DNA of 41,623 nucleotides, taken from assembly GCA_903898715.1 (NCBI GenBank), contig CAIUGL010000068.1:1-41623 (forward strand), given 5' to 3'. A program made the translations under genes and the position numbers. Below the pieces are notes generated by a model, which was not told where the DNA came from, did no database searches, and was given only the letters and a program-made list of their open reading frames with translations. This document shows, one piece after another, positions 1-41,623 of the stretch. Every line of letters starts with the position of its first letter. Within the stretch, counting starts at the first letter, position 1. This DNA comes from an uncultured Cytophagaceae bacterium (lineage in GTDB: Bacteria; Bacteroidota; Bacteroidia; Cytophagales; Spirosomataceae).

Positions 1-451
1 AAGCGTATCAGTTAGTAATCAGCGCCGGTTGGGTTATTTACGTGCTTTATCGGAGGCTGGGATTGAGGCAGATCCAAGTTTGATTTTTCATTCTGATTAT
101 TTCCAGGATACTGCCAAATCGCAAACACATATTTTGATGCGCATGGACAATGCACCAGATGGAATTCTGGTGGTTTCTGACCGTTTGGCTTTGGGCGTTT
201 TAATGGCGTTGAGAGAGCTTAAAATTCGGGTTCCAGAGGATGTTAAAATTGTCAGTTTTAATAATGAGCCTATATGTTCTGTTGTTTCTCCTACGATTTC
301 TTCGGTGGCGCAGCCTTTGGTCGAAATAGGGCAGTTGGCCTTCAAATTATTAATCGATCAAATTGAAGGAAAAAATGCGGGAGATGCTCCTGTAATTGAG
401 GTGTTGAAGACACAATTAATGGTACGTGAATCGTCTGTTCGCGTCAAATAG
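1..451 (+). CDS. LacI-family transcriptional regulator, C-terminal part (cut by window start)
   Basis: The reading frame is open from base 2 to the stop at 449-451, so the gene begins upstream of the window and only the last ~149 residues are seen. They match the periplasmic-binding-protein-like effector domain of LacI/GalR regulators: an NQRRLGYLRAL helix, then PDGILVVSDRLALGVLMAL, then IRVPEDVKIVSFNNEP, then an SPTISSVAQPLVEIGQLA stretch, and the typical LMVRESS ending. Family knowledge: such proteins bind a sugar or related ligand and repress nearby catabolic genes. The DNA-binding half and the target operon are outside the window, so the ligand cannot be named. The truncation is due to the window edge; the visible part shows no frameshift. 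Confidence 0.85.
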   Translation, partial: SVSVSNQRRLGYLRALSEAGIEADPSLIFHSDYFQDTAKSQTHILMRMDNAPDGILVVSDRLALGVLMALRELKIRVPEDVKIVSFNNEPICSVVSPTISSVAQPLVEIGQLAFKLLIDQIEGKNAGDAPVIEVLKTQLMVRESSVRVK

Positions 452-500
452 TAGCTTAATTCGGGCTTCTATTTATTCATTTTTTTTACTGAATTTTTTC

Positions 501-531
501 TTGGAAAAATAGGCAGAATTTGAGATATTTG
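501..531 (+). promoter_or_regulatory. Candidate Bacteroidota-type promoter of gyrA
   Basis: TTG at 501-503, a 20-nt spacer and GATATTTG at 524-531 resemble the -33/-7 pattern of Bacteroidota housekeeping promoters (TTTG, about 19 nt, TAnnTTTG). The -7 box has one mismatch at its first base. It would give a leader of roughly 75 nt before the gyrA ATG. The rest of 452-610 is AT-rich and shows nothing else recognisable. Confidence 0.4.
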
Positions 532-610
532 TACCTATTGAAAATCTCTGTTTTTTCCTTTCAAAAGGAATGATTGAACATGGGTTGTTCAACGAATCAA
601 ATCATTATTT

Positions 611-3196
611 ATGTCATTACAAACGAATATTATCCCAATCAACATCGAAGATGAAATGAGAGGGGCGTACATTGATTATTCAATGTCGGTCATTGTTTCT
701 CGTGCCTTACCAGATGTACGTGACGGTTTGAAGCCGGTGCATCGTCGGGTTTTGTACGGTATGGAGGAGTTGGGTGTTAGTTATAATAAATCATACAAGA
801 AATCGGCACGTATTGTCGGTGAGGTTCTAGGTAAGTACCACCCGCACGGTGATTCATCTGTTTATGATACGATGGTGCGTATGGCCCAAGATTGGTCATT
901 GCGTTACCCTTTAGTTGACGGTCAAGGTAACTTTGGTTCTGTCGATGGTGATTCTCCTGCAGCGATGCGTTATACGGAGGCACGTTTGAAGCGTATTGCG
1001 GATGAGATGCTGGGTGATTTGAACAAAGAAACGGTTGATTTTCAGCCTAACTTTGATGATTCCTTGGATGAGCCTTCTGTTCTTCCGGCCAAAATTCCCA
1101 ATTTATTGTTGAATGGTACTTCGGGAATCGCGGTTGGTATGGCGACGAATATGGCGCCACACAACTTGACTGAGGTGGTTGATGGTATTGGTGCGTATAT
1201 TGATAATCGTGACATTACGATTGCCGAGTTGATGCAATACATTAAGGCGCCAGATTTTCCAACTGGAGGTACCATCTATGGTGTTCAAGGAATTAAAAAT
1301 GCATTTGAGACGGGTAGAGGTCGTATTGTGGTGCGTGGAAATGCTACATTTGATACGTCAAAATCGGGTAAAGAACAGATCATTGTATCGGAGATTCCGT
1401 ACATGGTCAATAAAGCATCATTGATTAAGCAATGTGCTGATTTGGTGAATGATAAGCGTATCGAGGGTATTTCTGAGATTCGTGATGAGTCGGATCGCCA
1501 AGGAATGCGTATTGTTTTTGATTTAAAGCGTGATGCCGTAGCGAATGTGGTGTTGAACAATTTGTATAAATTTTCAGCGTTACAATCGTCATTTAGTGTG
1601 AATAATGTGGCTTTGGTGAAGGGTCGTCCGATGATGTTAAATCTGAAGGATTTGATTCATCATTTTGTGGAGCATCGGAATGAGGTGATTATTCGCCGTA
1701 CGCAGTTTGATTTGCGTGAAGCGCGTAAGCGTGCACACATTTTGGAAGGATTTATTATTGCGTTGGACAATTTAGATGCGGTCATTAAGTTGATTCGTAA
1801 TTCGAAGGATCCAAATGCGGCGCAAGAAGGCTTGATGAGTACGTTTAATTTATCTGAAATTCAATCGAAGGCTATTCTAGAGATGCGTTTACAACGCTTA
1901 ACTGGCATGGAGCGTGAGAAGATCATGAATGAGTATGCGGAAATCATGAAGTTGATTGATGATTTGGAAGACATTTTGGCTAAGCCAGAGCGTCAGTTAC
2001 AAATTATCAAAGATGAGTTATTGGAGATGAAGCAGCGTTATGGCGATGAGCGTCGAACGCAGATTAACATGACGGATGAGGAGTTCTCGGTAGAGGATAT
2101 GATTGCGGATGATGAGATGTTGATTACTGTTTCTGCACAAGGATATATTAAGCGTACACCGATTACCGAGTATCGTTCACAAACGCGAGGTGGAGTAGGA
2201 TCACGTGCGGTGATTACGAAAGATGATGATTATACGGAGCATTTGTTCTCAGCGACGATGCACAATTGGTTATTGTTCTTTACAGAGCGTGGTAAGTGTT
2301 TCTGGTTGCGCGTTTATGCGGTGCCAGAGGGTTCTAAGAATTCGAAAGGTCGTCCAATTCAAAATATGATGAATATTGAGAATGGGGATACGATTCGTGC
2401 GGTGATTAATGTGAAATCGATCACGGATCCGGATTACATTGATAATAACTTCATTGTTATGTGTACAGAGGATGGAACGATTAAGAAAACTTCGTTAGAG
2501 GCTTATTCGCGTCCACGTCAAAATGGTATCAATGCGATCACGATTCGTGAAGGAGACCGTTTATTAGATGTTGCCTTAACCAATGGAAATAATCAGATTG
2601 TCATTGCCACGAATACTGGTCGTTCAGTACGTTTTGAAGAGACACGTGTGCGTCCGATGGGCCGTACTGCTGCGGGTGTGAAAGGTATTTGGATCGATGA
2701 GTCGATTGCTACGGAGAAGGTAATTGGTATGGTTTGTGTGTCAGATCCTGAGGTTCAACAGTTATTAGTTGTGTCTGAGAAGGGATTTGGTAAGCGTTCG
2801 GAGGTTGAAGATTACCGTTTGACTAATCGGGGTGGAAAAGGGGTTAAAGCCTTGAATATTACTGAGAAAACGGGTAATTTGGTCGCTATCAAGGAAGTTA
2901 ATGATAATAATGACTTGATGATTATCACGAAGGCGGGTATTTTAATTCGCACGAGTGTGGCTGAGTTACGTGTGATGGGCCGCAATACGCAAGGGGTGAA
3001 ATTGATTCGTTTGAAAAATGAGACAGATGAAATTTCATCAGTAACTAAAATTGAGAAAGAACCAGAACCGGAAGAGGTAGTGTTGACTGAGGGTGTTGAG
3101 ATGGTAGAAGGAGCGGTAATGGATCAAACTTCAGAAGCTGAAGCAGGGGAGGAGACTCCAAATGTGGATGGAGCTGAAGAGCAAACAGAAGAATAA
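611..3196 (+). CDS. gyrA: DNA gyrase subunit A
   Basis: This is the breakage-reunion subunit of DNA gyrase (A2B2), which introduces negative supercoils using ATP. At 861 aa it has the usual length. The N-terminal domain opens with the conserved [20 protein letters not shown] region and has the winged-helix segment around [17 protein letters not shown]. The catalytic tyrosine is Y121 in [10 protein letters not shown]. The positions equivalent to E. coli S83 and D87 are S82 and D86, i.e. wild type at the main quinolone sites. The C-terminal beta-pinwheel starts near residue 510 with a GyrA-box-like QTRGGVG at 524-530. The protein ends in a strongly acidic tail of about 45 residues. The GyrA box argues for GyrA rather than ParC. 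A hairpin with a T-run follows the stop. Confidence 0.97.
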
Positions 3197-3203
3197 TATT
3201 TTG

Positions 3204-3232
3204 GCCCGTATGTGCATACGGGCTTTTTTTTA
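3204..3232 (+). terminator. Intrinsic terminator after gyrA
   Basis: A 9-bp perfect stem (3204-3212 with 3215-3223, GC-rich at its base) is followed by nine T residues. It lies 7 nt after the gyrA stop and only 15 nt before the start of the next gene, so that gene has no room for its own promoter downstream of the hairpin. Confidence 0.85.
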
Positions 3233-3246
3233 ATTTAACTAAACAT

Positions 3247-4881
3247 ATGAAAAAAGTAGTTTTAACCCTGATTACTGTGGTCATGGCCGCAGGCTCAACG
3301 TTCGCTCAGGTGGACAAGGCTTTGGTCGAAGCACAAAAGAAGAGTATTTTGGATGCTGTTAAAAAGACAGATGAATCGGTAAAGAAATCGCCTACGAAGC
3401 CAAGATTATGGTTAGATCGTGCGGTTGCCTACTTTGATTTGGCATCTTTCCCAGATTCGACCGTTTCTACATTGGATTTAGAGGCTTCATTTAAAGCAAT
3501 TGAATACATTGCTGAGGCAGTTAAATTGGATACGAAGGAGGGCAAAAAAGGTTCTATTGCGAAGGATGCAGAGAAATTATTGGATGGAAGAGAGAAGGCT
3601 TATGGTGCATTGATGAACGTAGGTGTCATTAAATACCAAGGAAAGGATTATTTATCTTCATTCCGGTATATGTCCAAGGCATCTGAAATAGCACCGAAAG
3701 ACACGATGTCTGCGATGTACACGGGGGTTGTTGCTCAATTGTGTCAAAAAGATGCAGAGGCGCGCAAGTCGTATGAGCATTATATGGCCATTGGTGGTAA
3801 GGATATGGCTATTATATATGGTTTAGCTCAAATTTACAAGGTAGCTAAGGAAGAGGAGAAGGCTTTGGCTATGTTAGATCAAGGTATTGCGCTTTATCCA
3901 TCGAATAAGGATTTACGTAATGAGAAATTCAATATGTTGATTTCTTTCAATCGTATCGATCAGGCGATTACTCAATTGAAGGGATCGGTTGAAAAGGATC
4001 CTAAGGATGTGATGAATTTGTTTAATTTGGGCTTATTGTATGAAAATAAGATCAATGGCTTGAAGGATGAGGTGAACAAAATTGCAGAAGCTGCCATTAA
4101 AGTTGAAAGTGCAAAACGTAAGGTTGCTTCTCAAAAAGATAAGGCAGAGGTTTATGTGGATGAGTTAAAGCGTGTGAAGGCGAAGTTGAAAACGGCTCAG
4201 CCGAAGCAAAAGCCTGTTTACCAAGCACAAATCAATAAAATTGAGGCATCGATTAAGGCTGATAATGACGAATTGAAGTTGTTAATCGACGAGCAAGCTG
4301 AAGCAGAAAAGGCAGTAGGGGATGTGGCAGCGAATAAAGCCAAAATGGACGAATTACAAGGTAAAATTGCCAAATTGCGCGAAGAATTACCAGGTTTCTA
4401 TATTCGTGCCTTAGAGGTAGATGCGAATTATTATGATGCTTTGTATCAATTAGGTGCGATGTCATACAATGATGCGGCTGAAATAAAGCGCAAAGTGAAT
4501 GCAATGGACATGGAAACCTATAAGAAAGAAGGTAAGGCGGTAGAGGAGCAAATTGCGGCTAAATACAAAGAGGCTTTGCCATACTTTGAGCGTGCGTATT
4601 ATAATGTCAAAATCAGTGATGAACTTTATGATATTTTGGAGCAGGTTTATAAAGAGGTGAAAGACGAAGTGAAACTAGCAAAATTAATCGCTTCCAAGCC
4701 TGTTAAAATTCCAAAACATATTCAAGATTTGATAGATCAGTTTGAAATTGTTAAGAAAAGTGGTACTCCAAATGAAATAGGTATAAGAGCAGCTTTTGTT
4801 GCTGAAGCTTATTTAGGTGAGAAAGATGAAGTCAATTATAAAAAATGGAAGGCTATTGAGGAAAGTTATTCTAAGAAATAA
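3247..4881 (+). CDS. Secreted TPR protein with central coiled coil
   Basis: A 544-aa protein with a clear signal peptide (lysines 2-3, hydrophobic core, AGSTFAQ cleavage region near residue 21), so probably periplasmic. The N-terminal half holds helical TPR-like repeats (for example the segments around YQGKDYLSSFRYMSKASEIA and AIIYGLAQIYKVAKEEEKAL). Residues ~275-380 are highly charged and heptad-like, predicting a coiled coil, and TPR-like helices resume after it (ALEVDANYYDALYQLGAMSY). It follows gyrA on the same strand, separated by a terminator-like hairpin. Such proteins usually act as protein-interaction scaffolds in the envelope. No enzymatic motif is visible and I do not assign a specific function. 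Confidence 0.8.
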   Translation: MKKVVLTLITVVMAAGSTFAQVDKALVEAQKKSILDAVKKTDESVKKSPTKPRLWLDRAVAYFDLASFPDSTVSTLDLEASFKAIEYIAEAVKLDTKEGKKGSIAKDAEKLLDGREKAYGALMNVGVIKYQGKDYLSSFRYMSKASEIAPKDTMSAMYTGVVAQLCQKDAEARKSYEHYMAIGGKDMAIIYGLAQIYKVAKEEEKALAMLDQGIALYPSNKDLRNEKFNMLISFNRIDQAITQLKGSVEKDPKDVMNLFNLGLLYENKINGLKDEVNKIAEAAIKVESAKRKVASQKDKAEVYVDELKRVKAKLKTAQPKQKPVYQAQINKIEASIKADNDELKLLIDEQAEAEKAVGDVAANKAKMDELQGKIAKLREELPGFYIRALEVDANYYDALYQLGAMSYNDAAEIKRKVNAMDMETYKKEGKAVEEQIAAKYKEALPYFERAYYNVKISDELYDILEQVYKEVKDEVKLAKLIASKPVKIPKHIQDLIDQFEIVKKSGTPNEIGIRAAFVAEAYLGEKDEVNYKKWKAIEESYSKK

Positions 4882-4902
4882 TTTCTTTAAAAATATTATC
4901 GT

Positions 4903-4932
4903 AAAAGCCTCAGGAATTCCCTGGGGCTTTTT
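4903..4932 (+). terminator. Intrinsic terminator after the TPR gene
   Basis: Stem AGCCTCAGG (4906-4914) pairs with CCTGGGGCT (4920-4928) with one G-T pair and a 5-nt loop, flanked by an A-run before and a T-run after. It sits about 25 nt after the stop. Confidence 0.8.
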
Positions 4933-5037
4933 CATTTGTAGAATTATGTTTTATGAGGCAGCCAATAAGAGGCTTTAAATGATATTATAATTATCTATTT
5001 AACATAATATAAATTATATAACAAATTAAATAGAAAC

Positions 5038-5098
5038 TGTAGAGAAGCGATACTTCGCGTCGTTTGTGATGATTAGACGCGAGTATCGCGTTCCTACA
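5038..5098. repeat. Long imperfect palindrome, TGTAGAGACGCGATAC family, copy 1
   Basis: Arm one (5038-5061) starts TGTAGAGAAGCGATACTTCG. Arm two (5076-5098), read on the minus strand, starts TGTAGGAACGCGATACTCGC. The arms are near-perfect inverted copies around a 14-nt loop and could form a hairpin of more than 20 bp. A second copy lies at 30830-30890. The spacer before it (4933-5037) is very AT-rich and holds nothing recognisable. Confidence 0.85.
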
Positions 5099-5129
5099 TT
5101 TTTTACGAATAACCTCCTTTGTATAGCTT

Positions 5130-5164
5130 CCAATGTCTAACGTCCAATGTCTAGCGTCTAATTT
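5130..5164 (-). repeat. Heptad array 1 (five 7-bp units)
   Basis: Plus-strand units are CCAATGT, CTAACGT, CCAATGT, CTAGCGT, CTAATTT, in strict 7-bp register. Read on the minus strand this is the RGACGTT family found at 30770 and 31352. The array starts at the stop codon of the sensor kinase gene and the pattern fades into its last codons (GACTCTA). The palindrome at 5038-5098 follows it on the minus strand. Confidence 0.85.
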
Positions 5165-6522
5165 TAGAGTCTAATACTAAACGTCGTCCAGCCATTCAAT
5201 TCAGATTTTACGGTAATTTGGCCGGTGTGTAAATGAACGATCCGTTCAACAAGTGATAAACCGATGCCATAGCCCTTCGCATTGGCTGTATTTTCTCCAC
5301 GAAAGAACGGTTGGAATATATAAGGTAAATCAGCCTCAGGAATGCCTTTTCCTTCATTTTTCACCTCGATAACAATCTTGTTTTGCTCAATGGCCAGCTG
5401 TACAAATGCCTGCTTATTCGGGCTGAATTTGCACGCATTTTCCATTAAGTTTTTAATAGCTGTTAAGATCAGTTTTTCATCGCCTTTAATCATCAATAAC
5501 TCTTCGTCCTCGGGCATGAATTGTGTATCAAATAGTACTTTATAGGACGTATTTAACTTCTGTGTTAAACTGCGTGCCTCCCAAAGTATTTCGTCAATTC
5601 GAATCAACTGAAAACCAGCCTGGTAGTCGGAAACACTGATTTTATTTAATTCAAGCAAGGATTCAGTAATTGCTGCCAAATCCTGTGTATCCTCTAAAAC
5701 TGAGGCAATTGTCGACTTATAATCTGTCGTGGAGCGCTCATTTAATAAACTAACTTCTAATTGTGCCGAAATCTTCGTTAATGGGTTTTTTAACTCATGT
5801 GAAACATTGGCAATAAATGTTTTCTGAAACCGAAAGGCACTTTCGATTCGCTCTAACAAACGGTTAATGGTTGCTACCATTTTGCCGATTTCATCCTCCG
5901 AATCTGCTGTTTCCAGCCTTTGTTCTAAACGTTTGGGCGATAATAAATCCACTTGTTTAATGACCTCAGAAATAGGACTTACTGCCCTACCCGCAAAGAA
6001 CCAACCGGATATAACCACGATAAAAACGAACAAGAGAAACAAAGCGATTAGAATGTTCTTTAAATCCTTTGCATTTTCGACGGAATATTGGTCAACCGCA
6101 CCCGCAAAAACGACTATTTGGCCCTCTGGAGTCACAAATACAGTACCGAGTACCTCCAAATCATCCATTTCAAATCGAACTTCTTTCTTCTTGAATACTT
6201 CTCGAACACGATTGACATCAATATGAAAGTTGATCGTATCATTCGATCGATAAATGCGCTCATTACATGTATCGTAGGCCATTATATTCTCTCGATACAA
6301 GATATCGCGATTAGCGCGATCGATGATTCTTAATAGCTTAGAATCAACTTGTTTTACGTTGACTAATAATTCTGCGGCGGTATTTGCTTTTTGGCGCAGC
6401 CGACTGTAAAATTTGTCTTTATAGTTCTGCTGGGTGAAGACATAGATAATGAAATACGACACGAATAAAATCGCCGAAACTAAATACGTAAACTGATATG
6501 TTAGTCGGGAACGTATCTGCAT
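5164..6522 (-). CDS. Two-component sensor histidine kinase
   Basis: A 452-aa membrane histidine kinase. TM1 is at about residues 12-30 and TM2 at about 156-177, with a ~125-residue periplasmic sensor domain between them that I cannot classify. A HAMP-like segment follows (~178-230). The dimerisation/phosphoacceptor box FIANVSHELKNPLTKI has the phosphorylated histidine at H242. The ATPase domain has the N-box NLMENACKFS, the G1 box NEGKGIPEADLPYIF, and the G2 box GYGIGLSLVERIV. The start overlaps the stop of the response-regulator gene by one base (TAATG), so the two are translationally coupled partners. The signal is unknown. The last codons run into heptad array 1. Confidence 0.93.
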   Translation of the reverse strand: MQIRSRLTYQFTYLVSAILFVSYFIIYVFTQQNYKDKFYSRLRQKANTAAELLVNVKQVDSKLLRIIDRANRDILYRENIMAYDTCNERIYRSNDTINFHIDVNRVREVFKKKEVRFEMDDLEVLGTVFVTPEGQIVVFAGAVDQYSVENAKDLKNILIALFLLFVFIVVISGWFFAGRAVSPISEVIKQVDLLSPKRLEQRLETADSEDEIGKMVATINRLLERIESAFRFQKTFIANVSHELKNPLTKISAQLEVSLLNERSTTDYKSTIASVLEDTQDLAAITESLLELNKISVSDYQAGFQLIRIDEILWEARSLTQKLNTSYKVLFDTQFMPEDEELLMIKGDEKLILTAIKNLMENACKFSPNKQAFVQLAIEQNKIVIEVKNEGKGIPEADLPYIFQPFFRGENTANAKGYGIGLSLVERIVHLHTGQITVKSELNGWTTFSIRL

Positions 6523-7202
6523 TATTCTTGTCGTAAAATATATCCCATACCAAATTGTGTATGAATCAATTTGCTTGAAAAGCCCTTATCTACCTTTTTT
6601 CGCAAGTAATTCACATATACTTCGATCAAATTTGAGCTATTCTCATCCTCAACTTCCCAGATATTTTCGGCAATTTCAGCCTTAGAAATGACTTTTTCTT
6701 GGTTGCGAAGAAAGTATTCCATCAACTGGAATTCTTTGGCTGTTAGGTTTATTTTCTGCCCAGAACGAGAGACTATTTTACTCGTAAGATCTAATTCTAA
6801 GTCGGCAAATTTCAATACCTGTGCCTCAATCATCGTCTGATTGGAACGTTTAATTAGCGCTTTAACACGAGCTAAAAATTCTTTAAAGTCAAAAGGTTTG
6901 GCTAAATAGTCATCCGCTCCTGCATCAAACCCTTCTATTTTATCGTCGGTGGTACTTAATGCGGTCAACATCAATATAGGTGTTTGAATACCTTCTGCCC
7001 GTAATTTTCGGCATAGCTCAAGGCCATTGATACCTGGAATAATGATATCTGAAATGATTAATTGATAGGCATTACGAATGGCTAATTGGTGCCCCATATT
7101 CCCATCATAAGCTACTTCAACGACATAATTATTCTCTTCTAATCCTTGTTTTAAGGATTGAACTGTTTTTGGCTCATCTTCAATTAATAAGATTTTGACC
7201 AT
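6522..7202 (-). CDS. OmpR/PhoB-family response regulator
   Basis: A 226-aa two-domain regulator. The N-terminal receiver domain has the acidic pair E8/D9, phospho-acceptor D52 (in YQLIISDIIIPGING) and the conserved lysine in DDYLAKPFDFKEF. The C-terminal winged helix (about 128-226) shows the OmpR pattern around LTAKEFQLMEYFLRNQEKVI and ends with the VYVNYLRKKVDKGF recognition-helix region. It is the cognate partner of the downstream kinase by position (TAATG overlap). The upstream pyrophosphohydrolase gene abuts it with no spacer (TAA directly followed by ATG), so the three genes form an operon. Target genes cannot be deduced. Confidence 0.95.
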   Translation of the reverse strand: MVKILLIEDEPKTVQSLKQGLEENNYVVEVAYDGNMGHQLAIRNAYQLIISDIIIPGINGLELCRKLRAEGIQTPILMLTALSTTDDKIEGFDAGADDYLAKPFDFKEFLARVKALIKRSNQTMIEAQVLKFADLELDLTSKIVSRSGQKINLTAKEFQLMEYFLRNQEKVISKAEIAENIWEVEDENSSNLIEVYVNYLRKKVDKGFSSKLIHTQFGMGYILRQE

Positions 7203-7670
7203 TTAGCGTAAGATACTCACCAGGTCTGCTGGGGAATAATTAATTGATTTAAGTACTTTATTATCAGCCTTTCGATACACCTTCCACAAGCCATTTTCTT
7301 CTAAAATTTCCGCTTCAGTACCATCTTTATCTGCATAAAATTTGACCGTTGCTTCTGCTTCAGCTAAGCTTTGGCAAGCTTTTGACATGTTGGATCGCTG
7401 TACTTCATTGAATAATTCGACGAATTTTTCACCCATGCCAAACTCCAAAACAGCCCCTGAAAGGACATATTGTAAATCACATAAAGCGTCGGCTATTTCA
7501 ACTAAATCATTCGCAGCTATGGCTTCTTTGAGCTCTTCTAGTTCTTCTGCCAACAAGCTTACGCGGAGCTGGCAGCGTTCTGCGCTAGGAATACCTGGTT
7601 TATCCACAATGGGTGCACCAAATGTTTGATGAAACTGGGCTACCTGGTTTAAAGAATCAAGTTTTTGCAT
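7203..7670 (-). CDS. MazG-like / PRA-PH-fold nucleotide pyrophosphohydrolase
   Basis: A 155-aa protein. It has the all-alpha NTP pyrophosphohydrolase metal-binding pattern: EELEELKEAI (EExxE-type) at about 42-51 and EIADALCDLQYVL (E..xD..D) at about 58-70. Family knowledge: these Mg-dependent enzymes hydrolyse (d)NTPs or nucleotide-like substrates to the monophosphate and pyrophosphate, often as house-cleaning. The C-terminal part (residues ~105-155, with ENGLWKVYRKADNKVLKS) is extra to the core and unassigned. It is the first gene of a three-gene operon with a response regulator and a kinase. The substrate is unknown. MazG-like versus phosphoribosyl-ATP pyrophosphohydrolase-like cannot be settled by eye; no his-operon context supports the latter. 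Confidence 0.8.
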   Translation of the reverse strand: MQKLDSLNQVAQFHQTFGAPIVDKPGIPSAERCQLRVSLLAEELEELKEAIAANDLVEIADALCDLQYVLSGAVLEFGMGEKFVELFNEVQRSNMSKACQSLAEAEATVKFYADKDGTEAEILEENGLWKVYRKADNKVLKSINYSPADLVSILR

Positions 7671-7683
7671 GTTTTAAGCGTTA

Positions 7684-7831
7684 TTCCATTAAAATTAAAC
7701 AATTAATTATGCAAATTAAAAAGCCATTTAGCTAGCTATATGGTCCATTTGTGCACATTATCCACACTTATCCACATAAAATTGTGGATAAGTGGTGAGA
7801 TTAATCCACAATTGTTCACAACTGTGGATAA
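7684..7831. other. oriC: Candidate chromosomal replication origin (DnaA-box cluster with AT-rich flank)
   Basis: Exact DnaA boxes (TTATCCACA) lie at 7758-7766 and 7768-7776 on plus, and at 7783-7791 and 7823-7831 on minus. Near matches are TAATCCACA (7802-7810), TTGTTCACA (7812-7820) and TTGTGCACA (7749-7757). That makes seven boxes in 83 bp. Boxes two and three form an 11-bp inverted repeat (7766-7776 and 7783-7793) around TAAAAT. An AT-rich stretch at about 7684-7725 could be the unwinding element. The spacer lies between the pyrophosphohydrolase gene start and the XRE gene stop. dnaA is not in the window. Against it: many highly expressed genes to the right (rpsO, pnp, rpoD) would be head-on to a rightward fork. 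A DnaA-regulated site or titration cluster is the main alternative. Confidence 0.6.
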
Positions 7832-7861
7832 GTCGTGGAAAAGTTTGGGTATTGTAAAATC

Positions 7862-8353
7862 CTAAGACTGTGGCTTGCTTTCTGAAAAAGTCCCATCCGT
7901 ATAGAAAATTAGTACGCGCTCAATTTTCTTTTCTAGGTAAGTTGGGTTTGCCACCGAAGCGGTTACTGGAACGTTGGAATTACGCTCAACATGACTGCTT
8001 TCTCTGGTGCGTCTGAGATTTGATTGTACGATCGTTTGTTCAGGCGAATTATTTTTAACGGATTCTGAGGGCGTTGGTAAAATTGGGTCAAAAAGAGAAG
8101 GAGTTGAAGGGGCTGGAATAATTTCTTTAGCTATTGCCACAGATCCTAGCGTACGATCCTCAAATAATAAATCTTCAGCCGTGATTTCAGGAAATACACG
8201 TAAAATCTTCTGAACGACATCTAAGCTAGGCTTATTGCGGCCAGAAAGAATATGTGATATACTACTACGAGGAATACCTAATTTATCAGCGAATTGTGAC
8301 GCGCTTAGTTGCTTACGCTTAATTAACAATTCTATCTTTTCACTTAAATTCAT
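7862..8353 (-). CDS. XRE-family helix-turn-helix regulator
   Basis: A 163-aa protein. The N-terminal Cro/C1-type HTH (residues ~5-62) includes QLSASQFADKLGIPRSSISH and ILSGRNKPSLDVVQKIL. A low-complexity Ser/Pro/Asn linker follows (~78-135). A short conserved-looking C-terminal motif (KKIERVLIFYTDGTF) may bind a ligand or partner. The start at 8353 lies downstream of a near-perfect promoter whose -7 box is overlapped by an 8-bp inverted repeat, which suggests autoregulation (inference). It is probably a single-gene transcript ending at the candidate oriC. The regulated genes are unknown. Confidence 0.85.
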   Translation of the reverse strand: MNLSEKIELLIKRKQLSASQFADKLGIPRSSISHILSGRNKPSLDVVQKILRVFPEITAEDLLFEDRTLGSVAIAKEIIPAPSTPSLFDPILPTPSESVKNNSPEQTIVQSNLRRTRESSHVERNSNVPVTASVANPTYLEKKIERVLIFYTDGTFSESKPQS

Positions 8354-8360
8354 AATTGGT

Positions 8361-8386
8361 TTTTGTAAACAAATAGTATTACAAAA
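8361..8386. promoter_or_regulatory. Operator-like palindrome upstream of the XRE gene
   Basis: TTTTGTAA (8361-8368) and TTACAAAA (8379-8386) form a perfect 8-bp inverted repeat with a 10-nt spacer. It covers part of the -7 box and the predicted transcription start of the XRE gene. The same half-site recurs at 8437-8444 and 8481-8488, inside the end of the neighbouring gene. This is the expected geometry for an autoregulatory XRE dimer site (inference). Confidence 0.5.
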
Positions 8387-8412
8387 GTAAATTATAAATT
8401 AACAAAAACAAA
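8382..8412 (-). promoter_or_regulatory. Promoter of the XRE regulator gene
   Basis: On the minus strand, TTTG (8409-8412), exactly 19 nt, then TACTTTTG (8382-8389). This is a full match to the Bacteroidota -33/-7 consensus. It gives a leader of about 20-25 nt before the ATG at 8353. Confidence 0.65.
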
Positions 8413-8436
8413 CTGAACTTCGAAGACAAATGTGAT

Positions 8437-9276
8437 TTACAAAAGTGATATGCAATCCGAATGCAACGCAATCAGTTTACTTTTGTAAAGAGAACCAACT
8501 CCCTTTTTGAAGTCCTTTTTAGACATACCTAATTCAAAATATATCTCCTCAGCAGGGCTTTTATCATGTAATTTAAGAACACCATTGCTGGCCTTTATCG
8601 CATTTAATATACGCTCAGCTTGTGCATCGATACGTACCATGCCCACTTGTTCCAAACGTAAATCAAGTTTACCATCCGGCCTTACGTTACTTATGTATAC
8701 ATCAGTCGGCTCTCCAAAAGTTAAGTTTGTAAACACCTGATTTTTGAATAGCATTCCAATTTTACAATTGTTTACCAAGCATTTGATTCCTAAATCGGTG
8801 TGTTCGAATGGAATGGCTGATACTTTGTCTCCAATTGTAAATTCACTACCATCGGTGACAGGAAGAAATTTTTCAATGCGTGCTGATGCGACGATACGAT
8901 CCGTTTGTCCATCTAAATAGATATATACAAAATAAGATCTACCTACCGACATCTTTTGGAATTGTTGGCTGAATGGAACGAATAGATCTTTGGCTAAACC
9001 CCAATCCATAAATACACCCAGTGGAGTAACGGATTTTACTTCTAGATAGGCAAATTGATCGATGGTAGCCTTTGGTTTTAAAGTCGTGGCAATGATACGA
9101 TCTTCTGAATCTCGGTAAATGAATACGTCAATAAAATCATCTATCTGATAATTTTCGGGTACATATTGTAGAGGAAGTAAGATTTCATCCTCATAACCAT
9201 CGAGGTATAAACCAAATGGGACTTCTTTAATAATTCGTAGGTGATTGTATTCACCAATTCTTAATTCATTTTCCAT
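8437..9276 (-). CDS. cvfB: CvfB-like S1 RNA-binding protein
   Basis: A 279-aa protein of the YitL/CvfB type: tandem S1-like OB folds followed by a winged helix. The first S1-like unit is around IGEYNHLRIIKEVPFGLYLD, a second around SVTPLGVFMDWGLAKDLFVP, and a third around FEHTDLGIKCLVNNCKIGML. The C-terminal winged helix contains SPAEEIYFELGMSKKDFKKG and VGSLYKSKLI, which is very typical of the family. Family knowledge: an RNA-binding protein influencing gene expression (virulence in Staphylococcus); its role in Bacteroidota is not established. Its ATG follows a terminator-like hairpin with no spacer, so it is either co-transcribed with dapD by read-through or controlled by that hairpin. Confidence 0.82.
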   Translation of the reverse strand: MENELRIGEYNHLRIIKEVPFGLYLDGYEDEILLPLQYVPENYQIDDFIDVFIYRDSEDRIIATTLKPKATIDQFAYLEVKSVTPLGVFMDWGLAKDLFVPFSQQFQKMSVGRSYFVYIYLDGQTDRIVASARIEKFLPVTDGSEFTIGDKVSAIPFEHTDLGIKCLVNNCKIGMLFKNQVFTNLTFGEPTDVYISNVRPDGKLDLRLEQVGMVRIDAQAERILNAIKASNGVLKLHDKSPAEEIYFELGMSKKDFKKGVGSLYKSKLIALHSDCISLL

Positions 9277-9304
9277 AAAAAAACCCGGTTGTTTGAACCG
9301 GGTT
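9277..9304 (-). terminator. Terminator-like hairpin immediately before the cvfB start
   Basis: On the minus strand, stem AACCCGGTT (9296-9304) pairs with AACCGGGTT (9282-9290) around a 5-nt loop, followed by a run of seven T (9277-9283). The T-run ends exactly at the ATG of the S1-protein gene. It lies 24 nt after the dapD stop, so it may terminate dapD transcripts, act as an attenuator for cvfB, or both. Confidence 0.75.
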
Positions 9305-9328
9305 ATAAAGGTAAGGATAGATTTTGGT

Positions 9329-10147
9329 TTAGACTACCACATTGTTCTCGCGTAAGGCTTGATTCAATGAGGTTTTTAAATCAGTGCTTTCTTTGCGTTT
9401 ACCTATAATTAAAGCGCAAGGTACTCCGTACGTGCCAGCAGGGAAGTTCTTTTGAATAGATCCTGGGATAACAACTGAGTTTTCAGGAACATATCCAATA
9501 TACTCCACTGGCTCAGGTCCACTTACGTCAATAATCTTAGAACTACCTGTAATGGTTACTCCAGCACCTAAAACTGCCTTTTTCCCAATATGAGCTCCTT
9601 CTACCACAATACAACGAGAACCAATAAACGCACCGTCTTCAATAATTACCGGAGCAGCTTGAGGTGGTTCTAATACTCCACCGATTCCAACGCCACCGCT
9701 TAAATGTACATGTTTGCCTATTTGGGCACAACTGCCAACAGTCGCCCAGGTATCAACCATCGTTCCCTCGTCTACATACGCACCAATATTGACATAAGAA
9801 GGCATTAATATCGTTCCTTTTGCCAAAAATGCACCATATCGTGCCACAGCTGGAGGGACAACGCGAACACCCAATTCCTTATAATTTGTTTTCAAACGCA
9901 TTTTATCATGGTATTCAAAAATGCCCACTTCACTTACAGACATCTGACGAATAGGGAAATACATGACAATGGCTTTCTTCACCCATTCATTTACTTGCCA
10001 TGTTCCATCGGCTTTTGGTTCAGCGGTACGTAATTCGCCAGCATCTACGGATGCTACTACTTGTTCGATCGCCGCGATAACTTCTGGGGTATTTCTTGTC
10101 TCGGGTTTGTCCCAGGCCGATAAAATGATTTGTTCTACTGAATTCAT
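9329..10147 (-). CDS. dapD: 2,3,4,5-tetrahydropyridine-2,6-dicarboxylate N-succinyltransferase
   Basis: This enzyme transfers succinyl from succinyl-CoA to tetrahydrodipicolinate in the succinylase branch of diaminopimelate/lysine synthesis; it is a cytoplasmic trimer. The protein (272 aa from this start) has an N-terminal helical domain and a long left-handed beta-helix of hexapeptide repeats from about residue 105 (GTILMPSYVNIGAYVDEG, TMVDTWATVGSCAQIG, VIIEDGAFIGSRCIVVEG). The diagnostic glycine-rich loop is HLSGGVGIGGVLEPPQ. I chose the internal ATG at 10147 (MNSVEQIILSAW); an in-frame start at 10186 would add a 13-residue tail with no family counterpart. It is alone with its 5' side facing the large spacer shared with gap, and is followed by the hairpin before cvfB. 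Confidence 0.95.
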   Translation of the reverse strand: MNSVEQIILSAWDKPETRNTPEVIAAIEQVVASVDAGELRTAEPKADGTWQVNEWVKKAIVMYFPIRQMSVSEVGIFEYHDKMRLKTNYKELGVRVVPPAVARYGAFLAKGTILMPSYVNIGAYVDEGTMVDTWATVGSCAQIGKHVHLSGGVGIGGVLEPPQAAPVIIEDGAFIGSRCIVVEGAHIGKKAVLGAGVTITGSSKIIDVSGPEPVEYIGYVPENSVVIPGSIQKNFPAGTYGVPCALIIGKRKESTDLKTSLNQALRENNVVV

Positions 10148-10585
10148 AAAATATGTATGCAAAAATTTAGAAGTGCAAATTACCAATAAAAGATTTTTAT
10201 CTCGACTCTTCAGCTAAATAAATCTTGATTGGGCGTAATTAGGCCACAAAAATGCCAATTTTCCACCAAGAATTTAACTTCAACTTTAATTAGCTAACTT
10301 ACTGATTATCAGTTAGTTGATAATTTGTTCCAAATAATGTTTTGTGTAAAAAGGCTTGAAAATTAGCCAAATAAACAAGTGACATTCTGTCACTCCCCTG
10401 CCCCACTCGATTTGCGAAGCATTTCCATACTCAAATATGCAAAATATTTTTGAATAAAAAACGTATCCGAGGCAAATTTATCAAAAAAATACCATAATTA
10501 GCATTTTGACTAAATTGGATTTGTTCGATTTACAATTGTTTAATATGGATTTAAAACGTTTAAATCAAGGTATTTTCGTACTATT
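10148..10585. other. Long divergent spacer between dapD and gap, no gene seen
   Basis: No convincing coding region is seen in these roughly 440 bases. Dyads present are ACTGAT-T-ATCAGT (10301-10313) inside a wider CTAACT/AGTTAG pair (10294-10316), a 7-bp hairpin AGTGACA-TTC-TGTCACT (10378-10394) without a T-run, and a small GGCT/AGCC dyad at about 10363-10377. The palindromes could be operators for dapD or gap. I see no riboswitch family I recognise. Confidence 0.5.
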
Positions 10586-10586
10586 C

Positions 10587-11642
<1,056 letters not shown>

Positions 11643-11662
11643 TTCGAACTACATATTGGTAA

Positions 11663-11690
11663 CAAAAAAGAGGCTTATGCCTCTTTTTTG
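11663..11690. terminator. Bidirectional terminator between gap and trmB
   Basis: A 12-bp perfect stem (11663-11674 with 11679-11690) and a TTAT tetraloop, with A-run and T-run inside the stem ends, so it can terminate in both directions. The trmB stop codon (11675-11677, minus) lies in the loop, and the last trmB codons form one arm. Confidence 0.85.
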
Positions 11691-12340
11691 TTTTCTACTC
11701 GCGCATAATTGATTGTAAATCCTTTATCGTACCAAATTTTTTCAAACCGGGTCTTTATCCCAAAATGATCTTCATTCCATTCCGAAGTATATAAATCCTT
11801 TGTTTCGGCCAATATAGGTAGTTGGTGCGCATGAAACTGCTCCAGCGAATAATCGAAGAACGGTTCTGAATCCGTTTTCAAATGTATAATCCCTCCAGGT
11901 TTTAGTAAGCGTAAATACTTCTTGAGGAAGAACGGAAAAGTCAAGCGCTTCTTCTCATCCCGGTCCTTCATTCGTGGATCTGGAAAAGTGATCCAAATTT
12001 CATCAATCTCATTTGGCAAAAAGAAGTCTTCAATAAATTGAATTTGAATTCGTAAAAAGGCAACATTCTTTAGTTGCATACTTTCCGCCTGCCTTCCACC
12101 TGCTGCGAGACGATCTCCTTTAATATCAATCCCTATAAAATTTTTATCTGGGAATAACTGGCCCAATCCATTCGTGTATTCTCCTCGGCCACACCCCAGC
12201 TCTAAGACAATCGGATTTGAATTTTGGAAATATTCAGCAAGCCATTTTCCTTGGCAATGCTCAAAAAAATCTTTGGGACTTTGAATGACATTGGCCAAAG
12301 CCTCAGCCCATTCGTATTTGTATGTTTTTCTTCGACTCAA
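11675..12340 (-). CDS. trmB: tRNA (guanine-46-N7)-methyltransferase
   Basis: A SAM-dependent class I methyltransferase that forms m7G46 in tRNA variable loops. The 221-aa product has the SAM-binding motif VLELGCGRGEYTNGL, the acidic motif FIGIDIKGDRLA, and the TrmB-specific WITFPDPRMKDRDEKKRLTF region. A C-terminal TRFEKIWYDKGFTINYARV block follows. The reading frame opens with TTG at 12340 (MSRRKTYKYEW); no in-frame ATG sits near the family start, so TTG is the likely initiator. It follows folC by 3 nt and is the last gene of the six-gene operon. Its stop codon is inside the terminator loop shared with gap. Confidence 0.93.
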   Translation of the reverse strand: MSRRKTYKYEWAEALANVIQSPKDFFEHCQGKWLAEYFQNSNPIVLELGCGRGEYTNGLGQLFPDKNFIGIDIKGDRLAAGGRQAESMQLKNVAFLRIQIQFIEDFFLPNEIDEIWITFPDPRMKDRDEKKRLTFPFFLKKYLRLLKPGGIIHLKTDSEPFFDYSLEQFHAHQLPILAETKDLYTSEWNEDHFGIKTRFEKIWYDKGFTINYARVENKKEA

Positions 12341-12343
12341 AAT

Positions 12344-13627
12344 CTATTCAGCTATTTCAGCAACCATATAGGTGCTTCCTGTAATTAATATAAAATCTGC
12401 CTGCGTCTTGCGTGCTGCAGCTAAAGCGAGATTGACATTGGTAAATGTCTTACCCTGCAATCCGAAGATATTTGCCTTAGCTTGAAGTTCATTGGCTGAT
12501 AAGGCTCTCGGATTCGATGCCTGGGTGAAATAATACTGCGCATCTGTTGGAAACAAACCTAACACACGATCCAAATCCTTATCAGCGACCATCCCCAAAA
12601 TGATATGAAGCTGAGCTATTTTCATTTTAGCCACTTGACCTAATACCTCCGTAATTCCAGATGCATTATGTGCGGTGTCTGCTACCACCCAAGGTTCTCG
12701 ACCTATAATCTCCCACCTTCCACGTAATTGGGTATTTTCTCTTGCCAATTGAATTCCCCGTTGAACTGAACGTGCTGTCAGTTGTAAAACATGCATTTTA
12801 CTCAATTGAGCACACCAGGCAATGACGCCACGTATGTTATGCACCTGATACGCGCCAGCATAAGGACTTATAATCTCTAAATCACCCCAAACTTCCGTAC
12901 GTGCCATCAAGTGTAACTCCAAACCGTTTTGGCTCACCTGTGAAATCTTTACCACATCAGTTGCAAATTGAAGCGGGGCATTACGTTCCAGTGCCGTGGC
13001 TTCAAAAACTGCTTGAATTTCTTCTTGTCTTTCGCTAATGAGTATCGGAATCTGGCTTTTTATAATTCCTGCTTTTTCCGAAGCAATTTCTGTTAAGGTA
13101 TCCCCAAGAATATCTTGGTGATCATAGCCTATGTTCGTGATATACGTCGCTATAGGCTCAATGATATTTGTCGAATCCAACCGTCCACCCAATCCTGTTT
13201 CAATGATTGCATAATCCACACCTTGTTCCTGGAAATAGGCAAAGGCCATAAGGACTGTCCATTCGAAAAAACTAGGTCTGATTTCAGAAATTAAGTCTTG
13301 ATGTTTCTGGAAAAATGCAACCACCCATTCTTTGGAAACTTCCTTTCCATTGACTTTAATTCGCTCTGTAAATGATTTTAAATGCGGAGATGTATATAGG
13401 CCAACTCGAAATCCTTGCTCCTGCAAGATAGAAGCCATAAAATGGGATGAACTCCCCTTTCCATTTGTACCTGCAATATGTAAGCTTTTAAAATGCTGTT
13501 GGGGATTACCTAACTGAGCCGCCAATTGTTGAATATTCCCTAATCCTGGCTTGAACGCTTTTTTACCTTCCCGATGAAATACAGGAAGTTGGGCATATAA
13601 GAAGTTGACAACCTCCTCGTAAGTCAT
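12344..13627 (-). CDS. folC: Bifunctional folylpolyglutamate synthase / dihydrofolate synthase
   Basis: A Mur-ligase-type enzyme that adds glutamate to dihydropteroate and then to tetrahydrofolates, using ATP. It is cytoplasmic. From this start it is 427 aa. The P-loop is HIAGTNGKGSSSHFMASIL at about residues 50-68, followed by the family block VGLYTSPHLKSFTERIKVNG. The segment AIIETGLGGRLDSTNII carries the Mg/ATP-site residues, and YITNIGYDHQDILGDTL and GIIKSQIPIL are also conserved. The C-terminal domain contains WVVADTAHNASGI. I prefer the ATG at 13627 (MTYEEVVNFLY) over the in-frame TTG at 13636, because family members begin here. It lies 20 nt after the TonB-like gene and 3 nt before trmB. 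Confidence 0.94.
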   Translation of the reverse strand: MTYEEVVNFLYAQLPVFHREGKKAFKPGLGNIQQLAAQLGNPQQHFKSLHIAGTNGKGSSSHFMASILQEQGFRVGLYTSPHLKSFTERIKVNGKEVSKEWVVAFFQKHQDLISEIRPSFFEWTVLMAFAYFQEQGVDYAIIETGLGGRLDSTNIIEPIATYITNIGYDHQDILGDTLTEIASEKAGIIKSQIPILISERQEEIQAVFEATALERNAPLQFATDVVKISQVSQNGLELHLMARTEVWGDLEIISPYAGAYQVHNIRGVIAWCAQLSKMHVLQLTARSVQRGIQLARENTQLRGRWEIIGREPWVVADTAHNASGITEVLGQVAKMKIAQLHIILGMVADKDLDRVLGLFPTDAQYYFTQASNPRALSANELQAKANIFGLQGKTFTNVNLALAAARKTQADFILITGSTYMVAEIAE

Positions 13628-13647
13628 ACCAGTCAAAATAGCCTGAA

Positions 13648-14427
13648 TTAGTTTGTAGGGACAATTTTGATCGTTTTAAATCCACTCGCACCGCGTGAAA
13701 TACCTTCACTGCGTGGATAAAAACGGGAATTTTTGATGAGTTTTTTATAACGTTCTGCTAAAGAAAGTTTGACGTTTGTTCGGTCAATTCTAATCTCCGT
13801 GACATTACCGCGTTCGTTGATCCGAATGAAAAAGGTAATTTCCCCTGTTTCAGATCCGTTGTCTATACCATTTAAAGCCTTGGTATCAAATGTCCAATCT
13901 TGAGCAATTTTACCCTCACCTTGCCCAGTTCCGTTTCCAGATCCACGTCCACCGCCACCAAGACCGGTTCCTAAACCTTTTCCAGATCCAGCACCTGTTC
14001 CTGTGCCACCACCTGCTCCAGAAGCAGAACCAGCTTTTGGACTACGTTTGCCAAGAGTTAAAGATAAGTCCACTGGCTCCTCCACCTCTTTCGGTTCTAC
14101 GGGCACCGGCGGTTGGGCTTTAACGGTTACTGGGCTAGCTACGTTACTCGTTAAGGCAGGTGTTGATGTCGTTTGAACGGCATCAGCTGTTGATTGAGTT
14201 AATTCTTGTTTTTGGGGAGCTGGGGCTGGAGCCGGTGGTTCTTGTTCAAAACTGATTTCTCCCATACCTGCATCTTCCACAGGGATTGCCGGCGGATTGG
14301 GTGAATCATTCCAAATTTTTACCTGCCAAATCAGCAAAAACAACAGGGTATTAATCGCTAAGGTTATGGCTAAAGCCTTACGCTGATTGCTTTTTTCGAA
14401 CTTTTTATCTGAATATGCTAAGCTCAT
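13648..14427 (-). CDS. TonB-like inner-membrane energy-transducer protein
   Basis: A 259-aa protein with TonB architecture: a short cytoplasmic N-terminus, one membrane segment (~17-37), a periplasmic Pro/Ala/Val linker (~40-125), and a Gly/Ser-rich stretch (~131-172). It ends in a small folded C-terminal domain (~188-259) with ITFFIRINERGNVTEIRI, reminiscent of the TonB C-terminal fold. Family knowledge: TonB proteins couple the ExbBD proton-driven motor to outer-membrane receptors. exbB/exbD are not in the window. The outer-membrane barrel encoded two genes upstream in the same operon is a natural partner (inference). A periplasmic structural protein with the same layout cannot be excluded. 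Confidence 0.72.
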   Translation of the reverse strand: MSLAYSDKKFEKSNQRKALAITLAINTLLFLLIWQVKIWNDSPNPPAIPVEDAGMGEISFEQEPPAPAPAPQKQELTQSTADAVQTTSTPALTSNVASPVTVKAQPPVPVEPKEVEEPVDLSLTLGKRSPKAGSASGAGGGTGTGAGSGKGLGTGLGGGGRGSGNGTGQGEGKIAQDWTFDTKALNGIDNGSETGEITFFIRINERGNVTEIRIDRTNVKLSLAERYKKLIKNSRFYPRSEGISRGASGFKTIKIVPTN

Positions 14428-14432
14428 AGGTA

Positions 14433-15404
14433 CTATTGTTTTTTAAACACCCAAATATCTAATTTCTTGTCTTTCTTTAATTCAGCGGCTTTTTGATAAC
14501 CTAAATCAAAATTAGCTACGCGGCCTACACTCACCCGGAAATGCTTCTCTCCTGCTTCTTTTTCAATGATTTCGACGTCAGTAAAGCCCTTGCTGACTAA
14601 TTCCGACTGACAAAGGGCTGCTTTTTCCTCTGTCAAAAAACTTGCAGCGACTAAATAAATTTCGTCTGAAGGGATAGGTTCTACTTTTTCAACTGATTGC
14701 TCTACCTCGGGTGTAGTAGTAGTAACCGATTTAGCAACAACTACTGGCGTGGCCACTTTTTCTTTTTTCTTAATCTTAATAGTCAATGGACTCATCGAAC
14801 TATTAACATACCGCGAATTTGGCTCTGTTAAATAATAAGCTGCGGTCCCCCCTAGCATAAATGCCAAGATCACATAGGTATAAAACTTAACTGATACTCG
14901 CTTTTGTTTTTCCTCAGCAACCACAGGTGCAGCATCGGTCATTGATTCTACAACTGGATTAGAAATTAATACCGGCTTTTGAGCCTTTGGCTTTATTTGT
15001 ACAGGTAAAAGACCAAATTGAGCTAAATCAAAATTAGTATCAGGATTAGGTTCAAAGGTGATTTTTGATTCATTCTGCAAGGTGAATGTCCCAACTTTCC
15101 CCAAAATAACCTCCTCACCTGCTTGAATTCGCTGATTTAATGCAAGGGCAAAATCATGTATGGCTTTAAAGGCATCTTTTTGTTTTAATCCTTCTTTTTG
15201 AGCTAATGCCATGGCTAAGACGCCATCATCCGATCGTAAACGCTCATTAAAGGCAACCCATTTACGTTTTGGGTAAATAGTCGAAGTCGAATCATCAAAT
15301 GTAAAATCTTTTGTATTTAGAACGAAACCACCAAACTGCGGAATTACCACGCAATCATAGTTGAGTAAAGATTCTTCAATAAGGGATACAATCGTTTCTT
15401 GCAT
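14433..15404 (-). CDS. HU-CCDC81-like / SPOR-domain membrane protein
   Basis: A 323-aa bitopic protein. The N-terminal half (~1-125) looks like the paired bacterial HU-CCDC81 domains, with the motifs YDCVVIPQFGGFVLN and VAFNERLRSDDGVLA, then LGKVGTFTLQNE. These adopt an HU/IHF-like fold and should be cytoplasmic. One membrane segment follows at ~174-191, then a lysine-rich and Val/Thr-rich periplasmic linker. The C-terminal SPOR domain (~248-322; IYLVAASFLTEEKAALCQSE) would bind denuded septal peptidoglycan. The layout links cytoplasm and cell wall across the inner membrane, possibly in division (inference). It is 5 nt from both operon neighbours. Confidence 0.83.
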   Translation of the reverse strand: MQETIVSLIEESLLNYDCVVIPQFGGFVLNTKDFTFDDSTSTIYPKRKWVAFNERLRSDDGVLAMALAQKEGLKQKDAFKAIHDFALALNQRIQAGEEVILGKVGTFTLQNESKITFEPNPDTNFDLAQFGLLPVQIKPKAQKPVLISNPVVESMTDAAPVVAEEKQKRVSVKFYTYVILAFMLGGTAAYYLTEPNSRYVNSSMSPLTIKIKKKEKVATPVVVAKSVTTTTPEVEQSVEKVEPIPSDEIYLVAASFLTEEKAALCQSELVSKGFTDVEIIEKEAGEKHFRVSVGRVANFDLGYQKAAELKKDKKLDIWVFKKQ

Positions 15405-15409
15405 ATTGA

Positions 15410-17113
15410 CTAAAAAGAATAAGCTACACCTACCGTATAATTAAGTCCTTGGGTAGCATAGTTCAAATATCGTTGATATTCTTTACCCAACAAATTATTT
15501 GCACTGACAGAGGCATTGAATTTTTTTGTGATCAAATAATTTACTTTCAAATTCAAATCAATAATGTCATCCATTTTGACGGATTTGCCCGTTTTAGCTT
15601 GCATACCATAAAGTCCGCCTATATAGAATAAGTCAGGCGATACAATGATACGATCTTTAAAGGTGATTGAATTCGTAAATGATAAACTCAACAATGGTCT
15701 CGAAATCGCCTTTCCATCCGCAATATTAATATTGGTAAATTGATTGTAGTCGTATTTTAGAATTGATAAAACCTTATCGAAGGTTTGATAATTGATTTGT
15801 CCCGACAAATTCAATACCTGTACTTTCTTTTCCCCTCCCGCGTATGCAATATCAAATCGAGTTGAATCGGTCGCTGGAACAAAAAACGCCAAATCGCTGA
15901 ATTCAGAATAGGAAACTTTCATTTCAAAATCTAAGTTGCGTTCATTTGAGCCCTTTACCCCACCATAAATATTTGATGTCTGAACCGTATTACGCAAGTT
16001 AACTTGTTGAGCCATCCAATTATTCTCACCAACAAACTGATTCAATGAATTGAAATAAGTTTCACCCCCTAAGCCCACGAACACATGTATAAAGTCGGTA
16101 GGCTTCACATCCAATTTTACAATGGGGAATAAACGTGTCTTATTTACACCTAACAATCTATCTTTCTCATTCGCTAAATTAATTCCTGCAGTCACCGACA
16201 AGCGATTATTCTTGTATAGGAAACTAGGCTTAATCCGGTATAACTCCCGGCGATTTGTTTGGCCAAATGTGTTTTCTGACATGTTCATTTCACCAACTAA
16301 ATAGGCCGACAAATTATCGTTCACATGTAAGATAGATTGAATTTTGCTATCCCAAATCCATTCACGCGTATTGTAATTTGTGCTTAAATAAGTTAATCCG
16401 GAGGTTGCGATGTAATCAAATTTGGCATCTTTCTTTGCATTAGAAATACTACCCGCATAATTGAACTTGTTGTATGTTATAGCTAAATCACGGATTGTTC
16501 CACTGCCATCAAAAATTTTCTCATCACGCCCATAATAATTATTCCCAGTACGTCTGAAGCTGATTTGACCATCCAATAAATATTGACCTGTAAAGGTTTT
16601 TGAATACGCTTTTACTTCGTTTTCATTCCGCCCTGAATTTCCACCACCAACAGGCCCACGTCGATTAGCATCATGATTAATGTATAATCCATGAAATTGA
16701 GTTTCTTTTGGATTAAATCCAAAATGGCCATTCAAAACAGTATGTCCGAAATTACCAGCGCCAATTTTAACTAAGTTTTTAAACTTTGGACCAAAAGAAG
16801 AAACTAATTCATCTCCTGTACGAGGACCAATGACAGAAGTGGTTAAAATCGTTTTGTTGGCTGTTTCCCACCGACGATCAAAAAATTCGTACTTCATTTT
16901 GCGCCCTTTTTGCGCATTTTCAATTTCAGTTAAGGGTTCGAAATTGCGCGAAATTTGTGGCTGGAGTACAATTTTACGCTCCTTCTCTAAAATGATATCA
17001 TCATTCTGAATATTTCCCTCTTTCTTATCTTGAGCCAAGACCTGTACTTGTACCCCTAAGATTCCAAATAAGCTGCAAAGGATGATTGATTTTGCGTTCA
17101 TTTCAATTTTCAT
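15410..17113 (-). CDS. Outer-membrane beta-barrel protein (TonB-dependent-receptor-like)
   Basis: A 567-aa secreted protein. An ATG at 17113 starts MKIEMNAKSI; the in-frame ATG at 17101 gives a neater signal peptide (MNAKSIILCSLFGILG... ending VLAQ) and may be the real start. After a short charged N-terminal stretch, almost the whole chain is alternating polar/hydrophobic segments rich in Tyr, Phe, Asn and Gly with short turns, as in a large barrel. It ends in TVGVAYSF with a C-terminal aromatic, the usual signature for BAM-dependent insertion. No obvious plug domain or TonB box is seen, so transport by TonB is uncertain. It sits between the large TPR gene (6-nt gap) and the SPOR gene (5-nt gap). 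Confidence 0.75.
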   Translation of the reverse strand: MKIEMNAKSIILCSLFGILGVQVQVLAQDKKEGNIQNDDIILEKERKIVLQPQISRNFEPLTEIENAQKGRKMKYEFFDRRWETANKTILTTSVIGPRTGDELVSSFGPKFKNLVKIGAGNFGHTVLNGHFGFNPKETQFHGLYINHDANRRGPVGGGNSGRNENEVKAYSKTFTGQYLLDGQISFRRTGNNYYGRDEKIFDGSGTIRDLAITYNKFNYAGSISNAKKDAKFDYIATSGLTYLSTNYNTREWIWDSKIQSILHVNDNLSAYLVGEMNMSENTFGQTNRRELYRIKPSFLYKNNRLSVTAGINLANEKDRLLGVNKTRLFPIVKLDVKPTDFIHVFVGLGGETYFNSLNQFVGENNWMAQQVNLRNTVQTSNIYGGVKGSNERNLDFEMKVSYSEFSDLAFFVPATDSTRFDIAYAGGEKKVQVLNLSGQINYQTFDKVLSILKYDYNQFTNINIADGKAISRPLLSLSFTNSITFKDRIIVSPDLFYIGGLYGMQAKTGKSVKMDDIIDLNLKVNYLITKKFNASVSANNLLGKEYQRYLNYATQGLNYTVGVAYSF

Positions 17114-17119
17114 GTTCTC

Positions 17120-20100
17120 TTATTTAAGGGGTAAGCTTTTTAATTTCGTTTTGGCCACTTCTACAATCGCATTATCCGTTGAGTTATCAATAATCGATTT
17201 TAAGATTGCTCGCGCTTGTGCTAAATTTTTAAGGGACACAAAGTTGTCGGCCAACAATACATAGGCTTTACCAATGACGCCATCTGAAACATCCGCAAAT
17301 TCATTTTTGAATTTCGTGGTAATCATTTCATTTGACTCTTTGTATTTTCCTGCTTGACTTAATTGCAAGGCAAATTCAATTTGCGCTTCACCCCCAATAT
17401 CATTTTTATCTAAAGCGATTGTTTTAGTTAACCATTCATTTCGCTGACCTATTTGCGTACTATCCGAATAGGAATCCGCAAGTTTACGACTCATCGTTGC
17501 TAATTCTATTGTCGAATACAAGTCTAAAGGTTCAACCTCTAAAATCACTTTGCCAACTGAATCTAAATTCTTAGCTGCATAGAAAGCGTTAAAGATTTGG
17601 GTGTAGCCCATTAATACATTTTCAGGTTCTTTGATTTTTGCCTGATGCATCCGGTAGTAATTCACAGATGACTGGTAATTACCTAAGTTGAATTCTAATT
17701 CAGCCGTACGTAAAATGGCTTTATTTACTTGTGGGTGTGCATTTTGTTCAATAACTTTTTTATAGGCAGCAACTGCCTCCGTGGAATCCTTGATTTGATC
17801 TGCCGCATCCGCAATTAAAAAATAGGCTTCCACGACATTCTCGTCTGTTGGATATTTGGTCACAAAATCCTTCAAGGCTGGAATTGCTTTGTCAAATTTC
17901 TTACCATCATAAATACCCTTTGCTGCACTATATTTCAAATCCATAGCCTCAGCATCGTTGGATTCAGACGCATGACTTGCTTGGTAATTCTCCAATACTT
18001 GGCCAAATTCTTCTGGACGACCCACTTTAATTAAATTCTCTTGCAAGCCGATCAATGCATCTTTGGCAATTTTGTCAGCAGAGAATTCATTGATAATGCG
18101 TTTGTAATCCGCAAGCGCTAATTCAAATTGCTCATTATTTGTATACGCTTGAGCACGTTTTAAAATCGATTGCGCTAGGTACTCACTCTTGGTTTTGGCA
18201 TCAATTATTTCTGTAAAGCCTGCAATCGCCTCTTTGTACTTATGTCCATTAAACAATAAGATGTTCTCTTGGAAAATGGCATCTTCGGCGAATTTAGAAT
18301 CTGGAAAATTCATTCGAACCTGCTTGAAGGTTTGTCTTGCTTCTGCATCCCGGTTCAAATAACTAAGCGTCATTCCCTTTTGATACAAGGCATAATCTTT
18401 TTCAGTTTTAGCGATTTCTGCAGCTTGTGAATAATAGGTCAACGCATCTTGATATTTACGTGAAATCAAATACGTGTCAGCTAATCGAATTAAGATGGCA
18501 GGATTGTTTTTCGAGTTAGGCGCTGCTTTTAATCGATCGACATAGGCCTTGAAAAGATTATTCGCTTTTGTGAAATCTTTCGTATTAAAATAGGCGAACG
18601 CAAGACCCATGCGAACTTGTTGGATGAAATCTTCGGTTTGTCCTTTGCCAGTCAGCAAGGGATTATATAATTCGATAGCTTCTTCAAACTGCTTTAACTG
18701 AGATAGCGTCTCTGCTTTTCCTAGTAAGGCCAATTGCGTGTATTGAGCCTTTTGAGGGGTATTAATCGAAATATCAAATAGCTTTATCGCCTCATCAAAA
18801 TGTTCCTCATTGTAGGCACGAACACCTAAATTATAACTTAATGTCTGGTAAGCCTCGTTTAATTTAGGAGATCGATTCGTTAATCCTTGCAAATATTCTA
18901 AGGCCACCTTTAGGTTGTCGGCATGTAAAAACGCATCAGCAACTAATTCTACCGCCTCTTCTGTGAATTTACTTTTTGGAAATTTCGCATTGAAAGCCTG
19001 AATCTCTTGAATGGTTTCTGATGCTCGCCCTAAATCTAACTGTACTTTAGCGTGGTTATAATAAGCTTCTTCTTGAATTTGGGTATTAAAACTTAGGTTT
19101 TTGGCCAAATCAAATGCTTCTAGCGTAGCCGCCAAATTTCCCGCATTTAATTGTGCAAGTGCAAGTGTAAATGCAGCATATTGACCCAAAGAGTCTTTTT
19201 GACTTGCTAAACCTTTCAATTGGGTAGCTGCCTCATTAAACTTTTTAATGCGGTATAATGAATAGCCTAAGCGATATTGAGAAGTTGGATTGATTTTATT
19301 TCCTGTTGCCTTGATTAGCACATCATAACTTTTAGCTGCTTTTTCAAACCGCTCAAGTTTAAATTGTACATCAGCCACGAGCTGAGATAATTCATCTAAT
19401 CGGTAACCGGAATTCTTTTTTACGAGTATGGGTTCTGCGTAATTCAATAATTCATTGAATTTTGATTGGTTGAAATAGCAAAGCGCAATCCAATTGGGAA
19501 TTTCCCGACGGTACTTGCTACTTGCTTCCGCCTTTTGGAAATCTGGTGCAGCATCAGCATAACGCTTGTCGTTGAATTGAATTACCGCGGCATAATATGC
19601 AGCAGAAAGCGCATATTCTTCTTCCTGCTCTACTTTTATCTCATTAAAATAAGGCAAGGCTTCGGTGAAGTTTTTGAGTTCGTAATACGAAACGGCTAAT
19701 TTATATTTAGCTTCTAGATTGGTTTCAGATGATTTGCTCAGGTATTTTACGGCTTTGGCATAATCGCCATTGTCATAGAAAAATGTACCAATGCCACGTA
19801 ACAACTTAATTGCTTGAGGATGTTCTGGATTATTTGCTACAAAACGCTCGGCTAAAATCTCGGCCTCAGGCTGGCTCATGTATAAGGAACACATCGTCAT
19901 GTAATATTCAGCTAAAACCCTTTGCCCAGCTTGCTCATTACTTAATGGTTCAATACTTCCGAGATAGGCATTGAATTCTTCTCGTGCAGCCACATAATTC
20001 TTTGCATCAAAGTATTCTTTGGCCTGACGAAAATGTAATGTATGATCTTTGAAACTAAGTGTTTGTTGGCCAAAGGCCCCCAAGCTCACGCAGAAAAAAA

Positions 20101-20143
20101 AGAAAGCTGAGACCCAGCGAATCGATCTTGAATGGTTATTCAT
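17120..20143 (-). CDS. Large secreted TPR-repeat protein
   Basis: About 1007 aa with an N-terminal signal peptide (MNNHSRSIRWVSAFFFFCV..., cleavage near GAFGQ), so periplasmic or outer-membrane-associated. Nearly the whole mature protein is TPR/Sel1-like helical pairs, for example FRQAKEYFDAKNYVAAREEF, GTFFYDNGDYAKAVKYLSKS and ADTYLISRKYQDALTYYSQA, likely more than 20 repeats. I chose the ATG at 20143; an in-frame TTG at 20176 would precede the signal peptide by 11 residues. A TATTTTTG box on the minus strand at 20174-20181 places transcription just inside, supporting the shorter form. It is the first gene of the operon with the barrel, SPOR, TonB-like, folC and trmB genes. Probably a scaffold for envelope proteins; the partner is unknown. 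Confidence 0.82.
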   Translation of the reverse strand: MNNHSRSIRWVSAFFFFCVSLGAFGQQTLSFKDHTLHFRQAKEYFDAKNYVAAREEFNAYLGSIEPLSNEQAGQRVLAEYYMTMCSLYMSQPEAEILAERFVANNPEHPQAIKLLRGIGTFFYDNGDYAKAVKYLSKSSETNLEAKYKLAVSYYELKNFTEALPYFNEIKVEQEEEYALSAAYYAAVIQFNDKRYADAAPDFQKAEASSKYRREIPNWIALCYFNQSKFNELLNYAEPILVKKNSGYRLDELSQLVADVQFKLERFEKAAKSYDVLIKATGNKINPTSQYRLGYSLYRIKKFNEAATQLKGLASQKDSLGQYAAFTLALAQLNAGNLAATLEAFDLAKNLSFNTQIQEEAYYNHAKVQLDLGRASETIQEIQAFNAKFPKSKFTEEAVELVADAFLHADNLKVALEYLQGLTNRSPKLNEAYQTLSYNLGVRAYNEEHFDEAIKLFDISINTPQKAQYTQLALLGKAETLSQLKQFEEAIELYNPLLTGKGQTEDFIQQVRMGLAFAYFNTKDFTKANNLFKAYVDRLKAAPNSKNNPAILIRLADTYLISRKYQDALTYYSQAAEIAKTEKDYALYQKGMTLSYLNRDAEARQTFKQVRMNFPDSKFAEDAIFQENILLFNGHKYKEAIAGFTEIIDAKTKSEYLAQSILKRAQAYTNNEQFELALADYKRIINEFSADKIAKDALIGLQENLIKVGRPEEFGQVLENYQASHASESNDAEAMDLKYSAAKGIYDGKKFDKAIPALKDFVTKYPTDENVVEAYFLIADAADQIKDSTEAVAAYKKVIEQNAHPQVNKAILRTAELEFNLGNYQSSVNYYRMHQAKIKEPENVLMGYTQIFNAFYAAKNLDSVGKVILEVEPLDLYSTIELATMSRKLADSYSDSTQIGQRNEWLTKTIALDKNDIGGEAQIEFALQLSQAGKYKESNEMITTKFKNEFADVSDGVIGKAYVLLADNFVSLKNLAQARAILKSIIDNSTDNAIVEVAKTKLKSLPLK

Positions 20144-20320
20144 TTGAAAATGTTTACAACATGCACATTGAATCAAAAATACGATTTTTCTTTTAAATTA
20201 TTGTTTGAGGCTTTTGATTTATTTTAGGTGCTCCCTACCAATTAATAGCTATTTCTTAGGAGATACGGCCTATTTTACTAATTTTAGGTTTTCTATTTCA
20301 TCCTAATAAACTTTAAATCA

Positions 20321-22093
20321 ATGTATCTTAAGAAATTAGTAATCCTAAGCCTATTATTTCTGGGATTTGAACTAAGTGCCGCTCCGATTAAGCATCTCGT
20401 TCAAATGTCCAACCCTCAATCCCATTACTTTGAAGTGACAACTACCTTAGATGTTAGTAAGGAAACAGCAAAATACATCGATTTGAAGATGGCTGCTTGG
20501 ACACCTGGCTCCTATCTTATTCGTGAATTCGCACGTAATGTGGAACAAGTACATGCAACTGCACAAGGTAATACCTTGCCTATTGACAAAATCTCAAAAA
20601 ACACCTGGCGCATTTCCTTGAAGCCTGGTATGAAACAAGTTCAAGTTAAGTACCAAGTCTATGCATTTGAACTTTCTGTCCGCACGTCGTTTTTAGATGA
20701 TGCGCACGGTTACATCAATCCAGCTAGTGTATTATTATATGTGGCCAAATGGGCCAAAGAACCGCAGGAACTTAGTATTGTTCCGCATAAAGACTTTAAA
20801 CGGGTGTCAACTGCCCTAAAAAATGTGGGTGGCTTTAATTATGTTGCAAAGGACTTAGATGAATTAATTGATTCACCTATTGAAATTGGAAACCACAAGG
20901 TTTGGGATTTTAAGGTGAATAATATTCCCCATCAAATTGCCTTTTATGGTCCTGCGAAAGTCGATTCGGTTAAATTCTTATCCGATGTAAAGAAGATGGC
21001 GGAGGAAGCACAAAAAGTAGTTGGCGAACATCCTTGCGATCACTATTTGTTCATCATCCATAATTTAAACCGCGGTGGTGGCGGGTTGGAACACTTATAT
21101 TCAACTACTTGCCAGGTAACGCGTTCTAATTATGAAACGACAAAAGGTTACCAGGGAATTATGAACTTATTGGCCCATGAGTATTTTCATTTATGGAATA
21201 TAAAGCGCATTCGTCCTAAAACTTTAGGACCTTTTGACTACGAAAATGAGAATTATACACACAATTTGTGGTTCTCAGAAGGCATTACGAGCTATTATGC
21301 TGATGTGATTAATCAGCGTACGGGTATGGTTTCTACGGCAGATTACATTAAAGCTTTAGCTGAGGAAATTTCGGGTGTTGAGAATACGCCAGGAAATCAG
21401 GTGGAATCAGCCGCTGAGGCAAGCTGGGATGCCTGGATCAAATATTACCGTCCTAATGAGAATTCACGCAATTCAACTGTTTCTTATTATGACAAAGGAT
21501 CTTTATTGGGTGGGGTTTTGAATATGTGGATCATCAGCCAAACTAAAGGTGCTCATTCATTAGACGATGTTTTCAAACTTTTATATCAAACGTATTATTT
21601 GAAACAAGGTCGCGGATTTACGGATGCGGAACTTGAAAATGCATTTACGACTGTTGCGGGAACTTCTGCCGCTACTTTCTTTAAAGAATCGATTTATGGT
21701 GTTAAAACACCTGATTATGCTGGATTATTTGGCCAATTTGGTTATTCGTGGTCTGATGTCAATACAGGTAAATCAATTCCATTTGCAGGATTTAATGCCA
21801 TGGCTGGTCGGGTTACTTCGATTTATAAAGCAGGTCCAGCATTCGTAGCAGGATTAAATGTGGGCGATGAGATCGTGCAAGTAAATCAAGTGGATTTTGC
21901 TGGGGTGGATAAGTTGCTTGCCGACAAAAAAGTAGGTGATGTATTGAAATTTCGTGTGAAACGTGATGGCATGGAACGTACGTTTGATCTAACAATTAGT
22001 CAAACTCCACTCAAATCTTTTGCAATTCAATCCGTTGAAAAACCGAGTGACGCACAATTGAAATTGCGTCATAAGTGGTTAGGAGGTAATTAA
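20321..22093 (+). CDS. M61-family glycyl aminopeptidase with PDZ domain
   Basis: A 590-aa secreted zinc peptidase. The signal peptide ends near residue 20 (GFELSAAP). The N-terminal beta domain is followed by the thermolysin-like catalytic domain with the HExxH site LAHEYFHLWNIKR (H286, E287, H290) and the downstream zinc glutamate in WFSEGITSYYAD. A C-terminal PDZ domain (~490-570) has AGPAFVAGLNVGDEIVQVNQ. Family knowledge: M61 enzymes release N-terminal glycine, alanine and similar residues from peptides. It is a single gene transcribed away from the large TPR gene. Its stop overlaps by 4 bp the stop of a convergent 78-aa gene. Confidence 0.92.
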   Translation: MYLKKLVILSLLFLGFELSAAPIKHLVQMSNPQSHYFEVTTTLDVSKETAKYIDLKMAAWTPGSYLIREFARNVEQVHATAQGNTLPIDKISKNTWRISLKPGMKQVQVKYQVYAFELSVRTSFLDDAHGYINPASVLLYVAKWAKEPQELSIVPHKDFKRVSTALKNVGGFNYVAKDLDELIDSPIEIGNHKVWDFKVNNIPHQIAFYGPAKVDSVKFLSDVKKMAEEAQKVVGEHPCDHYLFIIHNLNRGGGGLEHLYSTTCQVTRSNYETTKGYQGIMNLLAHEYFHLWNIKRIRPKTLGPFDYENENYTHNLWFSEGITSYYADVINQRTGMVSTADYIKALAEEISGVENTPGNQVESAAEASWDAWIKYYRPNENSRNSTVSYYDKGSLLGGVLNMWIISQTKGAHSLDDVFKLLYQTYYLKQGRGFTDAELENAFTTVAGTSAATFFKESIYGVKTPDYAGLFGQFGYSWSDVNTGKSIPFAGFNAMAGRVTSIYKAGPAFVAGLNVGDEIVQVNQVDFAGVDKLLADKKVGDVLKFRVKRDGMERTFDLTISQTPLKSFAIQSVEKPSDAQLKLRHKWLGGN

Positions 22094-22326
22094 TCGATGT
22101 ACTTTGCCTTTTCGGCATACATCGACTGAAAGGTCTCAATGACAAATTTTTGAAAGGAGGAGCTGGATGCCAGCTCCTCTATTTCTTTTTGGGAGGAAAA
22201 GTCCATGACGGAGTATTTATAACTCTGTTCCAAATGCGGGGTTTCGAATTTCAAAATGTACTTCGAGTTCCATTCGAAAAGCGAAATGCGCATGGAGTCA
22301 TTAGGTATTTCCTTGATAAAATGCAT
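22090..22326 (-). CDS. Small conserved-looking protein (78 aa), function unknown
   Basis: A 78-residue protein without signal peptide or membrane segment, with KYILKFETPHLEQSYKYSVMD in its centre and a helical, serine-rich C-terminal half. I do not recognise a domain. It is likely real because its ATG overlaps the stop of the cyclophilin gene by one base (TAATG), which is typical translational coupling. Its stop meets the M61 peptidase stop tail-to-tail with a 4-bp overlap, leaving no spare sequence. Coupling to a peptidyl-prolyl isomerase may hint at a cytoplasmic protein-folding or housekeeping role, but that is only inference. Confidence 0.7.
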   Translation of the reverse strand: MHFIKEIPNDSMRISLFEWNSKYILKFETPHLEQSYKYSVMDFSSQKEIEELASSSSFQKFVIETFQSMYAEKAKYID

Positions 22327-22763
22327 TAGTCGTGAATGATTTTAACGCTTTGAATCACATCGCCTTCGCGGATTTGATCGATTACATCAAGACCTTCAAC
22401 AACCTTACCGAAACACGTATGCTTGCGATCTAAGTGTGCCGTATTGTTACGAGAGTGGCAAATGAAAAACTGAGAACCACCTGTATTTGGTCCACGATGT
22501 GCCATTGAAAGTACTCCACGATCATGGAATTGATTATTTCCAGTTAATTCACATGGGATTGAATAACCTGGACCACCTGCTCCAGTTCCGGTTGGGTCGC
22601 CCCCTTGTACTACGAAATCAGCAATAACTCGGTGAAAAATTACTCCATCATAAAAGCCCTTCTCCGAAAGATCAATGAAATTTTTCACGTGAATCGGAGC
22701 ATCTTCTGTATAAAATTCGATTTTCATTAACCCTTTATCGGTCAACATTTCTGCGTATGCCAT
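22326..22763 (-). CDS. Cyclophilin-type peptidyl-prolyl cis-trans isomerase
   Basis: A 145-aa single-domain cyclophilin that speeds proline isomerisation in protein folding. It has the catalytic-site block VIFHRVIADFVVQGGDPTGTG (active-site Arg in FHRV), then RGVLSMAHRGPNTGGSQFFIC and HLDRKHTCFGKVVEGLDVID. No signal peptide is seen, so cytoplasmic. A TATCTTTG box on the minus strand (22787-22794) is a plausible -7 element; the -33 element is not obvious. It is coupled to the downstream 78-aa gene. It lies divergent to the TPR lipoprotein gene across a 46-bp spacer. Confidence 0.95.
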   Translation of the reverse strand: MAYAEMLTDKGLMKIEFYTEDAPIHVKNFIDLSEKGFYDGVIFHRVIADFVVQGGDPTGTGAGGPGYSIPCELTGNNQFHDRGVLSMAHRGPNTGGSQFFICHSRNNTAHLDRKHTCFGKVVEGLDVIDQIREGDVIQSVKIIHD

Positions 22764-22809
22764 CTTATTTAATTAAATTTGAGGCACAAAGATAAAAATT
22801 ATATCCATT

Positions 22810-23547
22810 ATGAGGTACCTCGTTTTATGCATGTTTGCGATTTTAACTGTGTCTTGTCAATCAGATACCTCAAAAAAAGAAGCATCTGATTTTTTTCTGC
22901 GCGGTAATGCCAAATTTAAAGAGAAGGAATATTTTGAATCCATTAAATGGTATAACGAATCCATTGAGAAACAAGAAGTTTTCCCAGATGCGTATTATAA
23001 TCGAGGATTAGTGTACCAGCAGCTCGAAAAGCATGATGAGGCTTTAGCTGATTTTACAAAAGCCTACGCCCAAGATTCCAAATTTGCTCCTGCCCTGTTC
23101 AAGTTGGCCGAAACCCTTCAAACCCTAGAAAAATACGATTTAGCCTTATCTGAATCAGCGAAACTAGTTAAGAATTTCCCTGATTCTGCAGCAAATTGGA
23201 CACTTCATGGCAATATTCAAATGCAAAAGGAGATGTGGAATGAGTCGATGGTTTCCTATGATCGTGCATTAGCTATTGATTCTCTATCGGTTGAAACGAT
23301 GATCAATCAAGGTGTGGTGTTTCAGGAGTTGAATCAATTAGATTTAGCAGAAAAGATGTTCAAACGCGCGTTGCGTCAAGGAAAATACCAAGACCTGATT
23401 TATAATAATCTAGGTTATGTGGAGATACAGCGGATGCACTGGGAATTAGCCAAGCAATATGTTCAAAAAGCGTTAGCTGTTGACCCTAAAAACCCATTAT
23501 ATGTGAAGAATTGGGAGCGAATTCAGAAAAAATCAATGCTTGAATAA
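22810..23547 (+). CDS. TPR lipoprotein
   Basis: A 245-aa protein with a lipoprotein signal peptide (hydrophobic core, then LTVSC, lipidated cysteine near residue 16). Five to six TPR units cover the rest, e.g. ADAYYNRGLVYQQLEKHDEA-like (the actual text begins PDAYYNRGLVYQ) and NWTLHGNIQMQKEMWNESMV. It is likely anchored in the inner or outer membrane facing the periplasm and acts as a binding scaffold. A TAAATTTG box at 22774-22781 is a possible -7 element overlapping the divergent cyclophilin leader. The last 15 bp overlap the end of convergent menD. No partner gene is obvious. Confidence 0.85.
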   Translation: MRYLVLCMFAILTVSCQSDTSKKEASDFFLRGNAKFKEKEYFESIKWYNESIEKQEVFPDAYYNRGLVYQQLEKHDEALADFTKAYAQDSKFAPALFKLAETLQTLEKYDLALSESAKLVKNFPDSAANWTLHGNIQMQKEMWNESMVSYDRALAIDSLSVETMINQGVVFQELNQLDLAEKMFKRALRQGKYQDLIYNNLGYVEIQRMHWELAKQYVQKALAVDPKNPLYVKNWERIQKKSMLE

Positions 23548-25149
23548 GCGCATATAAGCTTGTAATTCCTGAGTATTCACAGCAGAATCGGTGAAAATTT
23601 CTAAGATTTTTCCGCGATCACTCGGCTCGAAAAAGTGCTGCATTTGTTGGTGCAATTCATTCCAATCATACGCTTCAAAATAGTCGATTCCAGCATCTAA
23701 AGCTGTATTTTTTGCACGAAATACTTGCTTAGTTACCATGAATTCATCCAGTTCAGGTAGGTCTTTGGCTCCATCCAATATTCCAAAAATTCCTCCCCCA
23801 GAATTATTGAAGATGATAATGCGCACATTAGCACCTACATACGCATTCCATAGCGCATTGCGGTCATATTGAAATGCCACATCACCAATGAGGGAAATGA
23901 CCAATTTATTGGTTTGTTGGCTCGCACCTATAGCTGTACTCAAACATCCATCGATGCCACTAGTCCCTCGGTTTGAAAATACCTCAGATTGTGTAAATAT
24001 ATTTTCTGTCCAGTTGATATACCGAATGGCCAATGAATTTGCGACATGAACCTCCGAATTTGGCGAGTCCATGGCGCCAATCAAGTGATTATAAATAGCC
24101 AATTCAGACCAGCTTTCTTTCTTGAAATATGCTTCCTGTATCGCTTCCACCCTGTTTTTTGCACTATTTACAGCCGATACCCCCCTCAGGGTTTGTTGAC
24201 ACAATGACGTTAAGACCGAAATTGTTTCCGCACGAACCACGCGAGTTAGACACTGAAATGGATCTGGTTTTCCGATGGGATTTGGGTGCACCAACCAGGA
24301 GGCCGTTGGCTTATAGGTTCTCAGAAATTGTTTAATGCGTTTGCTAACAAACGATTTACCAAAATGAATATGAAACTCCGGTTGGAATGAAGGTAAATTT
24401 ACCTCATTCGCCCAAATTAAATCATGGTGCAGTTGGCATTCCGCCGGCAGATTAGCCGTTGCATCCCCAATAACAGGTATTCCATTTAGTGCCAATTGGG
24501 CAAAAAAATCATTCTCAGCCTGATTGAATGGTCTTTGGCCGACAGTAATTAGTAGTGAAGCACCTTGTTTTACCTGAAAATCGGTATCCAATTCAGGTGT
24601 TTTATGGGCTTCAATGGCCTGAGGTTCCCGAATTTGCGGTAATGCCTCTCCGTTAGTTGGATAAAACGGCTCAGTGATGGGCACATTCATGTGTACGGGC
24701 CCTTGTGGAAATGCCATGGCTTTTTCCACGAGCTGATTTGGTTGAAACGGATTGAAGCTTTCGGCATGTTTGACATGCTTTCCAAATAGATTTTCTTGAT
24801 AGATTGTTTGTCCATCCCACTGGCCAATCCACTCGGCTGGTCGGTCTGCGGTTAAAACAATGAGCGGAATTTCTTGGAAGAATGCCTCAACGACAGCTGG
24901 AGCAAAATTAAGTCCGGCTGAACCTGAGGTGCAACAAATAATGACAGGTCTTTTGGTTTTTAATGCGCGACCGAGACCAAAGAAACCAGCAGAACGTTCA
25001 TCGGAAATAGAATAGCAGCGAAATCCGCCGTGGCGAACTAAGGCTAGCATGATCGGTGCATTACGCGAACCTGGGCATATAACTGCTTCATTTACACCTT
25101 GTTGGTGCAAGTTCTCAATCAAATCTACAAGTCCTTCTGGGTATGCCAT
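23533..25149 (-). CDS. menD: 2-succinyl-5-enolpyruvyl-6-hydroxy-3-cyclohexene-1-carboxylate synthase
   Basis: A thiamine-diphosphate enzyme of menaquinone synthesis that condenses isochorismate with 2-oxoglutarate. From this start it is 538 aa. It has the ThDP N-terminal block EAVICPGSRNAPIMLAL with YSISDERSAGFFGLG (catalytic Glu region), then CCTSGSAGLNFAPAVVEAF and PLIVLTADRPAEW. The C-terminal ThDP/Mg motif is SLIGDVAFQYDRNALWNA with IIFNNSGGGIF. I chose the ATG at 25149 (MAYPEGLVDLI). An in-frame ATG at 25167 lies inside the preceding terminator hairpin and would add MRLFFA encoded by the T-run. No other men genes are in the window. It lies downstream of rpoD on the same strand. Confidence 0.94.
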   Translation of the reverse strand: MAYPEGLVDLIENLHQQGVNEAVICPGSRNAPIMLALVRHGGFRCYSISDERSAGFFGLGRALKTKRPVIICCTSGSAGLNFAPAVVEAFFQEIPLIVLTADRPAEWIGQWDGQTIYQENLFGKHVKHAESFNPFQPNQLVEKAMAFPQGPVHMNVPITEPFYPTNGEALPQIREPQAIEAHKTPELDTDFQVKQGASLLITVGQRPFNQAENDFFAQLALNGIPVIGDATANLPAECQLHHDLIWANEVNLPSFQPEFHIHFGKSFVSKRIKQFLRTYKPTASWLVHPNPIGKPDPFQCLTRVVRAETISVLTSLCQQTLRGVSAVNSAKNRVEAIQEAYFKKESWSELAIYNHLIGAMDSPNSEVHVANSLAIRYINWTENIFTQSEVFSNRGTSGIDGCLSTAIGASQQTNKLVISLIGDVAFQYDRNALWNAYVGANVRIIIFNNSGGGIFGILDGAKDLPELDEFMVTKQVFRAKNTALDAGIDYFEAYDWNELHQQMQHFFEPSDRGKILEIFTDSAVNTQELQAYMRLFKH

Positions 25150-25152
25150 CGC

Positions 25153-25178
25153 AAAAAAAAGCCTCATAAGAGGCTTTT
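25153..25178 (-). terminator. Terminator between rpoD and menD, abutting the menD start
   Basis: On the minus strand, AAAAGCCTC (25170-25178), a TTAT loop and GAGGCTTTT (25157-25165), followed by T residues to 25153. It begins just after the rpoD stop and leaves only three bases (GCG) before the preferred menD ATG. Confidence 0.85.
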
Positions 25179-25183
25179 AAAAT

Positions 25184-26047
25184 TTATCCAAGATACGTTT
25201 TTAGGGCTTTGCTACGTGACGTATGACGGAGGCGGCGAATCGCTTTCTCTTTAATTTGTCTTACGCGTTCGCGCGTTAGGTTGAATTTTTCACCGATTTC
25301 CTCTAGGGTCATCGCGTGCTCACCATTTAAGCCAAAATATAATGTAACGACATCAGCTTCACGTTGGGTTAACGTAGATAATGCGCGTTGAACCTCCCGG
25401 CGTAATGAATCATTGATCAAACCAGAATCTGGCTTGTCTTCTGAATCATTTTCCAAAACGTCTAATAATGAATTTTCTTCTCCTTGAACGAAAGGTGCAT
25501 CCATGGATACGTGACGACCTGAGATTTTCAGTGTGTCAACAACCTCACCGGTAGAAATTTCCAATACTTCGGCTAATTCTTCTGGAGATGGCTCACGTTC
25601 AAATTTTTGCTCGAGTTCAGAAAACGTTTTCGAGATTTTATTTAGGGAACCTACGCGATTTAATGGCAAACGAACGATACGAGATTGTTCTGCCAAAGCT
25701 TGTAAGATGGATTGGCGAATCCACCATACGGCGTAGGAGATAAATTTAAATCCACGGGTTTCGTCAAAACGTTGGGCTGCTTTGATCAAACCTAAGTTTC
25801 CTTCGTTAATTAAGTCACCAAGGCTTAAACCTTGATTTTGGTATTGTTTAGCTACAGAAACCACAAAACGTAAATTGGCTTTCGTCAAACGTTCCAATGA
25901 TAACTGGTCTCCTTCGCGGATCTTTTGTGCGAGTATTACCTCTTCATCCGGTGTCAATAAATCCACCTTACCGATTTCCTGCAGGTATTTGTCAAGTGAT
26001 TGACTTTCCCTGTTGGTAATTTGTTTGCTAATTTTTAGCTGTCTCAT
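25184..26047 (-). CDS. rpoD: RNA polymerase primary sigma factor (sigma-70, Bacteroidota type)
   Basis: A 287-aa group 1 sigma factor that directs RNA polymerase to housekeeping promoters. Region 1.2 is near [20 protein letters not shown]. Region 2 holds [42 protein letters not shown] and [13 protein letters not shown]. Region 3 follows (~125-190). Region 4 carries the helix-turn-helix [20 protein letters not shown]. Region 1.1 and the long non-conserved insert of proteobacterial RpoD are missing, as is usual in Bacteroidota. That fits the TTTG/TAnnTTTG promoters seen here. It lies 58 nt after pnp with a hairpin in the gap and no obvious own promoter, so it may be co-transcribed with rpsO-pnp. 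Confidence 0.96.
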
Positions 26048-26067
26048 AGGATCTTACAACAGATTGA

Positions 26068-26098
26068 ATGGGCAAAAGGTTTCGATTCTTTTGCCCAT
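26068..26098 (-). other. Hairpin in the pnp-rpoD gap without T-run
   Basis: An 11-bp perfect stem (26068-26078 with 26088-26098) and a 9-nt loop fill most of the 58-bp gap. No T-run follows in the direction of transcription, so this looks like an RNA-stability or processing hairpin rather than a terminator. The neighbouring gene encodes an exoribonuclease that is stalled by stems. Confidence 0.6.
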
Positions 26099-26105
26099 GA
26101 ATAAT

Positions 26106-28241
26106 TTATTCAGCGTTTGCTTCTGGCTTTGGAAGAAGTGCTTTGGCAGAAAGACGGTATTTACCGGTTTTCTTATCTACTTCTACTAATTTAACCTGAA
26201 CTTTATCGCCTTCTTTGAAGACACCGTCCATTGTTTCGATGCGATCCCATGAAATTTCAGAGATATGCAATAAACCATCTTTTCCAGGTAAGAATTCAAC
26301 GAAAGCACCAAAAGCTTGGATGTTTTTCACTTTACCTTCGTAGATCTCGCCTACTTCTGGAAGTGTAACAATTCCTTTCACCATGCGCACTGCGTGAGCC
26401 ATCGCCTCTCCATTGGAAGAGAAAATGCTTACATAGCCACCATCTTCTTTTTCTTCGATGGTTACCGTTGCACCTGATTGTTTTTGGATATCTTGAACGA
26501 CTTTACCACCTGGCCCGATTACGGAACCGATTTGATCTTTTTGGATCTTAATGACAGTAGCACGCGGAGTTTGTGGCTTGAATTCTTCACGAACTGCAGG
26601 CATTGCCTTTTTCATTTCATTCAAGATGTGTAAACGACCTTCTTTTGCTTGCGTTAACGCTTCAGCTAAAACTTCGTATGACAAACCTTGCACTTTAATG
26701 TCCATTTGGCAAGCAGTAATACCGTTTTCGGTACCTGTTACTTTGAAGTCCATATCACCTAAGTGATCTTCATCTCCTAAAATATCAGAAAGAACGGCAT
26801 ATTTTCCAGTTTTTGCATCTGAGATTAAACCCATGGCGATACCAGAAACAGGCGCTTTAATTTTCACACCCGCATCCATTAAGGCTAATGTACCCGCACA
26901 AACGGTAGCCATAGATGAAGAACCATTAGATTCTAAGATGTCAGAAACAACACGTAACGTGTAAGGGAAATCTTCCATTTTTGGAAGAACCTTACGAATT
27001 GCACGCATAGCCAAGTTACCATGACCTACTTCACGACGTCCAACGCCACGGTTTGGCTTAACTTCTCCTGTTGAGAAACCTGGGAAGTTATAGTGTAACA
27101 TGAATTTATTGTATCCCTGTGTCATTGGTTGATCGATGATTTGCTCATCCATCTTCGTTCCCAAGGTAACAGTTGTCAATGATTGCGTTTCTCCACGCGT
27201 AAACACCGAAGAACCGTGTGGTGTAGGTAAATAATCTACCTCACAGGTAATTTGACGAATCTCGTTCAATTTACGACCATCTAAACGATAGCGCTCTTGC
27301 AAAACTAATTGACGAGCAGCTTCTTTCTCGATGTCGTGTAAATAAGTTTTTGCTAAGGAAAGATTAACTAAATGATCTTCAGGCAAGCTGGCGATAAATT
27401 CGTCAACGATTGCCTTGAAACCAGCTTTACGCTCGTCTTTCTTTGGATTAGCTAATTTAGCTACGGCTAAATATTTCTCGTAGTAGTTTTTCCACAATTC
27501 AGCACGCAACTCCTCGTTGTGTGATTCGTGAGAATACGTACGTTTCTCCGTTTTTCCGCAAGCTTCTGTTAATTCGTTTAATGCTTTACATTGGATTTTG
27601 ATTGCATCGTGCGCTACTTTCAAAGCTTCTAACATTTCTGTTTCAGAAACTTCGTCGCCCTCGCCTTCTACCATCAAAATATCGTTTGCATTCGCAGCAA
27701 CGATTAATTCAAGGCTAGCACCTACTAACTCGCTAACACTTGGGTTAACTTTATATTCACCGTTGATTTTCGCTACACGCACCTCAGAAATAGGTCCGTT
27801 GAAAGGAATATCAGATACTGCCAAAGCGGCAGCAGCTGCTAAACCTACGAAAGCATCTGGTAAAACTTCAGCATCAGCTGAAATTAGATTGATCAAAACT
27901 TGAACATCCGCATGGTAATCATCTGGGAATGTAGGACGCAATGCACGGTCTACTAGACGTGAGATAAGAATTTCATAATCGGATAAACGGGCCTCTCTTT
28001 TTAAGAAAGAACCTGGAATACGTCCGTTAGACGCAAATTTCTCTTGATAGTCAACAGATAATGGAAGGAAATCAACTCCTTCTTTGGCCTCTTTGTTTGC
28101 TACCACAGTGGCTAGCAACATCATATTTCCTGACTTAATGACAACAGCTCCATCCGCTTGCTTGGCTAATTTGCCAGTTTCAATTTGGACTTCCTTGCCA
28201 TCTGGCATCGAAATATGCTTTGTAATGATGTTAAATGACAT
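26106..28241 (-). CDS. pnp: Polyribonucleotide nucleotidyltransferase (PNPase)
   Basis: A phosphorolytic 3'-5' exoribonuclease of RNA decay, 711 aa, trimeric and cytoplasmic. Two RNase-PH domains are visible: the first around [20 protein letters not shown] and [19 protein letters not shown], the second around [19 protein letters not shown] and [21 protein letters not shown] helical linker lies between them. The second catalytic site includes [19 protein letters not shown], and [13 protein letters not shown] follows. A KH domain (~560-615; [20 protein letters not shown]) and an S1 domain (~620-690; [20 protein letters not shown]) end the protein. It follows rpsO, the same order as in many bacteria, with three hairpins in between. 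Confidence 0.97.
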
Positions 28242-28258
28242 ACGTTTCGGATAAAATT

Positions 28259-28349
28259 TTCACGCAACCTCGCGTGAAGAAGTGTAATGTTTGATGAGTT
28301 CAAACGGGGTAAATCAAATTAAACAGGGCTCCATGGACATGGAACCCTG
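28259..28349 (-). promoter_or_regulatory. Three hairpins in the rpsO-pnp intergenic region
   Basis: In transcription order on the minus strand there are three stems. The first is a 12-bp stem (28338-28349 with 28324-28335, one G-T pair, 2-nt loop) just after rpsO, followed by a weak TTTAATTT tract. The second is a 5-bp stem (28300-28304 with 28290-28294). The third is a 7-bp stem TTCACGC/GCGTGAA (28272-28278 with 28259-28265) 18 nt upstream of the pnp ATG. The first may be a partial terminator. In E. coli the pnp leader hairpin is an RNase III/PNPase autoregulation site; a similar role here is inference. Confidence 0.6.
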
Positions 28350-28358
28350 CTGAATTTA

Positions 28359-28634
28359 TTACTTACGAATTCCTAACTCAGCGATAATCGCACGGTAACG
28401 TGAAATATCAGTACGAGTTAAATAATCCAGTAAACGACGACGCTTACCTACTAATTTTAAAAGTCCTAAGCGCGTGCTATGGTCTTTTTTGTTTTTCTTT
28501 AAGTGCTCAGTCAAGTGATTGATTCTGAATGTGAATAACGCAATTTGCGACTCAGCAGAACCAGTATCGATCTTAGACTTTGCTTTCCCTTTTGATTCGA
28601 AAATCTCTTCTTTTACTTCGGGTGACAAATACAT
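28359..28634 (-). CDS. rpsO: 30S ribosomal protein S15
   Basis: A 91-aa ribosomal protein that binds 16S rRNA in the central domain of the 30S subunit. It shows the S15 core: [26 protein letters not shown], then [23 protein letters not shown]. The family ending is [15 protein letters not shown]. Preceded by a strong promoter match. Followed by a strong hairpin and then pnp, the classic rpsO-pnp arrangement. Confidence 0.97.
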
Positions 28635-28670
28635 CTTTTACCAGTTTATAGTGTTTGAAAAATTAATCCA

Positions 28671-28702
28671 CAAAAGTACGCTTATTTAATTAGAAATACA
28701 AA
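28671..28702 (-). promoter_or_regulatory. Promoter of rpsO(-pnp-rpoD)
   Basis: On the minus strand, TTTG (28699-28702), 20 nt, TACTTTTG (28671-28678). A full match to the Bacteroidota pattern, starting right after the stop of the permease gene. It gives a leader of about 30 nt. Confidence 0.62.
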
Positions 28703-30133
28703 TCAATTCGCACGTTGCCATTTTTGCTTGAATCGACCCCACAGGACCAAATAATTATCCGCTTCAAAAAGGCGCGAATCATTCACGGCAATGCGAAGAA
28801 AATACAATCCAATCAAGGTAAGTATCGTATTTGAAATCCATGCGCCTATTTCTAGTATCAATTTTCCTTCCTTCGCCATCTTGTCGCCTTGTTGGCTCAT
28901 GATATACATCAAGATAAAAAACGACACGGCCACAACAACGGGTATACCAAATCCCCCGCGCTTAATGATGGCTCCTAGGGGTGCGCCAATTAAGAACATG
29001 ACCAATATGGCCAGCGATGTAGTGAATTTGCGGTGCCATTCTAACCGTGTTTTCAAGAGTTTTTCTTCGCGCGATTCTAAATTCACTCGATTTGTCTCAG
29101 CAAAAATCCCCATGTTGGTAATTTGCTGATCCACGATATCATAGATGTCTCTGTTTCGTTTTTTGGCACCTGAATCAATGCGTGCGGCTACCCAGCTCGA
29201 CGATTTTAACATTTTATAGGAGTGTGCAACTGGATGAAAGTAATAGATGAAATTAGGTCCAGCGGCTTTAGGGAAGCCAATTTTGATATTTCGAATCACG
29301 CGTCGTAATGAATCTTCATCTGAATCTAGTTGCACATTACTGCGCATAATTTCATGGTGAGCGAATTGATTATCTTCGGTTTTATGCATGTCAAAAGCCT
29401 CCAGTGACATGACTATTTTACTCTTTTTAAAGTGATGTAAGGCCAAATCTGTGGCATCTAAATTACTTCCTCGATCAGCATCTTCGACATAATCTTTACC
29501 ATTAAATAGCTCAAAAATGAGGTATTTCTTGTTCAGAATGGTGTACATCTGTGCTGAATCTGCCAACGTAACATGACGGTTACCATCATTGTGCGTATGG
29601 TCGTAAATGATTAAGCTTTTTAACGTTTTATTATCTGGGTATTTCTTCGCCACTTTAATCGAATAGCCTGGTAGATCGGAATAAAAAATACCCTCTTTGA
29701 TATTTAAGGTCGTTTTGGTGGTTTTAATGTCATACAAAAGCCCCCACCCTTTTAAGTTGGCCCACGGTAAAGCCACATTATTAAACCAAAACATAAAAAT
29801 ACTTAGGCCAATTGCTGTAATGAAAATCGGGCGCATGATCCGTGTAATGGATATTCCGGCACTTTTTAAGGCAGTTAGCTCAAAATTCTCACCTAATTTT
29901 CCGAAAGTCATTAAGGATGATAGAAGTACGGAAAGCGGTAAGGCAAGTGGAAGGGTAATGAGTGAAAAGTAGAAGAATAGTTCGATGTAGATGAAAAAAC
30001 CGAGGTCTTTTCCAAACAAGTCTGAGAAGTAAAACAGAACTAATCGAAGGAGAAAAATAAAAATGACAACCAAGGTGGTGAGCGAAAAAGGCCCCCAGAA
30101 TGCTTGTAATACAAGTTTATCAATTTTACGCAT
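28703..30133 (-). CDS. LptF/LptG-family permease (lipopolysaccharide export)
   Basis: A 476-aa inner-membrane protein of the YjgP/YjgQ family. It has three N-terminal membrane helices (~13-35, ~50-75, ~98-118) starting with the typical KLVLQAFWGPF. A long periplasmic domain follows (~130-365), then three C-terminal helices (~370-390, ~398-415, ~425-445). Family knowledge: LptF and LptG pair with the ATPase LptB to pull LPS from the inner membrane onto the periplasmic LptA/LptC bridge. Whether this is F or G cannot be told by eye; the other subunit is not in the window. It starts 1 nt after the START-like gene, so the two share a transcript. Confidence 0.9.
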   Translation of the reverse strand: MRKIDKLVLQAFWGPFSLTTLVVIFIFLLRLVLFYFSDLFGKDLGFFIYIELFFYFSLITLPLALPLSVLLSSLMTFGKLGENFELTALKSAGISITRIMRPIFITAIGLSIFMFWFNNVALPWANLKGWGLLYDIKTTKTTLNIKEGIFYSDLPGYSIKVAKKYPDNKTLKSLIIYDHTHNDGNRHVTLADSAQMYTILNKKYLIFELFNGKDYVEDADRGSNLDATDLALHHFKKSKIVMSLEAFDMHKTEDNQFAHHEIMRSNVQLDSDEDSLRRVIRNIKIGFPKAAGPNFIYYFHPVAHSYKMLKSSSWVAARIDSGAKKRNRDIYDIVDQQITNMGIFAETNRVNLESREEKLLKTRLEWHRKFTTSLAILVMFLIGAPLGAIIKRGGFGIPVVVAVSFFILMYIMSQQGDKMAKEGKLILEIGAWISNTILTLIGLYFLRIAVNDSRLFEADNYLVLWGRFKQKWQRAN

Positions 30134-30134
30134 A

Positions 30135-30527
30135 CTAACTGCCGACTATTTCTTTTAGTTTATCAGTCAGGTAGTCCCATAATTCTTGGGCATCTGCAGG
30201 ACTTTTGAAGGTAGATGCGCTATCGAAAATTTTCAAATACGTCGCATTTGTCAATTCACTCACGTCAAGTTTAATTTCAATAACAGCGCTTAATGGAGCT
30301 TGATCAGCTGCAGTAAAGTCAAATTTCACTGATTTATTGACCTTATTTTGAACTAAATGTCCTGTGTGGGTTTCATTGTCCCAATAAAAAATGAATAACT
30401 CAGCATTTTTTACGGTTACTTTCTCAGCAAACCATTGTTGGAGCCCTGAGGCAGAACTAATGTACGGGTAAAGTACTTTTGGAGAGGCTTTTATCTCGTA
30501 TTCAAATTCAAAATGTTGCTGTCCCAT
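30135..30527 (-). CDS. START-like (SRPBCC/AHSA1-type) domain protein
   Basis: A 130-aa cytoplasmic protein with one Bet-v1/START-like helix-grip fold: an initial beta strand with FEFEYEIKASPKVLYPYISS, then GLQQWFAEKV, several strands, and a long C-terminal helix (AQELWDYLTDKLKEIVG). Family knowledge: such domains bind lipids or other hydrophobic ligands, and AHSA1 relatives assist Hsp90; the function of the Bacteroidota single-domain form is not known to me. Its stop is 1 nt before the ATG of the LPS-export permease, and it has a strong own promoter. A link to lipid handling is tempting but is only inference. Confidence 0.82.
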   Translation of the reverse strand: MGQQHFEFEYEIKASPKVLYPYISSASGLQQWFAEKVTVKNAELFIFYWDNETHTGHLVQNKVNKSVKFDFTAADQAPLSAVIEIKLDVSELTNATYLKIFDSASTFKSPADAQELWDYLTDKLKEIVGS

Positions 30528-30550
30528 ATGCCTGCTAGTATTGATATAAA

Positions 30551-30581
30551 CAAAGGTAAACTATCTTGTCTAATTCCCAAA
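30551..30581 (-). promoter_or_regulatory. Promoter of the START-like/permease operon
   Basis: On the minus strand, TTTG (30578-30581), 19 nt, TACCTTTG (30551-30558). A full consensus match; the expected leader is about 18-20 nt before the ATG at 30527. Confidence 0.65.
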
Positions 30582-30614
30582 TCCGTGTCAAATTTAATAA
30601 GTATTCATAAAATA

Positions 30615-30646
30615 TTTGTGACTCTACTAGCTTTCAGTTACATTTG
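30615..30646 (+). promoter_or_regulatory. Promoter of tRNA-Met
   Basis: TTTG (30615-30618), 20 nt, TACATTTG (30639-30646), full consensus. The predicted start is about 5 nt before the mature 5' end of the tRNA. Confidence 0.65.
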
Positions 30647-30657
30647 CACCATGTTTT

Positions 30658-30731
30658 GGCGGGGTAGCTCAGATGGTTAGAGCGTTGGATTCATAACCCA
30701 AAGGTCGGCAGTTCGATTCTGCTCCCCGCTA
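30658..30731 (+). tRNA. tRNA-Met (CAU), elongator type
   Basis: The cloverleaf has the acceptor GGCGGGG pairing with CCCCGCT, D-stem GCTC/GAGC, anticodon loop TTCATAA (CAT), and T-arm GGCAG-TTCGATT-CTGCT. The discriminator is A at 30731; CCA is not encoded. The stem lacks the three G-C pairs and first-position mismatch of an initiator, so it is an elongator Met or, less likely, a lysidine-modified Ile tRNA. Confidence 0.93.
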
Positions 30732-30740
30732 CAAAAAAAA

Positions 30741-30769
30741 GACCTCACAATTTGTGGGGTCTTTTTTTT
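30741..30769 (+). terminator. Terminator of tRNA-Met
   Basis: GACCTCACA (30741-30749) pairs with TGTGGGGTC (30753-30761) with one G-T pair and a 3-nt loop, then eight T residues. Heptad array 2 begins directly after the T-run. Confidence 0.9.
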
Positions 30770-30832
30770 GGACTCTGGACGCTAGACGTTAGACGTTAGA
30801 CTCTGGACATTAGACGTTGGACGTTGGAATGT
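30770..30832 (+). repeat. Heptad array 2 (nine 7-bp units)
   Basis: Nine consecutive units in perfect 7-bp register, consensus RGACGTT. Units one and two are GGACTCT and GGACGCT, units three and four AGACGTT, unit six GGACATT, the last GGAATGT. No base is inserted or lost between units although individual positions vary. It runs straight into the palindrome at 30830-30890. Confidence 0.9.
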
Positions 30833-30890
30833 AAAAACGCGACACTTGCGTCTATGACAAAAAAAAGACGCGAAGTATCGCGTCTCTACA
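30830..30890. repeat. Long palindrome, TGTAGAGACGCGATAC family, copy 2
   Basis: Arm one at 30830-30852 (starts TGTAAAAACGCGACACTTGC) and arm two at 30867-30890, which on the minus strand starts TGTAGAGACGCGATACTTCG. The arms pair with few mismatches around a 14-nt loop. Arm two contains the stop codon of the dCMP deaminase gene (30886-30888, minus). Order and orientation relative to a heptad array are the same as at 5038-5164. Confidence 0.88.
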
Positions 30891-31347
30891 GTATATCTTT
30901 GTAAGCAACCACGTCTACTCCGAATTTCCGGAGGAAATCTACCCCTTCGTCGGAGGCTAAACCCTTGTAAGCCGCGTAGCTATTGAGGTAAATGACACGT
31001 TTTATCTTCATGCTGTAAATAATACGTGCACATGAAATACAGGGTGAAAGCGTGACGTAGATGGTTGATCCTTCGATGGAAGCACCATTTTTAGAGGCAT
31101 ATAGAATGGCATTTTGTTCGGCATGTAAAGCAAGTGAACAAGATCCCTTTGAATCACGTGGGCACCCTCCTTCTTTATGGAAATCTTCGTCACAGTTATG
31201 TGTGCCTTGAGGTGGTCCATTATACCCAATGGAAATGATTCGGGTATCTTTAGTTAACACCGCTCCTACTTGCGCGCGCGTGCAGTGCGATCGCAAGGCT
31301 AGTTTTTCAGCAAGTTCCATGTAAATGGAATCGAAGGTTGGTTTCAT
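30886..31347 (-). CDS. dCMP deaminase (ComEB-like cytidine/deoxycytidylate deaminase)
   Basis: A 153-aa zinc deaminase that converts dCMP to dUMP for thymidylate synthesis. Zinc ligands and catalytic residues are visible: HAEQN (H75, E77) and PCISC (C103, C106). The extra cysteine/histidine cluster (C22, H50, C52, C62) resembles the second metal site of dCMP deaminases and favours dCMP over tRNA adenosine deaminase. The last codon and stop (CTG TAG) are the first bases of palindrome copy 2, so the repeat supplies the terminus. Directly upstream of the ATG lies heptad array 3. No obvious promoter other than sequence within that array, so it may be read through from the SlyD-like gene. Confidence 0.92.
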   Translation of the reverse strand: MKPTFDSIYMELAEKLALRSHCTRAQVGAVLTKDTRIISIGYNGPPQGTHNCDEDFHKEGGCPRDSKGSCSLALHAEQNAILYASKNGASIEGSTIYVTLSPCISCARIIYSMKIKRVIYLNSYAAYKGLASDEGVDFLRKFGVDVVAYKDIL

Positions 31348-31351
31348 AATT

Positions 31352-31435
31352 GGACGTCAGACGTTAGACGTTAGACGCTGGACAATAGGTTATAAATTGC
31401 TAACGTCTAATGTCCAACGTCTAAAGTCTAATTTT
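31352..31435. repeat. Heptad array 3 (inverted arms of five units each)
   Basis: Left arm 31352-31386: GGACGTC, AGACGTT, AGACGTT, AGACGCT, GGACAAT. Centre 31387-31400 is 14 nt, i.e. two heptad lengths. Right arm 31401-31435 has the inverted motif: TAACGTC, TAATGTC, CAACGTC, TAAAGTC, TAATTTT. The arms are complementary enough to fold into an imperfect hairpin. It fills the entire gap between the SlyD-like stop (31434-31436) and the deaminase start. Confidence 0.9.
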
Positions 31436-31946
31436 AATGGTGCACCCCGCCTTCGCCGTGCACGTGACCATGTGCAAGTTCATCAGCAGTTGCCTCTCTT
31501 AATTTAATGACTTTACCCGTAAAAATTAACTCTTTTTCTGCCAATGGATGATTGAAATCCATCATTACGTTATCATCGCCAATTGATACGACAAGTCCCT
31601 GCATCCGATTTCCTTGATCGTCTGTCATCGGAATGTAATTTCCTATTTTGAGGACATCGTCTGCTTTTTGGCCTTCTACTTCAAAAATTGATTTTGGAAG
31701 GGATACGATGGCATTGGGATCTATGTTGCCATACGCATCTTCTGCTGCGATATTGAAATTAAATTCATCTCCTGCTTTTAGGCCCATCAAATTAGCCTCA
31801 AAACTTTCTGGAAGTCCACTTAGTCCGTGGATAAATACCATTGGTTCGTTTTCATCTACAATCTCAACGACGTCTGGTTGGCCATTTTCATCTGGGAAAG
31901 CAAGTTCATACGAGATAAAAACAACGGTATTAGGTGCAATTTGCAT
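31434..31946 (-). CDS. slyD: SlyD-like FKBP-type peptidyl-prolyl isomerase
   Basis: A 170-aa cytoplasmic isomerase/chaperone. The split FKBP domain (around PMVFIHGLSGLPESFEANLM and the later ELIFTGKVIKLREA) is interrupted by the insert-in-flap domain typical of SlyD. FNFNIAAEDAYGNIDPNAIV precedes the insert. The C-terminus is histidine-rich (HGHVHGEGGVHH), a short metal-binding tail as in nickel-handling SlyD proteins. A TACCTTTG box on the minus strand at 31969-31976 is a possible -7 element; the -33 element is not clear. The stop codon coincides with the start of heptad array 3, and heptad array 4 lies upstream. Confidence 0.9.
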   Translation of the reverse strand: MQIAPNTVVFISYELAFPDENGQPDVVEIVDENEPMVFIHGLSGLPESFEANLMGLKAGDEFNFNIAAEDAYGNIDPNAIVSLPKSIFEVEGQKADDVLKIGNYIPMTDDQGNRMQGLVVSIGDDNVMMDFNHPLAEKELIFTGKVIKLREATADELAHGHVHGEGGVHH

Positions 31947-31983
31947 GTAATCATGTTTTAATGAGGGTCAAAGGTAAAGAAAA

Positions 31984-32192
31984 AGTCCGAAGGAGGAAAG
32001 TCGCTAGTCCGAAGTCAATAGTAGTCAGTGGACAGTAATCAGTAGTCAGAAGTAAGTAGTCAGTAATCAGTAATCAGTGATCACAGTTGTCAGTGATAAA
32101 AAATAATTATCTTTGAAAACATTATAAAAAACGAGTTCCCACGCTACTAACTACTGACTACTTATTACTGACTACTGATTACTGACAACTTG
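31984..32192. repeat. Heptad array 4 (AGTARTC family, inverted arms around a promoter)
   Basis: The left arm has at least 12 units in 7-bp register from 32006 to about 32096 (AGTAGTC, AGTGGAC, AGTAATC, AGTAGTC and so on), with degenerate units back to 31984. The right arm 32144-32192 carries the inverted motif (CTACTAA, CTACTGA, CTACTTA, TTACTGA, CTACTGA, TTACTGA, CAACTTG). The 47-bp centre (32097-32143) is non-repetitive and holds the holA -7 box. The right arm ends 4 nt before the holA ATG. Confidence 0.9.
32087..32115 (+). promoter_or_regulatory. Candidate holA promoter between the arms of heptad array 4
   Basis: TTG (32087-32089), 18 nt, TATCTTTG (32108-32115). The -7 box matches the consensus fully, and the -33 box is part of a degenerate heptad. 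The transcript leader would contain the whole right arm. Confidence 0.5.
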
Positions 32193-32196
32193 ATTA

Positions 32197-33237
32197 ATGC
32201 AAAAATCCCCTCAAGACGTACTTAAAGACATTAAAGCCAAGAAATTTGCGCCAATCTATGTAATTCATGGAGATGAGCCATTTTTTATTGACCAGGTCGC
32301 GGATGCGCTGGAGGTTGGAATTTTGCGTGAAGATGAGAAAAGCTTCAATCAATTTGTCATGTTTGGCAAAGATCAAACCATGGGATCTGTCATTTCCTAT
32401 GCACGTCGCTATCCGATGATGGCTGAGCGACAGGTGATCATCGTCAAAGAAGCCAGTTTCTTGGAGGCTTTGGCTAAAGGTAAAGAGTCCAAAGGAAATG
32501 ATGATTTAAAAGCCTGGGAGGATTATTGCGAAAGACCCACTGATTCAACAGTTCTCATTTGTACGATTAAAAATTTAGTGGCAGAAAAGGCAAAGGTCTT
32601 GGCTGTTGCTGAAAAGCATGGGGTTATTGTCTGTTCCAAAAAGATTAAAGAAGATAAAGTGGGCGTCTGGCTCAAGGATTATTTGGCACAGCAAGGATTA
32701 ACGATTCAAGCGGCTTCATTGGAATTAATGGTTTCATTTGTAGGTGCCGATTTACAACGAATGGCGCATGAGGCCGACAAATTAGTCATTAATTTACCCA
32801 AGGGTTCTGAGGTAGGTGCTGAAGAAATTGAGCGATTCATAGGGATTAGTCGGGAATACAACATATTTGAATTTCAACATGCGCTTTCATCGCGCAACAT
32901 CGCTAAAGCACAAAAGATTGCCTTTTATTTTGCCGAGAATACGAAGCAAAATCCAGTCCCTCCCATGTTAATCATGTTATTTAACTATTTCATGAAGGTG
33001 CTCCAAGTGCATGATTTAGGGGCCATGTCGGACGCAGAAATTGCCAAAAATATCGGTGTTAACCCTTATTTTGTGCGTGATTACCTGAATGCCAAACGTA
33101 ATTACCCATTAGCTAAAGTAGTTCGCGTGTTGGAGGCAATCAAAAATGCAGATCTAAAGGTAAAAGGTGTTATTGGTCAAGCGGTTTCTGAACGTGACAT
33201 CATCCTGGATTTAAGCTTTGAGATTTTACACCTTTAG
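32197..33237 (+). CDS. holA: DNA polymerase III subunit delta
   Basis: The clamp-loader delta subunit, which opens the beta sliding clamp. A 346-aa protein with the N-terminal FAPIYVIHGDEPFFIDQVAD block typical of HolA. A Rossmann-like AAA+ domain without a functional Walker A follows, then YARRYPMMAERQVIIVKEAS. The middle-domain motif GADLQRMAHEADKLVINL and the C-terminal collar helices NPYFVRDYLNAKRNYPLAKV are present. It starts 4 nt after the right arm of heptad array 4. Its stop overlaps the stop of the convergent BatE-like gene by 4 bp. Confidence 0.93.
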   Translation: MQKSPQDVLKDIKAKKFAPIYVIHGDEPFFIDQVADALEVGILREDEKSFNQFVMFGKDQTMGSVISYARRYPMMAERQVIIVKEASFLEALAKGKESKGNDDLKAWEDYCERPTDSTVLICTIKNLVAEKAKVLAVAEKHGVIVCSKKIKEDKVGVWLKDYLAQQGLTIQAASLELMVSFVGADLQRMAHEADKLVINLPKGSEVGAEEIERFIGISREYNIFEFQHALSSRNIAKAQKIAFYFAENTKQNPVPPMLIMLFNYFMKVLQVHDLGAMSDAEIAKNIGVNPYFVRDYLNAKRNYPLAKVVRVLEAIKNADLKVKGVIGQAVSERDIILDLSFEILHL

Positions 33238-33971
33238 TCAATCGGAGAATAATCATTGACTCTGATATAGCCTATTTGGCCATCTTGTAGACAGGTCACC
33301 CAAACATCTTTGGTGTGCCAAAAATTGATTCGATTTCCTTTTTTTAAGATTTTTTTCACTGGCGCTGCCGAAGAGGCGAATTCACGTAAATATGCTTTTT
33401 CGCTCGTGATAATCCCGTAATGAAAAAATCCTGGGAAGTTGGTGTAAACGAGCACAAAGGAAAAATAGGCCAACAAATAGGCAATTTGTACCTTTCTAAG
33501 TCGGCGACGGCGACGCAATTTCATGAGAAGGATGATCACGCCATACAAGCCAAGTAATACGAGCAAGCCCGTAATGTAAGGGAATAAGGCAAAATAAATC
33601 CATTCTATTTGGTCGATAAATGTGACCTCATAACCTGATAAGTTGTGCTTCGCTCCTATTGTTTCCAATCGTTTGGCAATGGCTGATGAATTTTCTTTGG
33701 CATTTATACTGGAAAGAAAGTATAATTCACTGACCCAATCATTTTTGGCTTTGGATATAAAAGCCAGTTTAAGTTTGATGTTTTCGGATTCTGCTTGTGC
33801 CTTGGGTAGATTTAAACGGTATATTTTTTCCGCTTCCAATAGTCGGTTTGCCTGAAACAACGAATCAGCTGTCTTTATTTGCTTTCTATCTATTTGGCTG
33901 TAAGCGCTTTGACAGAAGGCCAACAAAAAAATAGAAAAAAATATAATTTTATTTAGAAGCCTTGCTTGCAT
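33234..33971 (-). CDS. Membrane protein with signal peptide, TPR-like region and SH3-like C-terminus (BatE-like)
   Basis: A 245-aa protein from the ATG at 33971. It has a signal peptide (ending near FCQSAYSQ), then a periplasmic helical segment with a TPR-like pair (ADSLFQANRLLEAEKIYRLN). Two membrane helices follow (~125-147 and ~160-178) separated by the very basic LRRRRRLRKV. The C-terminal bacterial-SH3-like domain contains VKKILKKGNRINFWHTKDVW. This layout resembles BatE-type proteins of Bacteroidota, but no bat operon is present, so the assignment is tentative. An in-frame TTG at 34031 would put 20 unrelated residues before the signal peptide. Confidence 0.68.
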   Translation of the reverse strand: MQARLLNKIIFFSIFLLAFCQSAYSQIDRKQIKTADSLFQANRLLEAEKIYRLNLPKAQAESENIKLKLAFISKAKNDWVSELYFLSSINAKENSSAIAKRLETIGAKHNLSGYEVTFIDQIEWIYFALFPYITGLLVLLGLYGVIILLMKLRRRRRLRKVQIAYLLAYFSFVLVYTNFPGFFHYGIITSEKAYLREFASSAAPVKKILKKGNRINFWHTKDVWVTCLQDGQIGYIRVNDYSPID

Positions 33972-33996
33972 AATTCGAAAAACCGTCTTAGTTTTG
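33966..33996 (+). promoter_or_regulatory. Candidate promoter of the tRNA-Lys transcript
   Basis: TTG (33966-33968), 20 nt, TAGTTTTG (33989-33996), a full -7 consensus. Transcription from about 34003 would place a roughly 104-nt leader before tRNA-Lys. Confidence 0.5.
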
Positions 33997-34004
33997 CACC
34001 GCAA

Positions 34005-34104
34005 TAAGGCAATAAAATGCCTTAAATGCAAATGAGAGTCGGTCAGTGACCGAATTTCCTTTCGGTTCCAGAGTGAACCATTTTATATAACAAGCGTAAG
34101 CTTG
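34005..34104 (+). ncRNA. Hairpin-rich leader of tRNA-Lys with alternative pairings
   Basis: Stems seen: TAAGGCA/TGCCTTA (34005-34011 with 34018-34024); TCGGTCA/TGACCGA (34039-34045 with 34047-34053); CCGAA/TTCGG (34050-34054 with 34061-34065); GGTTC/GAACC (34064-34068 with 34075-34079); CAAGC-GTAA-GCTTG (34091-34104). The second, third and fourth share bases and exclude each other in pairs. The last lies 2 nt before the tRNA 5' end. I recognise no known RNA family. Confidence 0.35.
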
Positions 34105-34106
34105 AT

Positions 34107-34179
34107 GATTCCGTAGCTCAGTTGGTAGAGCAATACACTTTTAATGTATGGGTCCTGGGTTCGAATCCCAGCGGGATCA
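34107..34179 (+). tRNA. tRNA-Lys (UUU)
   Basis: A 73-nt cloverleaf: acceptor GATTCCG with CGGGATC (one wobble pair), D-stem GCTC/GAGC, anticodon stem ATACA/TGTAT with loop CTTTTAA (anticodon TTT), T-arm CTGGG-TTCGAAT-CCCAG. The discriminator is A. CCA is not encoded. Confidence 0.95.
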
Positions 34180-34193
34180 CTTCTAAATTTAAA

Positions 34194-34229
34194 AACACTG
34201 TCTAATTCAATTTAGACAGTGTTTTTTTT
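34194..34229 (+). terminator. Terminator after tRNA-Lys
   Basis: A 12-bp perfect stem (34194-34205 with 34212-34223) with a 6-nt loop, running into a T-run to 34229. The remaining sequence up to 34319 shows nothing recognisable. Confidence 0.9.
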
Positions 34230-34319
34230 GTGCGCTACTCAATTGTACGTTTATTTGGTACTTAGCGATAGCAACTTACTCCTACCCTTGCTAATCTTAA
34301 GATTTGTTTGTGCAGTAAA

Positions 34320-34613
34320 TTATCTAAAAAGGGCTTTATCTGCATAAAAAGTGCCAAAAGGTATGAGTGATGCTATAAATGCCCCAAGTGTTTTGGATAT
34401 GTTCCATCGATGTATAAATGAAACTTGAAGCAGTAAAACAACGTAAAGTATAAATAGGATTCCATGGGCTAAGCCCACGATATAATTTGGCTGCGGCATC
34501 GCATATTGGTATTTTAAAATCATCGTAATTCCCAAAAGTAAATACGAACAACCTTCCATAAATGCGACAATGCGTAGTCTGCCTAGTGCCGTTTTCAATA
34601 AATATTTAACCAT
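34320..34613 (-). CDS. DUF3817 small membrane protein
   Basis: A 97-aa integral membrane protein from the ATG at 34613; a GTG at 34643 would add ten residues. It has three hydrophobic segments (about residues 14-30, 42-63, 71-90). The DUF3817 pattern is visible: RLRIVAFMEGCSYLLLGITM with the conserved EG in the first helix, and NYIVGLAHGILFILYVVLLL with the conserved GxAHG in the second. Function unknown for the family. It follows the Alr4036-like flavoprotein gene on the same strand with a ~34-bp gap and may share its transcript. Confidence 0.83.
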   Translation of the reverse strand: MVKYLLKTALGRLRIVAFMEGCSYLLLGITMILKYQYAMPQPNYIVGLAHGILFILYVVLLLQVSFIHRWNISKTLGAFIASLIPFGTFYADKALFR

Positions 34614-34647
34614 TGGATAAAGTATAGGTAACGTGTGAAACACTAAT

Positions 34648-35244
34648 TTAAGGAATCATCCACTGATTACGGCCTTGAACATAATCAAAATATGCTCTTC
34701 GATGCCCCGCATGGTTCAACCACAACCAATCGATGGATTGAACCTGTATGGTTACAATTCCAAAATTTTGAAGGCCAACTTCACTATCCTCCTGACTGAA
34801 ATTTTCCTGCTCAATTTGTTCAGGTAAGCCACTGGTAGGTAAATCAGAAAAACTAGAAGGACTAAATGCTGTCAAATAACATCTCCTACTTGATAATGAT
34901 GTCTTTTCCCAAGCCTCCTGCGTGATTTGATCCTTATGATGCAATGCAGCTATTCCTTTGATTCGTAATTGAATTCTTTCGGATGCATCATAAAACAGCG
35001 CACTTATGGATGGATTGACAATCAATTCATCCCACTTCATGCTTCTTATATCGGTGTGAAAATGCAACGTTTTTTCTACTGGATTTGCTCCTCGTAAAAC
35101 AACTGTTCGCATATTCACTTCCTCCTTATGTTGAGTAGCTATACATGGTGTATGAAAAGGACTTCTACTTTTAGTAGCTCCATTCACTAGCCTAGTCCAA
35201 CTGTCCTTTTCTAAAACACTTAAATTATAATTGATATTTTCCAT
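34648..35244 (-). CDS. Pyridoxamine 5'-phosphate oxidase-like FMN-binding protein (Alr4036 type)
   Basis: A 198-aa protein with the split-barrel flavin fold of the PNPOx superfamily. The block HKEEVNMRTVVLRGANPVEK with LHFHTDIRSMKWDELIVNPS corresponds to the FMN phosphate-binding region, followed by SALFYDASERIQLRIKGIAA. The C-terminal part ends with WLWLNHAGHRRAYFDYV, typical of the Alr4036/pyridox_oxase_2 subgroup. True PNPOx proteins end in a conserved R-P motif that is not seen, so pyridoxine oxidation is not supported. It probably binds FMN or a related cofactor; the substrate is unknown. No signal peptide. Confidence 0.82.
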   Translation of the reverse strand: MENINYNLSVLEKDSWTRLVNGATKSRSPFHTPCIATQHKEEVNMRTVVLRGANPVEKTLHFHTDIRSMKWDELIVNPSISALFYDASERIQLRIKGIAALHHKDQITQEAWEKTSLSSRRCYLTAFSPSSFSDLPTSGLPEQIEQENFSQEDSEVGLQNFGIVTIQVQSIDWLWLNHAGHRRAYFDYVQGRNQWMIP

Positions 35245-35358
35245 ATTTTAGAACTCGATCAAAACGATGTCATATGTCTAGGCTCTCAAAGTGTCAAAGT
35301 TCATGATTTTTTTGATTATTCATGAAAAAACCCTTTTTTTTGACAATTCATTTATCAT

Positions 35359-36873
35359 ATGGTCAACGCTAGAAACTTTTTATTCTTAATTCTTCTACTT
35401 TCATCTTGTTCAAAAGAAGAAATTACTCCAGTTGTCACTACACCTCCCCCAGCCCAAGCCGAAGTAAAATTTGTGCTCAAAGTAGAAGCTAGCGCCGGAG
35501 GAAAGGTAGATATTTCAGACGGTACCTATGTGAAAGGAACTGAGGTAACCATCCGAGCGACGCCCAATAATTTTTTCAATTTCTCTGGATGGAGTAATGG
35601 AAAGAGTGATAATCCATTGAAGGTTATCATGGATAAAGACCTTTCGCTAAAGGCCGAATTTGTCAAGCAAGATTTGAACCTAACATTTAGCTATTCGGAA
35701 TTTAGTGAGCCCCAACTTCCCCCTTCTCCAGAAGGCTTGGGTTATGTCAAAATCAATAATGTTCCGCATTTGATTATTCCATTTGCCGACTTGAAAACTA
35801 CGAAGGTTGATTTTTTGCGCATCTTTCAGTTTGATGAAAAGGCTAAAAAGTTAATTGACAAAACGAAATCAACGTTCAATGCGGTTAGTGAAGTAGGCTA
35901 TCCTAAAAGTCCATTGATTATGGAAGACTTTAATAAGGATGGATTTACAGATATCTTTTTGGTGGATCATGGCCAAGAAAATAATATGATTAATGGTCGA
36001 TGGGAAGGTGGTTATTTGATTATGTATTATGGTACAGCCACTGGATTTGTAAAGCAAAACTTTCCTGGAATTACAGATAAAAAACTATTTTACCATCATG
36101 CTGACGTTGGCGATTATGATAATGATGGTGATCTAGATATCATCTCCCAACGCTGGTCATCCGCCTCAGAGCGCGTTCCGGCAGATAATACAGTTTCCAT
36201 ATTAAAAAATAATCAAGGCAAATTTGAGATAATCACTTTGGATAAGCCTTTGGATAGCGTGGGCAGTGTTTTATTCACAAATTTGGATGATGACCCCTTT
36301 TTAGAAGTTATGTGTGCTACGTACCGGAATGACCAAGGATCTCTGTGGGCTTGGGATCCGATGGCAAATACAACAAGTATCATCAATAACAAAATGGGGC
36401 CTTATGAAATTCATGACCTTGTTCAAATTTCAAATGCCAAAGGAAAAAGAATATTGATTTTCCCTGAAGATTACCAAGGAAAGAAAACACCTATTTTATC
36501 CACAACTGATAATGGGAAAACGATAACTACTTCAACTGACATGTTCGACTTTCAAGGACGCGACGTCATTGTTAAAGATTTCAATGGAGATGGTTTGGTC
36601 GATGTATTTACCTATTACGGTAATGATGGTGAATGGAATGCTAATTCGTATGGTCCATTAACCAAGTCCATTTACTTAAATACGGGAAATAATACATTTG
36701 CAAATCCACAGGAAGTGAAAGATATTTTCAATAAAGATTTCACCAATTTTATCGGTAAATTATTTTTCCCATTAGAAGCTACTCCAGAAGGATATAAGTT
36801 CTTGCGTTTTGAAGAATTTTGGCCTTCTCCATTCCCTAAAAACGCTGAAATTGTCATCTTAAAAATGAAGTAG
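35359..36873 (+). CDS. Lipoprotein with InlB-type repeat and FG-GAP/VCBS repeats
   Basis: A 504-aa surface or periplasmic lipoprotein. The signal peptide has the lipobox LLSSC (Cys17). Residues ~38-102 form one divergent InlB B-repeat-like module (EASAGGKVDISDGTYVKGTE, then FFNFSGWSNG). From ~110 on there are beta-propeller FG-GAP units with calcium-binding loops: DFNKDGFTDIF (~190), DYDNDGDLDI (~253), DFNGDGLVDVF (~407). Family knowledge: such propellers bind polysaccharides or proteins at the cell surface. No catalytic site is seen. It is an isolated gene with no SusC/D neighbours and no clear promoter match. Confidence 0.85.
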   Translation: MVNARNFLFLILLLSSCSKEEITPVVTTPPPAQAEVKFVLKVEASAGGKVDISDGTYVKGTEVTIRATPNNFFNFSGWSNGKSDNPLKVIMDKDLSLKAEFVKQDLNLTFSYSEFSEPQLPPSPEGLGYVKINNVPHLIIPFADLKTTKVDFLRIFQFDEKAKKLIDKTKSTFNAVSEVGYPKSPLIMEDFNKDGFTDIFLVDHGQENNMINGRWEGGYLIMYYGTATGFVKQNFPGITDKKLFYHHADVGDYDNDGDLDIISQRWSSASERVPADNTVSILKNNQGKFEIITLDKPLDSVGSVLFTNLDDDPFLEVMCATYRNDQGSLWAWDPMANTTSIINNKMGPYEIHDLVQISNAKGKRILIFPEDYQGKKTPILSTTDNGKTITTSTDMFDFQGRDVIVKDFNGDGLVDVFTYYGNDGEWNANSYGPLTKSIYLNTGNNTFANPQEVKDIFNKDFTNFIGKLFFPLEATPEGYKFLRFEEFWPSPFPKNAEIVILKMK

Positions 36874-36903
36874 GTTGGTTGAATACCTAATGCATTAATT
36901 CAT

Positions 36904-38976
36904 TTATTCCGGATGATAAACTTTTTCGGCCGACTTCAACACCTCTGCTTTATCCAAGGTCATTCGTTTGGTTTGTTGAGCTTGATATAATTCACGTTGA
37001 TCCGCGAAGTGTTTTGACTCTGGACGCGAGCTAGCGCCAAACGTGTTAACTGTCTCAATGAGCGGTAAACCACCATCTTTGGGGAATTTCACAAAGCCAA
37101 TATAGGCATCCCCACTAATCATTTTACGCTTTGTCTCACCAAAGGGTTCTGTCATTACCGCTGCCAATACATCCGGCATACCCGCCTGAGGCCAATCCTC
37201 ATTTCCGCGTTTTAATCGTTGGTATTCACCTAAGGTTACATCAAGCCGACCGTAATGCTTCAGTAAGAAATCATGTACATATTGACATAGCTGCACCGCT
37301 TCTGTCTCAGATAATGGGTCTTTAGATCCATTTGAGCGTATTTTGGAGGCATGGTAATAGGCAATATTGTAATACAGGGCGCCTACGCTCTCGATGTTTG
37401 TAACATGATTCCATTGATTGAGCCCATTGATTATGGTAGCTAAGGCTGGATATTTTGTGGCATCCAAGCTGAAAATCGCGGAGGCATCCCAACCATACGG
37501 ATATAAAATCTTCGCAGGCAGTTGGTGATCAAATTTAATCCGCTTCAAATCTTCCCACGTAATCTTATCCAATCCGTCGATGAGATCTTTTGCCCGTTGG
37601 CTCCGATTATTATGATAGGTCTCATACCCATCGTATTTGTCGTATTTGGCAGGATTTAAATTCTCGGCTGTACTTGTTGCCAGGAAAGGCGAATGATTTG
37701 TATTGAACAAATACCCACTCGCTGGATTTGTATACTGAGGTAATTCATCTAGAGGTTTGAATGTTTGCCAAAGCGTTGCGCGGGTATTTCCGGGCAGCGT
37801 GGAGGCCCAATTGTATTTTGGGTCCGCATTGCGATACGGCATCTTGCCATTTGAGATATAAAAGATGTTATCTGACTTATCTGCATACATGATGTTAAAC
37901 ATGGGCAAATGATTCTGATTCAACGCAGCTTTAAATTCAGCGAAATTTGTTGACCGATTCATCGCATACCATTGTTGCAATGCCCCCGCATCCATCAAGG
38001 AAGGTAGTCGGATGGAGAAATATGCCCCTTTTGGCGTTTTTACGGTAGGTCCATAGATCGATTTATATGCCATTTTGCCCACGGAGAATGGAATACCTTT
38101 GATGTTTAATTTGACTTTTCTTTTTTCTAAGTTTAGCCATTCGCCATCTACTTTGTATTGTCCTGGATGATCTTTGTCGGTTTCCAACTGATACACATCG
38201 ATTTTATCCTGAAAATTTACCGTATGTGCCCAAGCTAAATTTGGCGTAACTCCGTGAAAGATTAACGGTCCACCGGGAAATAAGCCTCCTAAAATATTCC
38301 AACCTTCTTCGCTTTGCACATGGGCCTCATAGAATGCAGTAGCGCCTTCAATGGGCTGATGCGCGTTGATGACGAGCATAGTCTCCCCTGACGAAGATTT
38401 ATTACTTTTTATCGCAAAGGCATTACTACCCTCGCCCGTAAATCCTTTTAAGTGCGGAATGGATCCATCGAGAATCTTGGGAAGTGTTTTATCCACGCCG
38501 CAGAAAATGGCTACGGAGAACATGGTGGTCGCAATGTAATCCTCCAAGGCAATGGGAAACACGTGTTTGTTTAATACTTCGGATGGGTGTGCTTTGGCAT
38601 AAGCGGTAAGTCCTTGTAGATAGCCTTGTACCAATTGAAGGAATGCGGGATCCATCGCTTTGATTTGTTGGTCCACCACCTCACGCGTATTCAACAACCC
38701 AAAAACAAAATCAACTGGCGCCCCTTTCTTTCCCAAATAGGTACTCAGCTTCCCTTTACCCGTCAAAATGAGTGTTTGGATGGTTTTGAAGTCATCTTCC
38801 GCGTGTGCCCAAGCTAAGCCATACGCCACCTCTGGATCTGTAGGTGCGAAAATATGAGGTACGCCATAGCTGTCGCGCGCAATGGTGATTTGGTTGGTAC
38901 GGATGGTGGGAACTTCTGCTTGTGCTTGAGTAATTGAACCCAATAGGCATAATATAATCAGGAGAGATTTTTTCAT
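36904..38976 (-). CDS. Penicillin-acylase-family Ntn hydrolase
   Basis: A 690-aa secreted hydrolase of the penicillin amidase (S45) family. The signal peptide ends near residue 20. The alpha-chain region (~21-183) includes ITIARDSYGVPHIFA and AYGLAWAHAEDDF. Autocleavage would expose S184 in GEGSNAFAIK as N-terminal nucleophile of the beta chain. The beta chain has NAHQPIEGATAFYEAHVQ and LAWAHTVNFQDKIDVY, with later N-containing oxyanion-region motifs (FNTNHSPF). Substrates in the family are penicillins, acyl-homoserine lactones or other N-acyl compounds; which one cannot be deduced. Its ATG overlaps the stop of the DUF4197 gene (ATGA), so the two are co-translated. Confidence 0.92.
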   Translation of the reverse strand: MKKSLLIILCLLGSITQAQAEVPTIRTNQITIARDSYGVPHIFAPTDPEVAYGLAWAHAEDDFKTIQTLILTGKGKLSTYLGKKGAPVDFVFGLLNTREVVDQQIKAMDPAFLQLVQGYLQGLTAYAKAHPSEVLNKHVFPIALEDYIATTMFSVAIFCGVDKTLPKILDGSIPHLKGFTGEGSNAFAIKSNKSSSGETMLVINAHQPIEGATAFYEAHVQSEEGWNILGGLFPGGPLIFHGVTPNLAWAHTVNFQDKIDVYQLETDKDHPGQYKVDGEWLNLEKRKVKLNIKGIPFSVGKMAYKSIYGPTVKTPKGAYFSIRLPSLMDAGALQQWYAMNRSTNFAEFKAALNQNHLPMFNIMYADKSDNIFYISNGKMPYRNADPKYNWASTLPGNTRATLWQTFKPLDELPQYTNPASGYLFNTNHSPFLATSTAENLNPAKYDKYDGYETYHNNRSQRAKDLIDGLDKITWEDLKRIKFDHQLPAKILYPYGWDASAIFSLDATKYPALATIINGLNQWNHVTNIESVGALYYNIAYYHASKIRSNGSKDPLSETEAVQLCQYVHDFLLKHYGRLDVTLGEYQRLKRGNEDWPQAGMPDVLAAVMTEPFGETKRKMISGDAYIGFVKFPKDGGLPLIETVNTFGASSRPESKHFADQRELYQAQQTKRMTLDKAEVLKSAEKVYHPE

Positions 38977-39689
38977 GGTTTATCAAAAAGGCGTTTAAGT
39001 AGCGCGGATGTTCTGGCTACCGGGTTTGTCCGTATTTCTTTTTCTTGCATCGCAATTTCGTCAAAGATCCCTTGCAGGGCTTTTTCTGTGACATAGTCGG
39101 CCAAATTCGGATTCATTCTTTTATTGCTAAATGGAATCGCTTGGTAGGCTTTGTTAAGTTGATCCCAGTATTTGGTGGCCTGAACGGTCGCCAAAGATGC
39201 TTGAATGGTAGGTTTAAATTGTTCGGTCAGTTGTTGCTGCGTCTTGCTGCGTAAGTAATCAGTTGCTGCGCGCTCATTTCCACGTAAGATAGCAAGTCCA
39301 TCCGTGACAGTCATTTCTTTGATGGCTTGCAGTAAAATGGGAGCTGCCGTTTTGCAGGCGTCTTCTGCTGCACGATTTAGGCTAAGAATGAACGCGTCGG
39401 CGAGTTGGTTTAATCCCATACTTCTCAGCGTACTTTCTATCTTTTGTGCCTCAGGTGGCATGGCGATTTTACGAGCGGCGTTTTTGAAAAAGCCATCATA
39501 CTTGGCTAAATCAGCGCATCCTTTTTCTGCCCCAAGGGTTAATGCTTCTTTTAATCCTGCCGATATATCAGCGGGATTGAGTTGTTGGGTGTCAACTAGT
39601 TTATTCGCTTTCTTAAGAAGGTTCGAAATATTTTGTGCTTGAAGCTGCGATCCGCAGAGTAAAAGGAGTAGAATTCGAAGTGTGGTCAT
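38973..39689 (-). CDS. DUF4197 secreted protein
   Basis: A 238-aa protein with signal peptide (core LRILLLLLCGSQLQAQ) and mostly helical mature part. It matches the DUF4197 pattern: ISAGLKEALTLGAEKGCADL, then MPPEAQKIESTLRSMGLNQL, and NPNLADYVTEKALQGIFDEI near the C-terminus. The family is widespread in Bacteroidota and Proteobacteria and has no established function. It overlaps the downstream acylase gene by four bases, so its product is made together with a periplasmic acylase. A helper or substrate role is possible but is only inference. It is divergent from the M28 peptidase. Confidence 0.87.
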   Translation of the reverse strand: MTTLRILLLLLCGSQLQAQNISNLLKKANKLVDTQQLNPADISAGLKEALTLGAEKGCADLAKYDGFFKNAARKIAMPPEAQKIESTLRSMGLNQLADAFILSLNRAAEDACKTAAPILLQAIKEMTVTDGLAILRGNERAATDYLRSKTQQQLTEQFKPTIQASLATVQATKYWDQLNKAYQAIPFSNKRMNPNLADYVTEKALQGIFDEIAMQEKEIRTNPVARTSALLKRLFDKP

Positions 39690-39755
39690 GGGTTTAAAAT
39701 TACGTAATTTTATTTTTATCAGTATATTTAAGTTCCAACTAACCTTATAGTCTAT

Positions 39756-41129
39756 ATGAAAGTAACACTTACTTTATTCTTAGCTCTTTTTATCCCTATT
39801 TTCTCGTTTGCGCAGGCCGACAGTCTTTTCATAAAAAGGATGTCGGATGACATTATGCGTAACGGAAAAGCGTATGAGTTGTTATATGAATTGACGAAAA
39901 AAATTGGTGGGCGGTTGGCCGGATCACCTCAGCAGCAACAAGCGATCACCTGGGGAAAGCGGAATATGGAATTGTTAGGACCGGATAAGGTATTTCTTCA
40001 AGCCTGTAAATCACCTAATTGGAAGCGTGGAGGTGCTGATTTTGCCGCGATCGTCGGCGTTCATGGTGAGGCACGTGTTCAACCTTTGGCTGCATTAGCG
40101 CTTGGAAATTCGATGGGATCGAATGGCATGATTGAGGCAGAGGTGGTGGCAGTGGCTAGTTTTGATGAATTAGAGAAGCGGAGGTCTGAGGTAAAAGGTA
40201 AGATTGTTTATTACCATAGTGTTTTTGATGAAACTAAAATTCAGACGTTCAGAGCTTATGGTGAAAGCGGTGCTTTTCGTCGGTCAGGAGCATCTCGAGC
40301 CGCCAAATATGGTGCTTTAGGAATCATGATTCATTCGTTAAGTACGGCGCCAGATAATGCGCCACATACAGGATCCATGTCGTATGAAAAGGACTTACCG
40401 ATGATCCCAGCGGTGGCTTTGGGGCCAAATGATGCTAAAATGCTGTATGCCTTGGCGCAAAAAGGTTCGGTGAAAGTTCAAATGCAAACGTATGGTCAAT
40501 TCTTGCCCGATGTAGATGATCAAAACGTTGTAGCTGAAATTAAGGGATCGGAATTTCCGAATGAGTATATCACGCTGGGCGGGCATTTGGACTCTTGGGA
40601 TGTCAATGAAGGCGCCCATGATGATGGAGCAGGTGTCGTGCATACGATGGAAGTTTTACGTGTCTTGAAAGCATTAAACTACAAGCCAAAGCGCACGATT
40701 CGATTTGTGCTCTTCGCGAATGAGGAGAATGGTGTGCGTGGAGGCAATGAATATGCGAATCAGGCTAAGTTGAAAAATGAAAATCACATCTTCGCGTTGG
40801 AGAGTGATGCAGGTGGATTTACACCGCGTTCGATTGGAATTACGGCCTCAGGGGCAGCATTCAAGAAATTCCAAGCATGGTCAAGTTTGTTGAAGCCGTA
40901 TGGAGCAGAAGTAACGTTAGGTGGAGGCGGAACGGATATTGGGCCTTTGGCGCGTGTCAATCCCTCGACAATTATTGCGGGTTTAGTGCCTGATAGTCAG
41001 CGTTATTTTGATTTACATCATGCGAAAACGGATGTATTTGAAAATGTAAATAAGCGTGAATTGCTTTTGGGAGCAGTAAATATGGCTGCCATTGTGTATT
41101 TAATAGATCAATACGGTGTTAATCCTTAA
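39756..41129 (+). CDS. M28-family zinc aminopeptidase
   Basis: A 457-aa secreted metallopeptidase. The signal peptide ends at about residue 20 (IFSFAQA). A protease-associated-like insert lies at ~120-250. The catalytic M28 domain carries the two-zinc ligand set in order: LGGHLDSWDV (H277), AHDDGAG (D289/D290), NEENGVRGG (E323/E324), ALESDAGGF, and the final DLHHAKTD. Family knowledge: these enzymes remove N-terminal residues or act as glutamate carboxypeptidase-like/Q-type peptidases. G/T-rich codon use resembles gyrA. It is followed after 4 nt by a ThuA-domain gene, so the two form an operon. Confidence 0.92.
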   Translation: MKVTLTLFLALFIPIFSFAQADSLFIKRMSDDIMRNGKAYELLYELTKKIGGRLAGSPQQQQAITWGKRNMELLGPDKVFLQACKSPNWKRGGADFAAIVGVHGEARVQPLAALALGNSMGSNGMIEAEVVAVASFDELEKRRSEVKGKIVYYHSVFDETKIQTFRAYGESGAFRRSGASRAAKYGALGIMIHSLSTAPDNAPHTGSMSYEKDLPMIPAVALGPNDAKMLYALAQKGSVKVQMQTYGQFLPDVDDQNVVAEIKGSEFPNEYITLGGHLDSWDVNEGAHDDGAGVVHTMEVLRVLKALNYKPKRTIRFVLFANEENGVRGGNEYANQAKLKNENHIFALESDAGGFTPRSIGITASGAAFKKFQAWSSLLKPYGAEVTLGGGGTDIGPLARVNPSTIIAGLVPDSQRYFDLHHAKTDVFENVNKRELLLGAVNMAAIVYLIDQYGVNP

Positions 41130-41133
41130 TCGA

Positions 41134-41623
41134 ATGAAGACGTTATTTTTAGTAGTACTTTCTTGTTTAATTGTTTATTCGGGGCAAGCGGCCCCTAAAA
41201 AGAGCCAACGGGTTTTGGTGTATACCAAAAACGGTCCCGGCTATGTACATGACAATATTGCGTCAGCGGTGGCATGTTTCCAAGGATTAGGAAAGGCGCA
41301 TCAAATTCAAGTGGACGTTTCAGATGATCCAGCTGTTTTTACGGAGGAGAATTTAGCGAAATACCAAGCCTTGATTTTTACGAGTACAAACAATAATGTA
41401 TTTAATTCGGATGAACAGCGATTGGCGTTTCGGCATTATGTGGAGGCCGGCGGTGGTTTTGTGGGGGTACATTCCGTGACGGGCACTGAGCGTAATTGGC
41501 CATGGTTTAAGATGATGATTGGTGAAACATTTTCATGGCATGCCAAATTTCAGCCATTTCGGATTTTGAATATTCAGTCAGGTCATCCATCGATGCAAGG
41601 CGTTCCAGTGCGTTGGGAAAAGG
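41134..41623 (+). CDS. ThuA-domain protein (N-terminal part, cut by window end)
   Basis: It starts with ATG at 41134, 4 nt after the M28 stop, and stays open to the window end (~163 residues seen). The signal peptide ends near YSGQAAP. The rest matches the ThuA (trehalose-utilisation-like, glutamine-amidotransferase-like fold) domain: RVLVYTKNGPGYVHDNIASA, then LIFTSTNNNVFNSDEQRLAF and VEAGGGFVGVHSVTGTE. Family knowledge: ThuA-like domains occur in carbohydrate catabolism proteins of Bacteroidota, with roles only partly known. The C-terminal end and any extra domains lie outside the window. Confidence 0.85.
   Translation, partial: MKTLFLVVLSCLIVYSGQAAPKKSQRVLVYTKNGPGYVHDNIASAVACFQGLGKAHQIQVDVSDDPAVFTEENLAKYQALIFTSTNNNVFNSDEQRLAFRHYVEAGGGFVGVHSVTGTERNWPWFKMMIGETFSWHAKFQPFRILNIQSGHPSMQGVPVRWEK

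Follow-up and report, generated by a model that had tools for sequence, protein, structure and literature searches.

The window, a stretch of 41,623 nucleotides analysed at its full length, comes from a 2.3 Mb genome assembly (G000, 86% complete) of a freshwater bacterium taken to belong to the genus Aquirufa (Bacteroidota, order Cytophagales), with Aquirufa nivalisilvae among the closest named species at the level of the locus. Genes confirmed as tRNA-Met, a deaminase, an FKBP-type isomerase (SlyD-like) and DNA polymerase III delta (holA) flank three consecutive spacers (30733-32196), each of which carries an array of 7-bp units. Array 1 (30769-30828, AG-strand plus) contains about 8.5 units of the AGACGTT family and lies directly after the tRNA-Met terminator. 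Array 2, in the spacer between the deaminase and slyD genes, is a hairpin of the same family, with an AG arm on the plus strand (31353-31383) and an inverted arm on the minus strand (31400-31431) that adjoins the slyD stop codon; the fold of this slot has an MFE of -37.4 (z -7.9). Array 3, of the AGTARTC family, has its AG arm upstream of slyD (32020-32094, plus strand) and its inverted arm directly upstream of holA (32144-32190, minus strand), and by eye degenerate AGTCCGA/AGTCGCT units extend it back to about 31988. Array 4, again of the AGACGTT family, lies at 5129-5162 with its AG-strand on the minus strand, reading away from the 3′ end of a histidine kinase gene (5164-6522). One gene bordered by the arrays has the opposite orientation in one clade.

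Using lag-7 identity against 300 dinucleotide shuffles, we found that only 3 of the 22 intergenic stretches of at least 40 bp in the window exceed every shuffle, and these are the three consecutive spacers: 30733-30885 (z 6.1), 31348-31433 (z 7.4) and 31947-32196 (z 8.7), each above 300/300. In the spacer at 5130 (4882-5163) lag 7 is weak (z 2.0, equalled by 7 of 300 shuffles) and lag 14 is clear (z 4.9). Tandem Repeats Finder likewise reports period 7 and its multiples at 30768-30828, 31353-31377, 31400-31431, 32012-32083 and 32144-32196, and period 14 at 5129-5162. The arrays that the initial annotation had placed in these three spacers and at 5130 are thus real and above shuffles, and the window does contain both of its unit families as well as the inverted second arms; however, the arrays do not fill the spacers as it had stated, since they occupy just part of the first and third. 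An Rfam search of 30500-32300 matched only the tRNA and no known RNA family for the arrays, and a plasmid search with 32020-32100 as query gave no match with the BLAST low-complexity filter on.

The period extends well beyond the window. Our detector scores a match +1 and a mismatch -1.2, takes the best segment and compares lags 4-13. At a threshold of 17, 394,613 bp of G000 contain 21 lag-7 arrays and 400 kb of G006 contain 12, and no other lag gives any in either genome; in one sample the G000 contigs were picked from those already having matches, while G006 was sampled evenly. At the same threshold G031 has 6 arrays at lag 7 and none at other lags, and G011 has 5 at lag 7 and one each at lags 9 and 12. 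Further 400-kb stretches yielded 19 arrays in G019 and 13 in G006, with at most one at any other lag, and G020 and G024 have 7 and 3 at lag 7 with none otherwise. Across 80 Bacteroidota loci (1.37 Mb, threshold 18) we observe 28 lag-7 arrays in 18 loci and at most 5 arrays at any other lag, while two 50-kb stretches of E. coli K-12 (100 kb) contain no array at lag 7. A pattern search with TAGACNNTAGACNNTNGAC gave 46 matches in the G000 genome and none with the reversed control; the pattern occurs in 21 of 149 genomes including its own, and these comprise 9 from the genus, 7 from the family and 5 from the order. In the genomes sampled, arrays therefore occur at lag 7 and its multiples and are scarce at other lags between 4 and 13, and unit length 7 is over-represented as in known heptameric repeats. 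The shuffles and this genome-wide excess together exclude chance or a local accident. Of the two outcomes that would have spoken against the initial annotation, no lag-7 excess elsewhere in the genome and no arrays in relatives, neither was seen.

As the initial annotation had proposed, the arrays are non-coding: in four genomes the middle of 70 of 75 arrays lies outside ORFs of at least 100 aa (taken from a simple caller), which rules out a coding origin. Convergent spacers contain arrays most often (20 of 139), compared with 26 of 697 tandem and 6 of 204 divergent spacers (p 3e-7). An inverted partner scoring above the 99th percentile of random places lies within 250 bp of 59 of 115 arrays, and 21 of 115 have a direct partner outside the array. 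The arrays are thus intergenic and often form convergent inverted pairs, again as known heptameric repeats do.

Each lineage is dominated by a few unit families that recur at many unlinked spacers. Similar units (score at least 16) are shared by 0.283 of the pairs of unlinked arrays within a genome, compared with 0.145 (sd 0.018) when genome labels are permuted (0 of 500 permutations). Bursts can be confined to one lineage: for the pattern AAAGNNCAAAGNNCAAAG (CAAAGNN) we count 140 matches in G019, 8 in G006, which is closely related to it, and none in G000. Unlinked loci of G019 also share identical strings of several units, 28-34 bp long. These shared families and lineage bursts support the proposal, made from the window alone, that some copying process is at work.

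Within a family the bases are not free. Column variability within a locus differs between columns in 8 of 8 families (p 7e-3 to 4e-7), tests that are not independent of one another because the family assignments are loose and overlap, and the rarely varying columns are usually those around AG plus A/T, with the other columns freer. In AGACGTT, G2 varies in 3 of 22 loci, A3 in 5 of 22, column 4 in 12, and columns 1, 5, 6 and 7 in 14 to 17. The view that the period is kept while bases vary thus held for the lag-7 register, but not for the bases in certain columns; and the stronger form, that only the period and not the sequence is kept, is contradicted both by these columns and by the preferred strand direction relative to genes described below.

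One way to read such columns is that a protein recognizes a core (AG plus A/T) every 7 bp and that selection maintains the lattice. Besides the column-specific conservation, a weak cross-family motif fits this reading, with an information of 3.32 against 2.11 for shuffled units within Aquirufa (0 of 30) and of 3.04 against 2.32 (sd 0.13) outside it (0 of 60). However, by eye the core differs among families (GAC, TCAGT, CAAAG, ATGGT), the families of the column test overlap, slots gain and lose arrays between species, and we have no candidate protein, so that we regard such a lattice as quite improbable. A rule that all families contain AG did not survive, as AG occurs in 62 of 81 units and this was equalled by 145 of 500 permutations. 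AG followed by A/T is enriched in Aquirufa units (58 of 81, null 41.7) and not outside the genus (16 of 32, null 15.5), and stop codons are enriched outside Aquirufa (30 of 32, null 24.9) and not clearly within (65 of 81, null 59.9).

The spacer after slyD allowed us to follow one slot through the genus. Among 25 Aquirufa genomes it holds a lag-7 array in 19 (threshold 13), or in 20 with G006 at threshold 12, and the array is usually a hairpin whose family differs by clade: AGACGTT in G000, G011 and G022; AGAGTTA in G031; AGGTAAT in G001, G008, G016, G026, G029 and G032; AGAATGT in G015, G017, G020, G024 and G033; AAAGTTC in G019 and G007; AGAGTAT in G006; and ATAAAGC in G012 and G014. The remaining genomes have, by eye, a short palindrome TAGGTAATACCTA (G028, G009), a classical terminator (G036, G018) or a weak hairpin (G005). 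On the opposite side of slyD an array is found only in the clade of the window, in all four of its genomes.

Replacement in place is also seen when two genomes are compared slot by slot. A 400-kb stretch of G019 is collinear with G006 (88.8% identity). By eye, the 19 slots with both flanks (a count that leaves out two arrays without a flank) fall into four groups: the family is unchanged in 8, with unit numbers that mostly differ; it is a different one along the whole slot in 4; replacement is partial in 4; and in 3 the second species has no heptad array, a different palindrome standing there in two cases. G020 and G024 (86.2% identity) have four readable slots, 3 with the same family and 1 replaced in both arms; orthologous slots within these two pairs are not independent. 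Comparison of orthologous loci, suggested as a check when the arrays were first noted, therefore shows that unit number and family can differ between related species. In 13 distinct pair alignments with at most 3 gaps, 11 of 24 gaps of at least 2 nt are multiples of 7 (hand count); when multiples of 3 are dropped, as in the control, the hand count becomes 9 of 16 compared with 5 of 68 for the control. Over all pair alignments, which include gappy and doubly counted ones and are too gappy to use whole, the figure is 41 of 229.

Such bursts and replacements could be produced by mobile hairpin elements, REP or MITE-like, that are moved in trans by a transposase and leave single arrays as decayed copies. 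The dispersal of families in bursts, the identical 28-34 bp strings of G019 and the replacement of whole slots with both arms changing together would all be expected. However, array length is variable, and by eye we noticed neither constant ends nor target duplications. The Y1 transposase, the recombinase family covered here, has strong matches in G015, G017, G020, G024 and G033 but none in G000 (86% complete), G006, G019, G011, G022 or G031, and so the arrays are not REP/BIME elements with a RAYT-type Y1 transposase in these genomes. The array-rich G006, a single contig at 96% completeness, and G019, at 99%, are among those without a match, which, as far as the Y1 family is concerned, goes against the linked recombinase that the initial annotation had suggested looking for. 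We therefore consider mobile elements a distinctly unlikely source of the arrays.

The arrays have a direction relative to genes. Among the 98 arrays assigned to families, leaving out 17 unassigned ones, the AG-strand runs away from the nearer gene in 83 and toward it in 15, a gene-relative count that may be biased because a misplaced ORF start in the open CT strand can make an array seem nearer to a 5′ end. The same majority is found in all 11 families, the weakest being AGACGTT (12:7), and both at gene 3′ ends (56:12) and at 5′ ends (27:3); a further polarity count set 15 mixed arrays aside. The median distance from the 5′ end of the AG-strand to the gene behind it is 5 nt, and from its 3′ end to the gene ahead 104 nt. 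Counted per spacer, the G-rich strand runs away from the nearer gene in 63 and in the opposite direction in 16, with 6 spacers undecided and the same possible bias at 5′ ends.

Two further counts are independent of ORF starts. Of the hairpins in array spacers, 32 have the G-rich arm in first position and 2 have it in second, with 4 undecided, and hairpins in divergent spacers have the same polarity in 4 of 4. Where pattern matches stand on opposite strands at most 400 bp apart, the pair is AG-first in all 27 cases among the matches listed (hand count, ten genomes), and these genomes include G050, G051 and G056, which lie outside the genus in other families of the order. Control hairpins in array-free spacers have the G-rich arm first in 49 and last in 56, and they are purine-first 90:29; since ordinary hairpins share the purine-first bias, what sets arrays apart is the G-against-C component of the polarity alone. 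For genomes other than Aquirufa, the count per spacer is 17:9 in the same direction (p 0.17) and that of hairpins 5:1, and G011 alone departs from the rule (1:2).

The folding and pairing of these hairpins raise the question of selection on RNA. All 20 folded slyD 3′ slots beat their shuffles (z -2.1 to -13.2); 17 of them hold a lag-7 array, the other three being the two classical terminators and G005, and eight folded slots start inside the last codons of slyD. Together with the inverted-partner count, these folds bear out the shared architecture with inverted arms that was first noted in the window. The arrays might accordingly be RNA hairpins selected as bidirectional terminators or 3′-end protectors, in which pairing is kept while sequence drifts. 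The enrichment between convergent genes, the inverted partners of 59 of 115 arrays, good folding across unrelated families in the slyD slot and the purine-first bias of ordinary hairpins are all consistent with this possibility.

Several observations, however, argue against it. Hairpin mismatches on the sense strand are G-U and A-C in similar numbers in tandem (52:45), convergent (62:65) and divergent spacers (15:15), and because G-U is as frequent as A-C we see no mark of selection on RNA pairing. On the tandem-spacer count the arrays do not behave as rho-independent terminators whose RNA pairing is under selection. Unit order agrees no better between the two arms of a hairpin than between unlinked arrays of one family, and the arms do not exceed such arrays in complementarity either (30 hairpins compared with 469 control pairs, p 0.53), which also speaks against arm-to-arm templating. 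Hairpins of the same polarity occur in divergent spacers too, ordinary hairpins lack the G/C polarity, separate classical terminators stand beside arrays in G006, G007, G014 and G019 (by eye), and G018 and G036 have just a classical terminator in the slyD slot. We consider selected RNA hairpins an unlikely explanation.

Telomere fusions are convergent, with the G-rich arm first. Array hairpins have this same geometry, and heptads might thus be added at broken ends in an RNA-templated or telomere-like manner, followed by joining. However, RVT_1 has no match in G000, G011, G019, G022 or G031, and one match in G006 and in G012, so that the G019 genome (99% complete) carries many arrays and no reverse transcriptase of this kind; the linked reverse transcriptase proposed as a test by the initial annotation is not needed. 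A search of 37 Aquirufa genomes, with G000 among them, gave no match to Ku. Each genome has several families. The growth gradient that such addition predicts is also absent: the lag-7 identity of distal minus proximal units is -0.025 (p 0.10, a slight trend in the opposite direction; arrays below 35 bp or with a small G-C difference were dropped). We consider this origin highly improbable. Altogether, the arrays do not seem to require Y1 transposase, reverse transcriptase (RVT_1) or Ku.

The initial annotation knew no named family for these repeats, which is only partly right: heptamer repeats with a similar architecture have been published for Xanthomonas, Nostoc, Beggiatoaceae and five Bacteroidetes, and the arrays belong with these known bacterial heptamer repeats. 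The comparisons below apply to the sections of the three papers considered here. Rehm et al. (2015; PMC4692102) described GGGAATC and GGGGA(C/T)T repeats in Xanthomonas and Nostoc, units with G-runs that form G-quadruplexes in vitro. The same direction preference was reported for GGGAATC repeats, with 70 convergent pairs in one Xanthomonas genome and 75 in another. Nostoc has few inverted pairs, whereas about half of the Aquirufa arrays are paired; moreover, the Aquirufa units are mostly without G-runs, and several families share a genome and replace one another (compare PMC4692102). GGG or CCC occurs in just 9 of 98 Aquirufa arrays, which separates them from heptamers of the GGGAATC type, and since the units mostly lack G-runs, G-quadruplexes cannot explain the polarity here.

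Kaasalainen et al. (2015; PMC4476775) reported classes of 7-nt repeats in the P6b stem of the Nostoc trnL intron. The likeness lies in a hairpin of degenerate 7-nt units, in repeated class replacement at one site with the structure kept, and in indels of whole repeat units; however, that system has one intron locus and two classes, whereas Aquirufa has many intergenic loci and at least 11 unit families (PMC4476775). The arrays are intergenic and do not lie in a group I intron, and so they are not the P6b repeats. MacGregor (2015; PMC4679880) described TAACTGA direct repeats in Beggiatoaceae, Cyanobacteria and five Bacteroidetes. These too are intergenic heptamers that include Bacteroidetes, the strand on which they stand before start codons (ACT sense) fits the Aquirufa polarity, and in two Cyanothece strains indels are mostly in 7-nt steps (PMC4679880). 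They differ in being mostly one exact heptamer near start codons, related heptamers being rarely repeated in the Guaymas genome, whereas Aquirufa arrays are degenerate and mostly in convergent spacers (PMC4679880); with other units and a preference for convergent spacers, the Aquirufa arrays are not TAACTGA repeats. The TAACTGA heptamer on the opposite strand (AGTTATC) is repeated in the order-level relatives G051 and G056.

Slippage has been proposed for the over-representation of unit length 7 in Calothrix heptanucleotide repeats and in the heptamer excess of Mrazek et al. 2007 (both via PMC4692102 and PMC4679880), and in the sections considered the bacterial excess of 7-nt repeats is noted without an agreed cause (PMC4692102, PMC4679880). 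The literature on Aquirufa and repeats held nothing on heptad arrays by title, in a search that left most subscription journals outside, and that on 7-bp repeats in Flavobacteria held nothing relevant among the matches listed. Two features are new in that they are not described in the sections of PMC4679880, PMC4692102 and PMC4476775 considered here: that one family takes the place of another within a slot, at many loci across a genus, and that units lacking G-runs have a polarity. The rarely varying unit columns and the absence of a sign of selection on RNA pairing are also new here.

The best explanation, to which we give about even chances, is a nearly neutral process of DNA-level copying in 7-nt steps together with dispersal between spacers. 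Arrays would lengthen and shorten one unit at a time by replication misalignment, and because misalignment would need just the core to re-pair, the register would be kept while the other bases drift. Pieces of abundant arrays would be copied into other spacers, with template switching as the likely dispersal step, and such copying between spacers would cause families to burst and to replace one another. The process would operate on DNA and extend the AG-strand from gene edges into the spacer, so that convergent arms would result where two extensions meet. The hairpin would then be largely a by-product that is tolerated between genes.

This copying model meets difficulties of its own. Distal units are not younger or more alike, as outward growth predicts, and ordinary slippage does not account for 7 alone working. 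The want of any extra likeness between the arms of a hairpin and the purine-first bias of ordinary hairpins also count against it. The polarity outside Aquirufa is not significant by the spacer method, G011 runs 1:2, and the gap count over all alignments is 41 of 229. The persistence of the hairpin 3′ of slyD and the convergent enrichment could alternatively reflect selection for the hairpin.

A wider conjecture, which we regard as a long shot, is that a directional DNA-copying activity common to Bacteroidota, Cyanobacteria and some Gammaproteobacteria extends the AG-cored heptad strand from gene edges in a fixed 7-nt step, copying units between loci and overwriting families. If true, one directional copying process would explain why units are 7 nt long, why arms converge and why they have the polarity formerly ascribed to G-quadruplexes or to regulation. 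Aquirufa itself combines a nearly exclusive period, bursts of families with replacement of one by another within a slot, and a strand orientation that depends on the nearest gene. Polarity in units mostly without G-runs and the lack of a mark on RNA pairing weaken the quadruplex and RNA-hairpin explanations, and the question becomes one of DNA copying; with Aquirufa nivalisilvae among the named species close to the locus, that question could be taken to cultured strains.

The deaminase gene next to tRNA-Met (30886-31347 of the window) was compared across loci L031-L055 from the genomes of relatives. Both the deaminase gene and slyD are present in 22 genomes; they share a strand in the four that make up the window's clade, and the deaminase is on the strand opposite to slyD in the remaining 18. 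Heptad units flank the deaminase gene at both sides in the window's clade. Within this clade, the deaminase/tRNA spacer contains lag-7 segments in three of the four genomes, with heptads visible by eye in the fourth, and none of the seven genomes examined outside the clade has an array in this spacer.

As judged by eye, the same spacer contains tRNA-Met-like fragments in G022 and G005, two Aquirufa relatives (L032, L055). These fragments have an altered middle part and adjoin the real tRNA, and those of G022 form two tandem copies accompanied by heptads. ARAGORN also called an unusually long tRNA-Lys of 101 bases in the window (22149-22249), in addition to a normal tRNA-Lys (34107-34180).

A REP-like palindrome, GACGCGAnnnnTCGCGTC (30867-30884), adjoins array 1, the AGACGTT-family array just after the tRNA-Met terminator. 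This palindrome has 14 sites in the window's own genome, of which four or more lie no further than ~120 bp from TAGAC-type array matches, and a variant was seen by eye at ~5040-5095 of the window.

Other elements occupy orthologous spacers of the close, collinear species pair G019 and G006. At ~1805300 of G006:C1, a different palindrome containing GTGCTGCG..ATT stands where G019 has a heptad hairpin, and a second slot holds a similar palindrome. Additionally, a repeated stretch containing CTCCGGACTCATTCCCTCCGGACT lies next to heptad arrays in more than one spacer of G019 and G006, and together with the adjoining arrays it may form a composite.
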